Shown one piece after another: positions 1 through 64,000 of a DNA stretch of 64,000 nucleotides. Both the position numbers and the translations under genes were made by a program. The first letter of the stretch is position 1. Each line of letters starts with the position of its first letter. The notes beneath the pieces are model-generated. The model saw only the letters and a list, made by a program, of their open reading frames with translations. It was not told the origin of the DNA and did no database searches. This DNA is from Thiomicrorhabdus sp. 6S3-12 (GTDB lineage Bacteria > Pseudomonadota > Gammaproteobacteria > Thiomicrospirales > Thiomicrospiraceae): contig NZ_JAGETW010000004.1 in assembly GCF_017571475.1 (NCBI RefSeq), positions 124,001-188,000 of the forward strand, given 5' to 3'.

Positions 1-7
1 ACATAAG

Positions 8-177
8 GGCGTTAAACGGGAAGATTGGTGCGAAATTCGTTTTCAATTCCAACGCTGCCCCCGCAACGGTAATAGAGAAAACTTTGATGGGTTTGTCCCA
101 ACCACTGGCTAAATCGGTGCAAGCTGTTTAGCCGGGAAGGTCAAAGAAACCGCTCTTAAGCCCGGATACCGGCCTGA
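8..177 (+). promoter_or_regulatory. Cobalamin (B12) riboswitch upstream of btuB-cobQ
   Basis: The stretch carries the conserved blocks of the adenosylcobalamin riboswitch in order: AAACGGGAAG near 15-24 followed by GGTG at 27-30, GCTGCCCCCGCAACGGTAA at 54-72, GCCGGGAAGG at 131-140, and the B12 box AAGCCCGGATACCGGCC at 159-175. It lies about 180 bases upstream of a TonB-dependent receptor of BtuB type and points the same way. Known family role: binding of coenzyme B12 to the leader turns down the downstream transport or biosynthesis genes. The expression platform between 178 and 359 is not resolved. A small hairpin (CTTGTC/GACAAG near 186-202) and a possible GGTTTAT/ATAAACC pairing (240-246 with 312-318) are candidates. 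The 5' strand of P1 may begin just before the window. Confidence 0.93.
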
Positions 178-359
178 AATCCGACCTTGTCCGTACGACA
201 AGCTCTCAACCGATTGCGGTGGGCAATGCGGAAGAAATAGGTTTATTGGTTCTCGCTCGCTGACCGCGACGGGACAATACGATTTATTCTTTATTCGGAC
301 TATCAGCCGGATAAACCGTTTTGCCTTCGTTCATAATTTATGAAATGAAGGAAATCCAA

Positions 360-2300
360 TTGAAATTCTCCAAACGTTCCTCAGCACTCTTGATCGCTCT
401 ATTCAGCAATACAGCGGTTGCTGAACAGAAATCCTCTTTGCTTGAGACTATTTTCGTCTCCGAAACGCCGGTTATATCCGACAATCTGCAAACAGCCTAT
501 TCCGTCGAATCCTATGACGCCAAATCCATTCAAGAGAGTGGTTCGCGTTCATTGAGCGATTTTCTGAATCAGAAAACGACGCTGTCGGTTCAACCGAGCT
601 ACGGCAACCCGCTTGCACCGAGACTGGATATGAATGGTTTTGGTACCAACGGCGGCGAGAATATTCAGGTTATTATCGATGGCGTCTCCATCAATAATAT
701 CGACCTGGTTCCTCAACAACTGAGCAGTATTCCGCTGAATGCCATCCAAGAGATTCAAATTCTCCGCGGTTCAGGATCCGTTCTCTATGGTAACGGCGCG
801 GTTGCCGGAGCGATTATTATCAATACCAATCAGGCCTTCAATAGCCAAGATGCACTCAGCGCCACGGTCTCTTACGGCGCCAACAATACAGTAACCAAGT
901 CGTTTCAAGCGACAAAAACAGAAACGCATAAGGGTTATAAACTTCTCGGGAATATGAACTTCGAGACCCTTAAGAGCGACGGTTCGAAAGAAATTAAATC
1001 GGACGGCACCCGAAACAGTATTGAAAATACGAATTTCTCGACTAATCTCGGTATTGAAAAAGCGGGAACCCGTCTGATTCTCGGCATTGCTAAAAACGAT
1101 TCAACCGTAAACTATGCCGGCGCCATGAGCATTGATGAGTTTGAGCAGAACCCGGATGCGAATCTGACTTCGGGTTCTACCGAACAGACTTACGATGTCA
1201 TCAGCAAAAAACTTCTGTTTTCTAGCGAACTATCGGACAACTCGATTCTCGAGTACACATTCAACAGACGAAACAAAAATTCAGCCTACATCACCTACTC
1301 GAGCGAGACGGATTACGAGATTACCGATCACAAACTCGACCTAAAAACCATCCTGAATTCGGCCCTCATCCGCTATGGCGTAAGTAAGAACACATCAGAG
1401 GTCGAAGGGACATACGGCGATAAATCCAGAGAAGATCAGGCGGCATACGTCTCCGCCAGTATTGACCTCAATGACAAAACAGTCGTTAATGCAGGCTATC
1501 GAAAACAGCAGTTCGAATATGCCGACAAAAATGAGGGCGACGATGATTTAAACGCTTATGAAGTTGGTGTCAACTATCTGCTTAACGTCCAGTCAGCACT
1601 GTACGCCACCTATAATCACGCGTTTCTAGTTCCGAACTTTGACCGGCTGTTTGAAGGCGGCAGCTTCAATGACAATATCGAACCTCAGGAAAGTGACACC
1701 TATACGCTCGGTTACAAGTTAAATCAGCAGGCGTTCAACCTTAAAGCCGAGCTGTTTTATATCGATTTGAGTAATGAAATCTACTACAACTCGGCGCTTC
1801 CGTGGGGCAGCCGCAACACCAATATCGACGAGAGCCATAAACAAGGCGTAAACCTGTCCCTATCGCGTAGCGACGATGCTTTCTCCTACGGAGTAGCCTA
1901 CAACTATGTCGATGCCGTTATCGATCGGGAAGCGGGACAGGACTACAGTGGAAATACTCTGCCGTCTGCACCGGCGCATACGATCAAGCTTGATGCCCGT
2001 TATCAATTTACCAGCCCGCTGATCTCCGCACTTCCGCAACACAGCATCGCCATCAGTCACAAGCAGACTTCGGAAAGCTTTATGATTGATGACTTTGCCA
2101 ATGTTGCCGACAAAGCCCCCGGTTATAAAACGACCGACATCAGCTACCAGCTGTCGAATAAGTACCTGACCGTTCAGTTCGGCATTGATAATCTGTTTGA
2201 CGAACCGAACGGCTTGTATTTATACCGATCAACAGGCAGTGTCGTCTATGCGACTGACTATGAGCGATACTATTACGTCTCTGCAAGCTATCAATTCTAA
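360..2300 (+). CDS. btuB: TonB-dependent cobalamin receptor, BtuB-like
   Basis: Outer-membrane gated porin that takes up corrinoids with energy from TonB. The protein has a signal peptide (about residues 1-21, ending AVA), a TonB box region near residues 28-37 (ETIFVSETPV), a plug domain with the typical VIIDGVSINN and LRGSGSVLYGNGAVAGAI motifs, a long beta-barrel, and a terminal aromatic residue (SASYQF). Length is 646 aa, close to BtuB. I prefer the TTG start at 360 because AAGGAA lies 6 bases upstream and the signal peptide then starts MKFSKRSS. The ATG at 345 has no visible ribosome site. The cobalamin riboswitch upstream and cobQ 12 bases downstream support B12 as substrate, though cobinamide or another corrinoid is possible. 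Confidence 0.9.
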   Translation: MKFSKRSSALLIALFSNTAVAEQKSSLLETIFVSETPVISDNLQTAYSVESYDAKSIQESGSRSLSDFLNQKTTLSVQPSYGNPLAPRLDMNGFGTNGGENIQVIIDGVSINNIDLVPQQLSSIPLNAIQEIQILRGSGSVLYGNGAVAGAIIINTNQAFNSQDALSATVSYGANNTVTKSFQATKTETHKGYKLLGNMNFETLKSDGSKEIKSDGTRNSIENTNFSTNLGIEKAGTRLILGIAKNDSTVNYAGAMSIDEFEQNPDANLTSGSTEQTYDVISKKLLFSSELSDNSILEYTFNRRNKNSAYITYSSETDYEITDHKLDLKTILNSALIRYGVSKNTSEVEGTYGDKSREDQAAYVSASIDLNDKTVVNAGYRKQQFEYADKNEGDDDLNAYEVGVNYLLNVQSALYATYNHAFLVPNFDRLFEGGSFNDNIEPQESDTYTLGYKLNQQAFNLKAELFYIDLSNEIYYNSALPWGSRNTNIDESHKQGVNLSLSRSDDAFSYGVAYNYVDAVIDREAGQDYSGNTLPSAPAHTIKLDARYQFTSPLISALPQHSIAISHKQTSESFMIDDFANVADKAPGYKTTDISYQLSNKYLTVQFGIDNLFDEPNGLYLYRSTGSVVYATDYERYYYVSASYQF

Positions 2301-2312
2301 AGTGTACTTAAA

Positions 2313-3791
2313 GTGACTCACTGTTTGATGATCCAAGGCTGTACTTCCGATGCGGGGAAAAGCACCGTTGTTGCCGGTTTATGCCGTGTTTTGCAGCAAA
2401 AAGGCATTCAAGTTGCACCTTTTAAACCGCAGAATATGGCCTTGAATTCGGCCGTCACCGCAGACGGCGGTGAAATCGGTCGTGCACAAGCGCTACAGGC
2501 CGTTGCGGCCAAGGTTCCCCTGTCGGTGCATATGAATCCGGTTTTACTGAAACCGAATTCAGATACCGGTGCTCAGGTTATTCTCCAGGGCCACGCCATC
2601 GGTAACCTCGACGCCATGGATTATCACGCTTACAAACCGAAAGCCGCGCAAGCGGTTTTCGATTCCTTTCAAATTCTCTCGCAGCAATACCCCAATATAC
2701 TGGTCGAAGGTGCCGGCTCACCGGCTGAGATTAATCTGCGCCAGGGTGACATTGCCAATATGGGCTTTGCCGAAAAAGTCGACTGTCCGGTTATTCTGGT
2801 CGCAGATATCGATAAGGGCGGCGTTTTTGCCCATATCATCGGGACACTGGAGTGTCTGAGTGAATCTGAAAGGAATCGGATCAAGGGATTTATTATTAAC
2901 CGTTTTCGCGGCGATATTAAACTGCTGCAGGACGGTCTCGACTGGCTGGAACAGAAAACCGCTAAACCGGTCCTCGGCGTACTGCCCTATCTGCACGGCT
3001 TGCATCTTGATGCCGAAGATGCCATCCATCAGGAAATGGAATCAATTCAAGACAGCCACACCTTAACGGTTGTCTGCCCGTTACTACCGCATATTTCCAA
3101 CCACACCGACCTTGACCCGCTGATCCAGCATCCTCAGGTCAATTTTCAGTGGATCAAACACCATCAGTCCATTCCGCCGGCCGATCTGGTAGTGCTGCCG
3201 GGCTCAAAGAGCGTTATCGCCGACCTGCAGTGGCTCAAGTCGCAAGGCTGGGAATCCTATCTGAACACGCATCTGCGCTATGGCGGTAAATTGATCGGAA
3301 TCTGTGGCGGATTGCAGATGCTCGGTCGTCGATTACTCGACCCCGAACAGATCGAGTCCGAGACGAGTGAAGCCGCAGGGCTTGCATTGATGCCCTACAG
3401 CACAACCTTTCACAGCGATAAGCAACTGCTTAACCGTCGAGGAATACTCGATCTGCACGGCGCAGCCGAAATTCAGGGTTATGAAATCCATCAGGGCACG
3501 ACGGATTTTGCCGGATTATGTCCGGCAATCCGCTTTGCCAACGGGGATACGGACGGTGCGATCAGCGACGACAAGCAAATTCTGGTCAGTTACTGTCACG
3601 GGCTTTTCGACCAACCTTCGGCGCTACAGTCTCTGTTGCAATGGGCCGGAATGGAAAGCAGCGAGCCGCTTGATCTGAACGATCTTCGCGAGCGGCAATT
3701 AAACCGTCTTGCCGATTGCTTCGAAATGCATCTGGATATCGAGCAGATTCTCTCCGTTATGCAGACCGGAACCATATGCGCCAAACGCTGA
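2313..3791 (+). CDS. cobQ: Cobyric acid synthase
   Basis: Glutamine- and ATP-dependent amidase that converts adenosylcobyrinic acid a,c-diamide to adenosylcobyric acid by four successive amidations. The N-terminal dethiobiotin-synthetase-like half shows the P-loop-like start [20 protein letters not shown] and the family motif [10 protein letters not shown] near residues 38-47. The C-terminal glutamine amidotransferase half has the nucleophile cysteine in [10 protein letters not shown] (around residue 330) and a histidine in YCHGLFD. Length 492 aa is normal for CobQ/CbiP. It starts at GTG 2313, 12 bases after btuB, so both genes are probably transcribed from the same riboswitch-controlled promoter. 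The substrate must come from corrin-ring genes located elsewhere or from salvage. Confidence 0.95.
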
Positions 3792-3949
3792 AAAACAGCA
3801 CCCAACCGGCATACTGTTTTTGACCCCATTCCGTAGCCGTTAACCACCTGTGGCGACACCAATTAAGGTTTATAAATCCTTTCGATCATCACAAGCGTAT
3901 AAACCCTATATAATTAAAGGTTTCATTATTTAAAAAATGCTTATTCACT

Positions 3950-5317
3950 ATGCCGATAATCGATACCACGAAGTCTCTTAACCAATATTTCGTTGCCAAC
4001 CTGTATACGCCTGCAAACAATCAGCTTCTGGATAAACACCATGCCTTGATTGAAGCTTGCATTGAGCAATGTATCGAGACCTTCTACGAAATACTGTTGC
4101 CGGACCCGATCGGTGCTCAGTTCCTCAGCAGCGCAGTAGTGGAAACGCATCTTAAGACCGAGTTGAAAAGATGGTTGCTGGAGACGCTTAGCCCGCAATA
4201 TCAAGAAGAGGATCATCAGACAATGATCCTTAAGCACCGCCATGTCGGAGCGGTACACGCGCGTGTCGGCGTCCCGATGACCGTGGTTAATCATGCAATG
4301 AGCATCATTAAAAACCGCTTCTATGAGCTTCTGTATCAGACAGGCGATTTGCCCGACCTGGAAAAAATAGCTTTATACCGGGTTCTGAATAATCTGCTCG
4401 ATTCCAGTCTGGCGCTGATTAACGAGTCTTATATTGACGACCATGTCACTCAGGAACGCGCCGCTCAGGAATACCGTTCCCGCAGCAATGCGCATGAAAT
4501 CGCGATTGAAGTCGAACGCATCAAAGCGTCGCTGTTCAATTGGATCAGCCAGTTAATGAGCGGCCTTCTGACAAGTTCGCAAACCTCACATTCAAATCTG
4601 CAAAATCAGGAATTTGCTCTCTGGATTCGACATAAAATCGGCTACGCGTGTCAGGATGACAAAACCACTTCGAAAATCAAGCAGCTGGTTGACGAACTGC
4701 AGGAGCAAGTGGATCAGCTGCCTGATTCAGACCCAACACAAAGACGGCATACCATTCAGCAGATAACGGAACTGGGGAATGAATGCGGTTGGCTTCTTGG
4801 ACAGATTTCCGAGCGCAATATAGACAACGCGGCCCGTGAAGACACCTTGACCACTTTGATCGAACGCCGTTTTCTGGCACCGATACTCAAAAGCGAAACC
4901 AAACTGGCAATTAATTCCAAACGGCCTTACAGCATCATTATGCTCGATATCGACAATTTCAAACAGATTAATGATGTTCATGGTCATCAGGCCGGCGACC
5001 AGGTACTTTCGCAGCTTGGACTGCTGATTAAACGAACCTTGCGAATCACCGATTACGCATTCCGTTACGGGGGCGAAGAATTCCTGTTACTGCTACCGGA
5101 AACCCCTGTTGAGAATGCGCAGATACTCGCACAGAAGTTACTTAAAGCGGTTCGTCAGTTGCAAATTGAAGTCAGCAACAACCATCGTCTGCAAATCACG
5201 ATCTCTCTCGGTTTGGCGCCATTCAATGAACACCCGGATTTCGAACAGGTGATCAAGCGTGCGGATGAGAAGCTTTATCAGGCTAAACACAACGGAAAAG
5301 ACCGCTATGAAGCCTAG
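3950..5317 (+). CDS. Globin-coupled diguanylate cyclase, DosC-like
   Basis: Makes c-di-GMP, probably in response to oxygen or another haem ligand. The first ~150 residues match the globin-coupled sensor domain of E. coli DosC: FYEILLPDP with Tyr46 in place of the DosC distal tyrosine, and VHARVGVP with His103 at the proximal haem ligand position. A middle helical linker (about 160-290) follows, then a GGDEF domain with FRYGGEEF near residues 372-379, an intact catalytic GGEEF and an RxxD product-inhibition site (RITD) five residues upstream. No membrane segments, so it is cytoplasmic. It is alone between cobQ and a terminator, with no phosphodiesterase partner in the window, unlike the dosC-dosP pair of E. 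coli. Haem binding is inferred from residues only. Confidence 0.88.
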   Translation: MPIIDTTKSLNQYFVANLYTPANNQLLDKHHALIEACIEQCIETFYEILLPDPIGAQFLSSAVVETHLKTELKRWLLETLSPQYQEEDHQTMILKHRHVGAVHARVGVPMTVVNHAMSIIKNRFYELLYQTGDLPDLEKIALYRVLNNLLDSSLALINESYIDDHVTQERAAQEYRSRSNAHEIAIEVERIKASLFNWISQLMSGLLTSSQTSHSNLQNQEFALWIRHKIGYACQDDKTTSKIKQLVDELQEQVDQLPDSDPTQRRHTIQQITELGNECGWLLGQISERNIDNAAREDTLTTLIERRFLAPILKSETKLAINSKRPYSIIMLDIDNFKQINDVHGHQAGDQVLSQLGLLIKRTLRITDYAFRYGGEEFLLLLPETPVENAQILAQKLLKAVRQLQIEVSNNHRLQITISLGLAPFNEHPDFEQVIKRADEKLYQAKHNGKDRYEA

Positions 5318-5364
5318 AACGCGCACGTTCATCTACACGCATTAATATCTAAATTAAGCCACAT

Positions 5365-5389
5365 AAAGGACTCGTCGCAGTCCTTTTTT
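5365..5389 (+). terminator. Intrinsic terminator after the globin-coupled cyclase
   Basis: AAAGGACT (5365-5372) pairs with AGTCCTTT (5379-5386) around a six-base loop, followed by a T-run. It lies 48 bases after the cyclase stop codon. Confidence 0.85.
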
Positions 5390-5416
5390 CATGGCCCTTC
5401 CATTAAGCGACAAAAT

Positions 5417-5505
5417 AGCATTTACTTACTTTTTAAGGTGCAATTACGCCCCTTTAAAACGTCATAAATCCCATCTCAAAAACAAGCATTGCTTACTTTT
5501 TAATC
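5417..5505 (+). repeat. Pair of direct repeats, AGCATT..CTTACTTTTTAA
   Basis: AGCATTTACTTACTTTTTAA at 5417-5436 recurs as AGCATTGCTTACTTTTTAA at 5485-5503, one base shorter. The copies sit in the AT-rich gene-free stretch 5390-5786 between a terminator and the phosphatase gene. No coding capacity is visible. Function is unknown; they could be protein-binding sites next to the DnaA boxes that follow. Confidence 0.55.
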
Positions 5506-5557
5506 AGCAGTGGAAAACACCATGTAATATCAGTGACTTAAAAGTTTAATAACAGGA

Positions 5558-5609
5558 TTATCCTGGAGTTATCCACAAAAAATGTGAATTTCTGTGCATT
5601 TTATCCCCG
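5558..5609 (+). promoter_or_regulatory. Cluster of DnaA-box-like sites
   Basis: A perfect TTATCCACA is at 5569-5577. Two same-strand partial matches flank it: TTATCCTGG at 5558-5566 and TTATCCCCG at 5601-5609. The surrounding 400 bases are AT-rich and have no gene. The perfect match to the DnaA consensus is seen directly; binding is an inference. dnaA, dnaN, mnmG and parAB are not nearby, so a chromosome origin is unlikely, and a DnaA-titrating or regulatory site is more plausible. Confidence 0.45.
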
Positions 5610-5786
5610 TCCCTTTAACCACCGATAAACATTATTAAAATCAATCAATTAAACAACTCTATAACCATTTTGACTCATGCAGGCAGCTCTCCCTCTCCAA
5701 TCTACGCATACAGCGATGGAATAAATTTTTCCGAACGCATCATTTCGGCTAGACTAAGCAGCAAATTTCAAGAGTTGAATAGGCAT

Positions 5787-6320
5787 ATGAATCCACTGAA
5801 TCAAACCCATCGCAATGGCAGTCGGCCACCTGTGTATCCAATCTGTCAAATCGGCAACGGCGAAATCATTATGATGCCGAAACCCAATGCGAAAACGCTT
5901 GCCGCCGACATCGCGTTTTATCGCAACAACGGCATCACGCATTTAGTGAGTCTGTTGCGCCAACCGGAAATGGAGGCCTTGCAACTGCTCGACGAAGAGC
6001 CGCTTAGCCGACAGGCCGGTATGCAATTCCTGCATTTTCCGATCAAGGACATGGACGTACCCGACTTCGACAGCTTACAGAAGTTTAATCGCCAACTGTT
6101 ACCGCAAATTGAACAAGGTGCAAAAGTAGCGATCCACTGTCATGGCGGTCGAGGACGCGCCGGTACCGTCGCCGTCAGTTTAATGCTGGAAGCCGGAATC
6201 GAGTTGTCACAGGCCTTGCAAACCGCGCGCGAAAAACGTCAGGACCCTCTGGTTCCGGTGTGCCAGTTGCAAAATGATTTCTTGAAGCGCTATGCGCAAG
6301 AACTGGCTGAGCCCCGTTAG
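5787..6320 (+). CDS. Dual-specificity / tyrosine phosphatase-like protein
   Basis: Small cytoplasmic CX5R phosphatase. The signature is IHCHGGRGRAG near residues 118-128, with the nucleophile cysteine and the phosphate-binding arginine spaced as in the family, and a possible general acid in KDMDVPD about 30 residues earlier. From the ATG at 5787 the protein is 177 aa, a usual size for single-domain members. The frame stays open upstream to 5670, but that part lies in the AT-rich spacer and looks non-coding; the ribosome site at 5787 is weak, so the start is uncertain. No kinase neighbour indicates a substrate. Phosphoprotein, phosphoinositide-like or nucleotide substrates cannot be told apart from sequence. 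Confidence 0.75.
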   Translation: MNPLNQTHRNGSRPPVYPICQIGNGEIIMMPKPNAKTLAADIAFYRNNGITHLVSLLRQPEMEALQLLDEEPLSRQAGMQFLHFPIKDMDVPDFDSLQKFNRQLLPQIEQGAKVAIHCHGGRGRAGTVAVSLMLEAGIELSQALQTAREKRQDPLVPVCQLQNDFLKRYAQELAEPR

Positions 6321-6408
6321 CGGAAGCACGTTTACTTTGACTGCGAAGCCGTTCGGTATCCGTTAAAATAAGCGCTTTAGCGTACAGTATGTTTTCAAGG
6401 GAGAGAAA

Positions 6409-7521
6409 ATGTCGGATCAATCACTAAGCTGGGAAAACTTACAGCAACTTCTGACAATGAATTCGATCTGGGTCGATGCGATCATAATCGGTCTGCTCGC
6501 ACTGCTTATCCTGCTGATCGGAAATTTCACGCTCTCTTCTCTGGCTAAACACCGCTTTAACGCCGCCGAACATCCGGTCACCCATTTTGTTCTTAAAGGC
6601 TTGCGCTATCCGTTAAGCATTTCGATCCTGTTATTTGCGCTTGGAAACATCCTGATTCTGTTTTCTCTCAGCGAACGTCAATTGGGCTTACTACACGATC
6701 TCTTCCGCAGCATCGATATCCTGATCTGGGGACAGTTCTTTTACCGCTCTTCGCAATTTTATTTAACGCGTTTCAGCGCTCTTAACGCGCAAGGATCGAT
6801 TATCAAACCGCAGACTCTGCCTTTAATGCAGAATATCTCTTCGGTCGTGATTATTCTGATGATCGTTTATCTGCTGTTTATCACCTGGAACATCGATATG
6901 ACGGCCTGGCTGGCCTCTGCCGGGATTATCGGGATCGCGGTCGGTTTCGCCGCTAAAGACACCATCGCCAACCTGCTTTCCGGGGTCTTTATTCTTGCCG
7001 ATTCCCCATACAAAATCGGGGACTACATCGTAATCGACTCCGGCGAACGCGGCAAAGTAACCAATATCGGTCTGCGCTCGACGCGAATTCTGACGCGCGA
7101 CGATCTGGAAGTGAATATCCCCAATGCAATTATCGCCAACGGAAAAATCGTTAACGAGAGTGCCGGCCGCGATATCCGTTCGCGGGTACGCGTGCCGGTT
7201 GGCGTCTCCTATACTTCCGATATCGATCAGGTCAAGCGCGTATTGATGGAAGTCGCTTTGACGGAAAGCGAAGTTTGCGCAGAGCCGGAACCTCGTGTGC
7301 GCTTCCGTCGTTTCGGGGCTTCCAGTCTTGATCTGGAAGTTCTGATCTGGATTTCCGATCCGGAAATCCGCGGTCGAGTGATCGACAGCATGAACACCCA
7401 AATCTACAAACGATTCCATCAGGAAGGAATTGAAATTCCTTACAGCAAGCACGATCTGTATATCAAATCGCTGCCTGCAGACGGGAAAATCGCTGATTTG
7501 CAAGACAAGGATGAACAATGA
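6409..7521 (+). CDS. MscS-family mechanosensitive ion channel
   Basis: Inner-membrane channel that opens under membrane tension and releases solutes after hypo-osmotic shock. Transmembrane helices are visible near residues 18-45, 60-85, 140-160 and 165-190. The pore-lining helix has the Gly/Ala pattern AGIIGIAVGFAAKDTIANLLSGVFI, and the beta domain begins with SPYKIGDYIVIDSGERGKVTNIGLRSTRILT, both typical of MscS. Length is 370 aa, longer than E. coli MscS because of an extra N-terminal segment. GGGAGAG lies just upstream of the ATG. Its stop overlaps the start of cobO (ATGA), so it is the first gene of the run that continues with cobO-cobD-cbiB-btuF. A role in B12 metabolism is not implied by the protein itself. 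Confidence 0.9.
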   Translation: MSDQSLSWENLQQLLTMNSIWVDAIIIGLLALLILLIGNFTLSSLAKHRFNAAEHPVTHFVLKGLRYPLSISILLFALGNILILFSLSERQLGLLHDLFRSIDILIWGQFFYRSSQFYLTRFSALNAQGSIIKPQTLPLMQNISSVVIILMIVYLLFITWNIDMTAWLASAGIIGIAVGFAAKDTIANLLSGVFILADSPYKIGDYIVIDSGERGKVTNIGLRSTRILTRDDLEVNIPNAIIANGKIVNESAGRDIRSRVRVPVGVSYTSDIDQVKRVLMEVALTESEVCAEPEPRVRFRRFGASSLDLEVLIWISDPEIRGRVIDSMNTQIYKRFHQEGIEIPYSKHDLYIKSLPADGKIADLQDKDEQ

Positions 7522-8153
7522 GTGAAAAGCCCGATCTCAGCCAGATGAGTAACGAACAGAAACGCGAGTATTTCCATAAGATTCGCATGGAACGAAAGAA
7601 AGCGCAGATCGACACGGCCATTGCCCGTGCAGACAGCGAAAAAGGCTTGCTACTGGTGATTACCGGCAACGGCAAAGGCAAGTCGACATCGGCCTTCGGT
7701 ATGGTCGGCCGCGCACTCGGTCACGGTATGAAAGTCGGAGTCTGTCAATTTATCAAAAGTCGAACCGATACCGGCGAAGAAGCGTTCTTCGGTGCTTACG
7801 ACAACTGCGACTGGCATGTTCTCGGTGATGGATTTACTTGGGACACGCAGGATCGAAGCGGCGATATTGCCACCTCGGAACGCGGCTGGGCCATCGCCAG
7901 CCAGATGCTCAGCGACCCGAGTTATGATCTGGTCGTACTGGATGAATTAACTTACCTACTCAGCTACGACTATCTCGACAAAGACTTGGTCCTCAACACG
8001 CTATCGGAAAAACCCGAAATGCAGCATGTCGTGGTGACAGGACGAAACGCCATTGCCGAACTTAAAGATCTGGCCGATACGGTTTCCGACGTTCAGGATG
8101 TCAAACACGCCTATAAAAGCGGGATCAAGGCGCAGAAAGGGATCGACTATTAA
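7518..8153 (+). CDS. cobO: Cob(I)yrinic acid a,c-diamide adenosyltransferase
   Basis: Transfers the adenosyl group of ATP to the cobalt of corrinoids to make coenzyme B12 forms. The P-loop TGNGKGKSTSAFGMVGRA lies near residues 50-67, followed by the family motif VCQFIKSRTDTGEE and the VLDELTYLLSYDYLD segment, as in CobO/BtuR. Length is 211 aa with the usual charged N-terminal helix. The start overlaps the mscS stop by four bases and is preceded by AAGGA seven bases upstream. Together with cobD and cbiB downstream it covers adenosylation and the aminopropanol arm. Confidence 0.95.
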   Translation: MSEKPDLSQMSNEQKREYFHKIRMERKKAQIDTAIARADSEKGLLLVITGNGKGKSTSAFGMVGRALGHGMKVGVCQFIKSRTDTGEEAFFGAYDNCDWHVLGDGFTWDTQDRSGDIATSERGWAIASQMLSDPSYDLVVLDELTYLLSYDYLDKDLVLNTLSEKPEMQHVVVTGRNAIAELKDLADTVSDVQDVKHAYKSGIKAQKGIDY

Positions 8154-8199
8154 TGCTGATCAGGCGTACCTTATTGGAACCTTGCAACGGAGCTAAGGG

Positions 8200-9312
8200 G
8201 TGATTAAGCAGCAACCGTCTTGCGAACATGGAGGCCAGATTTTTGCGTTTGCCAAACGCAACGCGGTAGCGCTCGACCAGGTGCTGGATTTCTCCGCCAG
8301 CATTAATCCCCAGACGCCCAAAATAGATTGGAACCGCCTGCAACAGAAAGCCAGATCGGAACTCCCTCACTACCCTCCCGAACGTGACGAAACTCTTTCG
8401 CCCTTGCTGCCGCTGTTGGCCGAGCGATTTTCGCTCAAGGCGGAGCAAATCTTGTTAAGCAACGGAACCACTCAGGCAATCCACCAGCTCTTTGCTTCTC
8501 TTCGCCCGCAGCAAAGCGTACTGTTTACACCGATATACGGCGAGTACCGGCAGGCGGCACAAACACACAGTAAAGAGGTGATTGAATACCGATGCTGCCC
8601 GAGCCAGTGGAATGACGCCAGCATGCCCCTGCCACAAAACGGCGTCGTAGTCATGGTCAATCCTGGGACGCCGCAGGGGAACTACCTGTCTCCGGAAAAG
8701 CTGCTGCCACTGCTTGAAGCCGTACATCTAAAAAACTCTTGGTTACTGATTGATGAATCCTTTTTGCCTTTTATCGGTTTTGCCAGTGAACTCAGCGTCC
8801 GTCAATGGCTGAAGCGCTACCCGAAATTGATCGTCATACAATCGCTGACCAAATTTTATGCCTGTCCTGGAGTGCGCATAGGCGCTCTTTTCAGTGGTTG
8901 CGCACAAACCAAGTCATTTCTACCGCAGCTGTGGCCAATCTCATCTTTGGATCGACTCTGGCTCAGTCAGGCGATACAGGATCCGGGGCATATCATGAAT
9001 ACCCGGCACTGGTTAGAAACGGTCAAACCGAAATTTCTACAGGAACTCGTGCAACTGCCGATTGTCGACAAACTCTATCCGGGCGACGTTAATTTTGTCT
9101 TGCTGCGTTTTACGCAGCCGGTCGGTCGCGTCCAACAGTATCTTGAAACACAGGGCATAATGATCCGCCCCGTACAGAGTTTCGGTTTCAGTGCGTACCA
9201 TGCCCGTCTGGCGATAAAGTCCGCTCCCGATAACACCCGCTTAATCGAGGCACTTAACGCCCTGAGTCGACCTAATACGGAAAAACAGTATGCCAGAAAC
9301 AACGCTCTGTAA
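8200..9312 (+). CDS. cobD: PLP-dependent threonine-phosphate decarboxylase-like enzyme (CobD/CobC)
   Basis: Class I/II aminotransferase-fold enzyme expected to make (R)-1-amino-2-propanol phosphate from threonine phosphate for the nucleotide loop linker. Features: an N-terminal HGGQIFAFAK segment as in CobD/HisC-like enzymes, LDFSASINP, the substrate loop VNPGTPQGNYL in place of the usual NPNNPTG, and the PLP lysine in SLTKFYACPGVRIG near residue 224. Length 370 aa is standard. The start is GTG at 8200, forced by an in-frame stop at 8194, with GGAG seven bases upstream. The end overlaps cbiB by 23 bases, a sign of coupling. Naming differs between species (cobC in Pseudomonas, cobD in Salmonella). 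Confidence 0.87.
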   Translation: MIKQQPSCEHGGQIFAFAKRNAVALDQVLDFSASINPQTPKIDWNRLQQKARSELPHYPPERDETLSPLLPLLAERFSLKAEQILLSNGTTQAIHQLFASLRPQQSVLFTPIYGEYRQAAQTHSKEVIEYRCCPSQWNDASMPLPQNGVVVMVNPGTPQGNYLSPEKLLPLLEAVHLKNSWLLIDESFLPFIGFASELSVRQWLKRYPKLIVIQSLTKFYACPGVRIGALFSGCAQTKSFLPQLWPISSLDRLWLSQAIQDPGHIMNTRHWLETVKPKFLQELVQLPIVDKLYPGDVNFVLLRFTQPVGRVQQYLETQGIMIRPVQSFGFSAYHARLAIKSAPDNTRLIEALNALSRPNTEKQYARNNAL

Positions 9313-10231
9313 CTGGCTGGTCATGAACTCCGCCATCGCTGCCTGTGCACTGTTACTCGACCGGCTATTTGGCGAGTTTCTGCAACGCAGCCACCCTGTC
9401 GTGCTGATCGGCAGGTTTATCAGCGCGTTTGAACGGCGTTTATATGCTGACTCATTCAGGCACGGCGTTTTGCTTTGGCTGGCAACGCTTGCCGTCGCGC
9501 TGACGGGCGCTTTTCTGACGCTATGGTTGGTGCAGATGCTGCCCGGCTGGCTGGCTTTTCTGCTGACGACTGTACTGGCATCTACACTGTTGGCGCACAG
9601 AATGCTCTACGATTCAGTTAATGCGGTTTTATACAGCCCACAGCCGCAGGAATCCGTGGCAATGCTGGTCAGCCGCGATACTCAGAGCATGAGTCATGCC
9701 GATGCTTATAAGGCGGCGATCGAAACCTATGCAGAGAACCTCTCCGACGGTGTGATTGCACCTTTATTTTTTCTGCTTCTGTTCGGGCTGCCGGGCATTG
9801 TTTTCTATAAAACGGTCAATACTTTGGATTCCATGGTTGGTTATCGAACCCAACGCTATGAAAAATTCGGGAAGTTTTCGGCTCGCATCGATGATCTGGC
9901 CAACTGGATTCCGGCGCGCATCAGTGCCATTTTGATTATGCTGCTTAACCGGCAATGGCGCTTCTGGTCGTTCTATACTAACGGCAACCAGCACAAAAGT
10001 CCGAATGCCGGCCACCCTATTACCGCCATGGCGTTATCATGCCGCTGCCGTCTCGGCGGGCCGACCGCTTATTTCGGACAGCTGCAAGAAAAAGCCTATT
10101 TCGGTCGCCGGCACGACACTCGATCCGTCACCTCTGCGCATCTTCAGTGTGCTCTGAAGCGCCGTAATGCAATCGATCTGACACTCATTGCCGGCTGTAT
10201 AGCGCTTGGCATAATCTGTCATCACGTTTAA
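9290..10231 (+). CDS. cbiB: Adenosylcobinamide-phosphate synthase
   Basis: Inner-membrane enzyme that joins adenosylcobyric acid to aminopropanol (phosphate) to give cobinamide (phosphate). Family features: LLDRLFGEFLQRSHPVVLIGRFI at the N terminus (normally DxxxGDPxxxxHPVxxxG), the EnlSDGVIAPLFFLLLFGLPG segment with YAENLSDGVIAP, TVNTLDSMVGYR, and KSPNAGHPITAMA near residue 240. Several hydrophobic helices span the protein. Length 313 aa is normal. It overlaps cobD by 23 bases and lies 15 bases before btuF. The usual GDP box is changed to GEF here, a mild deviation. Confidence 0.92.
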   Translation: MPETTLCNWLVMNSAIAACALLLDRLFGEFLQRSHPVVLIGRFISAFERRLYADSFRHGVLLWLATLAVALTGAFLTLWLVQMLPGWLAFLLTTVLASTLLAHRMLYDSVNAVLYSPQPQESVAMLVSRDTQSMSHADAYKAAIETYAENLSDGVIAPLFFLLLFGLPGIVFYKTVNTLDSMVGYRTQRYEKFGKFSARIDDLANWIPARISAILIMLLNRQWRFWSFYTNGNQHKSPNAGHPITAMALSCRCRLGGPTAYFGQLQEKAYFGRRHDTRSVTSAHLQCALKRRNAIDLTLIAGCIALGIICHHV

Positions 10232-10246
10232 ACAAAGGAATGCTTT

Positions 10247-11149
10247 ATGCCGTTAACCGTCGCTAACTTGCTTAAGTTGTGCAGTTTTTTTCTGTTACTG
10301 CTTGCGTCCTCCGGCAATGCCGCATCGCAAAGTGATCCGACAGAGTCACTCTCGCCACGTATCATTTCACTGGCTCCGCACCTGACGGAAATGGTCTATT
10401 CGGCCGGAGCGGGCGAGCAGCTTATCGGCGTAGTCAACTATTCCGACTACCCTCCCGAAGCCAAAAAACTACCGATCATCGGCAGCTATAACGCAATTAA
10501 TTTGGAACGGATTGTCGAAATGCGCCCCGACCTAATTCTGACCTGGCGCTCCGGCAATCGTTTACAGGATCTGCAACGCCTCAAAGAGCTACAGGAAAAA
10601 CTGGGGTTCAGAATTTATGAATCCGAGATCGAAACACTCGAGGATATTCCGGACCTGATCGCCCGTATAGGGAAACTGGCCGGAACCCAAACAACCGCCA
10701 ATCTCAAAGCCCGTCAACTGCGCGCACAACTTGGAGAATTACGGCACAAATACGCTTCCAGTGAAGCGGTTTCGGTTTTTTATCAGATCTGGAACAAACC
10801 GCTGATTACCATGGGTAAAAATCAGTTTATCAGTCTCGGCATCAATCTGTGCGGCGGGCGTAATATCTTCGACGATCTGGGCAATCTAACCGGACAGGTC
10901 TCGCTGGAGACGGTTATTCTGCGCAACCCGCAGGTCATTCTTCTCGGCGGTCAGAAAGCCTTCCAGAGCGACTGGTATCAGGCATGGCAAAACTATCCCA
11001 ACGTTCAAGCGGTCAAAAACGGTAGAGTGCATAAACTGAACAACGACCTCTACCAGCGGCCTACCGAACGCTTCATCGACGCCTTGGCCCCTCTGTGTGC
11101 ATTACTGGAACAGGCAAGACACAATCGTGACCTATCAACGACACAATAA
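10247..11149 (+). CDS. btuF: Periplasmic cobalamin-binding protein, BtuF-like
   Basis: Substrate-binding protein of an ABC importer for B12. It has a signal peptide (hydrophobic LCSFFLLLLASSGNA, cleavage likely after NAA near residue 26) and the type III binding-protein fold with RIISLAPHLTEMVYSAG, GVVNYSDYPPEAKKLP and NLERIVEMRPDLILTWRSGN, closely resembling E. coli BtuF. Length is 300 aa. Genes for the permease BtuC and ATPase BtuD are not adjacent, so the partner must be encoded elsewhere or the protein is used for salvage by another importer. It is the last gene of the mscS-cobO-cobD-cbiB run and is followed by a terminator-like hairpin. Confidence 0.88.
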   Translation: MPLTVANLLKLCSFFLLLLASSGNAASQSDPTESLSPRIISLAPHLTEMVYSAGAGEQLIGVVNYSDYPPEAKKLPIIGSYNAINLERIVEMRPDLILTWRSGNRLQDLQRLKELQEKLGFRIYESEIETLEDIPDLIARIGKLAGTQTTANLKARQLRAQLGELRHKYASSEAVSVFYQIWNKPLITMGKNQFISLGINLCGGRNIFDDLGNLTGQVSLETVILRNPQVILLGGQKAFQSDWYQAWQNYPNVQAVKNGRVHKLNNDLYQRPTERFIDALAPLCALLEQARHNRDLSTTQ

Positions 11150-11150
11150 A

Positions 11151-11186
11151 AAACACCGCGACCCGAAAATTCGAGTGGCGGCGTTT
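11151..11186. terminator. Bidirectional terminator-like hairpin between btuF and the DUF3817 gene
   Basis: A 17-bp imperfect stem (14 of 17 paired) runs from 11151-11167 to 11170-11186. On the minus strand it is followed by TTTTTTATT, so it ends the comEC-lpxK-kdsB side well. On the plus strand only a short T-run follows. It separates two convergent transcription units. Confidence 0.75.
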
Positions 11187-11211
11187 GCTTTAGGAGAGTA
11201 GAAATCTTACT

Positions 11212-11532
11212 TTAAGCGAAACGGCTTTTCGGCTTCAAGACCTTTGCTTTATAAATAAAGGTTCCGAGAGGAATAAAGGAAGCGAAAAAACCGCTCATGG
11301 TGCTGAAAAATCCGAGGTGTCCTTTCATGGCATGGGTAAACAATACGATATTGAAGAGAACGAATAACACGCCGTGAATCGGTCCGATAATCTTAACCGC
11401 CTCCGGAATTCCCATCGCATATTTCATCGGCATAGCAACCAACAATAGCAGTAACAGAGAAGTCCCTTCCAATAAGGCGGCCACTTTCAAAATAGAAAAA
11501 TTGCTGGTTGAACTGGTTTGACTCGACTGCAT
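11212..11532 (-). CDS. DUF3817 family integral membrane protein
   Basis: Small inner-membrane protein of unknown function. About three hydrophobic helices are visible: ILKVAALLEGTSLLLLLLVA, the segment around IIGPIHGVLFVLFNIVLFTHAM, and FFSTMSGFFASFIPLGTF. The motif EGTSLLLLLLVAMPMKY and the GPIHGVLF histidine are typical of DUF3817. I place the start at 11532 (106 aa) because AAGGA lies seven bases upstream; the frame is open to 11571 without a ribosome site. It closes the minus-strand run that starts at comEC, with about 200 bases between it and the next small membrane gene. Confidence 0.8.
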   Translation of the reverse strand: MQSSQTSSTSNFSILKVAALLEGTSLLLLLLVAMPMKYAMGIPEAVKIIGPIHGVLFVLFNIVLFTHAMKGHLGFFSTMSGFFASFIPLGTFIYKAKVLKPKSRFA

Positions 11533-11733
11533 AACTCGATCCTTGCATCTTGAAGTAATATCGATGATCACGCTTTGTCCGAAAAATAAACAGAGACAGC
11601 ATAACGCCGCTGCGGATCACTTTGAATTACAACTTATTATGAAGATCGAAAAACAAAAGCCAATAGAGGATTCTTAAGAAACCCTTGATATTTAATAAAT
11701 CTATCCACCAATAAGGTTAAATTATCAACTAAA

Positions 11734-11940
11734 TCAACTGCTTTCGCCGCCGGTTGCCAGATAATACAGCAGATAACCGCCGTAGATCACAACCAGTACA
11801 ATGCTGAGAATCGTCACAGGGCGCATTCCCTGCTGTTCAATCTGATAGCCCTGACTTTCAAGTTTACGCTGGCGGATCTTATGTTTTATCAGCCAGTAGA
11901 AAAAGTAGATTATCGCCAGAAGGGTAATGTATTTAAGCAT
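11734..11940 (-). CDS. Small two-helix membrane protein, unknown
   Basis: A 68-aa protein with one hydrophobic helix at each end (ITLLAIIYFFYWLI and TILSIVLVVIYGGYLLYYL) separated by a basic loop rich in Lys, Arg and Gln. I do not recognise the family. It begins 36 bases after kdsB on the same strand and may be read from the same transcript. The ribosome site is weak. The clear membrane pattern and position make it more likely real than chance. Confidence 0.6.
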   Translation of the reverse strand: MLKYITLLAIIYFFYWLIKHKIRQRKLESQGYQIEQQGMRPVTILSIVLVVIYGGYLLYYLATGGESS

Positions 11941-11976
11941 AGAAGAAAGCGTTTCCTGTTGCTCTGTAATTCGCCG

Positions 11977-12747
11977 TTATGCTCCGTCTCCGGACGTCAT
12001 AAGTTGACGGACTCTCTGTAGATCCTGTTCCGTATCCACCCCGACACCGGCATCCATCAATGCATCCAATACCAGAATTTTTTCGCCGTGCCACAGAACC
12101 CGTAACTGCTCAAGCTTCTCAATCTGCTCCAACTCACACTCCGGCCAAGCCACATAGCGTTTTACAAATCCAGCGCGGTATGCGTAAAGCCCGATATGTC
12201 GGCGATAAAGATTGCAGGAAGGCAAATGCTCTTTGCTCTGCGCAAACTCATCGCGCGCCCATGGAAGCGGTGCACGACTGAAAGTCAGGGCAAAATCGTT
12301 CGCATCACGGCTGACCTTAACCGCATTCGGATCAAATAGCACCTGCGCCGAATCAATCTCTTCGCACAGAGTCGCCATTGGCACACTCGGATTCTCCTCC
12401 AGCCCCTGAGCGACCTGATGAATCAACTCCGGAGGCAACATCGGTTCGTCACCCTGGACATTGACGATAATCTGCTCGTCACCGATCAGACTCAGTTCGA
12501 TCACTTCAGCAATCCGTTCTGTACCGGACTGGTGATGCTCACCGGTAATACAGACCTCCGCGCCGAACGCGTGACATGCGTCGGCAACCTCGTGGGATTC
12601 GGTCGCGATAATGATTCGGCTAGCACCGGATTTTTTCGCCTGCATCCAAGTCCAATACACCATCGGGTAGCCATTGATCTCCATAAGCGGCTTTCGCGGC
12701 AGTCTGCTTGACTGCAGGCGAGCGGGAATAATCACCACAAATGACAT
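11977..12747 (-). CDS. kdsB: 3-deoxy-manno-octulosonate cytidylyltransferase
   Basis: Activates Kdo with CTP to CMP-Kdo for lipopolysaccharide inner-core synthesis in the cytoplasm. The nucleotide-binding start VVIIPARLQSSRLPRKPLMEI (residues 3-23), VNVQGDEPMLPPELI, the segment ALPWARD-like FSRAPLPWARD, and HIGLYAYRAGFVKRYV are diagnostic. Length 256 aa is usual. It follows ycaR closely on the minus strand in the lpxK-ycaR-kdsB order common to gammaproteobacteria. Confidence 0.96.
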   Translation of the reverse strand: MSFVVIIPARLQSSRLPRKPLMEINGYPMVYWTWMQAKKSGASRIIIATESHEVADACHAFGAEVCITGEHHQSGTERIAEVIELSLIGDEQIIVNVQGDEPMLPPELIHQVAQGLEENPSVPMATLCEEIDSAQVLFDPNAVKVSRDANDFALTFSRAPLPWARDEFAQSKEHLPSCNLYRRHIGLYAYRAGFVKRYVAWPECELEQIEKLEQLRVLWHGEKILVLDALMDAGVGVDTEQDLQRVRQLMTSGDGA

Positions 12748-12785
12748 TCTGAGTCCTTTAGAGTTTTATTTTGCTTGAGGAAAAA

Positions 12786-12986
12786 TTACGCTTTCTGCTT
12801 GCGGTACTTTTCCGCTTCTTCGGCGCTGATTTGACGCGCTTCGTCTTCCAGAAGAATTGGAATACCGTCACGGATGGGATAAGCAAGATTGGCCGAGGTT
12901 GAAATCAATTCTTGCTGTTCCTTATCGAACACCAGCTTGGTTTTACTGACCGGACAGACCAGAATTTCCAGAAGTTTAGGATCCAT
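12786..12986 (-). CDS. ycaR: Trm112/UPF0434 family small protein (YcaR-like)
   Basis: A 66-aa protein with the family pattern [14 protein letters not shown] at the N terminus and [18 protein letters not shown] in the middle. In E. coli YcaR the first motif is CPVC; here it is CPVS and the later cysteine is also replaced, so only one cysteine remains and zinc binding as in Trm112 is unlikely. Function in this branch is unknown. It sits between lpxK and kdsB, its normal place. Confidence 0.88.
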
Positions 12987-13039
12987 AATTCTCTCTTTAT
13001 TCTTTATTCACAGCGGGTTAACGGACAATAAACACGTCA

Positions 13040-14053
13040 TCAATTCTGCAATTTTTGCAAAATGAGGGTCAACAGTTCGTTATCGACCTGCGTTTCTACT
13101 TCCAAAGCCCACCAGTTCTTCGCATTGAGCTGCTGAGCGATGGGAAGACATTTTACCGCATCTTTAGTCGTCATAATCAGCGGTTTTTGCGGATCGAATC
13201 GCTTGAGATCATCGCGATTATAAGCCTGATGATCCTTAAAAGGATGTCTGTTCTGTTTGGCGACATAGGGTTCAAGCGTGTCGAAAAAACGCTTCGGGTT
13301 ACCGATCCCGGCAATGGCATTGACCTCTTGTCCGGAGAAAGTCTCTACCGCTAGAGTCACCTCACCGTTCAGCAGATTTCGCAGAACTGTCGGCTTAAGT
13401 TGCATCCCGTATCGCGGTGGCAGCTTTCTCTGCAGACTGTTTCCAAGCTTAAGTTGATTGTTGCCGTTAATCACCACCGCGTCGACCTCGGTGATTCTCT
13501 GCAAAGGCTCTCTTAGCGGTCCCGCCGGCAAACACCAGCCATTACCGAACTGACGTTCGCCGTCGACGACAACCAGTTCAATATCGCGCTGCATACCAAA
13601 ATGCTGCAAACCGTCATCGCTAAGAATGACATCGCAAGCCTGCTCTTTTTCAATCAGTCCGATTGCCTGATCCCTTTTCGGTCCGACAGCTATCGGCACC
13701 TGTAACTGTTTGGCCAGCAGCAAAGGCTCATCTCCGACCAGAATAGGATTGCTTTCCGCGGTAACGGCCTGCGGCCAGGTCTGGCTTTGCCCTCCGTAGC
13801 CGCGGCTGACGATCCCGACTTTCAAACCGCGTTGCTGCAAGGCCCGGGTCAGCCAGATGATCAAGGGGGTTTTACCGCTGCCTCCGACGACCAGATTGCC
13901 CACAACGATCACTTTCGCGCCATGGGCGTCGGTCTGCCGGGTCTGGTTGAACTTTTTCAAACGGCGTTCCGCTTCCAGACAGACCAGTTTGGAAACCGGC
14001 CAGAGCAGACCCGACAACCAATTCTTTTTATACCAGAAGTTTGGCCAACTCAC
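13040..14053 (-). CDS. lpxK: Tetraacyldisaccharide 4'-kinase
   Basis: Phosphorylates lipid A disaccharide at the 4' position, late in lipid A synthesis at the inner face of the inner membrane. The Walker A motif is VGNLVVGGSGKTPLIIWL near residues 51-68, preceded by the N-terminal hydrophobic WLSGLLWPVSKLVC segment. The motifs LSDDGLQHFGMQRDIELVVVD and PAGPLREP are also typical. Length 337 aa is normal. It lies 43 bases after comEC. The msbA or exbBD genes often found next to it are absent. Confidence 0.95.
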   Translation of the reverse strand: MSWPNFWYKKNWLSGLLWPVSKLVCLEAERRLKKFNQTRQTDAHGAKVIVVGNLVVGGSGKTPLIIWLTRALQQRGLKVGIVSRGYGGQSQTWPQAVTAESNPILVGDEPLLLAKQLQVPIAVGPKRDQAIGLIEKEQACDVILSDDGLQHFGMQRDIELVVVDGERQFGNGWCLPAGPLREPLQRITEVDAVVINGNNQLKLGNSLQRKLPPRYGMQLKPTVLRNLLNGEVTLAVETFSGQEVNAIAGIGNPKRFFDTLEPYVAKQNRHPFKDHQAYNRDDLKRFDPQKPLIMTTKDAVKCLPIAQQLNAKNWWALEVETQVDNELLTLILQKLQN

Positions 14054-14095
14054 CTCGGCTCCTTTAATCGCAACAAGCGTTTCAAGACAGCATCC

Positions 14096-16816
14096 TCACT
14101 TTATCGTTTCAGAACAGCGCTGATAATACCATTTTGCACGCGTTCTGCGTGCCTGATCTATCAATTCGATTTTGCGCGGCGTCACCCGCCAGCGCATTGC
14201 CCCCGAACAGGCCGTATTATATAACTGTGCCGTCGGGTTAAAACGTTGCAAACGCTCAACAAGCGCATCATTAGGAAAATCAAAACGGTTCCGGTAGCCA
14301 GCTGAAAAGATCACCACCTGTGGATCGAGTCTTTTTAACCAACGCTCGGAAGAAGAATGCCGGCTACCGTGGTGTCCGGCAATCAGAATTTCCGTCGCCC
14401 CCAGACCTGTGCCGAGTCGTTGCAGAAGTTTATGCTCGCCTCTAGCACTTAAATCACCGGGGATGAGCAGTGTTTTAGCATTCTCCCCTGCTCCGCTTGT
14501 CACCCGCAAAACACAGGACAGATCGTTATCACTGATTGTCTGATCGGCGAGGTCTGAACTCTGCGGCGATAAGAACTCAAATTGTACCTGATCCCATTGC
14601 CAGCTCATGCCGCGCAAACAGTGCTGCGAATCCAGCTCGTCCGGAAGCGCAAGCTTATCTAGCTGACTGCTCAACACCTGCTTGATCGGCAAGCGGTCGA
14701 TCAAATACTGCAGACCACCGGCATGATCGCTATCCGAGTGGCTGACGACCAGTTTATCAATCACTGGTGCAGACTGTCCTCGCCACCACGGAAGCAAAGC
14801 AAACTGCGCGGCTGCGACTCGCCCCCATTGCGGTCCGGCATCATACACCAGCAGATGGTTGCGAGTTTTAATCGCCACAGACATGCCCTGACCGACATCA
14901 AATACAGTCAATTCAAAGGAACCGGATTGCCATGAATCTTTTTTCGGCTGCAGACAGAGCCAAAGAACGCACACAAGCAACAGCAACCAGAATCCATTTT
15001 TGAATGCGCCTGATCCTCTTACCGTTTGCTCACGATAAACTTCTGACAAACTATCTGCAGAGCGTAATGAGGCATTCAGGCTCTGACGATATTTTGCTAT
15101 AAAAATGAACAGTCGCCAAACGGAAAACAGCAACAGGTAGACGGCACACAGCCATAACAGCGATTTGCTGCCGGTAAACCATTGCAGATTCAGAGCTTCC
15201 TGCCATTGCTGAATAGCCTGCAGATAGCGCCACAGGCTGTGCCAAATCCAGTCATTCAGTGTCAGAAATGGGGTTGCGACAGAAACTGAAACCAGACTGA
15301 GAATACTGCTGAAAAACAGTAGCGGCAGCCCTGCCAGTGTAACCACCGGTACGGCCACTAAATTAGCAATAAAGGCGAGTAACGGCAGCTGGTGAAATTG
15401 CCACACCAGCAGCGGAGCCAAACCGATTGTCAGCACCGCCTGAATAATTACCAGCTGTTGCCATCGCGGACGCGTTTTAATTTTTGGGAGTGACCAAAAG
15501 ATCAGCGCCACAGCGCTAAAGGAGAGCCAGAACCCGGGACTCAGTACTGAACGCGAATCGTACAAAACCACAGTACCGGCCGCTATCGCCAGCGCACTCC
15601 AAGTTTGAAAACGTCTTTGCAGAAAAAGAAACAGCAGTACGCTGGTCACCATTAACCAGGCACGCTGCGTCGGGATGGACAGACCTGACAGCAACAGATA
15701 GAAACTGGCAAATATAGCAGCGCCAACGCCCATCCAGACCGGTAAATAAATGAATTCCAACCGGTAAACACCAAGCAACCACAAGCCCTTAAACAGAAGT
15801 GCGCCGAGGATCGCCATAATTCCCATATGCAATCCGGAAATGGCCATCAGATGGATGGTTCCGGTTTCCTGCAGAAGTCGCCAGTCATCATCGCTCATCA
15901 AACCTTTCTCGCCAAAAAGCAAGGCTTGGTAAATACGCCAATATTCATGACTACCAAGACGTTCGCTGAAACGATCCAGTAACCGCTGACGCCAAGAACG
16001 CCAATCGAGAAAAGACGCTTCGGCCACCTGTATGGCAAACGACTTCTTGCCGACACCCACTTCAGTGTCGGCGGGATATGGCCAATTCAGCTGTACCCAG
16101 TTTGCCAACTTCGATCTTTTCTCGACACTGTATTCAGGAAGGTAACCTTTAGCAGCAATCCCCTGCTGAAACAGATGAGTTTCGTAATCGCCGGCCAGAA
16201 AATTTTGCGATGCATGAATCGATTTTAATTTAACGGCAAGCACCCAGGTTTCTCCGACTTGCGGTAGAGCATGCTTTGAAAACCATTCGCTGCTTGCCGA
16301 TCCGGGACGCAAATAAAGCGCCGTTTCCACCCGCGGCTGCATAAAAGTAAACGTTTGGTAGGACGCTTCAGCATTTTCTTCGGCATCGGAAAGCAAGGCG
16401 CCAACCGGCTGTAACGCTTTTAATCGCAGAGCGAGTTTAATACGTTTTAAACCCGCCGCAGTTTCGGAATTACCGGCTACTTCTTGAGGAATTTCCAGGT
16501 TGAGTATTTCGGCTTCAACCAAAAAATGTTTACCTGAGGCATTTTCCGGCAAGTTTAAGGAAAAAAAACTCTGCCAAAATGCCCAGCTGAAACCTATAAT
16601 AAGTCCCGCGCATAGATTCAACGCTGCCCCGGATTTTTTAATAAGACCCGCTTCCGGTTTCGTCTTTGACCTACGAACTTGATAGTAAACAGTAAAAACG
16701 ATAATCAGCAGACTTATAATCGCCGCACAGATTGCGATAAAAATACTCGGACGCTCTGCCAATGCGTAAAATAGGGTAACGGCCGAAATAAAACCGATAA
16801 CAAAATAGTAAACCAT
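14096..16816 (-). CDS. comEC: DNA internalisation channel ComEC/Rec2
   Basis: Inner-membrane protein that carries single-stranded DNA into the cytoplasm during natural transformation. Order of parts: two N-terminal helices and a DUF4131-type region (about 1-230), a Competence domain with many helices and LLFGEKGLMSDDDWRLLQETGTIHLMAISGLHMGI (around 300), and a C-terminal metallo-beta-lactamase-like domain with FDVGQGMSVAIKT, VVSHSDSDHAGGL (metal-binding HxDxDH) and AGHHGSRHSSS. Length 906 aa is on the long side but normal for proteobacteria. Its start codon overlaps that of the divergent DUF2062 gene (shared CATG at 14 bases 16814-16817). No frameshift is seen, so it should be functional; other competence genes are outside the window. 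Confidence 0.93.
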   Translation of the reverse strand: MVYYFVIGFISAVTLFYALAERPSIFIAICAAIISLLIIVFTVYYQVRRSKTKPEAGLIKKSGAALNLCAGLIIGFSWAFWQSFFSLNLPENASGKHFLVEAEILNLEIPQEVAGNSETAAGLKRIKLALRLKALQPVGALLSDAEENAEASYQTFTFMQPRVETALYLRPGSASSEWFSKHALPQVGETWVLAVKLKSIHASQNFLAGDYETHLFQQGIAAKGYLPEYSVEKRSKLANWVQLNWPYPADTEVGVGKKSFAIQVAEASFLDWRSWRQRLLDRFSERLGSHEYWRIYQALLFGEKGLMSDDDWRLLQETGTIHLMAISGLHMGIMAILGALLFKGLWLLGVYRLEFIYLPVWMGVGAAIFASFYLLLSGLSIPTQRAWLMVTSVLLFLFLQRRFQTWSALAIAAGTVVLYDSRSVLSPGFWLSFSAVALIFWSLPKIKTRPRWQQLVIIQAVLTIGLAPLLVWQFHQLPLLAFIANLVAVPVVTLAGLPLLFFSSILSLVSVSVATPFLTLNDWIWHSLWRYLQAIQQWQEALNLQWFTGSKSLLWLCAVYLLLFSVWRLFIFIAKYRQSLNASLRSADSLSEVYREQTVRGSGAFKNGFWLLLLVCVLWLCLQPKKDSWQSGSFELTVFDVGQGMSVAIKTRNHLLVYDAGPQWGRVAAAQFALLPWWRGQSAPVIDKLVVSHSDSDHAGGLQYLIDRLPIKQVLSSQLDKLALPDELDSQHCLRGMSWQWDQVQFEFLSPQSSDLADQTISDNDLSCVLRVTSGAGENAKTLLIPGDLSARGEHKLLQRLGTGLGATEILIAGHHGSRHSSSERWLKRLDPQVVIFSAGYRNRFDFPNDALVERLQRFNPTAQLYNTACSGAMRWRVTPRKIELIDQARRTRAKWYYQRCSETIK

Positions 16817-17354
16817 GCCTAAAAAGCTTATTAAACGCTATATCCCCAGCCCGGAAAAAGTTAAAAAACTCAAAGGTTTAGGCTGGCTCGGAACCTGGTT
16901 GCACAATCCCAATATTTGGCATTTGCACAGACACTCCGTTGCCAAGGCGTTTTTTATCGGACTCTTCTGGATGGCAATCCCCGTGCCGTCGCAAATGATC
17001 ATCGCCGCACTGTTTGCAATCACCTTCCGAGCCAACCTTGCCTTGAGCATCGCTTTGGTGTGGATTTCCAACCCTCTTACTATGGGACCGATTTTTTACT
17101 TCAATTACGAAATCGGCTCGCTACTCCTCGGCCAGGAAGCGACGGCAAAGCTGCATTTCGAGTTAAGCTGGCACTGGCTCACTGAAGTCTTAGGTGAATT
17201 GTGGCAACCTCTGTATCTCGGCAGTACCGTCGTCGGGCTCGTACTCGGCGTTACCGGCTACTTCAGTATTCACTTCCTGTGGCGCCGTCACGTCCTTAAA
17301 CTCTGGCAAAGCCGCTGTAGAAATGCTCTGCACAAACGAAAAGCCGACAAATAA
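16815..17354 (+). CDS. DUF2062 domain membrane protein
   Basis: A 179-aa inner-membrane protein of unknown function. The start MPKKLIKRYIP and the segments WLHNPNIWHLHRHSVAKAFFIGLFWMAIPVPSQM and WISNPLTMGPIFYFNYEIG are hallmarks of DUF2062, whose members often sit beside comEC. Two to three helices are visible near residues 45-65, 75-95 and 135-160. The ATG at 16815 overlaps the comEC start on the other strand by two bases. Family motifs begin right at this Met, so the start is firm even though no strong ribosome site is present. Confidence 0.88.
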   Translation: MPKKLIKRYIPSPEKVKKLKGLGWLGTWLHNPNIWHLHRHSVAKAFFIGLFWMAIPVPSQMIIAALFAITFRANLALSIALVWISNPLTMGPIFYFNYEIGSLLLGQEATAKLHFELSWHWLTEVLGELWQPLYLGSTVVGLVLGVTGYFSIHFLWRRHVLKLWQSRCRNALHKRKADK

Positions 17355-17443
17355 ACAAATAAACGCGCCGTTTAAAATTCAATTAAAACACAATACCATT
17401 GCAAAATCACACCTACTCCAAATTAAATATCCATCAGAAATAA

Positions 17444-17483
17444 AAAAAGCCCCGAACGAGTGATTTATTCCGTTCGGAGCTTT
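17444..17483. terminator. Bidirectional terminator between DUF2062 and the Lon-like gene
   Basis: AAAGCCCCGAACG (17446-17458) pairs with CGTTCGGAGCTTT (17471-17483) with one mismatch. On the minus strand a run of seven T follows, so it mainly ends the Lon-like gene; it may also stop the convergent plus-strand transcript. Confidence 0.85.
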
Positions 17484-17524
17484 AAGCGGCTGAATTTACC
17501 GTCTCAATTTAATCTGAAGACGGT

Positions 17525-19891
17525 TTAGTCGTTGTCTTCCTTGGCATTCATCTCTTCAAGCGCTTCGGTCACCAGCTTGTTGGCCTCTTCGGCACTCGTA
17601 CCGCTCAGCAGTGCCAGAGCGTCGTCAATATGCGTCATGGTATAGATCGAAAAATTCCCTTCGGCCACTGCTTGACGAACCTGCTGATTCAACATCAGAT
17701 GGTTGGCGTTGGCTTTAGGAATAATCACGCCCTGCTTGCCGGTCAGTCCACGAGTCGAACAGATTTTGTAAAAACCTTCGATTTTTTCGTTAACGCCGCC
17801 GATCGGTTGAATCTCGCCGAACTGGTTAATCGACCCGGTAATGGCGATATCCTGACGCATAGGCAGTTCGGCGATCGAAGAGAGCAGAGCCAGCAATTCA
17901 GCCGACGAAGCGGAATCGCCTTCGATACCGTTATAGGATTGCTCCATCACGATTGATCCGCTAAAACCCATGGCCTTGCGTTTCAAAAAACGTCCGCGCA
18001 TATAACCCGAAAGAATCAGCATTCCCTTCGAGTGGATCGGACCGGCCATATCCACTTCACGTTCTATATCAACGACTCCTTCATCCCCTGCCGAAGCCTG
18101 CGCAGTGATGCGCACCGGTTGACCGAATGACTGGCGTCCAACCGTCAAGACCGTCAAGCCGTTAACCATTCCGATATGGGTTCCGGTTGTCGAGATCAAA
18201 ACCTGTTGATCGGTAATGGCGCGGTGGTAATACTCTTCCATCAACCCGGTATGGAAATCGCGCTGCTCAATGGTTTTTTCGATAATGTCGCGATTGACTA
18301 CGGACTGATCCAAGGCGCGGGCATAAGCGTTCGCTTCGGCCAACACGTCGCGCAGTATCGCTTTGTTGGTATAGAGACGGTTTTCGTCTTCAGCCATACG
18401 CGATGCGTATTCGATCAATCTTTCGTAAGCACTGACATCAACCTCAAGATCGTTCCATTCGCTGACTTCGGAAGCGAGCTGACGCGCCATAGCCAGTTCA
18501 TGCTCCTGCGTCCGGTTCAGTTCCGCTTCGAACTCAACCTGAACCTTGAACAGTCGGCTGAACTGAGCGTCCAGTTCCTGAAGTGCGTAAAAATGCGCCG
18601 CTTGACCGACCAGAACCAACGTCAGGTTCAATGGGAAATCCGGTAGATGGTATGGCACCACCGCACTCGAGGACGGAATTTCGAAAGAAATTCGCTTGCT
18701 CATCAACGCGGCTTTAAGATGCGACCAGATCTCCGGCTCTTTCAGTACCGACTGAATGTTCAGCAGCAGATAACCGCCGTTAGCCTGCTGCAACAACCCC
18801 GCCTGATGGCTCATTGCCAAAGTCACGGTATCGGTTGCCGAAGCCTGCGCCGAATTAATCGCGTAACCGAACAGTTTCGGAATCGTCGCATTCTGCTCGT
18901 AAATGACCGGGGCGTGTTGTAAATCGCGATGGTCAACCAGCAGATTAACCTCGAAAATCGACAGCGATTGCTGCTCGGCCAAAAGCTCGTCCATACTGGC
19001 ATTGCTGTTACTGGAAGTCACTCGATCCCCGCTCTGATCCCAGAAAAGGTGCAGTTTACTGATGACCGCGTTTTGCAGATCTTCCAGATAAGCACAGATC
19101 TCTTCGCTTTTTCCGAACTCCATTTTCAGCGTCTGAACCATCGGTTCCATATGTTCTTTGGCAAAGTCTGTATTCAGCTGTTTGCCAGCATCCATAAATT
19201 CATGCTGCAAGAACGGGAAATGGGTCAAAGCACGGTTAAGCGCCTCTTCAACCTCTTCGAAAGCCTGCTCGAAATGAATCTGAATTGACTGATCCAGATT
19301 TTTCAGCTCTGCACTGCGGTACGGCTTGCCGTCGATAATAGCCGTCAGAATAAAGCTGTTCTCCGACTGCGTCACCTCAATGCTTTTGCTTTCGGCGATA
19401 TCGAAGGCTTCCTGAAGGATCGCCTGTTGCTTATCCGCCAGATCATTTTCCAACTGCTGCGATTTCAGCTGATAGACATGCCCGTCGAACAGAATCGGCA
19501 GTTGCGTTTTGAGTTGGGCAATAAAACTCTCTACCGCCTGCTTGAAAGCGTATCCATGCCCCGCCTGAAAATACAGATACTGCGTTTTATTCGCTTCGGA
19601 GAAATCGGATACCAGGACAACATCCTGCGGCATCTCCTTTTTACGAGCCATCTTTTTCAGCATCGCTTTGGTCATGCCGATACGTCCGACGCCCGGCTCG
19701 CCCATAATAAAAATGTGGTTCTGATTGCGTTTCAGGTGCAGACCGAAATTTAACGACTGATAGGCGCGCGGATGAAAATGCTGCATAAAGGCCAGCAGAT
19801 CCTTATCTCGTGAAGAGTTTTCTTTGACTATGAAGCTGTTCGGTTCGAGGTGGGTGTAGCGATAAAGCTGCGATACTGAAAGTTTTTCCAT
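17525..19891 (-). CDS. Lon-related ATP-dependent protease (LonB/YcbZ type)
   Basis: AAA-type protease with a C-terminal S16 Lon domain. The catalytic dyad is visible as Ser660 in GDSASSAELL and Lys703 in GGVNEKIEGFY. The N-terminal nucleotide-binding loop is degenerate: IMGEPGVGRIGMTKAML near residue 62 has Arg where Walker A has Lys, a feature also seen in the YcbZ group, so a normal ATPase cycle cannot be assumed. No transmembrane segment is evident, so it is probably cytoplasmic rather than archaeal-LonB-like. Length is 788 aa. It stands alone between two terminators. Substrates are unknown. Confidence 0.9.
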   Translation of the reverse strand: MEKLSVSQLYRYTHLEPNSFIVKENSSRDKDLLAFMQHFHPRAYQSLNFGLHLKRNQNHIFIMGEPGVGRIGMTKAMLKKMARKKEMPQDVVLVSDFSEANKTQYLYFQAGHGYAFKQAVESFIAQLKTQLPILFDGHVYQLKSQQLENDLADKQQAILQEAFDIAESKSIEVTQSENSFILTAIIDGKPYRSAELKNLDQSIQIHFEQAFEEVEEALNRALTHFPFLQHEFMDAGKQLNTDFAKEHMEPMVQTLKMEFGKSEEICAYLEDLQNAVISKLHLFWDQSGDRVTSSNSNASMDELLAEQQSLSIFEVNLLVDHRDLQHAPVIYEQNATIPKLFGYAINSAQASATDTVTLAMSHQAGLLQQANGGYLLLNIQSVLKEPEIWSHLKAALMSKRISFEIPSSSAVVPYHLPDFPLNLTLVLVGQAAHFYALQELDAQFSRLFKVQVEFEAELNRTQEHELAMARQLASEVSEWNDLEVDVSAYERLIEYASRMAEDENRLYTNKAILRDVLAEANAYARALDQSVVNRDIIEKTIEQRDFHTGLMEEYYHRAITDQQVLISTTGTHIGMVNGLTVLTVGRQSFGQPVRITAQASAGDEGVVDIEREVDMAGPIHSKGMLILSGYMRGRFLKRKAMGFSGSIVMEQSYNGIEGDSASSAELLALLSSIAELPMRQDIAITGSINQFGEIQPIGGVNEKIEGFYKICSTRGLTGKQGVIIPKANANHLMLNQQVRQAVAEGNFSIYTMTHIDDALALLSGTSAEEANKLVTEALEEMNAKEDND

Positions 19892-19986
19892 AAAGTTTCT
19901 TTACTTAGAAAAGCGCCGTAAGGTGAGAAGCGCTGAATATTGATCTATTTATCGGGCATAACTTAACTATGACAACTATAACAAAA

Positions 19987-20007
19987 AACCCGCCACAAAG
20001 GCGGGTT
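19987..20007 (-). terminator. Intrinsic terminator of amtB
   Basis: AACCCGCC and GGCGGGTT form a perfect 8-bp stem around ACAAA; on the minus strand it is followed by TTTTT. It lies about 50 bases after the amtB stop. Confidence 0.9.
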
Positions 20008-20057
20008 CATGCGAAGTTCGACCCGAGTAACCGGATCGCCGGATAAGAGCGACACTC

Positions 20058-21281
20058 TTAACGGTTGAAATCTTCTTTCGGCGGATTGGCGTGAATTTTG
20101 TGGAAAGTCAAATCCGCACCCAGATACTGCTCTTCTTCGTTCATACGGATCGGAGCAAACATATTGACCAAGGCATACACCAGATAACCACCGATAAATG
20201 CGATGCCGACTCCGGCCAGAATACCGACCAGCTGGGACATCAAAGACACTCCGCCCAGACCGCCAAAGGCAGCTGAACCGAAAATACCGGCCGCTATCGC
20301 GCCCCAGATTCCGCAAAGACCGTGTAGAGGCCAAACACCAAGCACATCGTCGATTTTCAGATTCTTCTGCGTCCATGTAAACGCCTTAACGAACAAAGCG
20401 CCGGCAACCAGACCGATCACCAGAGCGCCCAAAGGACTGACAACGTCCGAACCGGCACAAATCGCCACCAATCCAGCAAGCGGTCCGTTATGTACGAAGC
20501 CCGGGTCCTTATCGGAGATAAAGGTCGCGGCCAGAATTCCGCCGACCATCGCCATAAGAGAGTTCATCGCCACCAGTCCCTGAATGCCTTCAACCGCTTG
20601 CGCCGACATGACATTGAAACCGAACCAGCCGACGGCCAGAATCCACGACCCCAATGCCAGGAAAGGAATACTTGACGGCGGATAAACATGACGGATCGAA
20701 CCGTCTTTGGCATACCGGTTGTTGCGCGAACCGATCACCAGCATCGCAGCCAAGGCAATCCAGCCCCCGACACCGTGAACGACAATAGAACCGGCAAAGT
20801 CATGGAAGCCGGCACCGAAACGCTCTTCCAACCACGCCTGTAAACCGAAATTACCGTTCCAGCTAATTCCTTCAAACAGCGGATAAATAAAAGCGACCGT
20901 CAGAAAACTCGCCGCCAGAATCGGATAAAAGCGGGCACGCTCGGCAATCCCACCGGAAACAATCGCCGGAATTGCCGCGGCAAACGTCATCAGAAAGAAA
21001 AACTTCACCAATTCATAACCGGATTTTTCGGTCATTGCCTGGGTCAGTTGACCGTCAAGGTTGAAACCAAGAAATACGCCGTAGGCGATACCATAACCGA
21101 CAAAGAAATAAGCGACGGTCGAAACCCCGAGATCGCTCATGATTTTTACCAGGGCGTTAACCTGATTTTTGTGTTGCACCGTTCCGACTTCCAAAAAAGC
21201 GAAACCCGCATGCATGAATAAAACTAAAATAGCACCCAGTAAGATAAAGAGCACATCCAGACTGGTGGTAAGTTGTTCCAT
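20058..21281 (-). CDS. amtB: Ammonium transporter AmtB
   Basis: Inner-membrane trimeric ammonia/ammonium channel. Eleven or so hydrophobic helices span 407 aa. The twin pore histidines are visible in SIVVHGVGGWIAL (near residue 168) and WPLHGLCGIWGAIAAGIFG (near residue 315). AMSAQAVEG-type and DKDPGFVHNGPLAGLVAICAGSD motifs are family features. There is no cleavable signal peptide, and the N terminus is shorter than in forms with one. A glnK PII gene, the usual partner, is not adjacent. I looked for a sigma-54 (-24/-12) site in 21282-21450 and did not find a convincing one. Confidence 0.95.
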   Translation of the reverse strand: MEQLTTSLDVLFILLGAILVLFMHAGFAFLEVGTVQHKNQVNALVKIMSDLGVSTVAYFFVGYGIAYGVFLGFNLDGQLTQAMTEKSGYELVKFFFLMTFAAAIPAIVSGGIAERARFYPILAASFLTVAFIYPLFEGISWNGNFGLQAWLEERFGAGFHDFAGSIVVHGVGGWIALAAMLVIGSRNNRYAKDGSIRHVYPPSSIPFLALGSWILAVGWFGFNVMSAQAVEGIQGLVAMNSLMAMVGGILAATFISDKDPGFVHNGPLAGLVAICAGSDVVSPLGALVIGLVAGALFVKAFTWTQKNLKIDDVLGVWPLHGLCGIWGAIAAGIFGSAAFGGLGGVSLMSQLVGILAGVGIAFIGGYLVYALVNMFAPIRMNEEEQYLGADLTFHKIHANPPKEDFNR

Positions 21282-21543
21282 AGAAACCTCTGGCTAAAAC
21301 TTGATGTAATCCAATTTAAATACGAGCGTTTTTTATTTGCCGTCGGAAACGGGTCCAATGCATCCTTGCTTATTGCTTACTGTCAAAAGTCGCTAAAAGT
21401 CGATCCAAAATACTCGCCAAACAATCATGCGAGCATTCAATGGATAAGCAGTGGCGTCTGCCCGACCTTTACAATAAAATTTTCTTTGGATTTTTCGCAA
21501 CGGCTAACGCTTTGTCAAGCCGACAATTTTACCAGAAGCCCAC

Positions 21544-22509
21544 ATGCTGAAACACAAAACCACACCTTTGCAGCCTATTGAGCATCCTCTGTTCAACGAA
21601 CATAAAATTCGTGTTCTGGTCAAAAGAGAAGAACTGAATCATGAGCAAATTCAAGGAAATAAGCTATATAAACTGGAATTAAACTTAAAACAGTTCCGTA
21701 ACAGTGATAAAAAATTTCTATTAACTTTTGGCGGCGCCTACTCGAATCATATTGCAGCCACAGCGACTGCCGCGTATCAGTTCCGTATTCCGACAATCGG
21801 CGTTATTCGCGGAGATGAGTTAGCCGATAATCAAGCCAAATGGAGCCACACCCTCATCGAGGCGCAAAGAAACGGCATGCATCTGCTCTTTATCCGTCGT
21901 ACGGACTACCGGCTTAAAACCGGCGCTAACTTTTTGACACTACTGCAACAGAACTACGCTAAGCAACTGGCGGATTTTGTCGATCCTCAATTGGATCCGC
22001 AAAATGCCTATATCCTCCCTGAAGGCGGTTCCAATCAACTGGCCGTTCAGGGATTTCACAGTCTGGCTGAAGAACTGGATCAACAGTGCCCGCAATGGAC
22101 GCATTTATACTGTGCAGTCGGCACCGGTGCCACTCTGGCTGGACTCAGCGCCTATTCGCGATACGATCCGCGGCGAATACTCAATGGCGTTGCCGCGATT
22201 AATGACAGTGATTACCTAATGCCGCAGATTGCTCAGTGGATCACCGCAGCCAACCCGCAGCACAACAATCGCTGGCAGTTGCGACAAAATTTTCATGCCG
22301 GCGGCTATGCCAAAAGCGATCCGGAACTGGATCAATTCATCCATGAAATCTGGCCGCAATTCCGGATTCCAATCGAGCCTGTGTATACGGCAAAAGCATT
22401 TCACTGTTTCTGGAAAGACCTTATAAATCATGAAATTAGAAAAGACTCTACAGTAATACTATTACATACAGGGGGTTTACAAGGAGTGGGTTACAAGGAC
22501 AGCCGATAG
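21544..22509 (+). CDS. PLP-dependent deaminase / D-cysteine desulfhydrase family protein
   Basis: Fold-type II PLP enzyme of the ACC deaminase / DcyD group. Features: VKREELNHEQIQGNKLYKLELNL near residues 23-45 with the PLP lysine in GNKLYK, TFGGAYSNHIAATATAAYQ (residues 60-78), the glycine-rich PEGGSNQLAVQGF, and AVGTGATLAGLSAY phosphate-binding loop. Length 321 aa is normal. ACC deaminase, D-cysteine desulfhydrase and uncharacterised paralogues share these motifs, so the substrate is open; in a sulfur-oxidising host, desulfhydrase activity is an attractive but unproved guess. It is divergent from amtB and convergent with cobS. Confidence 0.82.
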   Translation: MLKHKTTPLQPIEHPLFNEHKIRVLVKREELNHEQIQGNKLYKLELNLKQFRNSDKKFLLTFGGAYSNHIAATATAAYQFRIPTIGVIRGDELADNQAKWSHTLIEAQRNGMHLLFIRRTDYRLKTGANFLTLLQQNYAKQLADFVDPQLDPQNAYILPEGGSNQLAVQGFHSLAEELDQQCPQWTHLYCAVGTGATLAGLSAYSRYDPRRILNGVAAINDSDYLMPQIAQWITAANPQHNNRWQLRQNFHAGGYAKSDPELDQFIHEIWPQFRIPIEPVYTAKAFHCFWKDLINHEIRKDSTVILLHTGGLQGVGYKDSR

Positions 22510-22531
22510 AGTCATATTTCAGGACATTTCC

Positions 22532-23356
22532 CTAAACGCTCAGACGCAAAAGTACCAAGCCAGTAAATAGCAGAAGCAGTTCGCACAACTCGATCGCCAT
22601 TCCCAGCAAATCACCATTAAGCCCGCCGATTAACCGCCGCGCAAAATACGCGATCATCGGCACCGCGAGTATCAGCGCAGACCATAAAAACAACCCGCCC
22701 GGCAGCACCCACAACAGCACGAGCGAAATCGCAATGCCATAGATGCCGATCGCCCACCAGGAAACCTTGGCAAACATCGCCTGATGCATACCGGTTCGAG
22801 TCGCACTGGGAGTCGTTTTCACCAGAATCAGGGGGGCAATTCGTGCCATGACCATGCTCGCGGCCAAAAGTAATATCGGCATCCAGAAGAACGGATTCTG
22901 AGCCTGCCAATAGAGATCAATCAACTGTTGTAACAGTATCCATTTGCCTAGCAGTACAGCTATTAAGGCAACCGCCGCGGCAGTACCAATACGACTGTCG
23001 TGCATAATCCGTAACGCCTTGTCCGGATCTCTTAGACTCCCCATGGCCGCATCGGCACTGTCGGCGACTCCATCGAGGTGCAAAGCGCCGCTGAGTACAA
23101 TCCAGGCAATAAGAATCGCGAATGCAACCTCTGCGGAGGAAAAGAAATGCTCACGACCGCTCAGATCCGCCAGCCACATATCCGTCAAGGCAATCGACAA
23201 GACTGCTGCGCTCAATAATCCGGCAAACAGCAGTCCGACTAGAGGCAGATAATTAAGAACCCCTGCCTGACGTTGCTCACTGTAACAAGCGATATTAAAG
23301 GGGATTCTGCTGAAAAACTGTAAACTCAGGCAAAGTTCACGAAAAAGATGGCGCAT
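22532..23356 (-). CDS. cobS: Adenosylcobinamide-GDP ribazoletransferase (cobalamin synthase)
   Basis: Inner-membrane enzyme that joins adenosylcobinamide-GDP and alpha-ribazole (5'-phosphate) to form adenosylcobalamin (phosphate). Motifs: LQFFSRIPF at the N terminus, the metal-binding GALHLDGVADSADAAMG near residue 95, MHDSRIGTAAAVAL, and several hydrophobic helices. Length 274 aa is standard. It is the last gene of the minus-strand run cobU-cobT-cobC-cobS. Confidence 0.95.
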   Translation of the reverse strand: MRHLFRELCLSLQFFSRIPFNIACYSEQRQAGVLNYLPLVGLLFAGLLSAAVLSIALTDMWLADLSGREHFFSSAEVAFAILIAWIVLSGALHLDGVADSADAAMGSLRDPDKALRIMHDSRIGTAAAVALIAVLLGKWILLQQLIDLYWQAQNPFFWMPILLLAASMVMARIAPLILVKTTPSATRTGMHQAMFAKVSWWAIGIYGIAISLVLLWVLPGGLFLWSALILAVPMIAYFARRLIGGLNGDLLGMAIELCELLLLFTGLVLLRLSV

Positions 23357-23420
23357 AAATAAGTTCGACTCGTTGAAATATCAATTCCGAAGGCGGTTCA
23401 ATAAACGTTGCAATATGCAA

Positions 23421-24017
23421 TCAAGTGATAACCGCCTGCTCATTCTGACTTATTTCGACCAGATGCGTAAAGCACTCCTTACCAACACGTGTCACTTCAA
23501 AGGTCAGACGTGTCGCATAACCGAGTTTAAGATTGAACAAGGCGTCATTCTGCATCTGCAATATCCGCTTCAATACAATCCGCTGCACTCCTGAATGGCT
23601 GAAGATCAACAGATGCTCGCAGTCGGATTGACACAGCCGATTCCATTCTTGTACGACACGCGCTTCGAAAAGAGGTAAATTTTCGCCATACGGAATAATG
23701 TCGTCGGCAAATGGATCAGCGAAATAGGCCTCTAACTGCTTCGGATAGTGCGCGCGAATCTCATCGAGACTCAAACCGTCCCAGCTTCCGAAATCCCTTT
23801 CCGCCAATGCCTGACGAATTGAAACATGCGCAAAATGCTGTTCCGCAAAATCCCGGCAACGGCTCGCCGGAGAAGAGATCACCTGACACGGCTGCGGCAG
23901 GCCGTTCAACGCCTGCCGCATCTGTCTTTCCCCCTCCGTACTGAGTTTAGAATCGCTACGCCCGCGCAGAAAAACGTCATCTTCGCAGGCGCCATGACGG
24001 ATCAAATCAATCCGCAC
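23421..24017 (-). CDS. cobC: Alpha-ribazole phosphatase, histidine phosphatase family
   Basis: Removes the 5'-phosphate from alpha-ribazole phosphate or cobalamin phosphate. The RHG catalytic motif lies at the very start (IDLIRHGAC), followed by LRGRSDSKLSTEGE, and the second histidine in LLIFSHSGVQRIV near residue 146. I place the start at GTG 24017 because GGAG lies six bases upstream and the protein then begins right at the phosphatase core. The frame is open to 24065. It overlaps the cobT end by 11 bases. Family members include general phosphoglycerate mutase-like enzymes, but the position in cobUTCS supports CobC. Confidence 0.87.
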   Translation of the reverse strand: MRIDLIRHGACEDDVFLRGRSDSKLSTEGERQMRQALNGLPQPCQVISSPASRCRDFAEQHFAHVSIRQALAERDFGSWDGLSLDEIRAHYPKQLEAYFADPFADDIIPYGENLPLFEARVVQEWNRLCQSDCEHLLIFSHSGVQRIVLKRILQMQNDALFNLKLGYATRLTFEVTRVGKECFTHLVEISQNEQAVIT

Positions 24018-25164
24018 TGCTGACTCCGGCTTGCTCGAAGGTCGCCATGCGATTATGCAGAGCACACGCCTGACGCAACAGAGGGATTACCAGAGCCGCG
24101 CCCGAAGCCTCCCCCAGGCGCATTTCAAATTGCAACAAGGGCTCAACGCCAAGCGCCTCCAAAATCACTTCGTGCGCAGGCTCCGCGGACAGATGGGAAA
24201 AAAAGCACCACTCCACCAAACGTGGGCAGGAACCGCAGGTACAGAATAAGGTTTCCGGCATCGAATATTTGCCCAGCTCAAGCATTTCCGCGCTTGACTG
24301 ACAGTGCAGCAGCTGTTCGTTGCGGCTGACAAAATCGCCGACCCAGGCGGCAACAGAAGCGATCACGCCATCGACGACCACGCTCAGGCCCAATTGTGCA
24401 CAACGAATATAGGCGCCGGTCATAGCAGCGATCTCAAATCCGCCAAGATACTGCAAAACCCGCAAAGGGGAAGTCAGATGCTCGCGATGCAATTCGATCG
24501 CCTGCTCGATGATCTGTACCTTCTGTTTTTTCTGGCTAAAACTGATTCCGGTGCCTTCGCCAACGACATCGGCAACTGCTTTACCGCTGAGCACGGCAGT
24601 CATTGCGGCTGCACTGCTGGTATTACCGATTCCCATCTCGCCGGCAATAAAAAGGTCTGCATCGGCATTCTTGGCTCGTTCGGCCGCGTCGGCACCGACG
24701 CTTAAGGCCGCAAACAGTTCTTGCTCGCTCATGGCCGGCGATTTACAAAAATTCTGTGTCCCGGCAGCGACTCGCGCGGAAATCAAGTGCGCCAGAGGCG
24801 CCGGATCTTGTTTGACTCCGACGTCCACGATCTCGAATTCGGCCTGCGAGAACTCGGCCAATACACTGATTGCAGCGCCGCCACGGCTAAAATTTTTGAC
24901 CATCTCCAGGGTAACGGCTTGAGGGTAGGCCGAGACCCCTTCCTCGACAATACCGTGATCGGCGGCGAATACCGAAATCCACGGCTTCAACACCTCCGGA
25001 TGCGTACACCTCTGATGGCTCGCCAGACGAACCGCGATCTCTTCAAGGCGCCCCAAGGAACCTTCCGGCTTAGTCAATTGCTGCTGATGCAGAAAAGCCG
25101 CTTCAATAAAGGACTCATCCAGTTCCTGATTGGCACAGAAAAAACGTTGTAAGTTTGCTTGCAT
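24007..25164 (-). CDS. cobT: Nicotinate-nucleotide-dimethylbenzimidazole phosphoribosyltransferase
   Basis: Activates the lower base: transfers phosphoribose from nicotinate mononucleotide to 5,6-dimethylbenzimidazole to give alpha-ribazole phosphate. Motifs: LTKPEGSLGRLEEIAVRLA, FAADHGIVEEGVSAYPQAVT, NFSRGGAAISVLA, GEMGIGNTSSAAAM near residue 175, and VVDGVIASVAAW. Length is 385 aa, slightly longer than the 350-aa form. It lies 20 bases after cobU and overlaps cobC. Confidence 0.95.
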   Translation of the reverse strand: MQANLQRFFCANQELDESFIEAAFLHQQQLTKPEGSLGRLEEIAVRLASHQRCTHPEVLKPWISVFAADHGIVEEGVSAYPQAVTLEMVKNFSRGGAAISVLAEFSQAEFEIVDVGVKQDPAPLAHLISARVAAGTQNFCKSPAMSEQELFAALSVGADAAERAKNADADLFIAGEMGIGNTSSAAAMTAVLSGKAVADVVGEGTGISFSQKKQKVQIIEQAIELHREHLTSPLRVLQYLGGFEIAAMTGAYIRCAQLGLSVVVDGVIASVAAWVGDFVSRNEQLLHCQSSAEMLELGKYSMPETLFCTCGSCPRLVEWCFFSHLSAEPAHEVILEALGVEPLLQFEMRLGEASGAALVIPLLRQACALHNRMATFEQAGVSSAD

Positions 25165-25184
25165 AGTTGAATTCTCTTGTACTT

Positions 25185-25781
25185 TTATTGACTATCTTTT
25201 AAGCACATCGGCAAACCAGCGGTAACGAAGGTTACCTTATGCGCTCGCTTGGCCACTTGCTGATGCAGACGCCCCAGTTCATCGACAAATTCGCGACTGA
25301 GTCGGCCCAGAGGGACTACGCCCAGCCCGACCTCATTGCTGACAATAAAAATCGGCAGACGACTGGCTTCAAGTTGCTGTAAAAAGCGTTGGCTCTGTTC
25401 TTCTCGGCAATCGGCATCAATCAGATTCAGCATCCACAAGGTCAAACAGTCGATTAAGACCGCCGTCTTGCGCTGACTCGCCTGAGCCCCACGTTCAATG
25501 TCCTGTAACGCCTGCGCCAGTAAAATCGGTTCTTCATGGGTCAGCCAGTTCTGCGGTCTGCGATTTCGATGATGCTCGATCCGCTGCAACATCTCTTGAT
25601 CAACAGACTCATCAGGTGTCTGCTGTTCTCCCGCATCCCGATAAGCACTTCTTGCCGTTGCCAGGTAGACCACTTCGGCCGTCCCGTTTTCCGTCTCGTT
25701 TTCGTTTTGCCAGCACCGGGATTGTTCTTCGGCGTAGGCGCTTTTTCCGGAACGGGCGCCCCCTAAAATCAGATGAATCAT
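25185..25781 (-). CDS. cobU: Adenosylcobinamide kinase / adenosylcobinamide-phosphate guanylyltransferase
   Basis: Bifunctional enzyme that phosphorylates adenosylcobinamide and adds GMP to give adenosylcobinamide-GDP. The P-loop LILGGARSGKSAYAEEQS starts at residue 4; the guanylylated histidine lies in RIEHHRNRRPQNW near residue 72; and VLIDCLTLWMLNLI and FIVSNEVGLGVVPLGRLSREF are family motifs. Length 198 aa is slightly above the usual 180. It is the first gene of cobUTCS. No B12 box is present in the 260 bases upstream, so this run does not seem to be riboswitch-controlled, unlike btuB-cobQ. Confidence 0.94.
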   Translation of the reverse strand: MIHLILGGARSGKSAYAEEQSRCWQNENETENGTAEVVYLATARSAYRDAGEQQTPDESVDQEMLQRIEHHRNRRPQNWLTHEEPILLAQALQDIERGAQASQRKTAVLIDCLTLWMLNLIDADCREEQSQRFLQQLEASRLPIFIVSNEVGLGVVPLGRLSREFVDELGRLHQQVAKRAHKVTFVTAGLPMCLKDSQ

Positions 25782-25987
25782 GCTAAGCCAATCTCACCTT
25801 AAATAAACGCTTAAAGCCGCTTATTCTAAATCAATAACAAGCAAATCTTTTGCTATCGGACAGTTTTTTTAAAGCGCATTTGTTTTAGACTCAAACACGA
25901 ACCGTTCAAACACTGTCAGGCAAATAATAAGCCTCGCTTCAAAACAAGAATAAAAATAAGTTATCAGCAAATAAACAATTTTAATCT

Positions 25988-26008
25988 AAAATAAATCGTA
26001 TTTATTTT
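25988..26008. promoter_or_regulatory. 9-bp palindrome upstream of the SQR-like gene (candidate operator)
   Basis: AAAATAAAT and ATTTATTTT are perfect inverted repeats around CGT, ending 31 bases before the ATG of the flavoprotein gene. The spacer 25782-26039 that also serves cobU holds no gene. A dimeric regulator site is one reading. In such AT-rich DNA a chance palindrome is also possible. Confidence 0.4.
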
Positions 26009-26039
26009 GCACACAAAATTCGAAGAAAAGGATTACTTT

Positions 26040-27179
26040 ATGTCAGCAGACAACCGTAAATTAACCGTTCTGGGAAGCGGTTTTGCCGCTTTAACCGCCA
26101 TCAAGCAACTGCGGAAACTGAACCCGAATGCAGAGATTACCGTCATCTCTCCATCGAAAGAATTCATCTATTTACCGAGTTTGATCTGGATTCCATCCGG
26201 GATGCGCAGCGGCGACGATCTGCGTATAGATCTGACAAATTTCTTCAGCAAGAACAATATCCAACACGTTAAAGCGTCGGTGACTAACGTCACCAACGGC
26301 GGACGCACCGTGGAAACCGATGCCGGCGAATTTGACAATGATGGTCTGCTTATCGCATCAGGCGGTCGCTTCATTAAGAAGCTGCCCGGCATCGAGCACG
26401 CCATCACCCCATGCGAAGGTATTCCGGCAGCCGAGAAAATCCGCGACCGTTTGAATGCCATGGACGGCGGCACTATCGCGATCGGTTTCGGCGGCAACCC
26501 GAACGAACCTTCGGCAATGCGCGGCGGCCCGATGTTCGAATTCCTGTTCGGTATCGACAATCTGCTGCGTCAGCAGGGACGTCGCGACAAATTCAAGTTG
26601 ATTTTCTTCAACCCGGCGGCTCAACCCGGTAAACGTCTGGGCGATAAGGTTCCGGCAAACATCACCAAAATGATGGCTAAAAAAGGCATCGAAACCAAAC
26701 TGGGCCATAAGATGAAGGGCTTTGAAGCGAATCTGGTCAAAACCGAAGGCGAAGAATTCGCTGCCGACCTGATCCTGTTTATGCCGGGCATGACCGGACC
26801 GGCCTGGTTGCCGAACAGCGAACTGCCGAAATCCGCCGGCGGAATGATTACCGCAAATCAGTTTGCCCAGGTAGAGGGTTATCAAGCAACTTATGTTGCC
26901 GGTGACGCTGGTAGTTTCCCGGGACCGGACTGGCAGGCTAAGCAGGCACATGCCGCCGATCTGCAAGCCACGGCAGCGGCACAAAACCTGACTAAAGAAC
27001 TTAACGGCCAGACGGATTACCAAGCGTTCAAACACGAACTGATCTGTATTGTCGACACCCTGAAACACGGTATTTTGATCAAACGCACTGAAAAAGGCAC
27101 AACCCTGCTACCACCTTGCCGTCTGTTCCACTGGGCCAAACGGATTTTCGAAGGACTCTATCTGCGTCAATACCGCTAA
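26040..27179 (+). CDS. FAD/NAD(P)-dependent oxidoreductase, sulfide:quinone reductase-like
   Basis: Flavoprotein of the SQR / flavocytochrome c sulfide dehydrogenase superfamily. The FAD dinucleotide loop VLGSGFAALTAI is at residues 10-21, the second FAD motif TYVAGDAGSFPGP at 284-296, with a C-terminal segment rich in aromatics and basic residues that could dock at the membrane. Cysteines are at 125, 336 and 360. The CxxAPxE block of typical SQR is replaced around residues 150-168 (GFGGNPNEPSAMRGGPMFE) with no cysteine, so the usual disulfide chemistry is doubtful. I chose ATG 26040 (379 aa) because AAGGA lies seven bases upstream; the frame is open to 26007. Sulfide as substrate is an inference from family only. 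Confidence 0.82.
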   Translation: MSADNRKLTVLGSGFAALTAIKQLRKLNPNAEITVISPSKEFIYLPSLIWIPSGMRSGDDLRIDLTNFFSKNNIQHVKASVTNVTNGGRTVETDAGEFDNDGLLIASGGRFIKKLPGIEHAITPCEGIPAAEKIRDRLNAMDGGTIAIGFGGNPNEPSAMRGGPMFEFLFGIDNLLRQQGRRDKFKLIFFNPAAQPGKRLGDKVPANITKMMAKKGIETKLGHKMKGFEANLVKTEGEEFAADLILFMPGMTGPAWLPNSELPKSAGGMITANQFAQVEGYQATYVAGDAGSFPGPDWQAKQAHAADLQATAAAQNLTKELNGQTDYQAFKHELICIVDTLKHGILIKRTEKGTTLLPPCRLFHWAKRIFEGLYLRQYR

Positions 27180-27197
27180 TCCCTGCAATGTGCTCAT

Positions 27198-27228
27198 GAC
27201 CCGGTTCGGCACTCGCCACCGGGTCTTT
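27198..27228 (+). terminator. Terminator-like hairpin after the SQR-like gene
   Basis: GACCCGGT (27198-27205) pairs with ACCGGGTC (27218-27225), followed by TTTAC. The stem is strong and GC-rich, but the T-run is short. Confidence 0.55.
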
Positions 27229-27290
27229 ACTGCCCCGCCTCGAATCTAACATCCCTGTTAAACTTTAAATCATCAATTCAAACCATCCAT

Positions 27291-28502
27291 TTAAATCATT
27301 AAATCGATTTGCTGAACCGAACCGGCTTTGCCCGAATCTTCAAACAGGAAGACGCCGCTGGATCGAACCTGTGCCTGCAATTGATTGTTTTCGTCCTTAT
27401 GACTGAATTCAGATTCTACCGAAGCGAGTGAAATCGCACCGATATTCAATGCCATTAAACCGTCGAGCCACATGAAGCCGGAACTGTCCTGGTGATAAAT
27501 CTGCAGATCGGCAAAAACCGCATCATTTTCATCGATCCACCCGTTACCATCCTGATCGTAAGCTGCCAGATCGACAAAGCCATTGCCGCTTTCGGTGCCG
27601 AACAACTCATACCCCTCGGTAATTTGGCCGTCGTTATTTTTGTCCAGTGCCAGATAACCGCTACCGGCCTGCAAGATGGCAACCTGATCGGAGTCGCCGT
27701 CATTGTTCAAATCGAGCTCCACTTTATCGAGGCTCAGCTGCGCCGGCTGACCGCCAAAATTAACCACCAGCGGATCCTGTGGCACGGCGCCCTGCTGAAT
27801 GGCGACATAAGCGTTACTGGAATAAGCTCTTGATTGCTGAGTGCTCAGATCAAACGACAACTCACGACCATCTGCCGTCTTCACCGTTCCTTCGGCGTGA
27901 AAGCGCAGTGTTTCCGTTTCCTGAAGGCTGTGCGAAACATTTACACGCAAACCGTCTCCTGTCAGACTCCGCTCAGTCTGCGGCCAATCTGTACGCATGC
28001 CTTTTCGCTGATCCTGCAAATCGGAAACTGTGGAGGAATCACTGTTATCATGCGGATGGTAGCCATAAACCTTCAGATGATAGGTTTTTCCGGTCAAACG
28101 CTCCATCATCGACTCAATCGCTTCAATCATTTCAATCAACTGCGGTGGCAACCATGTTTCAGACTCGCCGGGTGTCGCCCCGCTGCGTAGCATTGGCGCT
28201 TTATTAAAAGCCGCCTGCAGGCCTCTCTGTGCCTCCGCTTGTCCGCTATTATCAATGCTTTCTTTATAAGCTCGGTTTGCCGGAAGATTCATAAGATTGC
28301 GGGCTTTTTCGCGGCTTTCGTCCATGCCAGAATTCAAGGACAGAGAACTGGAGCGGATCTCGGTTTGCGTCAGTGTTTGAGTGTCGACTCTCTGGCTTTG
28401 CAACTGGCCGTTGCGGTAGGTTTGCAGCTCTTGCAAGATCTGCTCTTGTCGCTCAAACCGCTGTTGGGCGGACAAGCTTAATTGCTGGTGGGTAATAATC
28501 AT
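27291..28502 (-). CDS. EF-hand-like calcium-binding protein, unknown role
   Basis: A 403-aa protein without signal peptide or membrane segment. The N-terminal 110 residues are Gln/Glu-rich and probably helical. The C-terminal third has acidic loops with EF-hand or RTX-like spacing: LDLNNDGDSD near residue 265, LDKNNDGQITEGYELFG near 287, and YDQDGNGWIDENDAVF near 316. I recognise this arrangement as a conserved proteobacterial hypothetical family, but know no function. AGGAG lies ten bases before the ATG. The lack of an export signal is odd for a calcium-loop protein; type I secretion or cytosolic calcium sensing are possible explanations. Confidence 0.75.
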   Translation of the reverse strand: MIITHQQLSLSAQQRFERQEQILQELQTYRNGQLQSQRVDTQTLTQTEIRSSSLSLNSGMDESREKARNLMNLPANRAYKESIDNSGQAEAQRGLQAAFNKAPMLRSGATPGESETWLPPQLIEMIEAIESMMERLTGKTYHLKVYGYHPHDNSDSSTVSDLQDQRKGMRTDWPQTERSLTGDGLRVNVSHSLQETETLRFHAEGTVKTADGRELSFDLSTQQSRAYSSNAYVAIQQGAVPQDPLVVNFGGQPAQLSLDKVELDLNNDGDSDQVAILQAGSGYLALDKNNDGQITEGYELFGTESGNGFVDLAAYDQDGNGWIDENDAVFADLQIYHQDSSGFMWLDGLMALNIGAISLASVESEFSHKDENNQLQAQVRSSGVFLFEDSGKAGSVQQIDLMI

Positions 28503-28625
28503 CGTAAACAGTCTCCTGATATTCTTGCTGTGGTTTCCCCTCGTGACTGTTTGCTGTATTTTTATAAATATCTATCTGATAATGTATCGGTAGCCATTGA
28601 AAAAACTTGAATTCCATTCGCCGAG

Positions 28626-29264
28626 ATGCCTATGCCGCAATCCCTTCTTTCTCTAAACCGCCTAAAAACAGTACTGCTCTTTCTGCTGCTGATAACACTA
28701 TTGAACGGTTGCAGCAAACCCCATCAAGCGTTATCGGAAAACGCGGTTATTCTGGCTTTTGGTGACAGCCTGACCGAAGGTTACGGCGTTCCCGAATCCG
28801 CATCCTATCCGACGGTCCTGCAAACTTTAAGCGGCCATGAAGTCGTTAATGCCGGCGTATCCGGAGAGACCACGGATCAGGGTTTATTGCGCTTACAGCA
28901 ACTGCTTGCCGAACGTCAGTTCGATCTGGTCATACTGTTTGAAGGTGGGAATGATATTCTGCAAAAGCGTTCTTATGCGCAGATCGAAGCCAATCTGCGC
29001 AAAATGATCGAACTGCTACAGGCAAAGAAAATACAGATTCTTTTGATCGGAGTACCGGAAAAGCGTCTGTTTTCGGACAGCGCGCCGTTTTATGAAAAGC
29101 TCGCCGAGCATTATGACATTCCGTTGGAAGACGAAATTGTCGGCGATCTGGTCATGCGTCCGTCGATGAAATCGGACTATGTGCACTTGAATCGCCAGGG
29201 ATACCAAGCCTTGGCCGAAGCGGTTTACCGGAAGTTAAAGGCAACCGGCGCCCTAGCCGACTGA
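28626..29264 (+). CDS. tesA: SGNH-hydrolase family esterase, TesA-like lipoprotein
   Basis: Periplasmic acyl-thioesterase / lysophospholipase of the GDSL group. Catalytic serine is in ILAFGDSLTEGYGVP near residue 48; the Gly and Asn blocks are NAGVSGETTDQGL and FEGGNDIL; the Asp/His pair is in DYVHLNRQGYQAL near residue 190. The N-terminal region has a hydrophobic stretch ending LLNGC, a lipobox, so it is probably a lipoprotein rather than freely periplasmic as in E. coli TesA. Length 212 aa is normal. An ATG six bases downstream of the first is also possible. The last 12 bases overlap the convergent greB gene. Confidence 0.88.
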   Translation: MPMPQSLLSLNRLKTVLLFLLLITLLNGCSKPHQALSENAVILAFGDSLTEGYGVPESASYPTVLQTLSGHEVVNAGVSGETTDQGLLRLQQLLAERQFDLVILFEGGNDILQKRSYAQIEANLRKMIELLQAKKIQILLIGVPEKRLFSDSAPFYEKLAEHYDIPLEDEIVGDLVMRPSMKSDYVHLNRQGYQALAEAVYRKLKATGALAD

Positions 29265-29756
29265 CTCCTCGTCGGCAAACGGCTGATAACGAATTTCGTT
29301 AAGCCACCAGAGTTTTTTTCCCTCCGGCGTCTGGACCACAACCTCATCATCAACCTGCTTACCGATCAGCGCGTGCGCCATCGGCGATTTAATGCTGATA
29401 AAATTTTTCGCCGGATTAAACTCGTCGGTTCCGACAATACGGTAGCGGCGAATCTCGCCATCGTCATTTTCCAGTTCGACCCAGGCACCGAAAAAGACCT
29501 TGCCCTCCTGCTGCGGGGAGTAAGGCACAACCTGAACGACTTCGAGACGTTTGCGCAGAAACCTTAAGCGTCGGTCGATTTCACGCAATTTGCGCTTGCC
29601 TTCCTTGTATTCGGCGTTTTCCGAACGGTCGCCGTGCGCCGCGGCCTCGGTTACGGCCTGCGTGGTTTTGCGACGCTCGATGCGCCACAGATAATCCAAT
29701 TCTTTTTCCAGAGCCTGTCGGCCTTCGGGAGTAATCAGGTTATTTCGGTTAGTCAT
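29253..29756 (-). CDS. greB: Transcription elongation factor GreB
   Basis: Rescues backtracked RNA polymerase by stimulating transcript cleavage through the secondary channel. It has the N-terminal coiled coil with the acidic tip (AAHGDRSENAEYKEGKRKL near residues 38-56) and the C-terminal FKBP-like domain (YRIVGTDEFNP, ISIKSPMAHALIGKQVDDEVVV). The basic RRLRFLRKRLEVVQVV stretch in the coil is more typical of GreB than GreA. Length is 167 aa. The window also holds greA at 58127-58603. Its 3' end overlaps tesA by 12 bases in convergent orientation. Confidence 0.93.
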   Translation of the reverse strand: MTNRNNLITPEGRQALEKELDYLWRIERRKTTQAVTEAAAHGDRSENAEYKEGKRKLREIDRRLRFLRKRLEVVQVVPYSPQQEGKVFFGAWVELENDDGEIRRYRIVGTDEFNPAKNFISIKSPMAHALIGKQVDDEVVVQTPEGKKLWWLNEIRYQPFADEESVG

Positions 29757-29765
29757 ACAAAATCA

Positions 29766-30206
29766 TTAATACTCAATAATCGGAAACCAGTTGGATGCTT
29801 CCGCCTGACGATACAGTTCTTTAAACTCGTCATGCATCTCTTTATCCCACTTCTGATCTTTTGCGGCCTGACAGCCGCCTTTTTTCGCCAGCACGATATT
29901 GAAATGCCGCGAGAACTGACGCTTATAGTCACGGAAATCCTCGGCAATAAAGGTTTCTATATAGTTATTGGCGCTGACGCCGTATTTGGTAATAAACAGG
30001 CGATTAACCTGATTGAAATTCTTATCGATACTCATGCCGCGACAACGTTCGGCAAAGGCGTCGTTAAGCAATGCCGATTTAACCAGATTGCTGTGAATCT
30101 CCTGCTGAGGATTCGGCACTTCTGGCTCCTGCGCTTGAGCAGGCAGCAAAAACAGACCCATTATAAAAACCAATGTTGTCGCGACCGTACGGGAAATGAC
30201 TCTCAT
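29766..30206 (-). CDS. Secreted protein of unknown function
   Basis: A 146-aa protein with a clear signal peptide: MRVISRT, hydrophobic VATTLVFIMGLFLLPAQAQ, cleavage likely after AQA near residue 26. The mature part is hydrophilic and mostly helical with two cysteines, CRGMSI and KGGCQAAK, which could form a disulfide in the periplasm. I do not recognise the family. I chose ATG 30206 because AAGG lies eight bases upstream; the open frame reaches 30368 but overlaps the neighbouring transporter gene. It lies between greB and the BASS transporter on the same strand. Confidence 0.7.
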   Translation of the reverse strand: MRVISRTVATTLVFIMGLFLLPAQAQEPEVPNPQQEIHSNLVKSALLNDAFAERCRGMSIDKNFNQVNRLFITKYGVSANNYIETFIAEDFRDYKRQFSRHFNIVLAKKGGCQAAKDQKWDKEMHDEFKELYRQAEASNWFPIIEY

Positions 30207-30240
30207 GCATTTTGCCTTATTGTTAATGACTTCCGAGGAT

Positions 30241-31152
30241 TCAATCTCGATTATGCCGATTTTGCCAATAGGCAGCAAACAAAGAACCGGAAATATTATG
30301 CCAGACACTGAACAAAGCGCCCGGCAAGGCGCTGGCAGCGCCAAAATATTTAATCGCCAGCGCGACACTCAATCCGGAATTCTGCATAGCAACTTCGATG
30401 GCAACCGTACGCGATACACGTGAATCGTAGCCAAGCCCGCGACTCAATAAATAGCCCATAACCAGTCCTCCCAGATTATGCAAAACTACCGCTGCGACCA
30501 GCAGCGCACTGAGCGAAACGAAATTACTCTGATTCAAGGCCACAACGATACCGATAATCAAAGCGATCGCCAGTACCGCAACCTGCGGCAGCAGACTTTC
30601 AAGCCGTTGCAGTCTTGCAGCCGCAAGATGTCGAACCAGCATTCCGGCGAAAACCGGCAGCAAGACGATCTTTAGCAACATCCACAGCATCGAGGCTGCC
30701 GGAACTTGGATGGTGTTCTGAAGATATACCCAGGTCAGCCACGGCATCAAAATGACCGCAAGCAAGGTGGAAAACAGCGTCATGGACACTGACAAGGCGA
30801 GATCACCTCGCGCCAAATAGGCCATTACATTCGATGCGGTTCCGCCGGCGGTCGTGCCGACCAGAACCAGCCCGATCAGCCATTCGGGAGGCAGATTCAA
30901 AAACTTGGCCAGCAAAAATGCCAGCAGCGGCATCAGACTGAATTGCAGCATAACGCCCCAAAACGCAATCTTGCGGTAGCCCCAGGCTCGTTGAAAATCC
31001 GCGAGCGACAATGTCAGGCCCATGCTGAACATAACCAGCATCAGCAGAGGAACAATCCAGGATTTCAAAGCGGCCAGCGATTCCGGCCAAATCCAGCCCG
31101 CCAGCGCGCCTAATAGTGCCCAGAGCGGAAAAAAAATTAAAGTCTTCTGCAT
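30241..31152 (-). CDS. Bile acid:sodium symporter family (BASS) transporter
   Basis: Inner-membrane protein with about nine hydrophobic helices over 303 aa. Family features: PLLMLVMFSMGLTLSLADFQRAW near residues 36-58, LVLVGTTAGGTASNVMAYLARGDLALSVSMT near 96-125 with the crossed-helix GG/TASN motif, and EVAMQNSGLSVALA near 253. The transported compound is unknown; bacterial BASS proteins move organic anions such as pyruvate, pantoate or sulfonated compounds with sodium. It is 21 bases after DUF445 on the same strand. Confidence 0.88.
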   Translation of the reverse strand: MQKTLIFFPLWALLGALAGWIWPESLAALKSWIVPLLMLVMFSMGLTLSLADFQRAWGYRKIAFWGVMLQFSLMPLLAFLLAKFLNLPPEWLIGLVLVGTTAGGTASNVMAYLARGDLALSVSMTLFSTLLAVILMPWLTWVYLQNTIQVPAASMLWMLLKIVLLPVFAGMLVRHLAAARLQRLESLLPQVAVLAIALIIGIVVALNQSNFVSLSALLVAAVVLHNLGGLVMGYLLSRGLGYDSRVSRTVAIEVAMQNSGLSVALAIKYFGAASALPGALFSVWHNISGSLFAAYWQNRHNRD

Positions 31153-31173
31153 GTGCTTTTATCCGAGGCAGAA

Positions 31174-31893
31174 TCAGGCCGGCAACACCAGCACGGACAA
31201 AGCGCCGATCAGCGCCCCGAATACACCTCCCCAGACAACCAGCCAGCCCAAGTGTTCGTCGATCAACTGCTGCACCATCTGCTTAACCATCTGCGGCGTC
31301 AACTCTTCAAGACGACTGTCCACAATCTGCTCGATCTTATTCTGAATCTGGGCAATCATTTCCGGCTGATCAATCTGCGCCTGCAATGCATTTTTAACTT
31401 CATCCCGTGAAGCGATTTCAATCAAGGATGTCTGAAGATTTATCATAAAAGGCTCTCTTAAGGGTTCCAGTTTTTCGGCCCCGCCAAACATCGCCAGCAT
31501 CGAACCGAAAGAAGAGTTCATAATCACTTCAACCAGTCGGTCATATGCCGGAGACAAGTCGACATTCTGAATGACCGGTGCCAGTTCAATTTTATTTTCC
31601 CCGGAAGAGTCCTGCAAAAAGCGATCGATATTTTCTTGAGTAAAAAACTGCTCCATCATCAGATTCTTAATCGCGCTTTTAAATTCGCTGAAACGGGCCG
31701 GAATCACTCCGGAACCGATCAACCCCGGCACTCTTTCAAACAGCATATAGATCGCCAGCCAATTGGTAACGGCGCCCGATAGCGCAAACAAGCCGATCAT
31801 CAACAATAAAAGCTGTCCACTCCACCAACCGGCAACAACCAATAGCAGCGCAACAAAATTGGTAACGAATTTTTTATCCAGACGGAATCCCAT
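31174..31893 (-). CDS. DUF445 family membrane protein
   Basis: A 239-aa protein with two N-terminal helices (FVALLLVVAGWWSGQLLLLMIGLFALSG) and one C-terminal helix (WGGVFGALIGALSVLVL), and a soluble middle rich in Glu and Gln. The motif ALSGAVTNWLAIYMLFERVPGLIGSGVIPARF at residues 37-68 is the DUF445 hallmark. Function is unknown. The C-terminal helix pair may anchor both ends in the inner membrane. Confidence 0.87.
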   Translation of the reverse strand: MGFRLDKKFVTNFVALLLVVAGWWSGQLLLLMIGLFALSGAVTNWLAIYMLFERVPGLIGSGVIPARFSEFKSAIKNLMMEQFFTQENIDRFLQDSSGENKIELAPVIQNVDLSPAYDRLVEVIMNSSFGSMLAMFGGAEKLEPLREPFMINLQTSLIEIASRDEVKNALQAQIDQPEMIAQIQNKIEQIVDSRLEELTPQMVKQMVQQLIDEHLGWLVVWGGVFGALIGALSVLVLPA

Positions 31894-32165
31894 TTTCTAT
31901 CCTCTCTGTAAAATCATGCCTTTTTAAAATGGCGCTATTTTAAAACAGTTAAGTCTTAGATATGTTGAAATAACTTTTTATTCAATTCACTGCGGTTTTC
32001 AAGGCTTTGCCGCTTACGGTTAAAGTACTTTGCTAAAATGAAAAGAAAAGCAAAACCGTCATAGATAAAGATTTACGGCGCAAACTTACCATCTGGATCA
32101 ACCGATGCGACCTCGATATTTCTAACCTGAAAAAAACGGCCAAGATTTCCGTTGAGAACAATAGC

Positions 32166-33806
32166 ATGAAAATAAAACCTTTAGACGCGGTAAGACGACT
32201 CAAAATTTTCATTAAACAGACAAGCATCTTTTTCCTGCTGTTTTTCGGCTCGGCAACAGCCGTCTTTGTCAGCTGGTATCTGGGTCAGAGCATTCAAGAA
32301 TTTACCCAGCACAAAGAGCAGGGTAATAAACTTCTGCAGATTCATGAACACCAACTCTCAACCGAATACGAGTCGGTAATCGCTGACTTGACCATTCTCT
32401 CGGCACTTCCCGCGATTGATTTCAGCCAACAGCCCGGTAACGGTCAGATAAGCGAACTCAAGGAAATTTACAGCACCTTTGCCAAAGCTCGTGATCGCTA
32501 TAACCAGATCCGTTATCTGGATAACGAAGGCAATGAACGTATTCGTATTAATTTCGAAAAAGATCGGGTTTATGTCGTGCCTGAAGAGGAACTGCAACAT
32601 AAAAGCCATCGCTACTATATACAGGACATTCTCAAACTCAAACAAGACGAGATTTATGTCTCGCCGTTTGATCTGAATATAGAGAACCGGGAAATCGAGA
32701 AACCCTACAGACCGATGATTCGTCTTGGAAAACGCTTATATCAGGATGGCAAACCGGTCGGCATGCTGATTATCAACTACGAAGGTAAGTTCCTGTTTCA
32801 CGCCATAGGTGAAGAACACAATATTATGACCGTTCCGTCACAACTGATGATGCTTAATCAAGATGGTTACTGGCTCAAGGATAACAACCCTGAACGCGAA
32901 TGGGGCTTTATGTTCGAAGACAAGAAAAACATGACCTTCGCTCAACAGCATCCGGACGTTTGGGACTATATGCAACAGCACCCAAGCGGTCAGTACAAAA
33001 ACCGTGACGGGCTCTACAGTTTTATGAAAGTCAACCCGCTCCACCCCATTACCGGTATTCACAGCAATTTTATTGAACAGAAATCGTTCATCACCAAAAA
33101 AGGACATGAAAATGCGACCTGGATACTGGTCAGCTTCCTGCCAACTGTAGAGTTCAACCGGCATACGATTGAAACGATCAAACAGAACCTGATCTATATC
33201 GTTCTTACCTTGTTGGCCACTTTTATCGCCGCTTTACTGGTTTCCCGATATCAGGTGGAAAGACATACGCTGTTGCTGCGAAATGAATACCTGGCCAATC
33301 ACGATGCCTTGACCGGACTGTTTAACCGCTCGCAATTGGATTACACCGTTCCAAAAAAACTTATGGAATCCCGCAAATCGGGTGATCTCTGTACCTTATA
33401 TTATCTCGATCTGGACGGTTTCAAACCGGTTAACGACAACTATGGACACGATATAGGCGATGAAGTGCTGAAAGTGGTTGCTAAGCGCCTGCTCTCCGCA
33501 ACCCGCAGTCAAAATGACTTGGTTATCCGACTTGGCGGAGATGAACTGTTAATCGTCGCCAGCGGCTTGAACAGCGAAGAGGAACAGATTCAATTCGGCG
33601 ACAAACTGCTTAAACTCTTCGAAAGCCCTATCGTAGTCAAGCAGCACCATTTAAATATCGGAGCAACGATTGGCGCTGCCACCTACCCTCAGGATTCCGA
33701 ACAACTCGACCATCTGATCAGTATGGCCGACAGCGCACTCTATTACGCCAAACAGCATGATAAGGGTACCTTAAAACTCTTCTCACCTGATAAGCACACG
33801 TTTTAA
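32166..33806 (+). CDS. Membrane-bound sensory diguanylate cyclase
   Basis: Inner-membrane protein of 546 aa. N-terminal helix near residues 18-42, a periplasmic sensor of the dCache type (about 45-335, with YRPMIRLGKRLYQDGKPVGMLIINYEG), a second helix near 345-362 (IYIVLTLLATFIAALLVS), and a C-terminal GGDEF domain beginning NHDALTGLFNRSQLD. The active-site motif is IRLGGDELLIV, i.e. GGDEL rather than GGDEF, which active enzymes can tolerate. The residue block five positions upstream is SQND, so the RxxD inhibition site is missing. The ligand is unknown. It is single between a divergent DUF445 gene and a convergent unknown gene. Confidence 0.88.
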   Translation: MKIKPLDAVRRLKIFIKQTSIFFLLFFGSATAVFVSWYLGQSIQEFTQHKEQGNKLLQIHEHQLSTEYESVIADLTILSALPAIDFSQQPGNGQISELKEIYSTFAKARDRYNQIRYLDNEGNERIRINFEKDRVYVVPEEELQHKSHRYYIQDILKLKQDEIYVSPFDLNIENREIEKPYRPMIRLGKRLYQDGKPVGMLIINYEGKFLFHAIGEEHNIMTVPSQLMMLNQDGYWLKDNNPEREWGFMFEDKKNMTFAQQHPDVWDYMQQHPSGQYKNRDGLYSFMKVNPLHPITGIHSNFIEQKSFITKKGHENATWILVSFLPTVEFNRHTIETIKQNLIYIVLTLLATFIAALLVSRYQVERHTLLLRNEYLANHDALTGLFNRSQLDYTVPKKLMESRKSGDLCTLYYLDLDGFKPVNDNYGHDIGDEVLKVVAKRLLSATRSQNDLVIRLGGDELLIVASGLNSEEEQIQFGDKLLKLFESPIVVKQHHLNIGATIGAATYPQDSEQLDHLISMADSALYYAKQHDKGTLKLFSPDKHTF

Positions 33807-33850
33807 AAACACCCCTAGCGCAGAGAACGAATCGGACATACCGGATCAGA

Positions 33851-34231
33851 TTACAGTTCGTCTGCGGTAGACAACTCCCCAAAGCCATGCAGATCGAAGC
33901 ACAAGCGCCCCTCTTCACAGAGTGAAAACTTCACCTTATCTTTAAGCAGCCCATCGTCTTCCATCCCCATACATCCGGAAAAGATATGCCAACGATAAGA
34001 AAAATGCATTTGGTACACCCCCTTCTGCACAGATTCGATCTTTTCAATCTGCATCCCTTCTTTGTAATAGGCCAAAGGATTGATATAGCTCAGATCTCTT
34101 ATCAGTTTACGATCGATTAATTCGATATGTTGCTGAACAAAAGCCTGCAAATCGCGGCACAGTAATTCCTTGTCAGCAGTGGACGAGAGTGTTGCCATTT
34201 GAGGCAAAGGCTTGGGAAAAGTGTAATGCAT
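33851..34231 (-). CDS. Hypothetical protein, 126 aa
   Basis: I do not recognise this protein. It has no signal peptide or membrane segment, three cysteines (LLCRDL, FSGCMGM, SLCEEG) and a mix of helix and strand-like segments near the C terminus (YQMHFSYRWHIFSG, KVKFSLCEEGRLCFDLHGFG). Codon use resembles the neighbours. No ribosome site is obvious at 34231 or at the alternative ATG at 34198. It is separated from acpS by a terminator and faces the diguanylate cyclase end to end. Confidence 0.6.
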   Translation of the reverse strand: MHYTFPKPLPQMATLSSTADKELLCRDLQAFVQQHIELIDRKLIRDLSYINPLAYYKEGMQIEKIESVQKGVYQMHFSYRWHIFSGCMGMEDDGLLKDKVKFSLCEEGRLCFDLHGFGELSTADEL

Positions 34232-34260
34232 AAATGTATGATGGGGTAAGAATAAGTATT

Positions 34261-34284
34261 AAAAAATAAGCGGTCGAAACCGCC
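34261..34284 (-). terminator. Intrinsic terminator after acpS
   Basis: On the minus strand GCGGT-TTCG-ACCGC is followed by TTATTTTTT. It is about 30 bases after the acpS stop and closes the long lepA-to-acpS block. Confidence 0.82.
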
Positions 34285-34314
34285 TCTAAAAATAAAGTAT
34301 GCTAGATGGCTGAA

Positions 34315-34701
34315 TCAAAGCCCCAGGCTTTGTGCAACGACAAAGGCAACACAATAATGTTTTTCATCGCTGACGCTGATCTGCCAGTTGTCGGCCTGAA
34401 TCTGCTGCGCTCTCTCCTGCGCGGCACCGCTTAAAATCAGATAAGGCTGGCCGCCGGCATGGTGTGCGATCGTCATCTGCTCAAAGGTTACCCCCTGAGC
34501 GATGCCGGTTCCCAAAGCCTTGGCAACCGCTTCTTTCAATGCCCAGCGTTTGGCCAGAAAGCTTTCCGGAAACTGCGAAGCAGAAAAGTCTTGCCACTCG
34601 TCGTCGGAAAGCAGACGGCGCGCAAAACGCTCACCCTGCTTCTGAAAGAGCTGTGCTATGCGCACATTTTCAACGATATCGGTACCGACGCCTACAATCA
34701 T
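34315..34701 (-). CDS. acpS: Holo-[acyl-carrier-protein] synthase
   Basis: Transfers 4'-phosphopantetheine from CoA to acyl carrier protein. The metal-binding Asp is in VGVGTDIVENVRI (residues 3-15) and the second block is FLAKRWALKEAVAKALGTGI near residues 48-67. Length 128 aa is normal. It follows pdxJ by 23 bases, as in many gammaproteobacteria. Confidence 0.95.
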   Translation of the reverse strand: MIVGVGTDIVENVRIAQLFQKQGERFARRLLSDDEWQDFSASQFPESFLAKRWALKEAVAKALGTGIAQGVTFEQMTIAHHAGGQPYLILSGAAQERAQQIQADNWQISVSDEKHYCVAFVVAQSLGL

Positions 34702-34724
34702 ATGTAAACCAACCTACCAGCGAA

Positions 34725-35471
34725 TTAGCCGAGATACGCCTGTTGACGCGCTTCCACCATAAGGCGTTTCATTTCGCGCACGGCATCCGGCAAACCACTG
34801 TAAACCGCCTGGGCAATAATCGCATGTCCGATGTTAAGTTCTTCAATCTCTTTAATCGCGGCGATCGCCTGTACATTGTGGTAATGCAAACCGTGTCCGG
34901 CATTGACAACCAAGCCCTGCTCTACGGCTAACGCGGTTGCTTTTCTAATACGCTCAAGCTCAGCGGCAACTTCCTGTGGTTTTTCCAACTCCGCATAGGT
35001 TCCGGTATGCAGTTCAATAACCGGTGCACCGACTTCTTTGGCCGCCAGAATCTGCTCCTCGTCCGGATCGATAAACAGTGAAACTCGGCATCCCGCTTGT
35101 GCCAGACGAGCACAGACTTCGGTTAACCATGCTTTTTGTCCGGCTACATCCAAACCGCCTTCAGTTGTCAGCTCTTCGCGTTTTTCCGGAACCAGACAGA
35201 TATCTTCAGGTTGCATTGTGCACGCGATCTGCACCATCTCTTCGGTCGCAGCCATCTCTAGATTGACCTTGGTCTGACGCATTTGGGTAATTCGAGCTAC
35301 ATCTTCATCCTGGATATGACGACGGTCTTCGCGCAAATGCAGAGTAATACTGTCGGCACCAGCCATTTCCGCATCTAATGCCGCCTTGATCGGGTCAGGG
35401 TATCGGGTACCGCGCGCTTGGCGAAGAGTGGCAACATGGTCAATATTTAAACCAAGATAGATCGGATTCAT
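34725..35471 (-). CDS. pdxJ: Pyridoxine 5'-phosphate synthase
   Basis: Condenses 1-deoxyxylulose 5-phosphate with 3-amino-2-oxopropyl phosphate to form pyridoxine phosphate. Motifs: [22 protein letters not shown] at the N terminus, [34 protein letters not shown] and [12 protein letters not shown] place the start at 35471 because AGGA lies eight bases upstream and the protein then begins MNPIYLGLN, giving 248 aa. The frame is open to 35489. The 175-base spacer to recO may hold a promoter, but none is clear. Confidence 0.95.
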
Positions 35472-35646
35472 GGCTGTATTCCTAAACAAATGTTAAAAGA
35501 GTGATTTTACCAATAGCCGCTTTCGGCGGTAAAGAGATCACATACGAATTCAAGATTTCTTAAGACTGCGCTTGAGAACGGATACGCAGAACTTCATTTC
35601 AACGGAGCCGTGGGGACGTGTCGTTCTTGTTACGTGCAATCTACGG

Positions 35647-36426
35647 TCATTTATTCGGTTGCGGCTGGTTACGCCCTAAAAGTAAACGCGCCTGTATCGG
35701 CCGGTCTCCGAGATAAGGTTGCAGACTCTGGCTCATCAGAACCCGCAGCGCTTTCAAGCAAGGCGCGCCAAGTTCAATAGCAGCAATATCTTCGGTTAAC
35801 AGACTGCGCAATTGCAGCAGGCATTCACCCGGAATCTGCAAAAACGTTTGATTAGCATCGAAATCCATCAAGGCCTCGAAACCGTATTCCGGATAGAACA
35901 AATAGGTTCTGGATGCCTCTATCGGCTGATAATGGCAATCCTGCTCAAGATTAAAACCGTGCCCTAAACCGTTTAGCAATCGCAACTCGAACCAGCGCAA
36001 GGCCCATGCCTGTCTACGCTGCTGAACCGTGGGTTCTTCGAATTGCAGCTGCGCCAGATAGTACAACAGGTCACAGTAGTCTTGGAACAGATTATCGTAA
36101 GAAACATTCGGATACAGCAAACGATACAGCAGTTCGTTGCTGTAGAGGCCACATACGGCGGTTTCGCCGTGCAGAGGAAAACGCAGGTCACCGGATTCAA
36201 TCGTATTCAGACTGACCAGATCCTGATGCGCTTTTTGCCGCCAGCTGAGTTGCAGCTGTTGGAAAGGCTGCAACAGTGCCGCCTTGAGATGGGCTTTTTT
36301 ACTGCCGCGAACCGAACGGATAATGGCATTGAATTTACCCTGCTCTGCGCTGAAAAACGTTACCAGCGCACTGGTCTCCTTGTAGGGACGACTATGCAGA
36401 ACGTAAGCGCTCTGTTCTACCAACAC
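35647..36426 (-). CDS. recO: DNA repair protein RecO
   Basis: Loads RecA onto SSB-coated single-stranded DNA with RecR in the RecFOR pathway. The N-terminal OB fold starts AYVLHSRPYKETSALVTFFSAEQGKFNAIIRSVRGSK, and the later helical part contains the family pattern AVCGLYSNELLYRLLYPN and FELRLLNGLGHGFNLEQDC. The zinc-finger cysteines of some RecO proteins are not complete. Length is 259 aa. It follows era by 23 bases. Confidence 0.93.
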   Translation of the reverse strand: MLVEQSAYVLHSRPYKETSALVTFFSAEQGKFNAIIRSVRGSKKAHLKAALLQPFQQLQLSWRQKAHQDLVSLNTIESGDLRFPLHGETAVCGLYSNELLYRLLYPNVSYDNLFQDYCDLLYYLAQLQFEEPTVQQRRQAWALRWFELRLLNGLGHGFNLEQDCHYQPIEASRTYLFYPEYGFEALMDFDANQTFLQIPGECLLQLRSLLTEDIAAIELGAPCLKALRVLMSQSLQPYLGDRPIQARLLLGRNQPQPNK

Positions 36427-36449
36427 GGCGAAAAACCTGCGAAAAAGCC

Positions 36450-37439
36450 TTAAGAACTGTAGTTGTCGTTATAACCGAGACTTGCCAGAGCACGGGCGTC
36501 GTCGGACCAGTTCTCTTTCACCTTAACCCATAATTCAAGGTGAACACGAGCATCAAGCATATTAACCAGATCCTTACGCGCCTGAGTTCCGATGCGTTTA
36601 ATGACATCGCCGCGTTTGCCGATAATAATCTGTTTCTGGCCTGCACGTTCAACCAGAATCAGACCGTTGATCAACCAACGCCCTTCCTGCTCGTCAAACT
36701 TGAACTGTTCAATTTCCACGGTAGCACCGTAAGGGACTTCGTCGCCCAGAGTACGCATCAGCTTTTCGCGAATAATCTCTGCCGCCAGGAAACGACTCGA
36801 ACGGTCGGTCACATAATCCGCCGGAAAAATAGCGCCCTGTTTCGGCAGGTATTTTAGAACCTCTTCCTCGATCGCCGCCAGATTGACTTTTTTATATGCG
36901 GAAACCGGTACCAGAGCATCAAACTTCAGACCTTCCGAAATCTGCTGAATAAACGGAAACAATTCTTCCTTATTTTCAAACTTATCGACCTTGTTAACTA
37001 CAACAATCACAGGCTGTTCGATATTCTGCAGTTTTTTAACCACCGCCTGATCTTCTTTTGTCCAGCGACCGGCCTCAACGACAAACAGGACGACATCGAC
37101 ATCGGCAAAAGCGCTCTGCGCCGTGCGGTTCATATAAACATTGATGCTTTTCTTGCCGCCCAAGTGCATACCCGGCGTATCAACATAGATGATCTGATGC
37201 TGGTCGGTCGTATGAATGCCGTGAATACGGTGACGGGTCGTTTGCGGTTTATGTGAGGTAATACTCAGCTTCTGGCCGAGCATTTCGTTCATGATTGTCG
37301 ATTTACCGACATTCGGGCGGCCGATTACGGCAACAAAGCCTGCATGGTAATTTTCGTCGGTTTGCTGATCCGACTCGGCCTGAGCCAGAATCTTTTCCAG
37401 CGACAAGCTTTTTTTGTCTTCGGTTTCATCTTGACTCAT
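36450..37439 (-). CDS. era: GTPase Era
   Basis: Ribosome-assembly GTPase that binds the 3' end of 16S rRNA. G motifs: G1 GRPNVGKSTIMN, G3 DTPGMHLG, G4 VVNKVDKFE, and the C-terminal KH domain with IIGKRGDVIKRIGTQARKDL. An N-terminal extension of about 35 residues rich in Glu, Asp and Lys precedes the GTPase core, so the protein (329 aa) is longer than the usual 300. I chose ATG 37439 because GAGGA lies seven bases upstream; the ATG at 37457 has no ribosome site. Confidence 0.95.
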   Translation of the reverse strand: MSQDETEDKKSLSLEKILAQAESDQQTDENYHAGFVAVIGRPNVGKSTIMNEMLGQKLSITSHKPQTTRHRIHGIHTTDQHQIIYVDTPGMHLGGKKSINVYMNRTAQSAFADVDVVLFVVEAGRWTKEDQAVVKKLQNIEQPVIVVVNKVDKFENKEELFPFIQQISEGLKFDALVPVSAYKKVNLAAIEEEVLKYLPKQGAIFPADYVTDRSSRFLAAEIIREKLMRTLGDEVPYGATVEIEQFKFDEQEGRWLINGLILVERAGQKQIIIGKRGDVIKRIGTQARKDLVNMLDARVHLELWVKVKENWSDDARALASLGYNDNYSS

Positions 37440-37480
37440 GCGTTTTTCCTCGGGCATTTAATCGTGGCATATTATTTTGC

Positions 37481-38197
37481 TTACTCTTGCGCTTCCAGCG
37501 CCTGAATCGCACTATCGGCGGCTTTCTGTTCGGCCTTGCGACGGCTCGAAGCAGTCGCTTCGAATTTGGTTTTCAGTCTATCGACATAGCAGCTGACGGT
37601 AAATTCCTGTGCGTGAGCGGCGCCGTTTACGCTGATAATACTGTATTCCGGCAGAGATTCGTTCAACGACTGCAACATTTCCTGCAGGCGGGTTTTCGCA
37701 TCCTTGCCGACTTTTTTCGGGTCCAGATCCTGCAAACGTTTCTCGTACAAGCGGTGAACCAGTTCGCGACACGGTTCCAGACCGCCGTCCTCATAGACCG
37801 AAGCGATAATCGCCTCAACCGAATCGGCAATAATCGAATCACGGCGGAAACCGCCGCTTTTAAGTTCGCCGGGACCTAACACCAGATAATCGCTCAGCTG
37901 ATATTCGCGTCCGATCACCGCCAGCGTATCGCCCTTAACCAGATGGGCGCGCACTCGACTCATGTCGCCTTCTGGAAGTTTGCTGAACTGATGAAAAAGC
38001 GCATCGGCAATAATATAGTTGACCAGACTGTCGCCAAGAAATTCAAGGCGCTCATTGTTTTTCGCCCCCACACTACGGTGCGTCAAGGCGCGCTGCAACA
38101 AAGCCAGGTCCTGATATTCGTAACCCAACTTCTTCGCCAGCATATTGAGCTTTGCGACTCTTTCCTGATCTAGTTGTGGCTGTTTTTTGCCTGCCAT
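37481..38197 (-). CDS. rnc: Ribonuclease III
   Basis: Cleaves double-stranded RNA, processing rRNA and some mRNAs. The signature NERLEFLGDSLVNYIIAD lies near residues 52-70 with the catalytic Glu/Asp pair, and the second acidic site is in DSVEAIIASVYEDGG. A C-terminal double-stranded RNA-binding domain is present (TRLQEMLQSLNESLPEYSI onwards). Length 238 aa is normal. It lies three bases after lepB. Confidence 0.96.
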   Translation of the reverse strand: MAGKKQPQLDQERVAKLNMLAKKLGYEYQDLALLQRALTHRSVGAKNNERLEFLGDSLVNYIIADALFHQFSKLPEGDMSRVRAHLVKGDTLAVIGREYQLSDYLVLGPGELKSGGFRRDSIIADSVEAIIASVYEDGGLEPCRELVHRLYEKRLQDLDPKKVGKDAKTRLQEMLQSLNESLPEYSIISVNGAAHAQEFTVSCYVDRLKTKFEATASSRRKAEQKAADSAIQALEAQE

Positions 38198-38200
38198 AGC

Positions 38201-38971
38201 TTAATCGATTCCTTTACCGATACGATTGAAGTGGATGCCGTTATCCCAGTTCATCCAGATACCGAAGGCTTTCCCCTTCAGATTCTCTTCCGGAACAAAG
38301 CCCCAGAAGCGGCTGTCATTACTATGATCGCGGTTATCTCCGACCATAAAGTAGTGCCCTTCAGGAACAGTGACCGGCCCCATATCCACCGAGGTTTTAT
38401 CCGGATCAAGCAGGATTTGATGGCTGACGCCGTTATCAAAACTTTCCTGCACAATCTGTGCATCGTTCATGACCGCACCGGAATCATTACCGCGATACAG
38501 GCCCAAGGCTTTCATTTCAACCGCTTTACCGTTGATAAACAGCGTGCGCTCGATATAGCTGACCGTATCGCCCGGAAGTCCCACCACTCGTTTAATATAA
38601 TCGACATCCGGATCATTCGGATACTTAAAGACGACAACATCGCCGCGTTCAGGTTCGCCAAGCGGAATGATTTTGGTCTGCACAACCGGCAGTTTAATAC
38701 CATAGGCGAATTTATTCACCGCAATGAAATCGCCGATTTCCAGCGTCGGGTACATAGAACCCGACGGAATTCGGAATGGTTCAATAATAAACGAACGCAG
38801 AATTAACACCACCAGAAAAACCGGAAACAGCGAACGTGAATATTCAACAATAATCGGCTCTTTGGCACCGGTTGTCGATTTACGGCGTGCCGGACGCCAT
38901 ACCAGGCGGTCAACATACCAGATCACCCCGGTTACCAGAGTGACAAGAACCAGAATCAGTTCAAAATTCAT
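38201..38971 (-). CDS. lepB: Signal peptidase I
   Basis: Inner-membrane protease that removes signal peptides from exported proteins. N-terminal helices ([18 protein letters not shown] and [17 protein letters not shown]), catalytic serine in [15 protein letters not shown] near residue 91, catalytic lysine in [13 protein letters not shown] near 150, and the box [20 protein letters not shown]. Length 256 aa. The start overlaps the lepA stop by four bases (ATGA). Confidence 0.96.
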
Positions 38972-40776
38972 TTGGAATCTCCCGTATCCAGAATCGCCAG
39001 GAAAGCCTCTTGCGGCAGTTCAACACTACCGATCGACTTCATGCGCTTCTTACCTTCTTTCTGTTTCTGCAGCAGTTTCTTCTTACGTGAAACGTCACCA
39101 CCGTAACATTTCGCCGTTACGTTCTTACGCAGCGCCTTAACATTAGTTCGGCCGATCACCTTGGCGCCGATTGCCGCCTGAATCGCAACATCGAACATCT
39201 GACGCGGAATAACCTTCTGCAGTTTTTCGATAATGACTTTACCACGCTGAACGGCGAAGGAACGGTGCACGATAACCGCCAATGCATCGACTTTTTCGCC
39301 GTTGACCAGGAAGTCCATGCGCACCAGGTCGTCCGCCTGGAAACGTTTGAATTCGTAGTCCATCGAAGCATAGCCGCGCGAACAGGATTTCAGGCGATCG
39401 AAGAAATCGAGAACAACTTCGTTCATCGGCAGCTCGTAATTGATCGAAACCTGACCACCGGAATATTGCATATCTTTTTGCACGCCGCGCTTTTCGATAC
39501 ACAATTTCATGACCGCGCCGACATACTCATTCGGCACCAGAATATTGGCTTGAATAATCGGTTCACGAATCTCGTCAATGGTTGCCGGGTCTGGTAGTTC
39601 CGACGGGTTATCAATCTTAATTAATTCACCGTTCTTTTTCAGTACTTCATAAACAACCGTTGGCGCAGTGGTAATCAGATCCAGATTATATTCACGCTCC
39701 AGACGCTCCTGAATAATCTCCATATGCAGCATCCCAAGGAAACCGCAACGGAAACCGAAACCGAGCGCTTCCGAAGTTTCCGGTTCGAAATGCAGTGCCG
39801 CGTCATTCAGACGAAGTTTACGTAGAGACTCACGAAGATCTTCGTAATCTTCAGAGCTGATTGGGAAAAGACCGGCAAAAACGCGCGGCTGAGCCGGTTT
39901 AAAGCCCGGGAGCGCCTCGACTTCCGGCAACGCCGCATCGGCCAGGGTATCCCCGACCGGAGCGCCGTCGATGTCCTTGATTCCGGCGATGACATAGCCT
40001 ACTTCACCGGCTTGCAGACAAGCCTTCGGGGTACGCTTCGGAGTAAAAATACCCACATCGTCCACCAGATATTCTTCCTTGGTGGACATCACTTTCATTT
40101 TGGTCTTTTTACCGATCTTACCGTCGATCACTCTGACCAGCGAGACAACGCCAAGATAGTTATCGAACCATGAATCGATAATCAAAGCCTTAAGCGGCTT
40201 ATCGGTATCCCCTTCCGGCGCAGGAATTTTCTTAACGATTTCTTCCAGCGTCTCTTTAATACCGATACCTGCTTTCGCCGAAGCTCTAACCGCATCTTCC
40301 GCTTCGATACCGACAATCTCTTCAATCTCTTCTATAACGCGTTCCGGATCCGCTGCCGGCAGATCAATTTTGTTCAATACCGGCAAGACTTCAAGCCCCT
40401 GCTCGATTGCCGTATAACAGTTGGCGACAGTCTGCGCTTCAACACCCTGCGAGGCATCCACTACCAGCAAAGCCCCTTCACAGGCAGCCAGTGAACGGGA
40501 AACTTCGTAGGAAAAGTCTACGTGCCCCGGAGTGTCGATGAAGTTCAGCTGATAAATCTTGCCGTTTTCCGCTTCGTAGTTCAGGGTAACGCTTTGCGCT
40601 TTAATGGTAATACCGCGTTCGCGCTCGATATCCATTGAATCAAGAACCTGCTGTTCCATTTCGCGGTCGGTTAAGCCGCCGCAAAGATGAATGAAGCGGT
40701 CGGCAATCGTCGATTTACCATGATCGATATGTGCAATAATCGAAAAGTTACGAATGAGTGATAAGTCGTTAGACAT
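38968..40776 (-). CDS. lepA: Elongation factor 4 (LepA)
   Basis: Ribosomal GTPase that acts on stalled or initiating ribosomes. G1 [16 protein letters not shown]3 [17 protein letters not shown]4 [13 protein letters not shown]; the LepA-specific C-terminal domain ends [28 protein letters not shown] near residues 560-588. Length 602 aa is standard. It starts the lepA-lepB-rnc-era-recO-pdxJ-acpS block. The 110 bases before it follow an intrinsic terminator (40882-40907), so either it has its own promoter there or that terminator acts as an attenuator. Confidence 0.97.
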
Positions 40777-40881
40777 TTAATCTCCGATAACAGAATTCAT
40801 TTGCCTGACAGCGGTCAAGATTCCTGGCTTTCATGAAAAACTTATCCGGTCGCTAAAATAAATCCCCGAATTCAAGCTAAT

Positions 40882-40907
40882 AAAAAAGGGGACTTTTCCG
40901 CCCCCTT
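40882..40907 (-). terminator. Intrinsic terminator in the mucD-lepA spacer
   Basis: On the minus strand AAGGGG and CCCCTT pair around a ten-base loop and run into TTTTTT. It lies 106 bases before lepA, so it either ends an upstream transcript or attenuates lepA. Confidence 0.75.
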
Positions 40908-40933
40908 CTCATGACATTTTTTCATTGAATCCT

Positions 40934-41001
40934 ACAGTGTCGTCACCTTAAACGACCGCTGTACTGTCATTTCCATCCCACTCTCCAGTTAACGGATGGA
41001 A
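40934..41001 (-). other. Two stem-loops in the mucD-lepA spacer; candidate small RNA or leader
   Basis: A perfect 8-bp inverted repeat TTCCATCC/GGATGGAA (40971-40978 and 40994-41001) lies next to a second interrupted stem (ACAG..TCGT with ACGA..CTGT, 40934-40964). With the terminator at 40882-40907 they make a compact structured segment on the minus strand, between an apparent -10 box (TAAAAT, 41029-41024) and the terminator, about 130 bases in all. No known RNA family is recognised. A 17-codon frame with start 40925 and stop 40872 runs across the terminator; its ribosome site (AGGA, four bases from the ATG) is tight. Confidence 0.45.
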
Positions 41002-41007
41002 CTGGCT

Positions 41008-41078
41008 AAAAAAGTTAGGCCGTATTTTACGCTAAATTCTTGATAAAGACATTATTTATCGCTGATATGCCTAACTTT
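41008..41078 (-). terminator. Long-range inverted repeat with T-run, downstream of mucD
   Basis: AAAGTTAGGC (41011-41020) and GCCTAACTTT (41069-41078) are a perfect 10-bp inverted repeat spaced by 48 bases. On the minus strand the second arm runs into TTTTTT, like an intrinsic terminator with an unusually long loop, 26 bases after the mucD stop. A short GAGCTC-AAT-GAGCTT palindrome lies beside it (41082-41096). Confidence 0.5.
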
Positions 41079-41103
41079 CCCGAGCTCAATGAGCTTTTTT
41101 CAT

Positions 41104-42549
41104 CTAGTCCAGTACAAGCGGCAGGAATACCGAGCGCCCGTTACGGATAACACGAACCGGCAAGGAACGTTTTTTCGGCAGACTCTGCAACAGTTTATTC
41201 AATTCTCGCACACTCTTGACCGGTTTAAAGTCGATGGTGACGATAATATCTCCGTTGCGGATTCCCGCCTGTTCTGCCGGACCGGAACTGACGTCGGTTA
41301 CACGTACACCGTACGGAAGACCGTTATCCTGCAACCACGCTTTCGGAATTTCCTCGACGGTGACCCCTAAACGATTACTGTTGAGCTTGCGATCGGACGA
41401 CATCGCCAGATCTTTGGATTTATCCAATGAAGTCAATTTGACGGTAAGGTATTTCACTTTGCCTTGACGCAGCAGCTTAACCTTGACCTTCTCGTTGATC
41501 GGCGTCATGCCCACGACAGGAGGAAGATCCGAAGACTTTTCAATCTTTCTGCCGTCGAACTCGAGAATAATATCTCCGGCTTCGATACCGTATTCTTTAG
41601 CCGGTGTATTATCGTATACCTCTCCAACAAGCGCCCCGGTCGGCTTATCCAAACCGAACGATTCGGACAAATCGCTGGTCACTTCCTGAATCTGTACGCC
41701 CAGGAAACCGCGTACGACTTTACCGTTCGCCTTCAGCTGTTCGGCAACGTTCATTGCGATATCGATCGGGATCGAGAAAGAGAGCCCCATAGAACCGCCG
41801 CTATTGGAGTAGATCTGCGAGTTAATCCCGACGACTTCGCCATCCAGATTAAACAGAGGCCCTCCGGAATTCCCCGGGTTGATCGGCACATCGGTCTGAA
41901 TGAAAGGAACATAGGTATCTTCCGGCAAAGATCTTCCCAGAGCGGAAACGATCCCGTGGGTCACCGTATAATCCAACCCAAATGGTTCACCGATCGCCAG
42001 AACCCACTGTCCGACTTTCAAATCCTTGCTTTTCCCGATCTTGGCGTAAGGCAGGTCGTCCGCCTTAATCTTCAACAGCGCCACATCGGTACGCGGATCG
42101 GTTCCGATCAATTCGGCTTTTAACTCTTTACGGTTGCGCATGCGCACAATGATTTCGTCGGCATCTTCGACCACGTGATTGTTAGTCAGAATGTAACCAT
42201 CTTCACTGATGATAAAACCGGATCCCAGCGAGTGCGCCTGTTTTTTCGGACGATCTTGCTGTGGCGGCTGCTGAAACATTTCCGGCGGAATTCCGAAAAA
42301 GTGGCGCAGCAACTCTTCCGGCATCCCCCGGAACTGCGGAGGTATTTGATTATCCTGTTTGGAGACGGTTTTCGTCGTGGAGATATTGACCACAACTTTG
42401 TTATTGTGCTCGGCCAGTTCCGTAAAATCCGGCAAGCCATATTTTTCAGCCGCTTGGGTTGCCATCGGCTGCAACAGTAAGGCGGCCGCCAGCAGCAGAG
42501 AATTCAGAAACAATCCATTAAAGGTTAAACACCGTTTCATTCGATACAC
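41104..42549 (-). CDS. mucD: Periplasmic serine protease DegQ/MucD (Do family)
   Basis: HtrA-type protease and chaperone for misfolded envelope proteins. Signal peptide (about 1-33, ...MATQAAEKYG); catalytic triad visible as His in YILTNNHVVEDADE, Asp in GTDPRTDVALLKI and Ser in INPGNSGGPLFNLDG; two PDZ domains follow (about 285-375 and 395-475, with AEQAGIRNGDIIVTI). Length 481 aa. Its place between rseC and lepA matches the mucD position of Pseudomonas. Regulation by sigma E is expected in the family, but rpoE is not in the locus. Confidence 0.95.
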   Translation of the reverse strand: MYRMKRCLTFNGLFLNSLLLAAALLLQPMATQAAEKYGLPDFTELAEHNNKVVVNISTTKTVSKQDNQIPPQFRGMPEELLRHFFGIPPEMFQQPPQQDRPKKQAHSLGSGFIISEDGYILTNNHVVEDADEIIVRMRNRKELKAELIGTDPRTDVALLKIKADDLPYAKIGKSKDLKVGQWVLAIGEPFGLDYTVTHGIVSALGRSLPEDTYVPFIQTDVPINPGNSGGPLFNLDGEVVGINSQIYSNSGGSMGLSFSIPIDIAMNVAEQLKANGKVVRGFLGVQIQEVTSDLSESFGLDKPTGALVGEVYDNTPAKEYGIEAGDIILEFDGRKIEKSSDLPPVVGMTPINEKVKVKLLRQGKVKYLTVKLTSLDKSKDLAMSSDRKLNSNRLGVTVEEIPKAWLQDNGLPYGVRVTDVSSGPAEQAGIRNGDIIVTIDFKPVKSVRELNKLLQSLPKKRSLPVRVIRNGRSVFLPLVLD

Positions 42550-42588
42550 CCTTCCTCTTGTTTAGTAAAAATCACAATCAATGAAAGA

Positions 42589-43149
42589 CTATACATCCCG
42601 CACCGTCGCGCCATCCGACATCTGCGATGCGTTATGAATCCGAGTGATTTCCGGCAAGACCGGTCGATAAAAACGTTTCGTTATCCACCAGCCGGCAAAA
42701 AGCCCGAAAAGACCTCCAAAGATAGCACTGACATCAGCGATTTTTTCTATCGCCGAGACAGGTATTCCCGAGATAAGCAGGAGCTTCTGGGCCAGAACCG
42801 AAAACACCAAAAGTCCAATTAATGGTAAGCCATAAGCCATAAAAGAATGTTTAACCAATCGTGACTCATCCATGGACAGATCGACAAGATTTCCGACTTC
42901 GGCTCCAAGAGGATTTTCTACCCGAATCGGCTTATTGTGCCGGGCAACAAACAGAGTCGACAGCGCGGAAGTTCCACAACCGCCACTTTGAGCGCAACCG
43001 CTGCAACCATTTTTCGGGGCCACCTCAACCAGAGCAAAATCGCCCTGAATCGCCACGACCGTTCCGCTTTCGGTCAGACTGCTGCTGGCGGAAGCGCCGG
43101 CAGAGGAATTCCGATCTTCACCAAAGCCGGGTTCATTATTTCTTTCCAT
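42589..43149 (-). CDS. rseC: RseC/MucC family membrane protein (SoxR-reducing system)
   Basis: Inner-membrane protein related to RseC of the sigma E locus and to RsxC-associated reducing functions. It has a Ser/Ala-rich N-terminal tail, the cysteine cluster APKNGCSGCAQSGGCGTSAL near residues 43-62 typical of the family, and two helices (AYGLPLIGLLVFSVLAQKLLL and ADVSAIFGGLFGLFAGWW). Length 186 aa. In E. coli and Pseudomonas the gene follows rpoE-rseA-rseB (algU-mucA-mucB); here it starts the transcript, facing nadB directly. Confidence 0.87.
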   Translation of the reverse strand: MERNNEPGFGEDRNSSAGASASSSLTESGTVVAIQGDFALVEVAPKNGCSGCAQSGGCGTSALSTLFVARHNKPIRVENPLGAEVGNLVDLSMDESRLVKHSFMAYGLPLIGLLVFSVLAQKLLLISGIPVSAIEKIADVSAIFGGLFGLFAGWWITKRFYRPVLPEITRIHNASQMSDGATVRDV

Positions 43150-43363
43150 TTAGACTGCTCGCATAATTCCTTAGGTACCCAATTTAGGTTTGCACTGTTT
43201 TTTTTTCAAGTTAAAGCGCATGAAAATATCAAAAACCGCCCATCGTAAAGCGCTTCACAGATAAAATATTCACTTGCAATCTGACGTCGGCTACCTATAG
43301 TAAGCGCCACCTTACGACTTTAATCGTCAGAATCCCATTCATTAGCTTTGAGGCGACCCGGCA

Positions 43364-45004
43364 ATGCAACAATCGAAAGCCAACCAAGAGTATGCAAAAT
43401 CGACTGAAGTATTGATTATCGGCAGTGGTATTGCCGGACTGTCGATCGCTCTGAAGCTGGCGCAGGAGCACAAGGTGATCGTGCTTGCCAAGGCATCACT
43501 CGAAGAAGGCAGCACCAGCTACGCCCAAGGCGGCATAGCCGGCGTACTTGACCCTTTCGACAGCATCGATGCGCATATTAAAGACACTAAAATTGCCGGT
43601 GCTGGTTTATGCGACGACAAAGCGGTCGCCGTAGTCGCTACCCATGCAGCGGAAACCATCCTGGAACTGATTGAGTACGGCGTAAACTTCACCACAGAAG
43701 GCGCCAACGCCAAGAACTTCCCGTATCATCTGACCAAGGAAGGCGGCCATAGCCACAGACGCGTCATCCATGTCGCGGATCATACCGGCCAATCAGTCGC
43801 GGACACACTTATCAACCAGGTTAAGAAACATCCTAATATCGAACTGCTGCCGGAACACATTTCGATCGACCTGATTCTGAACCGCAAGCGCAATCGTTGC
43901 ATGGGGGCCTATGTCCTCAACAAAAATGAAAAACAGGTGTATTCCATTACCGCACCTTTCACGGTTCTGGCGACCGGCGGAGCCTCCAAGGCTTATCTTT
44001 ATACCAGTAATCCGGACACCTCCACCGGTGACGGTGTCGCCATGGCATGGCGTGCGGGTTGTCGTGTGGCCAACATGGAGTTCAACCAGTTTCACCCAAC
44101 CTGCCTGTTCCACCCCAAAGACCGCTCCTTTCTGATCAGTGAAGCCGTTCGCGGTGAAGGCGGTATTTTAAGACTGCCGGACGGAACCGCCTTTATGCAA
44201 GAATACGATCCGCGCGCCGATCTGGCACCGCGAGACATCGTCGCCCGAGCCATCGACCAAGAAATGAAAAAGCACGGTATTGATTGCGTCTATCTGGACA
44301 TCACCCATAAACCGGCCAAATTTGTTAAACAGCACTTTCCGACCATCTATCAACGCTGCAAGGAAGACGGCATCGACATCACCAAAGAACAGATTCCGGT
44401 AGTGCCGGCGGCACACTACACTTGCGGCGGCGTAATGACCAATTTGGAAGGAAAAACCGATCTCGAAGGACTGTATGCGATCGGCGAGACCGCTTATACC
44501 GGTCTGCATGGCGCTAACCGCTTGGCCAGCAACTCTCTGGCCGAAGGTCTGGTTTTTGCCAAGCTGGCTCACCAAAGCATCGAGAAATCTTTTTCCGCAC
44601 TGGGAGAACACGAGTTCAGTGCCAAGCCGTGGGATACTCGCGGCATTACCGATCCGAAAGAAAAAGTACTTGTCAGCCACGACTGGGATGAATTGCGACG
44701 GGTCATGTGGGATTACGTCGGGATCGTGCGCACCAACAAACGTCTGAAACGCGCTTTAAAACGTATCCGTAATCTACAGGCGGAAATCAATGAATATTAC
44801 AGCCAGCACACTCTGAGCAGCGATCTGCTCGAATTGCGCAACCTGACCATGGTCGCCGAACTGATGGTACTTTGTGCGCAGAAGCGCAAGGAGAGTCGCG
44901 GCCTGCACTACAATCTGGACTACCCCAAAATGTTCAAGACCGCTAAACCGACTGTATTAAAACCTCAGCCGGGGAAAAACCCGACTAGCCGGTACAAATC
45001 TTAA
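43364..45004 (+). CDS. nadB: L-aspartate oxidase
   Basis: First enzyme of NAD synthesis from aspartate; FAD-dependent oxidation to iminoaspartate. FAD loop VLIIGSGIAGLSIALKLA near residues 17-34; active-site region HTGQSVADTLI, HPTCLFHP, SEAVRGEGGILRLPDG and the substrate-binding ARAIDQEM; GETAYTGLHGANRLASNSLAEGLVFA near 370-395. Length 546 aa is normal. It is divergent from rseC across 214 bases. Confidence 0.97.
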   Translation: MQQSKANQEYAKSTEVLIIGSGIAGLSIALKLAQEHKVIVLAKASLEEGSTSYAQGGIAGVLDPFDSIDAHIKDTKIAGAGLCDDKAVAVVATHAAETILELIEYGVNFTTEGANAKNFPYHLTKEGGHSHRRVIHVADHTGQSVADTLINQVKKHPNIELLPEHISIDLILNRKRNRCMGAYVLNKNEKQVYSITAPFTVLATGGASKAYLYTSNPDTSTGDGVAMAWRAGCRVANMEFNQFHPTCLFHPKDRSFLISEAVRGEGGILRLPDGTAFMQEYDPRADLAPRDIVARAIDQEMKKHGIDCVYLDITHKPAKFVKQHFPTIYQRCKEDGIDITKEQIPVVPAAHYTCGGVMTNLEGKTDLEGLYAIGETAYTGLHGANRLASNSLAEGLVFAKLAHQSIEKSFSALGEHEFSAKPWDTRGITDPKEKVLVSHDWDELRRVMWDYVGIVRTNKRLKRALKRIRNLQAEINEYYSQHTLSSDLLELRNLTMVAELMVLCAQKRKESRGLHYNLDYPKMFKTAKPTVLKPQPGKNPTSRYKS

Positions 45005-45010
45005 CAGCGC

Positions 45011-45544
45011 TTAACCGTTGCCCAACGGCATATGTCCGTTCTGGCTGATCTCGTCGATAATCCCCTCGGAAATCAGACGGTCAAGATCAACCAGAATCAC
45101 CATATTATTGGTTGAAGCTTTGCGGTTATCATCGCCTTCAGCCGTTCTCTGAGTCTCCCCCACTGTTGCCAGCCCGAGAATGAATTGCGAGCTGATTTCA
45201 GTGGAAATATCCGGTGCCGGCTGCAGCGAATCCATATCGAAAGACTGCACATCGCTGACTTCATCCACCACAATACCGACAACGCGCTCGCCCTGAGAGG
45301 TGAGAACATGAACAACAATAACTACCGTAGTCGCATCGTAACTGGCCTGCAGCTTAAAACGTTCGCGTAAATCGACAATAGGCACCACCGAGCCGCGCAG
45401 ATCAACAACCCCTTTTACAAAGGGCGGTACGCTTGGCAAAGGATTCGGCTTTTCCCATCCTCGGATTTCCTGCACACGCAGAATATCCACCGCAAACTGT
45501 TCGCGTCCGATTTTAAACGTTAAAAACTCTTTGTTGTTCGCCAC
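45011..45544 (-). CDS. cheW: Chemotaxis coupling protein CheW
   Basis: Scaffold that links chemoreceptors to the kinase CheA. The CheW fold is clear: FLTFKIGREQFAVDILRVQEI at residues 7-27, PPFVKGVVDLRGSVVPIVDLRERF near 40-63, VGIVVDEVSDVQSF near 95. The C-terminal part (about 150-177) is a short extension. Length 177 aa. No other chemotaxis gene is in the window, so it is a separate copy. It ends seven bases from the nadB stop in convergent orientation. Confidence 0.92.
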   Translation of the reverse strand: MANNKEFLTFKIGREQFAVDILRVQEIRGWEKPNPLPSVPPFVKGVVDLRGSVVPIVDLRERFKLQASYDATTVVIVVHVLTSQGERVVGIVVDEVSDVQSFDMDSLQPAPDISTEISSQFILGLATVGETQRTAEGDDNRKASTNNMVILVDLDRLISEGIIDEISQNGHMPLGNG

Positions 45545-45815
45545 TGATGGCCTCCCTGAAAAACCGTCTGATGATCGAAATTTCGCCGCAGCAATTTCCG
45601 TATAAAAATATCGGTTAATCTTAGCTTAATTTCGCTTTTAACAACACTCTCGCAAAAGCCTTTTAACGATTTGTGCGTAACAAATTCGCTTAAATCAACT
45701 GTTTCCCGCTTGAAATACGGCAAACCGGCCTCATTTAGTTTTGCGTTGACGCCGATTCCGGTATCATTTGCGCAACATCCAAATAAAGAAGATTAGAAAA
45801 ACTAAAGGATTCACT

Positions 45816-46901
45816 ATGCAAGCGACCGCTTCTCTAGATGCAACCTGGCTGGATTTTTTACAGCAACAAAACGCGCAATTCGACGAGTCCGGTAAAATTA
45901 CGACTTTCGGACAGGCCGAACTGGAGCACTTCCTTATCAAAAACGGACCGGTGGTAACCAGCTTGACCCATCAGGCATTGCTGAAAGTATCCGGAACGGA
46001 AGCGCAGCAGTTCCTGCAAGCGCAATTGACCAGCGACATCAATCAGGTTTCGGAAACGCAAGCGCAACTTTCCTCCTACTGTGACCCGCAAGGAAACGTG
46101 CTGGCCATTTTCCTGGTTTTCAAATATCAGGATGCTTTTTATCTGAGTTTTGACGGCTCGCTACGGGACAGCATTCACAAACGTCTGCAGATGTTTGTGC
46201 TGCGCTCGGACGTAAAAATCGAAGAGGTTTCGCAGACGCTTATCCATATCGGTTTCGCCGGAGAATTTGCCGATCTTGACGTTCAGCGCCGCCTGGACAC
46301 CAAGGTCAAGGAAGTCTTCGAGGCCAACCTGTCTCAGGATGACGAGACTAAAGACATTCTCATTATCAAGGTACCGGGGCCTTACCATAAATATGAAATT
46401 TTCGGCCCAGCCGAACAGATGGTAACCGCCTGGAACAATCTGCGCGTCAACTGCGACCTGACCAATAACTTCGACTGGCAACTGCTTAATATCGCGGCCG
46501 CCGTTCCGGAAGTCACCGATAAAACCAGCGGTCAGTTCACTGCACAATTCCTGAATCTGGATAAATTCGACGCCATCAACTTTAAGAAAGGCTGCTTTCC
46601 GGGACAGGAGATTATCGCCCGTATTCACTATCGCGGGAAAATCACCAAACGCATGCTGCGTATCCGTCTGGAAGACGATCTGGAACTTCATTCCGGTGAC
46701 AGCTTAAGCCTTCAGGATCCGAACGGTAAAACCCACAAGCTGACGGTCATCAACTGCCAGCCGGACATTTTCTCGGGCCGTCTGTGTAATGCGGTCGGCA
46801 CGCTGAAATCATTGGAATCGGTCGAAGGCGATCTGACCACGGAAAATGGTAAACCTGCAACCATCGAACCGCTTCCGTACCTGATTACCGAAGAAGAGTA
46901 A
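45816..46901 (+). CDS. ygfZ: Folate-binding protein YgfZ
   Basis: GcvT-like protein that assists iron-sulfur cluster enzymes such as MiaB, using folate. The diagnostic motif KKGCFPGQEIIARIHYRGKITKR with the essential cysteine is near residues 253-275; the N-terminal folate-binding region has ALLKVSGTEAQQFLQAQLTSDI. I place the start at 45816 (361 aa) because AAGGA lies seven bases upstream; the frame is open to 45768 without support. It is divergent from cheW and ends at a terminator. Confidence 0.92.
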   Translation: MQATASLDATWLDFLQQQNAQFDESGKITTFGQAELEHFLIKNGPVVTSLTHQALLKVSGTEAQQFLQAQLTSDINQVSETQAQLSSYCDPQGNVLAIFLVFKYQDAFYLSFDGSLRDSIHKRLQMFVLRSDVKIEEVSQTLIHIGFAGEFADLDVQRRLDTKVKEVFEANLSQDDETKDILIIKVPGPYHKYEIFGPAEQMVTAWNNLRVNCDLTNNFDWQLLNIAAAVPEVTDKTSGQFTAQFLNLDKFDAINFKKGCFPGQEIIARIHYRGKITKRMLRIRLEDDLELHSGDSLSLQDPNGKTHKLTVINCQPDIFSGRLCNAVGTLKSLESVEGDLTTENGKPATIEPLPYLITEEE

Positions 46902-46948
46902 GGTGGAAATATCGCTTTGCGCGATATTGAATACACATGATTAAACGC

Positions 46949-46977
46949 AAAAGCCTGCCCATCCGAGCAGGCTTTTT
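46949..46977 (+). terminator. Intrinsic terminator of ygfZ
   Basis: AGCCTGC (46952-46958) pairs with GCAGGCT (46967-46973), followed by TTTTT. An A-run precedes it. Confidence 0.9.
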
Positions 46978-46994
46978 CATGTCTGTTTACCATA

Positions 46995-47018
46995 AAAAAC
47001 CCCGCAATTGCGGGGTTT
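46995..47018 (-). terminator. Intrinsic terminator of lysS
   Basis: AAACCCCGC-AATT-GCGGGGTTT is perfectly paired; on the minus strand it is followed by further T residues. It lies 26 bases after the lysS stop, back to back with the ygfZ terminator. Confidence 0.9.
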
Positions 47019-47043
47019 AACATCTGCTCAAGACAGGTATTGT

Positions 47044-48555
47044 TTAGCTTTGACGCATATGTGGGAACAGCAATACGTCACGAATAGAGGCTGAATCGGT
47101 AAACAGCATTACCAGACGATCGATTCCAATCCCCTCACCCGCCGTCGGCGGCATCCCGTGCTCCAGAGCGGTAATATAATCTTCATCGAAGTGCATCGCT
47201 TCATCATCACCGGCATCTTTCGCTGCCACCTGAGCCTTAAAGCGCTCGGCCTGATCTTCGGCATCGTTCAACTCGTTGAAACCATTAGCTAACTCGCGTC
47301 CACCGATAAACAACTCAAAACGGTCGGTAATAAACGGATCTTCGTCATTACGACGCGCCAGCGGAGAAACTTCAGCCGGATATTCGGTGATGAAAGTCGG
47401 ATCCATCAGACGGTGCTCAGCGGTTTCTTCAAAGATTTCAGTCAGAATCTTGCCAAGACCGTAGCCTTCTTCGACTTTGATATGCAGCGATTCGGCAAGC
47501 GCTTTCGCCGAATCGAAGTCTTCCAGCTGCTCAGGCTTAACGCCCGGATTGTAATCCAGAATTGCCTGCTTCATAGTCAAACGCGCAAACGGCTTACCGA
47601 AGTCGAATTCCTGCCCCTGATACGGTACAACGGTCGAGCCGACAGCCAGCTCAGCCAGTTCTTTCAACAACTCTTCGGTGTAATCCATCAGCTGATGATA
47701 ATCGGTATAAGCTGCATAGAATTCAACCATGGTGAATTCAGGATTGTGGCGCGTTGACAGCCCTTCATTACGGAATGATCGGTTGATTTCGAAAACACGC
47801 TCAAAACCACCGACAACCAGACGTTTCAGGTAAAGCTCCGGTGCAATGCGCAGGAACAAAGGCATGTCCAGCGCATTATGATGCGTTGCGAAAGGTTTCG
47901 CCGTAGCTCCGCCAGGAATAACGTGCATCATCGGCGTTTCCACTTCCATAAAATTCTTACGGATCAGGAAATCGCGGACATGCTGCACGATTTTCGAACG
48001 CAACATAAAGGTGTCGCGACTTTCCTGATTCACGATCAGATCGATATAACGCTGACGGTAGCGAACTTCCTGATCCTGCAAACCGTGGAACTTGTCCGGC
48101 AACGGGCGCAGCGATTTAGTGATCAGTTCGATATGCTCGACGTGAATCGACAATTCACCGGTGTTGGTTTTGAACAGGTAACCCTCGGCACCGACAATAT
48201 CCCCAAGATCCCATTTTTTGAACTGCGTGTTGTAGAAACCTTCCGGCAACTCGTCACGAGTCACATAAATCTGGATGCGACCGGAATGATCCTGAAGGGT
48301 TGCAAAGCTCGCTTTACCCATAATACGGCGCAGCATCATACGGCCGGCAACCTTAACACGTACCGGTTCCGCTTCCGCCATAGCTTCTTTTTCGATTTCA
48401 CCATACTTGGCTTGCAGGTCGGCGGCATCGTGTTCACGACGGAAATGATTTGGATAAGAGTGACCCTCTTCGCGCAAAGCTGCTAGTTTCGCACGACGCT
48501 CGGCAATGATTTTGTTCTCATCGACTTCTGGCGCTGTATTTTGGTTATCAGACAT
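47044..48555 (-). CDS. lysS: Lysyl-tRNA synthetase, class II
   Basis: Charges tRNA-Lys. N-terminal OB-fold anticodon-binding domain ([31 protein letters not shown] near residues 66-96) and class II catalytic core: motif 1 [28 protein letters not shown], motif 2 [26 protein letters not shown], motif 3 [13 protein letters not shown]. Length 503 aa is normal. It follows prfB on the same strand, the classic prfB-lysS order. Confidence 0.97.
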
Positions 48556-48665
48556 TCACTATCTCGCTTAAAAAATAAAGACCGCTAAGCTTCTCTGCTT
48601 CGCAGTCGTTTTAAATTCAAAAAGGTTTTTAAAATTGTCGCTATTTTACGGCTTTTACGCTCGAA

Positions 48666-48719
48666 TCTCTAGAGAACTCTAAACAAGCCCTGAAAGTCCG
48701 GGCAAGAATTCTCCAGAGA
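48666..48719 (-). other. Nested stem-loop between prfB and lysS
   Basis: TCTCTAGAGAA (48666-48676) pairs with TTCTCCAGAGA (48709-48719) over 11 positions with one G-U pair in RNA, enclosing a GCCC/GGGC inner stem (48687-48690 and 48700-48703). It has no T-run, so it is not a standard terminator. It may be an mRNA processing or stability element in the intercistronic region. Confidence 0.5.
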
Positions 48720-48732
48720 CCGCAACAGATGT

Positions 48733-49828
48733 TTACAATCCGGCTTTCAGACTGGCTTCGATAAACGGGTCCAGAGAGCCGTCGAGAACAGCCGTGGTAT
48801 TTCCGGTTTCGACATTCGTACGCAAATCTTTAATGCGCCCCGAATCCAGAACATAAGAACGGATCTGACTGCCCCAACCGATATCCGCTTTGGAATCTTC
48901 AAGAGCCTGCTTCTCGGCATTACGTTCCTGCATTTCCAGCTCGTAAAGTTTGGCGCGCAGCTGTTTCATGGCCTCGGCCTTATTTTGATGCTGCGAGCGT
49001 CCGTTCTGACACTGAGTGACCGTATTGGTCGGCAAGTGCGTAATACGAACCGCTGATTCGGTTCGGTTAACGTGCTGCCCCCCGGCACCGGAAGCGCGAT
49101 ACACATCAATACGCAAATCCGCCGGATTGATTTCGATTTCAAAACTATCATCGATTTCCGGTGAAACGAATACCGACGAGAATGACGTATGGCGGCGGTT
49201 TGAAGAGTCAAACGGCGATTTACGTACCAGACGGTGCACACCGGTTTCCGTTCGCAACCAACCGTAGGCGTAATCGCCCTGAACGTGAATTGTCGCCCCT
49301 TTGATGCCGGCGACATCGCCATCGGTAATTTCGACAATCTCCGCTTTAAAGCCGTGCGAATCGGCCCAACGCAGATACATACGCAAAAGCATATTCGACC
49401 AATCCTGCGCTTCGGTACCGCCGGAGCCGGCCTGAATTTCCAAGTAACAGTTATTGGCATCCAGCTCGCCGCTGAACATACGCTGGAATTCCAGCTTATC
49501 GATCAACTCGCCCAGACGATCGCACTCTTCGATTACATCGTCGACCATCTCCTGGTCTTCTTCCATCTCGGCTAACTCAAGCAGCTCTTGAGCCCCCGAG
49601 CAGCCCTCTTCCAGCTCATTAATAGTGGTGACGATGTTTTCCAGCTGTGACTTTTCCCGACCTAGAGCCTGCGCCTTTTCAGGGTCATTCCAGACATTCG
49701 GGTCTTCCAGTTCCATATTGACTTCTTCAAGACGTTCCGCTTTTACGTCGAAGTCAAAGATACCCCCTAAGCACAGAAGTACGCTCTTGGTAGTCCTTAA
49801 TGCGATTATAGACAGGATTCAGTTCCAT
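48733..49828 (-). CDS. prfB: Peptide chain release factor 2, with programmed +1 frameshift
   Basis: Recognises UGA and UAA stop codons and releases the finished peptide. The gene begins at ATG 49828 and reads 24 codons to an in-frame TGA at 49756-49754; ribosomes shift +1 there and continue to 48733, for about 364 aa in total. The tripeptide anticodon element is in the middle ([15 protein letters not shown] gives the SPF motif), and GGQ is in [19 protein letters not shown]. The second frame alone starts at 49716 and would lack the first ~37 residues, so the full form needs the shift. lysS lies downstream. Confidence 0.96.
49753..49771 (-). promoter_or_regulatory. RF2 autoregulatory frameshift site
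   Basis: On the minus strand the sequence CTTAGGGGGTATCTTTGAC has all three parts of the known element: a Shine-Dalgarno-like AGGGGG, the slippery CTT, and TGA followed by C. Low RF2 leaves the TGA unread and favours the +1 shift. Confidence 0.96.
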
Positions 49829-50146
49829 AAATTCAACCTTAGTTTTTACGACTGGCACCGGTTCGAGGTGAGATTTACACTACTGCGAACCCTTGTAATA
49901 CCGTATTTTTTAAAATGCGCGAATCATACCAGTTTTCAGGAGAAATTTCTCTGCTAATTCCGATCCAGAAGCAACAAATAATGATGAATTTTTCTCAAGT
50001 TTTTCAAACAATTGCCGATAAAAAAGTCACTTAGTAAAAACAGTAACAGAATTCCGCTACTGAACGCCATGATTGACAACTGTCAATTCAAGCGTCCGGC
50101 AAAAGAGTACACTAAGAGTTACATTTAAAGAGATGAGGTCATCGCA

Positions 50147-50833
50147 ATGGATATCAAAGCATTTGGCGCTCTGCAAGCCTATCAAAAAAGTAACGATGCC
50201 GCTCAGGACAACCGTGGTCGTGGTATCGACAAGTCGCTGGTTTTGCCGGAGCAGGCTTCCGAACAGGCCAAAGAGCGTGTCGCGACCAATCCGGCAGCCG
50301 TTAAGTTCGAGCAGCAAGCCAACCTCGTTGCCACACTGTTCGGAGATAAAACACAGGCGCCTCAGTCGGCGCTGAAAATCAGTTTTCAAAGTGCGATCGA
50401 AGAAATCAACAAACAGCTTCGTATCGACCTTGGACTGGACGAAGGTGCTGCTGATCCAATCAGCGCCGAAGCTCTGCAACAGCAAGGCGGCATGGATTAT
50501 TGGAGTCCGGAAAACACGGCTCAGCGCATTGTTCAAGGCAGCACCGCTTTCCTGAGCGGTTTTCAGAATGCACACCCTGAACTTGAAGGGGAAGAGTTGA
50601 TCAACCGTTTTATGGAAGTGATCGGTAACGGTATCAGTACCGGTTTTGAGCAGGCTAAAAGCTTTCTCGGCGATCTCAATGTAATGAACGATGAAATCGC
50701 AGGAACGATTAACCAGACTTATGAACTGGTGCAATCCGGTCTGGAAAATTTCCGTAATGACTATCTCGGTATCGAAACGTCTGTAGAAGCTGATGAAGAG
50801 AGTCCTGAAAACACATCCAGCAGCAATTCTTAA
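50147..50833 (+). CDS. DUF5610 domain protein
   Basis: A 228-aa cytoplasmic-looking protein without signal peptide or helices in the membrane. The middle and C-terminal region (FQSAIEEINKQLRIDLGL, MDYWSPENTAQRIVQGSTAFLSGFQNAHP, FMEVIGNGISTGFEQAKSFLG) matches the DUF5610 family as I remember it. The N terminus is Gln/Ala-rich and low in order; the C terminus is acidic and Ser-rich. Function is unknown. It is flanked upstream by the divergent prfB-lysS unit and downstream by a terminator shared with a response regulator gene. Confidence 0.78.
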   Translation: MDIKAFGALQAYQKSNDAAQDNRGRGIDKSLVLPEQASEQAKERVATNPAAVKFEQQANLVATLFGDKTQAPQSALKISFQSAIEEINKQLRIDLGLDEGAADPISAEALQQQGGMDYWSPENTAQRIVQGSTAFLSGFQNAHPELEGEELINRFMEVIGNGISTGFEQAKSFLGDLNVMNDEIAGTINQTYELVQSGLENFRNDYLGIETSVEADEESPENTSSSNS

Positions 50834-50860
50834 ATTTCCCGGTACTTTCACAGATAAAAT

Positions 50861-50890
50861 AAAAAAGCCCCTTTCGGGGCTTTTATTTTA
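50861..50890. terminator. Bidirectional terminator between DUF5610 and the response regulator
   Basis: AAAAGCCCC-TTTC-GGGGCTTTT with T-rich sequence on the plus strand and a T-run on the minus strand. It serves two convergent genes. Confidence 0.9.
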
Positions 50891-50916
50891 TGCAGTGCTA
50901 AAACTAAAAACCCAGC

Positions 50917-51564
50917 CTACTCGATCTCTTCGAGTCCGACACGGGTCAAGCCCGCTTCATTGGCGTATTTAGTCAATTCCGCCGTCGAATCAATTCCCAG
51001 TTTAGACATCAGATTTTCACGATGCTTGGAAACTGTTCGGTCGGAGATCTCGAGGATTTCGGCAATTTCTTTGGTCTTATAACCTTCCGCCACCAATTTA
51101 ACCACCTGTTTTTCACGTACCGATAAACGGCGATTTTTCAAACCTTCCGCCGCTTCAAGCGATGGCTGAATTTCAGAGTGGATAAAGGTGCCGCCATGGT
51201 AAACATCGCGGATGCCGTTGGTTAGTTCTTTGGGAGAAACGGATTTCATCGACAAACCGGAAATTCCCAAATCCAGAACATCCCGCCATACACTGAGCGT
51301 TTCAGCGGCGGTCAGCACGATTACCTTGGTATCTGCATAGCGCTTTTTGATGTGATTAATAACATTCATTCCGCTTAGCTTGGGCATAGACAGATCCAGC
51401 AGCAGAACATCCGGAGATTTGCTGCGAACCAATTCAAGACACTCCAGTCCATCTTCCGCTTCACCGATAACTTCCAGATCATCATGTGCTTCAAGAATCG
51501 ATTTAAAGCCTGCGCGTACTAATGAATGGTCTTCCGCCAATACAATTGTGATTTTTTCTGACAT
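50917..51564 (-). CDS. Response regulator, NarL/LuxR family
   Basis: Two-component transcription regulator. Receiver domain 1-120: acidic pocket in VLAEDHSLVRAG, phospho-acceptor Asp in DVLLLDLSMPKLSGMNV near residue 57, Thr/Ala in VIVLTAAE and the conserved Lys in GLSMKSVSPKEL. C-terminal LuxR helix-turn-helix (LSVREKQVVKLVAEGYKTKEIAEILEISDRTVSKHRENLMSKLGI near 148-190). Length 215 aa. No histidine kinase gene is adjacent, so it is an orphan here. A 770-base gene-free region lies upstream. Confidence 0.92.
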   Translation of the reverse strand: MSEKITIVLAEDHSLVRAGFKSILEAHDDLEVIGEAEDGLECLELVRSKSPDVLLLDLSMPKLSGMNVINHIKKRYADTKVIVLTAAETLSVWRDVLDLGISGLSMKSVSPKELTNGIRDVYHGGTFIHSEIQPSLEAAEGLKNRRLSVREKQVVKLVAEGYKTKEIAEILEISDRTVSKHRENLMSKLGIDSTAELTKYANEAGLTRVGLEEIE

Positions 51565-52335
51565 GAAAATACTCTTTTTAAACTATTTCACTATCTGATA
51601 GCGGTTAAAAGAACACCGCGCAAACCAAATACGTAGAAGTTACTAGTAATTGAATTATTCCCAAGAGAAGCAAAATCCTCAAGGAATTTTCGAGCAGATA
51701 AAGCGGATTTAAGCCGTTTTTATGATCTCAGTAAACTTTACTCACGCTTGCCGAATGCAATTTCTCGGAAAACATACTTTTAAACGGCCAACTTTCAAGA
51801 ATAAGCAAACATTTAAACACTCATAAAGTTTTCACCGCCAGGCCGGGAAACAGTCAAAAACCTACTGATCAAATTATACCACCCGGGCACGAAAACAGAT
51901 CGATTTTATTATTATTTTCAATAATATACGCTCAATTTAAACAGGCCGGATTCCCTGAAAAATCTGCAGGCAATCACGTCAGACCAAAGCGGCTTCTTGA
52001 ACTTCGATCACGCTCCAGCCAGCAATCCAAACAATCTGAACCTAACGCAATGCGGTCTATCTCTGCAACTTTATGCGCCCAATGTAACGGACTTTATAAG
52101 CAAAGAGTCCATTTCTTTTACCATAATTTACTCAAATCAATTTATTTCTGAATTTACCGCTCAATACGGCTTGAATAACCTGATTCACAGCAAATCTCAC
52201 TAGGTTTTTAGTCTGAGACTGCGTAAAATATGCGCATTTACTCGCCTCTGATTTGTCAGAACCTTTGAAATACCCGAGCTAAACCCGATTTTTTAATCTA
52301 AACGGCAACGCTTACATTTAAAAAGACGAAATACC
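51565..52335. other. Gene-free spacer between the response regulator and fumC
   Basis: I find no supported gene in these 771 bases. The only longer frame (51997-52203, plus) has no ribosome site and a composition unlike the neighbours. The region is AT-rich and must hold the divergent promoters of the response regulator and fumC. I see no repeats, tRNA or clear operator. Confidence 0.6.
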
Positions 52336-53736
52336 ATGACACATTCCTCAGCTAAAACCCGCACAGTCAAAGACAGCATGGGAACCTTGGAAGTTCCTGA
52401 AAACGCCCTTTACGGAGCTCAGACGCAACGCGCGATCAATAATTTCCCGATCAGTGGAACGCCGCTGCCGACCAGTTTTATCAAAGCGGCCTGCTTTGTT
52501 AAATTCGCCTGCTCCGACGCCAACCGCGAACTGGGGCTTTTAAGCGAGGAAAAAGCGGAAGCGATTCAGGCGGCCGCGGATGCGGTGATCAAAGGCAGTT
52601 ACCTGGATCAGTTCCCGATCGACGTATTCCAGACCGGTTCCGGAACCAGTACCAATATGAACGTTAACGAAGTCCTGGCCTCTCTGGCACAAAAACTGAC
52701 CGGTACCGAAGTGCATCCGAATGACGACATTAATATGAGCCAAAGCTCCAACGACGTTATCCCAACCAGTATTCACGTAGCCGCAGCGATTTCATTGGAA
52801 GAACAGCTACTGCCTGCCCTGCGCCATCTTTGCGATGTCATCAAAGATCGTGAACAGGAACTGGATAGCGTGGTAAAAACCGGAAGAACCCATCTGATGG
52901 ATGCCATGCCGGTTCGACTCAGTCAGGAACTTTCCGCTTGGCGTGCGCAAATCGAAGATAATATCGCCCGTCTCAAAGATACCCAGAAACGAATTGAGAA
53001 ATTGCCTCAAGGCGGCACCGCGGTCGGTACCGGTGTCAATGCGGATCCGCAGTTCAGCCGACTGGTCTGCGCCAATCTGGCAACGATTACCGCCATTCAT
53101 TTCGAACCGATGGAAAACCTGTTTATCGGTTTAAGTTCGCAGGACAGTGCACTGGAACTCAGCGGTCAGTTGAATGTACTCGCCGCCAGCCTGATGAAAA
53201 TCGCCAATGACCTGCGCTGGATGAACTCCGGGCCATTAGCAGGTCTTGGAGAAATTCAACTGCCAGCGCTACAGCCGGGAAGTTCCATTATGCCAGGCAA
53301 AGTCAATCCGGTTATTCCGGAAGCGGTGTGCATGGTTGCCGCTCAGATTATGGGTAACCATACCGCCATCACGGTCGGTGCCCAAGCGGGTAACTTCCAG
53401 CTAAACGTCATGCTGCCGATGATTGCGCTCAACCTGCTGCAAAGCATCGAAATTGCGGCTAATGCCAGTACCCAACTGGCAGATCTGGCCATTAAAGGCT
53501 TCACCGTCAATCAGCAGAATATCAACCAGGCTCTGGAAGTTAACCCGATTCTGGTCACCGCCCTGAACACACTGGTGGGTTATGAAAAAGGCGCGGCCAT
53601 CGCAAAAGAAGCCTATGCTTCCGGTCGCCCTGTTCTGGAAGTCGCTCTTGAAATGACCGAACTGGATGAGGCGACACTTAAGCAGTATCTCAATCCTGCT
53701 CTGTTGACCGAAGGTGGAAATCCTAAGGTAGATTAA
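52336..53736 (+). CDS. fumC: Fumarate hydratase, class II
   Basis: Interconverts fumarate and malate in the citric acid cycle; iron-free, oxygen-stable enzyme. Signature GSSIMPGKVNPVIPEAV near residues 315-331 (the Gly after Pro distinguishes fumarase from aspartase), catalytic region TGSGTSTNMNVNEV, SQSSNDVIPTSIHVAA and KTGRTHLMDAMPVRLSQE. Length 466 aa is standard. It is followed by a thioredoxin gene on the same strand 89 bases later. Confidence 0.95.
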   Translation: MTHSSAKTRTVKDSMGTLEVPENALYGAQTQRAINNFPISGTPLPTSFIKAACFVKFACSDANRELGLLSEEKAEAIQAAADAVIKGSYLDQFPIDVFQTGSGTSTNMNVNEVLASLAQKLTGTEVHPNDDINMSQSSNDVIPTSIHVAAAISLEEQLLPALRHLCDVIKDREQELDSVVKTGRTHLMDAMPVRLSQELSAWRAQIEDNIARLKDTQKRIEKLPQGGTAVGTGVNADPQFSRLVCANLATITAIHFEPMENLFIGLSSQDSALELSGQLNVLAASLMKIANDLRWMNSGPLAGLGEIQLPALQPGSSIMPGKVNPVIPEAVCMVAAQIMGNHTAITVGAQAGNFQLNVMLPMIALNLLQSIEIAANASTQLADLAIKGFTVNQQNINQALEVNPILVTALNTLVGYEKGAAIAKEAYASGRPVLEVALEMTELDEATLKQYLNPALLTEGGNPKVD

Positions 53737-53825
53737 AGGCTGAAACGCAGCCAATTTATGCTTACAGGCAATATTTGAGTTGTTACAATGTTGCCTGTAA
53801 TTTTCAAAACTTAAAAGGAACCACT

Positions 53826-54200
53826 ATGGCCGTTATCGATCTAAAAACCGAGCAATTTGAAGACACAATTAGCAATAACGACATCGTTATTTTTGATTTC
53901 TGGGCTGAATGGTGTGGTCCTTGTAAGCAGTTTGCTCCGGTATTTTCGGAAGTGGCGGAAAAACACCCTGATATCAAATTCTGCAAAGTTAATGTCGAAG
54001 AAGAAGAGCAACTGGCGGCAATGTTCCAGGTTCGTTCCATTCCGACTTTGGTCTTTATGCGCGAAAAAATCGTTGTTTTCTCAAACCCAGGCGCCATTCC
54101 GGGGAACGCACTGGAAGAAGGTATCAAACAACTGCGTGAGCTGGATATGGAACAGGTTCGCAAAGATGTCGCTGCTGCCCAGCAAGAGCAACAACAATAA
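53826..54200 (+). CDS. Thioredoxin family protein
   Basis: Small cytoplasmic redox protein with the classic active site FWAEWCGPCKQFAPVF near residues 25-40 and the cis-proline in VRSIPTLVFM. I place the start at 53826 (124 aa) because AAGGA lies seven bases upstream; the open frame reaches 53775. The C-terminal tail of about 15 residues is Gln-rich. It is separated from fumC by 89 bases and ends at a terminator. Confidence 0.92.
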   Translation: MAVIDLKTEQFEDTISNNDIVIFDFWAEWCGPCKQFAPVFSEVAEKHPDIKFCKVNVEEEEQLAAMFQVRSIPTLVFMREKIVVFSNPGAIPGNALEEGIKQLRELDMEQVRKDVAAAQQEQQQ

Positions 54201-54214
54201 GCTATTGTTCGCCG

Positions 54215-54240
54215 AAAAAGCCGCAATTGCGGCTTTTTTT
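54215..54240 (+). terminator. Intrinsic terminator of the thioredoxin gene
   Basis: AAAAGCCGC-AATT-GCGGCTTTTTTT: a perfect stem ending in a run of T, 15 bases after the stop codon. Confidence 0.93.
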
Positions 54241-54340
54241 ATATCTGCGCTGAGCACTCATAGCAAATTGCCCTCTCGCTTAATCAATTCTACTTAGTTG
54301 TAGTAAAATACAGCTTATTAAAGATAAATCAGAACGCTTC

Positions 54341-55201
54341 ATGAACCAACGCCTTTTACCCCCAAGTACAATTTTAGTCACCGGCTGCTCCAGCGGCATC
54401 GGTTACTACTGTGCAAAACAGCTTGATCAAGCAGGTTACAGCGTTATCGCATCCGCCCGTGATCCACTGGATGTTGAACGTTTGCAAAAAGAGGGATTCA
54501 CTGCAATCCAACTCGATCTGGCAGACAGCGAGTCGATTAAAACGGCGCTTGAACAGGCGCTGCAATTAAGTGGCGGCAAGATCGACGCCTTATTCAACAA
54601 CGGTGCTTTCGGACTACCGGGCGCGGTTGAGGATTTAAGTCGCGACGCTATGCGTCACCAGTTTGAAACCAATGTCTTCGGAACCCAGGAACTGACTAAC
54701 AGAATCGTGCCGATTATGCGTCAACAGGGACAGGGAAGAATCATCTACAACAGTTCTATTCTGGGATTCGCTGCGATGCAATATCGCGGGGCCTACAATG
54801 CCAGTAAGTTTGCGATCGAAGGGTTTGCCGATACTTTGCGGCTGGAGGTCAGAAAAGACAATATCCAAGTCAGCTTGATCGAACCGGGACCGATTCTATC
54901 GGATTTCAGAAAGAATGCCTTTGAACAGTTTAAAAACTGGATTAATCCGGATACCAGCGCGCATCAGGCGCAATATCATGCCATGATAAACCGTCTGGAA
55001 ACGGTCGGGCCGAGCGCGCCTTTCACACTGGGACCGGACGCCGTCTACAAAGCCCTTATTCATTCTTTGCAAAGCAAACGGGCCCGGATTCGCTATAGAG
55101 TGACAGTGCCGACCAAAGCATTCGCCATTTTGAAACGCCTGCTTCCTAACCGGACACTTGATAAATTGTTAACCAAAGCGGGCGGCGACGGTAAACGCTA
55201 A
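54341..55201 (+). CDS. Short-chain dehydrogenase/reductase
   Basis: NAD(P)-dependent SDR enzyme. Cofactor loop VTGCSSGIGYYCAKQL at residues 13-28, NNG in ALFNNGAFGLPG, catalytic Ser in IIYNSSILGFAA and the YxxxK pair in YRGAYNASKFAIEGFAD near residue 154. Length 286 aa, with a C-terminal extension of about 40 basic residues typical of membrane-associated members. Substrate unknown. Single gene, convergent with the thioredoxin-like gene at 55223. Confidence 0.9.
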   Translation: MNQRLLPPSTILVTGCSSGIGYYCAKQLDQAGYSVIASARDPLDVERLQKEGFTAIQLDLADSESIKTALEQALQLSGGKIDALFNNGAFGLPGAVEDLSRDAMRHQFETNVFGTQELTNRIVPIMRQQGQGRIIYNSSILGFAAMQYRGAYNASKFAIEGFADTLRLEVRKDNIQVSLIEPGPILSDFRKNAFEQFKNWINPDTSAHQAQYHAMINRLETVGPSAPFTLGPDAVYKALIHSLQSKRARIRYRVTVPTKAFAILKRLLPNRTLDKLLTKAGGDGKR

Positions 55202-55222
55202 CCCGCCTGAAAATCCCCGGAA

Positions 55223-55558
55223 TCAGGCTTCGCTGAACAGCATCTGATACGGTCGTTGAATATCGTCACGCAGCTTCTGCAAACTGAAGCTGCGCACCTC
55301 TTCGATAAATTTCTGTCCGGTAAAATACACCTGTACCACCGGCAGTGAAAAAATACCTTCCTGCGAACAGACTTCGGTTGTTTTATGACAATCGATATAG
55401 GCCATCTGCATTTTTGGATAATGCTCGGAAATCTGGTCGATCAACATCGGTTTAATCGCATGGCAGACATTACACTCGCTACCGCCATATAAAACCAGCA
55501 AAGCCTCGCTCTGCTGCTTTAAGTTCTGCAACTCTTCACACGTCTCGATATTCAGCAT
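55223..55558 (-). CDS. Thioredoxin-like protein with CNVC motif
   Basis: A 111-aa protein with thioredoxin fold: active site GGSECNVCHAIKPML near residues 26-40 (CxxC with Asn-Val), cis-Pro in IFSLPVVQVYF, and no signal peptide. Two other cysteines (IDCHKTTEVC) lie in the middle. It follows the ROK kinase gene by 11 bases on the same strand, so the two may be co-transcribed, though a functional link is not evident. Confidence 0.85.
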   Translation of the reverse strand: MLNIETCEELQNLKQQSEALLVLYGGSECNVCHAIKPMLIDQISEHYPKMQMAYIDCHKTTEVCSQEGIFSLPVVQVYFTGQKFIEEVRSFSLQKLRDDIQRPYQMLFSEA

Positions 55559-55569
55559 ATTATTCCTTC

Positions 55570-56481
55570 TTACTTACTATCCGCTAAAACGGTATTTGCC
55601 AACCACGCCGCACCGCGCACTCCGCTTGAATCACCGAAGGCGGGCGGCAAAAGTTGAGTTAACACGGGCTCATCACTAAAAACCCACTGATCCCAGATTT
55701 TCGGTACCTCTTCATACAAGCGATCTATATTCGACATGCCGCCACCGAGAACAATAACATCCGGGTCGAGCAGATTGATCACCGACGCCAAAGCCTTCGC
55801 CATCCAGATCATATAATCCTGCAACATCTCTTCGGCCAGCGGATCCCCTTGCCCGGCTAAAGCGACAACCTGTTCGGCCTTGAGACTTTGTCCGCTGCGC
55901 AGCTGAAAATGCCTTTCAAACGCACTGCCGGAAAGAAACGTCTCAACACAGCCTTTCTGTCCGCAATAACAGGCAAATTGCTGTTCTGTACACGACCAGG
56001 GCAATGGGTTATGACCCCACTCACCTGCCACCAGGTTTACGCCATTCAGGGCTTGACCGTCAACCACAACACTACCGCCACAACCGGTGCCGATAATGAT
56101 ACCAAAAACGACTTTGGCTCCTTTTGCACTTCCGTCCACCGCCTCGGAAAGCGCAAAACAGTTAGCGTCATTGGCAACCAACACCTCTCGGTGAAGACGT
56201 CGTTGAAGATCCCCTTTCAGATCCTGGCCAATCAGGCAGATGGAATTGGCGTTTTTGACCAAACCTGTCGTATTTGACAAAGCACCGGGAATACCGACAC
56301 CAAGCGAACCTTTTCGTCCCAGCTGCGTCTCGCACTCCTCGACCAGTGCAACCATCGCATTCACAGTAGCGGCATAATCTCCCTGCGGTGTCGCAATCCT
56401 CTGCCGATAAATTTCGTTACCGGAGCGATCCAAGGCAATAATCTCAATTTTAGTTCCGCCTAAATCAATTCCAAGCCGCAT
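55570..56481 (-). CDS. ROK-family sugar kinase, fructokinase (Mak)-like
   Basis: Phosphorylates a hexose. ATP loop LGIDLGGTKIEIIAL at residues 3-17, the zinc site GEWGHNPLPW...CYCGQKGCVETFLSG near residues 152-182, catalytic Asp in VLVANDANCFALSEA, and VIVLGGGMSNIDRLYEEV. Whole-length match to E. coli Mak (fructokinase) is close, so fructose is the first guess, with glucose or N-acetylglucosamine possible. Length 303 aa is normal. Confidence 0.88.
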   Translation of the reverse strand: MRLGIDLGGTKIEIIALDRSGNEIYRQRIATPQGDYAATVNAMVALVEECETQLGRKGSLGVGIPGALSNTTGLVKNANSICLIGQDLKGDLQRRLHREVLVANDANCFALSEAVDGSAKGAKVVFGIIIGTGCGGSVVVDGQALNGVNLVAGEWGHNPLPWSCTEQQFACYCGQKGCVETFLSGSAFERHFQLRSGQSLKAEQVVALAGQGDPLAEEMLQDYMIWMAKALASVINLLDPDVIVLGGGMSNIDRLYEEVPKIWDQWVFSDEPVLTQLLPPAFGDSSGVRGAAWLANTVLADSK

Positions 56482-56605
56482 ACGGATCCTTTATACACTA
56501 CAAATGGATAAAAAATAACAGCAACGCCGGCGTACATCAGGTAGAAACAAATCCTCCTTGTTACCGTGAGACAGAGAATTGCCAGAGTTGCAGAAAATCA
56601 GGAGA

Positions 56606-57403
56606 TCACAAAGATTCCAGCCATTGGATCTCTTGTTCGCTAAAGCCGGCCTGACGTCGCGCATCAATATTAAAAGGTCCACGCAGATCACCGTAAAAAT
56701 ACTGCTCGATAATTTCCTGAAAGGTCTTGAAAGGATTGACCCCTCTCTGCTCGCAAAGGTAACGGAACCAGCGCGTACCAACCTCAACATGACCGATTTC
56801 GTCACGCAACAGTATTTTCAGAATTTCTACACCGCGTTTATCACCGATGGCACGTAATTTCTGTATCATCGCCGGAGTCACATCCAGCCCCCGGGCCTCC
56901 AGAGTTCTTGGCACCAGCGCCATCCGCACCAGAGGATCATGATCCGTCTGGTAAGTCGTCATCCACAGGCCGTCATGCGCCGGAAAATCGCCATACTCAT
57001 AACCCAAGTGAAAAAGGTGTTCGCGCACCATTTGGAAATGATAAGACTCTTCGCCGGCGACTCCCAGCCAATCACCGTAGTATTGTCGCGGCATGTCCTG
57101 AAAACGATAAATCGCATCCAGAGCGAGATTAACGGCGTTGAATTCAATATGGGCGATGGAATGCATCAGAGCCGCATGCCCTTCTATTGTCCCCAACCCT
57201 CGACGGGGCAATTTTTTCGGCGGAACCAGTTCCGGCTTTGACGGACGACCCGGATCAGGAATACGAATGACCTCTTCAGTTGGCGTTAAATCGAAACGAT
57301 CTTCGGTCCAATCCTGTAAAAGCTGATCTAACTGCTGCACTTTACGACTGAGATCCGACTCCTGAAGACAGGTCAAAACGGTGCTGAAAAGATTTTTGCT
57401 CAT
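56606..57403 (-). CDS. DUF455 family ferritin-like protein
   Basis: Helical protein of the ferritin-like superfamily with a likely diiron centre. Glu/His pairs are visible in HSIAHIEFNAVNLALDAIYRF near residue 85, GEESYHFQMVREHL near 118 and RDEIGHVEVGTRWF near 200. Length 265 aa is usual for DUF455. The reaction is unknown; relatives include MiaE-like hydroxylases. The 124 bases to the ROK kinase gene downstream hold nothing recognisable. Confidence 0.85.
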   Translation of the reverse strand: MSKNLFSTVLTCLQESDLSRKVQQLDQLLQDWTEDRFDLTPTEEVIRIPDPGRPSKPELVPPKKLPRRGLGTIEGHAALMHSIAHIEFNAVNLALDAIYRFQDMPRQYYGDWLGVAGEESYHFQMVREHLFHLGYEYGDFPAHDGLWMTTYQTDHDPLVRMALVPRTLEARGLDVTPAMIQKLRAIGDKRGVEILKILLRDEIGHVEVGTRWFRYLCEQRGVNPFKTFQEIIEQYFYGDLRGPFNIDARRQAGFSEQEIQWLESL

Positions 57404-57465
57404 TTGGGATTCTCTTGGATTTCCAAATTATGTTAAACAGACGAATTTTACGATAAATGAAAAAC

Positions 57466-57492
57466 AAAAAGCCGGTCAAAAGACCGGCTTTT
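57466..57492 (-). terminator. Intrinsic terminator of the small secreted protein gene
   Basis: AAAAGCCGGTC-AAAA-GACCGGCTTTT; on the minus strand it is followed by T residues. It lies 31 bases after the stop. Confidence 0.92.
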
Positions 57493-57522
57493 AGCGCAAT
57501 AACTGTATTCTTTCCGTTTTAA

Positions 57523-57876
57523 TTAACGGTAGTAGGCTGCCATCAGGTAACGAGTACCTTTAAACTTCTTAGCGTCGATAGCATCCATCAATTTAGACCA
57601 CTTTAGGCGATCTTCTGGAGTCATAACCGAAGAAGGGTTAACAGCAACAGTTTTGTCACCGTATTTTGCTTCGATTTTATCAACTTCAGCATAGCATTGC
57701 TCAACAGTAGTTTTTTGTTCTACTGCTTTTGCTGCTGTACTACCATCTTTCTTTGCGGTTGCGATTACGGTTTCCGCATCCGCCAGACACTGACTGTATG
57801 CATCTTCAGCTTGTACGTTAGCTGACATAGCTACCGCTGCTGAGATGAATAGAGCTTTCAAAGTCATCTTTTTCAT
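57523..57876 (-). CDS. Small secreted protein of unknown function
   Basis: A 117-aa protein with a signal peptide (MKKMTLKALFISAAVAMSANVQA, cleavage near residue 23), two cysteines in the mature part (YSQCLADAE and VEQCYAEVD) that could pair, and a Lys-rich tail. I do not recognise a family. It is a single-gene unit with its own terminator, and its low use of rare codons suggests high expression. The 250 bases to greA hold its promoter but no other gene. Confidence 0.75.
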   Translation of the reverse strand: MKKMTLKALFISAAVAMSANVQAEDAYSQCLADAETVIATAKKDGSTAAKAVEQKTTVEQCYAEVDKIEAKYGDKTVAVNPSSVMTPEDRLKWSKLMDAIDAKKFKGTRYLMAAYYR

Positions 57877-58126
57877 TTAATGTAAACTCCGAGGTTTTAA
57901 TCGTTTTCGCTTAAACGCGTCAATTCTGACTCTTTTCACCCCAAATTGCAACCCGCTTGATGTTAGAAAATAATGAAATGCTTATAAACATTATTTATCC
58001 AACGAACAGCTAATCTATCATCTAAAAAACGTACGTAAATTAGTTCATATTTGCTGTGATAAAAAGCGTCACTTATCAACGCAATCTGCGCAAACAACAC
58101 ATCACCATCAGACACAAACAGTGTCT

Positions 58127-58603
58127 TTAGATATATTGCACCTCAACAATTTCATAGTCGATATTACCGCCCGGCGCCTGAACCTGCACTTCATCGCCTT
58201 CTTCTTTACCGATCAAAGCACGCGCCATCGGTGAACTGACAGAGACTTTGTTATGTTTGATATCGGCCTCTTCGTTTCCGACAATTTTGTAGGTCACTTC
58301 CTCTTCGCTATCAAGATTGAGCAAAGTCACGGTCGCGCCAAAGACCACCTTGCCATTGTCCGGCAGTTTGGTAACGTCAATAACCTGAGAATGCGAAAGA
58401 ATGCCTTCAATTTGCTTGATACGCGCTTCCACCAGCCCTTGCTGTTCGCGTGCTGCATGGTATTCCGCATTTTCTTTCAGATCACCGTGCTCACGAGCTT
58501 CGGCAATCGCTTCAGTGATGCGCGGACGCTCATCTTTTTTCAAACGGTTTAATTCTTCTTTAAGCGCATCAGCGCCCTCTTTGGTCATCGGATGTTTATT
58601 CAT
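58127..58603 (-). CDS. greA: Transcription elongation factor GreA
   Basis: Stimulates cleavage of short backtracked RNA by RNA polymerase. N-terminal coiled coil with the acidic tip ([20 protein letters not shown] near residues 38-57) and C-terminal domain with [21 protein letters not shown]. Length 158 aa is standard. It lies downstream of carB on the same strand, as in Pseudomonas, but a terminator separates them. Confidence 0.96.
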
Positions 58604-58650
58604 TTTCTCTCCTTTAACGGCAGTCTGTTTTCATTTTGCCATAAACACAA

Positions 58651-58674
58651 ACGCCAAAGCATCTGCTTTGGCGT
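58651..58674 (-). terminator. Intrinsic terminator between carB and greA
   Basis: ACGCCAAAGCA-TC-TGCTTTGGCGT is a perfect 11-bp stem; on the minus strand it is followed by TTGTGTTT. greA therefore probably has its own promoter or is read by passage through it. Confidence 0.8.
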
Positions 58675-58755
58675 CCGGGTTGCATACTTCCATGAAATTC
58701 AGTCGTTTATCTAAATCTTATGGAAATCCTCCCGTGCGTGTTAACCAAATAAAAG

Positions 58756-61700
58756 TTAGTGCATATCCTGCAATCGGGTTACCGGCTGATCATCCAGATA
58801 TTCCATTGCCGCAACCATTGCGAAAGCACCGGCAATCGTCGTGGTATAACAGGTTTTATGCATCAGTGCTTCGCGGCGAATGCTCGACGAATCCTGAATA
58901 CTGACCGAACCATCGGAAGTATTAACGATCAAATCGATTTCTTCATTGACGATCGAGTCGACGATATTCGGACGGCCTTCAGTCACCTTGTTTACCGCTT
59001 CACAGTCGATTCCCGCTTCCTGCAAGGATGCCGCCGTTCCACGAGTTGCAACGATCTTGAAGCCGCGGTCGATCAGCTGCTTGGCCAAATCTACAACACG
59101 GACGCGATCCGCTTTACGCACACTCAAGAAAGCTGTTCCGGAACGAGGAAGAACTGTACCCGCAGCCAGCTGTGCTTTGGAATACGCCTGAGCGAAGTTA
59201 TCGCCCACACCCATAACCTCACCGGTCGACTTCATCTCAGGCCCAAGAATCGGATCCACACCCAAGAACTTGATGAATGGGAAGACCGCTTCTTTAACCG
59301 CGTAGTTGGATGGCTTCACTTCGGTGGTAAAGTTCTGATCCTTAAGTTTCTGGCCGACCATGCAGCGGGCGGCAATTTTCGCCAGCGGATGACCGATCGC
59401 TTTGGAAACAAACGGTACCGTACGCGAAGCACGAGGATTCACCTCAAGCACGTAAATGTCATCGCCTTTAACCGCGAACTGCGTATTCATCAGACCGACA
59501 ACGCCCAATGCTTTGGCCATCTTCTCGACCTGATCACGGATACGATCCTGAATCTCGTCGGAAATACTGTACGGAGGAATCGAACACGCCGAGTCACCTG
59601 AGTGGATACCCGCTTGTTCGATGTGCTCCATGATTCCGCCGATAACGACCTGCTCGCCGTCACAAACAGCATCCACATCCAACTCGACCGCATCGTCAAG
59701 GAAACGATCCAGAAGAACCGGTGAGTCGTTGGATACCTTGACCGCTTCGGTCATGTAACGGCGCAGGTTGCTCTCGTCATAAACGATCTCCATACCGCGA
59801 CCACCCAGAACGTAAGACGGACGAACCACCAACGGATAGCCGATTTCATTCGCCAGAATAACTGCCTGTTCGGTTGAAGTTGCGGTACGGTTTGGCGGCT
59901 GCAGAAGGTCAAGATCATTCAGAATCTTCTGGAAGCGCTCACGGTCTTCGGCTAGGTCGATTGACTCCGGAGAAGTACCGATAATCGGAACACCCGCTTC
60001 TTCCAGATCTTCCGCCAGTTTCAAAGGCGTTTGACCGCCGTATTGAACGATAACGCCTTTCGGCTGCTCGACTTCAACGATTTCCAGCACGTCTTCCAAC
60101 GTCAGAGGCTCGAAATACAGACGATCCGAGGTATCGTAGTCAGTTGAAACCGTTTCCGGATTACAGTTAACCATAATCGTTTCGTAACCGTCTTCGCGCA
60201 TCGCCATAACCGCATGAACACAGCAGTAGTCGAACTCGATCCCTTGACCGATACGGTTCGGACCACCGCCCAGAACCATGATCTTATCTTTATCGCTCGG
60301 CTTGGCTTCACACTCTTCATCGTAAGTTGAATACATGTAGGCGGTTGAAGTTTCAAATTCCGCCGCACAGGTATCGACACGCTTGAAGACCGGACGGACA
60401 TTCAACGTATGACGGAACTTACGGATAAAGGCAGCATCCGTATCCAAAAGCTGAGCGATACGGTTATCGGAGAAACCTTTCTGCTTCAGTTTACGCAGGT
60501 TCGCTTCATCCAAAGCGTCAAGACCGCGCTGCTTAAGATCGTCTTCAAGATTAATAATCTCTTCAATCTGCGCCAGGAACCATGGGTCAATCTGACAGGT
60601 ATCGAAGATTTCTTCGAAACTCCAGCCGGCACGGAAAGCGTCGGCAACATACCAAAGACGCTCAGGCCCCGGGTTACGCAGCTCTTGGCGAAGCGTATCT
60701 TTAACTTCACGCTCATCCATATTGACCAAATCAAGAATTTCATCAAAGCCACTCTTATCGGTTTCCAATCCACGCAACGCTTTCTGCAGCGATTCCTGGA
60801 AGTTACGACCCAAAGCCATAACTTCACCAACCGATTTCATCTGCGTAGACAGACGCTGTTCCGCCTGCGGGAATTTTTCAAATGTGAAACGAGGAATCTT
60901 CGTAACCACATAATCGATAGTCGGTTCGAAAGACGCCGGAGTAGCACCGTTGGTAATATCGTTCTGCAACTCATCCAGCGTGTAACCCACTGCCAGCTTG
61001 GCAGCCACCTTGGCAATCGGGAAACCGGTCGCCTTGGATGCCAGCGCCGACGAGCGCGAAACACGCGGGTTCATTTCGATAATGATCATGCGCCCGGTAT
61101 CCGGGTTGATCGAGAACTGAACGTTCGACCCACCGGTTTCGACACCGATCTCGCGCAGTACCGCCAAAGAAGCGTTACGCATGATCTGATACTCTTTATC
61201 GGTCAGCGTCTGTGCCGGTGCTACAGTGATCGAGTCACCGGTATGCACACCCATCGGATCAAGGTTTTCGATTGAACAAACGATAATGGCGTTGTCGTTT
61301 TTGTCTCGAACCACTTCCATTTCGTACTCTTTCCAACCGATGATCGACTCTTCGATCAACAATTCTTTGGTTGGCGACAAGTCAAGACCGAACTTACAGA
61401 TCTGTTCGAATTCTGCTTTGTTATAAGCGATACCACCGCCGGAACCACCCAGAGTGAATGACGGACGGATAATAGTCGGGAAACCTACGCGTTCCTGAAT
61501 CGCCCACGCCTCTTCCATATTGTGCGCAACATCGGAGATCGGCATATCCAAACCGATTTTAGTCATCGCTTGACGGAAACGGTCACGGTTTTCAGCCTTA
61601 TCGATCGCATCGGCATCGGCACCGATCAACTCAACGCCGTACTTTTCCAGAACGCCTTTATCATGCAGTTCCAAGGCACAGTTAAGTGCAGTCTGCCCAC

Positions 61701-61971
61701 CCATGGTCGGCAGAATCGCATCCGGTTTTTCTTTGGCGATAATGCTTTCAACGGTTTTCCACTCGATCGGCTCGATATAGGTTGCATCCGCCAGCCCCGG
61801 ATCGGTCATGATGGTAGCTGGGTTAGAGTTCACAAGAATGACTCGGTAACCCTCTTCCTTAAGCGCTTTACAGGCTTGCACCCCAGAGTAGTCGAATTCA
61901 CAGGCTTGACCGATAATAATAGGCCCAGCACCAATGATCATAATGCTTTGTATGTCACTTCTTTTTGGCAT
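58756..61971 (-). CDS. carB: Carbamoyl-phosphate synthase large subunit
   Basis: Makes carbamoyl phosphate from bicarbonate, ammonia and ATP for pyrimidines and arginine. Two ATP-grasp halves are visible, each with the motif [19 protein letters not shown] (first half) and [19 protein letters not shown] (second half); the N terminus begins [22 protein letters not shown]. The C-terminal MGS-like allosteric domain spans about residues 940-1071. Length 1071 aa is normal. It lies 24 bases after carA. Confidence 0.98.
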
Positions 61972-61995
61972 CGATTTTAATCCTATTGTTATCCG

Positions 61996-63129
61996 TTAAG
62001 CGTTCTTAGCGGTTTTGATATTGTCAATAAACTGGTCGAACAGAGGTGCGACATCATGAGGTCCCGGACTCGCTTCAGGGTGTCCCTGAAAACTGAATGC
62101 CAATTTATCGGTACGGGAAATCCCCTGCAGGGTCCCGTCGAACAGTGATTTATGCGTCGCTTTCAGATTGGCCGGCAAAGTGTTTTCATCAACTGCAAAG
62201 CCGTGGTTCTGAGCCGTGATCATTACTTTGTTTGAATCCATATCCTGCACCGGATGGTTTCCACCGTGGTGACCGAACTTCATTTTTACGGTTTGCGCGC
62301 CGGATGCCAAAGCCAGAAGTTGATGCCCCAGACAGATACCGAATACCGGAATATCGGTTTTCAGAATTTCTTGAATCGCTTCGATCGCGTAGTCGCAAGG
62401 CTCAGGATCACCCGGACCGTTGGACAGGAAGACACCGTCCGGGTTCATAGCCAATACTTCTGCTGCAGTCGTTTTTGCCGGAACCACAGTCAGCTTGCAG
62501 CCTCGATCAGCAAGCATACGCAGGATATTGCGTTTTACACCGTAGTCGAAAGCAACGACATGGAATTCCTGGCTGGATGAACAATCTTTGTGGCCTGCGC
62601 CAAGTTGCCAGGTTCCTTCGGTCCAACTGTAAGTTTCCGGAGTCGTCACTTCTTTTGCCAGATCCAGACCTTTTAGGCCACTGAACGCTTTTGCCTTGGC
62701 AATTGCCGCATCGGCATCAATCTCATCACCGGCAACAATCACACCGGACTGAGCACCTTTATCACGAAGCAGACGTGTCAGTTTACGTGTATCGATATCG
62801 GCAATGGCCACAACACCCTGCTCTTGCAGATAGTCCGGCAGGCTATTTTGAGCACGGAAATTACTCATGCGTGGAGGACAGTCTTTAACAATCAAACCTT
62901 GAGCCATAATACGCGATGACTCTTCATCTTCTTCATTCACACCGACATTACCGATATGCGGGTAGGTCAAAGTGACAATCTGTTTAAAGTAAGAAGGGTC
63001 TGTCAGAATTTCCTGATAACCGGTCAATGAAGTGTTGAAAACAACCTCACCGACAGTTTCGCCCTCTGCACCCAACGAAGTTCCCCAAAAAAGGGTACCG
63101 TCTTCCAACGCGAGTAAAGCCTGTTTCAT
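61996..63129 (-). CDS. carA: Carbamoyl-phosphate synthase small subunit
   Basis: Glutamine amidotransferase subunit that feeds ammonia to CarB. The N terminus is [20 protein letters not shown]; the class I amidotransferase triad shows Cys in [16 protein letters not shown] near residue 262 and His/Glu in [14 protein letters not shown] chose ATG 63129 (377 aa) because it has GGA seven bases upstream and fits the family start; the frame stays open to 63237, across the attenuator-like terminator, so the upstream part is not coding for CarA. The leader is described in separate entries. Confidence 0.96.
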
Positions 63130-63205
63130 TAATATGTCCATCCGAGAAATAACAAAGTGAGCAACATTTAAGCAGCCTCTATACAGGGTAGCGCCCAGCA
63201 CATAT

Positions 63206-63246
63206 AAAAAAACGGAGCCAGTCCCACAGGAACTCACTCCGTTTTT
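63206..63246 (-). terminator. Intrinsic terminator in the carA leader (candidate attenuator)
   Basis: On the minus strand AAAAACGGAG (63246-63237) pairs with CTCCGTTTTT (63217-63208) and is followed by more T. It lies 77 bases before the carA start and overlaps the stop codon of a short leader reading frame. It could instead be the terminator of the upstream NlpC/P60 gene, 218 bases away. Confidence 0.7.
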
Positions 63247-63289
63247 AGAATGCTGAATGACTAAATGCCATCTCCGCTAAATACCCCAT
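63245..63289 (-). CDS. Possible carA leader peptide, 14 codons
   Basis: A short frame reads [14 protein letters not shown] and ends TAA at the first bases of the terminator stem. AAGG lies eight bases before its ATG. It lies downstream of a good sigma-70-type promoter. There are no arginine codons, so arginine-dependent stalling is unlikely; a pyrBI-like scheme in which a closely following ribosome covers the terminator stem is the better guess. Translation has not been shown. Confidence 0.4.
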
Positions 63290-63322
63290 ATAAATCGCCT
63301 TAAGGCTTAAATTTTAGTCATT
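63256..63322 (-). repeat. Inverted repeat in the carA leader
   Basis: AATGACTAAA (63256-63265) and TTTAGTCATT (63313-63322) are a perfect 10-bp inverted repeat, with a GCCTTAAGGC palindrome inside (63298-63307). In RNA the stem would include leader codons 8-12, so a translating ribosome would open it. Confidence 0.6.
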
Positions 63323-63336
63323 TAAAAGTTAGGCGG

Positions 63337-63365
63337 ATTTTACTCGATTTGCGGTTTCATGTCTA
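63337..63365 (-). promoter_or_regulatory. Predicted sigma-70 promoter for carA
   Basis: On the minus strand TAGACA (63365-63360, five of six to TTGACA) and TAAAAT (63342-63337) are separated by 17 bases. A GC-rich CCGCC follows the -10 box, as in promoters under stringent control. The start of RNA would be near 63330, giving a leader of about 200 bases before carA. Confidence 0.55.
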
Positions 63366-63463
63366 TAATAAATCCCGACAATTCACCCACTTCCGTCTAA
63401 GTTTGTCCGTCTGCAAATTCGACGCCGCTTTTACCTCGACGATCAGAGTTGAAATCGTCAATT

Positions 63464-64000
63464 TCACTCCAATACTCTTCGCGCCATATAAAACCGTTTA
63501 GCCCAGTAATTCTGTCCAATCGAGGAAATCATCACGCCGCGACTGCTGGAGGCGTGCATAAACTGCTGTTTTCCGAGGTAGATACCGTTATGAAAGGTAC
63601 GGTGACCGGTTTTGAAAAACACCATATCCCCGACTTTCAGTCTGGAAAGCGATACCTTGGCGCCGGCTCGCATTTGATCACGGGTAGTACGCGGCACCGA
63701 CACACCGAATTTCTGATTAAAAGCGATCTGTACAAAAGCCGAACAATCCACTCCGCGTTTACTGACTCCGCCATAACGATACGGCACGCTTTCCCACTGA
63801 CGGTAATGCTGCCATAAACGGGTTGGAACAGATTCACTAATGCTCTCGACGGGAGAGCGTTTCAAATTAGACAGGGATTGCGGATAAAAACTTTGTGCCA
63901 GACGATCAAGTTTATCCTGCGCCTGTTTGCCGACCCCATCCGCGTCTTGCGTTGCCTTTTTCGCCGCCGAGACGCGTAAATCTACTGCCTCAGCTGGCAT
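63464..64000 (-). CDS. NlpC/P60 family peptidoglycan hydrolase (5' end beyond window)
   Basis: Cell-wall cysteine peptidase. The catalytic Cys is in GVDCSAFVQIAFNQ, His in FHNGIYLGKQQFMHASSS, after the family start YRYGGVSKRGVDC. The N-terminal part in the window is a helical Lys/Ala/Gln-rich segment; a signal peptide or lipobox, if present, is outside the window. At least 178 aa are visible. The Met at 64000 is simply the window edge and need not be the start. Confidence 0.87.
   Translation of the reverse strand: MPAEAVDLRVSAAKKATQDADGVGKQAQDKLDRLAQSFYPQSLSNLKRSPVESISESVPTRLWQHYRQWESVPYRYGGVSKRGVDCSAFVQIAFNQKFGVSVPRTTRDQMRAGAKVSLSRLKVGDMVFFKTGHRTFHNGIYLGKQQFMHASSSRGVMISSIGQNYWAKRFYMARRVLE

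Follow-up and report, generated by a model that had tools for sequence, protein, structure and literature searches.

The carA gene of Thiomicrorhabdus sp. 6S3-12, whose genome measures 2.55 Mb, is preceded by a leader that probably acts as a transcription attenuator operated by a ribosome reading a minimal frame. The leader lies in a window of 64,000 nucleotides (positions 124,001 to 188,000 of contig NZ_JAGETW010000004.1), where a promoter, a frame of a few codons with its own ribosome-binding site and an intrinsic terminator whose 5′ arm begins inside the TAA of that frame precede carA (Table 1). From the sequences compared below, we infer that the frame is translated, that its translation prevents termination and that the speed of RNA polymerase, as set by pyrimidine nucleotides, is the sensed variable. 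A translation-coupled attenuator had been proposed in the original prediction for this DNA; its core holds family-wide, in that a frame with a ribosome-binding site ends mostly at the foot of the terminator, but the start codon that it named is poorly conserved.

Table 1. Features of the carA leader, in window coordinates.
Feature	Coordinates	Strand	Details
Promoter TAGACA-17-TAAAAT	63337..63365	(-)	-35 63365-63360, -10 63342-63337; pattern scan and family conservation
10-bp inverted repeat	63313-63322 / 63256-63265	(-)	exact match of arms
Longer in-frame form, 14 codons	63245..63289	(-)	ATG 63289-63287, TAA 63247-63245; AAGG 8 nt before ATG
GGGGTA, Shine-Dalgarno-like block	63282..63287	(-)	GGGG ends 12 nt before ATG 63271
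Conserved leader frame, 8 codons (MAFSHSAF, stop)	63245..63271	(-)	ATG 63271-63269 to TAA 63247-63245
Local hairpin P2 (ATGRY...RYCAT)	63257..63271	(-)	start codon inside; 96% of cells paired, 28 distinct genus rows
Intrinsic terminator	63206..63246	(-)	arms 63246-63229 / 63225-63208, one G.G mismatch, T-run 63212-63206
carA	61996..63129	(-)	start codon ATG 63129-63127; carB and greA next, both named by reading translations

The family set comprised 62 genomes of 7 genera, including that of the window, and carA was present in 62/62; in two drafts (G015:C94 and G023:C31) the gene is split by in-frame stops, possibly through assembly errors. Within the genus, full-length carA matches share 82-98% identity. 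The upstream DNA of 60 genomes could be used, G024 and G051 being left out, and pooled counts refer to 59 leaders from 6 genera, because the layout of the sixtieth (L157, genus g4) differs and it was analysed separately. The genus Thiomicrorhabdus (g1) accounts for 31 leaders, the window (L002) among them, while g3 includes Hydrogenovibrio sp. SC-1, g5 a metagenome-assembled genome (MAG) of Sulfurivirga caldicuralii and g6 Thiomicrospira sp. ALE5. The 59 leaders are relatives in one family, and the counts given below are not counts of independent events. A search for genomes at the level of the order returned nothing beyond the family itself. Elsewhere in the window, a cobalamin riboswitch (1-191, plus strand, 80 bits), truncated by the window edge, precedes a TonB-receptor-like gene (345-2300) and genes read as functioning in cobalamin synthesis or uptake.

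The promoter-like TAGACA-17-TAAAAT first noted in the window is present and kept family-wide. A promoter pattern scan alone performs at chance level (2 sites in 1.1 kb vs. 1.1 ± 1.1 expected), and our own scoring picked the best site in each leader; the evidence is the constancy of sequence and place, not mere presence. Among the best-scoring sites of the 59 leaders, the -35 element reads T(A/G)GAC(A/T) in 57, the exceptions being TGGACG in L142 and CTGAAA in L158, the spacing to the -10 is 17 nt (18 in g2) and the -10 follows TANNAT; L157 is alike. From this promoter, the carA transcript would start near 63331-63329. The A or G found in this -35 where TTGACA has T recurs in 57/59 family leaders and in 14/22 leaders of other families. 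A palindrome, ACCAGGCCTGGT (AACAGGCCTGTT in L020), possibly an operator or a repeat, stands upstream of the promoter, 145-212 nt before the terminator arm, in 7/59 leaders (L008, L012, L016, L020, L025, L167, and L168) and farther away in L013, L030, and L150; the window is without it.

Downstream of the promoter, the 5′ part of the leader is less constant, the length from the -10 to the terminator arm varying from 60 to 102 nt in the 59 leaders. The 10-bp inverted repeat reported from the window is indeed exact there, but it is kept in just 5/31 genus leaders (the window itself, L003, L004, L022, and L026). In one genome of the genus (L019, from G022), the conserved ACGGRGTATTTAGC block is lost and the leader start is GTG.

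The reading of an intrinsic terminator with its 5′ arm at the TAA of the frame is confirmed by folding: the hairpin reaches -24.2 kcal/mol against -7.75 ± 2.28 in shuffled sequences (z -7.2), and the leader stretch 63331-63150 as a whole folds with a z of -5.6. A simple scan for terminator patterns did not pick up this hairpin and listed 0 sites vs. 1.1 expected. The arm motif ACGG(A/T)G occurs in the terminator of 60/60 family leaders, and chance is excluded mainly because promoter and terminator are both conserved in these 60/60. From 29 genus leaders, RNAalifold predicts the terminator and the local hairpin P2. Among the 28 distinct rows in the genus alignment, 98.9% of cells are paired, and of the terminator pairs 9/17 are invariant and 2/17 have changed on both sides. 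In complete leaders, the arm pairs within the terminator with a probability of 1.00 in 59/59.

Between these two elements, the family keeps a start codon and a stop position. A start codon matching ATG 63271 is found in 31/31 genus leaders (30 ATG, 1 GTG), and throughout the family (59/59 leaders; 54 ATG, 5 GTG) a start codon precedes the C of the arm by 25-45 nt, the distance being 25-35 nt in 55/59. The frame from the chosen start is open to at least -15 relative to the arm in 59/59, vs. 12/59 and 40/59 for the other two frames, and it meets a stop within -15 to +10 of the arm in 53/59, vs. 0/59 and 22/59; the six remaining frames stop beyond +10, at +16 to +64. An ATG at -34 to -25 whose frame stays open at least as far as -15 occurs in 53/59 leaders, vs. 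9.2 expected from dinucleotide shuffles (g1 30/31, g3 10/11, g5 3/3, g6 9/9, g7 1/1, g2 0/4), g2 scoring none because it has a GTG farther upstream, at -40 to -45. The separately analysed L157 shows no ATG, GTG, or TTG frame within the 60-nt stretch but does show one in a wider stretch, with 21 codons, a start at -68 preceded by AAAGGG and a stop at -2, which brings the stops within -15 to +10 of the arm to 54/60 for the whole family. In this g4 locus (L111/L157), the terminator lies some 200 nt away from carA.

Ribosome-binding sites accompany these starts. The predicted duplex with the anti-Shine-Dalgarno sequence is worth -6.0 kcal/mol at ATG 63271, -4.7 at ATG 63289 and -5.5 at the start of carA; leader starts of the genus have a median of -6.1 kcal/mol, compared with a median of -2.4 and a best tenth of -5.0 for 300 ATGs drawn at random from the window. 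In most genus leaders, the GGRG block and the start are 11-12 nt apart, a longer spacing than usual and a point against the attenuator.

The frame named by the original prediction was a longer one, of 14 codons from ATG 63289. It exists in the sequence, with AAGG 8 nt before its ATG, but this ATG (18 nt upstream of the conserved start and in frame with it) is kept in 5/31 genus leaders and 5/59 family leaders, namely the window, L003, L004, L017, and L022. The comparison of related leaders, which that prediction had itself put forward as the test that could refute it, thus goes against the 14-codon frame, whereas the attenuator idea survives because the nested frame starting at 63271 is kept in 31/31 genus leaders. 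The same attenuator could nevertheless have ATG 63289 as its functional start, the inner ATG being merely Met-7 of a 14-codon peptide: ATG 63289 has its own AAGG, with the duplex of -4.7 kcal/mol, it is retained in the sister genome L003 and three others, and the two ATGs share a frame and a stop. Given that its counterpart is missing in 26/31 genus leaders and that the inner ATG has the stronger Shine-Dalgarno pairing, this is unlikely, and initiation at 63271 is the form of the attenuator adopted here.

In contrast to start, ribosome-binding site and stop position, which are kept, the peptides are unconserved both within and between genera. In 53/59 leaders, the frame has 5-13 codons, and from the conserved start the genus frames have 5-12; peptides of five residues such as MTKVI, MIQFI, and MANVI occur in the genus, as do peptides of eight, and the three g5 leaders encode unlike peptides of seven residues (MTSPAAY, MHNKAYS, and MNHCDAH) with stops at -1 or -2. 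One-base changes in loop length toggle between the 5- and 8-codon forms while the stop stays near the arm; in L022, the stop moves to +8. No codon-specific signal was seen in the leader peptides of the 59 leaders. This bears on an arginine-sensing leader peptide of the trp/his type, in which Arg codons would be the sensor: carA feeds arginine synthesis too and Arg is codon 2 in 5/9 g6 peptides, but the window frame has no Arg codon and 43/59 peptides have none either. The argument that the missing Arg codon speaks against arginine sensing, made earlier from the window, holds in the family, where the 16/59 peptides with Arg share no position for it across genera, and arginine sensing by the peptide is highly improbable. 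A frame with a Shine-Dalgarno sequence that mostly ends at the foot of a terminator, together with a variable peptide, makes a translation-coupled attenuator the best reading.

A structured RNA that binds a ligand or a protein, i.e., a riboswitch or a PyrR-like target, could also control the terminator, the frame being incidental. A riboswitch was suspected early, as leader RNAs of the genus are strongly conserved, with a mean column identity of 74%, and the 14-codon frame is broken in most relatives; the suspicion was lowered as leaders of other genera proved to keep a frame and to have lost much of the 5′ part. The genome of the window does hold a gene read as pyrR, in a pyrR-pyrB-pyrC operon, and the 5′ arm in the window may pair upstream (0.78). 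However, Rfam gave no match to the leader at the gathering score or at E <= 1, and none at the gathering score in 14 related loci; few compensatory changes are seen upstream of the terminator; in g2 and g5, the 60-73 nt between -10 and arm leave little room for an aptamer and the frame is still there; and frame and stop position survive insertions and deletions. Control by such an RNA is therefore improbable.

Two folding elements nevertheless bear on how the ribosome-operated attenuator would work. The first is P2, in which the start codon has a median unpaired probability of 0.02 in g1 and of 0.53 in the window; burial of the start codon in g1 should slow initiation and counts against the attenuator. 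As a proven helix, P2 was rejected, just one pair change on both sides being found, in one sequence (L030), and inspection by eye did not reveal it in the g5 leaders. The second is pairing of the 5′ arm with upstream sequence before the 3′ arm is made, for which the probability, with a start site assumed for each genus, is 0.78 in the window, and the medians are 0.40 in g1, 0.19 in g6, and 0.74 in g5. As this pairing varies by genus, no consistent antiterminator is seen, though in the window the leader might form one.

A leader model (R1) was run across the 62 family genomes, and its matches at E < 1e-5 all lie directly upstream of carA, as judged by comparing coordinates by eye; in the genome of the window, the next matches away from carA have E values of 0.02 and 0.15, and 6/62 genomes lack a match at E <= 1. 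In the same genome, no sister attenuators were found at pyrB and pyrE, which speaks against the attenuator as proposed. The gene ahead of pyrE is phosphatase-like and that ahead of pyrB is the pyrR-like gene, and no leader separates either pair; the pyrB locus is L175 (G000:C13:196937-200377), where the operon is read as pyrR-pyrB-pyrC.

Beyond the family, one genome per family of the class was sampled, of which 108/124 gave a carA match, 2 of them from the family itself, and upstream DNA was taken for the best 80 of the 106 other-family matches; since these are the best-scoring ones, the sample leans to near relatives. A terminator-like hairpin lies within 320 nt of carA in 26/80 other families, and 22/80 have, by a loose filter, a purine-rich arm resembling CGGGAG or GCGAG, with a T(A/G)GAC promoter in front in 14/22 and 13-79 nt from -10 to hairpin. 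Judged by these patterns, a putative promoter-terminator core before carA is widespread, being found in about a quarter of the 80 sampled families. A leader frame shared by the whole class was rejected, a start codon being found in 2/22 vs. 4.5 expected, and in 5/22 vs. 9.7 with a wider window. As start codons show no enrichment outside the family, the mini-frame seems to be particular to this family. A set of 50 named carA regions, mostly from gamma- and betaproteobacteria (L056-L110 less L058, L063, L071, L103, and L108), was also compared; 27 have a terminator-like hairpin in 300 nt and 10/27 an ATG 24-33 nt before it; nothing is drawn from these counts because many of the regions are pairs of close relatives.

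Terminators of this kind without a frame invite a further explanation, namely that a leaky terminator sets a fixed level of carA and that regulation takes place at the promoter, e.g., through ArgR. Similar terminators do stand before carA in other families with no frame, but a fixed leak leaves unexplained why the terminator is accompanied in 60/60 family leaders by a frame that has a Shine-Dalgarno sequence and in most cases stops at the arm, and we give it little credence next to an attenuator that the ribosome operates.

In the enteric pyrBI operon, an intrinsic terminator in the leader is blocked by a ribosome on a leader frame whose peptide sequence is unimportant, and RNA polymerase pauses in a UTP-sensitive manner. 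At rph-pyrE in E. coli, a complete gene serves as the frame of the attenuator, and its stop codon lies a few nucleotides before the terminator. The carA leader resembles the latter in having a stop just before the terminator and differs from it in having a separate tiny frame; with pyrBI it has in common the leader terminator, its blocking by a ribosome (as proposed here), the unimportant peptide and the pathway. The pyrBI terminator is inside a leader gene of 135 bp, according to a citation in PMC4824070, whereas 53/59 of the frames described here have 5-13 codons, with their stops mostly at the foot of the arm. The original prediction gave the enteric pyrBI and pyrE leaders as precedent; the Pseudomonas carA leader is a closer one than pyrBI.

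For P. aeruginosa carA, a leader peptide was reported, with pyrimidine control possibly by attenuation (Kwon et al., 1994, as cited in PMC4997734). According to the passages of PMC4997734 that deal with carA, a carAB-greA transcript exists in Pseudomonas, and in P. syringae carA has one start site and a 3′ end at the leader terminator; expression rises when the leader stem-loop is disrupted or deleted, uracil lowers the full fusion, and arginine plus uracil gave no change by qRT-PCR. The same passages state that the authors found no leader start codon; this and the qRT-PCR result speak against a low-pyrimidine signal. The likeness to Pseudomonas thus lies, as far as these passages go, in the gene, the gene order carA-carB-greA and the leader terminator; P. 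syringae differs in lacking the start codon, whereas the Thiomicrorhabdus frame has 5-12 codons of which only the positions are kept, and P. aeruginosa is likened by its description there. A premature terminator before carA was predicted in P. syringae pv. phaseolicola (Naville and Gautheret, 2010, as cited in PMC4997734); in the main text of that study (PMC2965389), the word carA does not occur. The Polynucleobacter carA motif (SRC-12-1), a riboswitch candidate of betaproteobacteria described in PMC8632094 as an extended imperfect hairpin beside the ribosome-binding site of the gene, is also an RNA just upstream of carA and differs in that this description mentions no leader frame. The matches listed in open-licence literature, which cover it in part, comprise the Pseudomonas work and general surveys, and none of them describes such a leader in Thiomicrorhabdus or its relatives. 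The leader would work like the pyrBI and pyrE attenuators and like the carA leader described for P. aeruginosa, the new part being a frame cut to a few codons.

How the attenuator would operate can be outlined from these elements. RNA polymerase would initiate near 63330 and by default stop at the hairpin 63246-63208. A polymerase moving slowly across the ~60 nt from the start codon at 63271 to the end of the U-tract would give a ribosome time to initiate at 63271, to translate the 8 codons and to halt at TAA 63247-63245, where it would cover the foot of the 5′ arm; the covered arm could not fold into the terminator, and carAB-greA would be transcribed. The identity of the peptide would be irrelevant, only the places where the ribosome starts and stops being of account. 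The slowing agent is presumed to be low UTP or CTP because of the gene concerned, the absent codon signal and the behaviour of P. syringae.

The placement of the frame agrees with measurements in E. coli. In the sections of PMC4824070 concerned (Li et al., 2015), termination falls from ~90% to <10% when a stop codon lies 5 bp upstream of the terminator, only ~10% of terminator strength is lost when the AUG lies 30 bp upstream, and translation initiation is cited as taking 1-2 s. The carA leader joins a start ~30 nt before the arm to a stop at its foot, a placement that by sequence would let a ribosome cover the terminator in 53/59 leaders and L157; at normal speed the terminator should win, and when transcription is slowed the ribosome should be able to block it. 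A bolder proposal, which we advance tentatively and with some doubt, is that the leader is a race sensor in which the distance between ribosome-binding site and terminator is tuned, so that the terminator would win at normal polymerase speed and only when transcription is slowed over the ~60 nt could a ribosome initiate, read a frame that may have no more than 5 codons and prevent termination. The peptide would rank among the shortest known from attenuators, its letters being free and its two ends selected, and the frame would have been added at the level of the family to a promoter-terminator core that is older and precedes carA in many families of the class.

Within the family, the 60 leaders, with frames of 5 to 30 codons and start distances of 25 to 68 nt, are natural variants with which polymerase speed could be tested against initiation. 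Their comparative anatomy suggests that an attenuator may depend solely on the places where a ribosome starts and stops, with frames reduced to as few as five codons.
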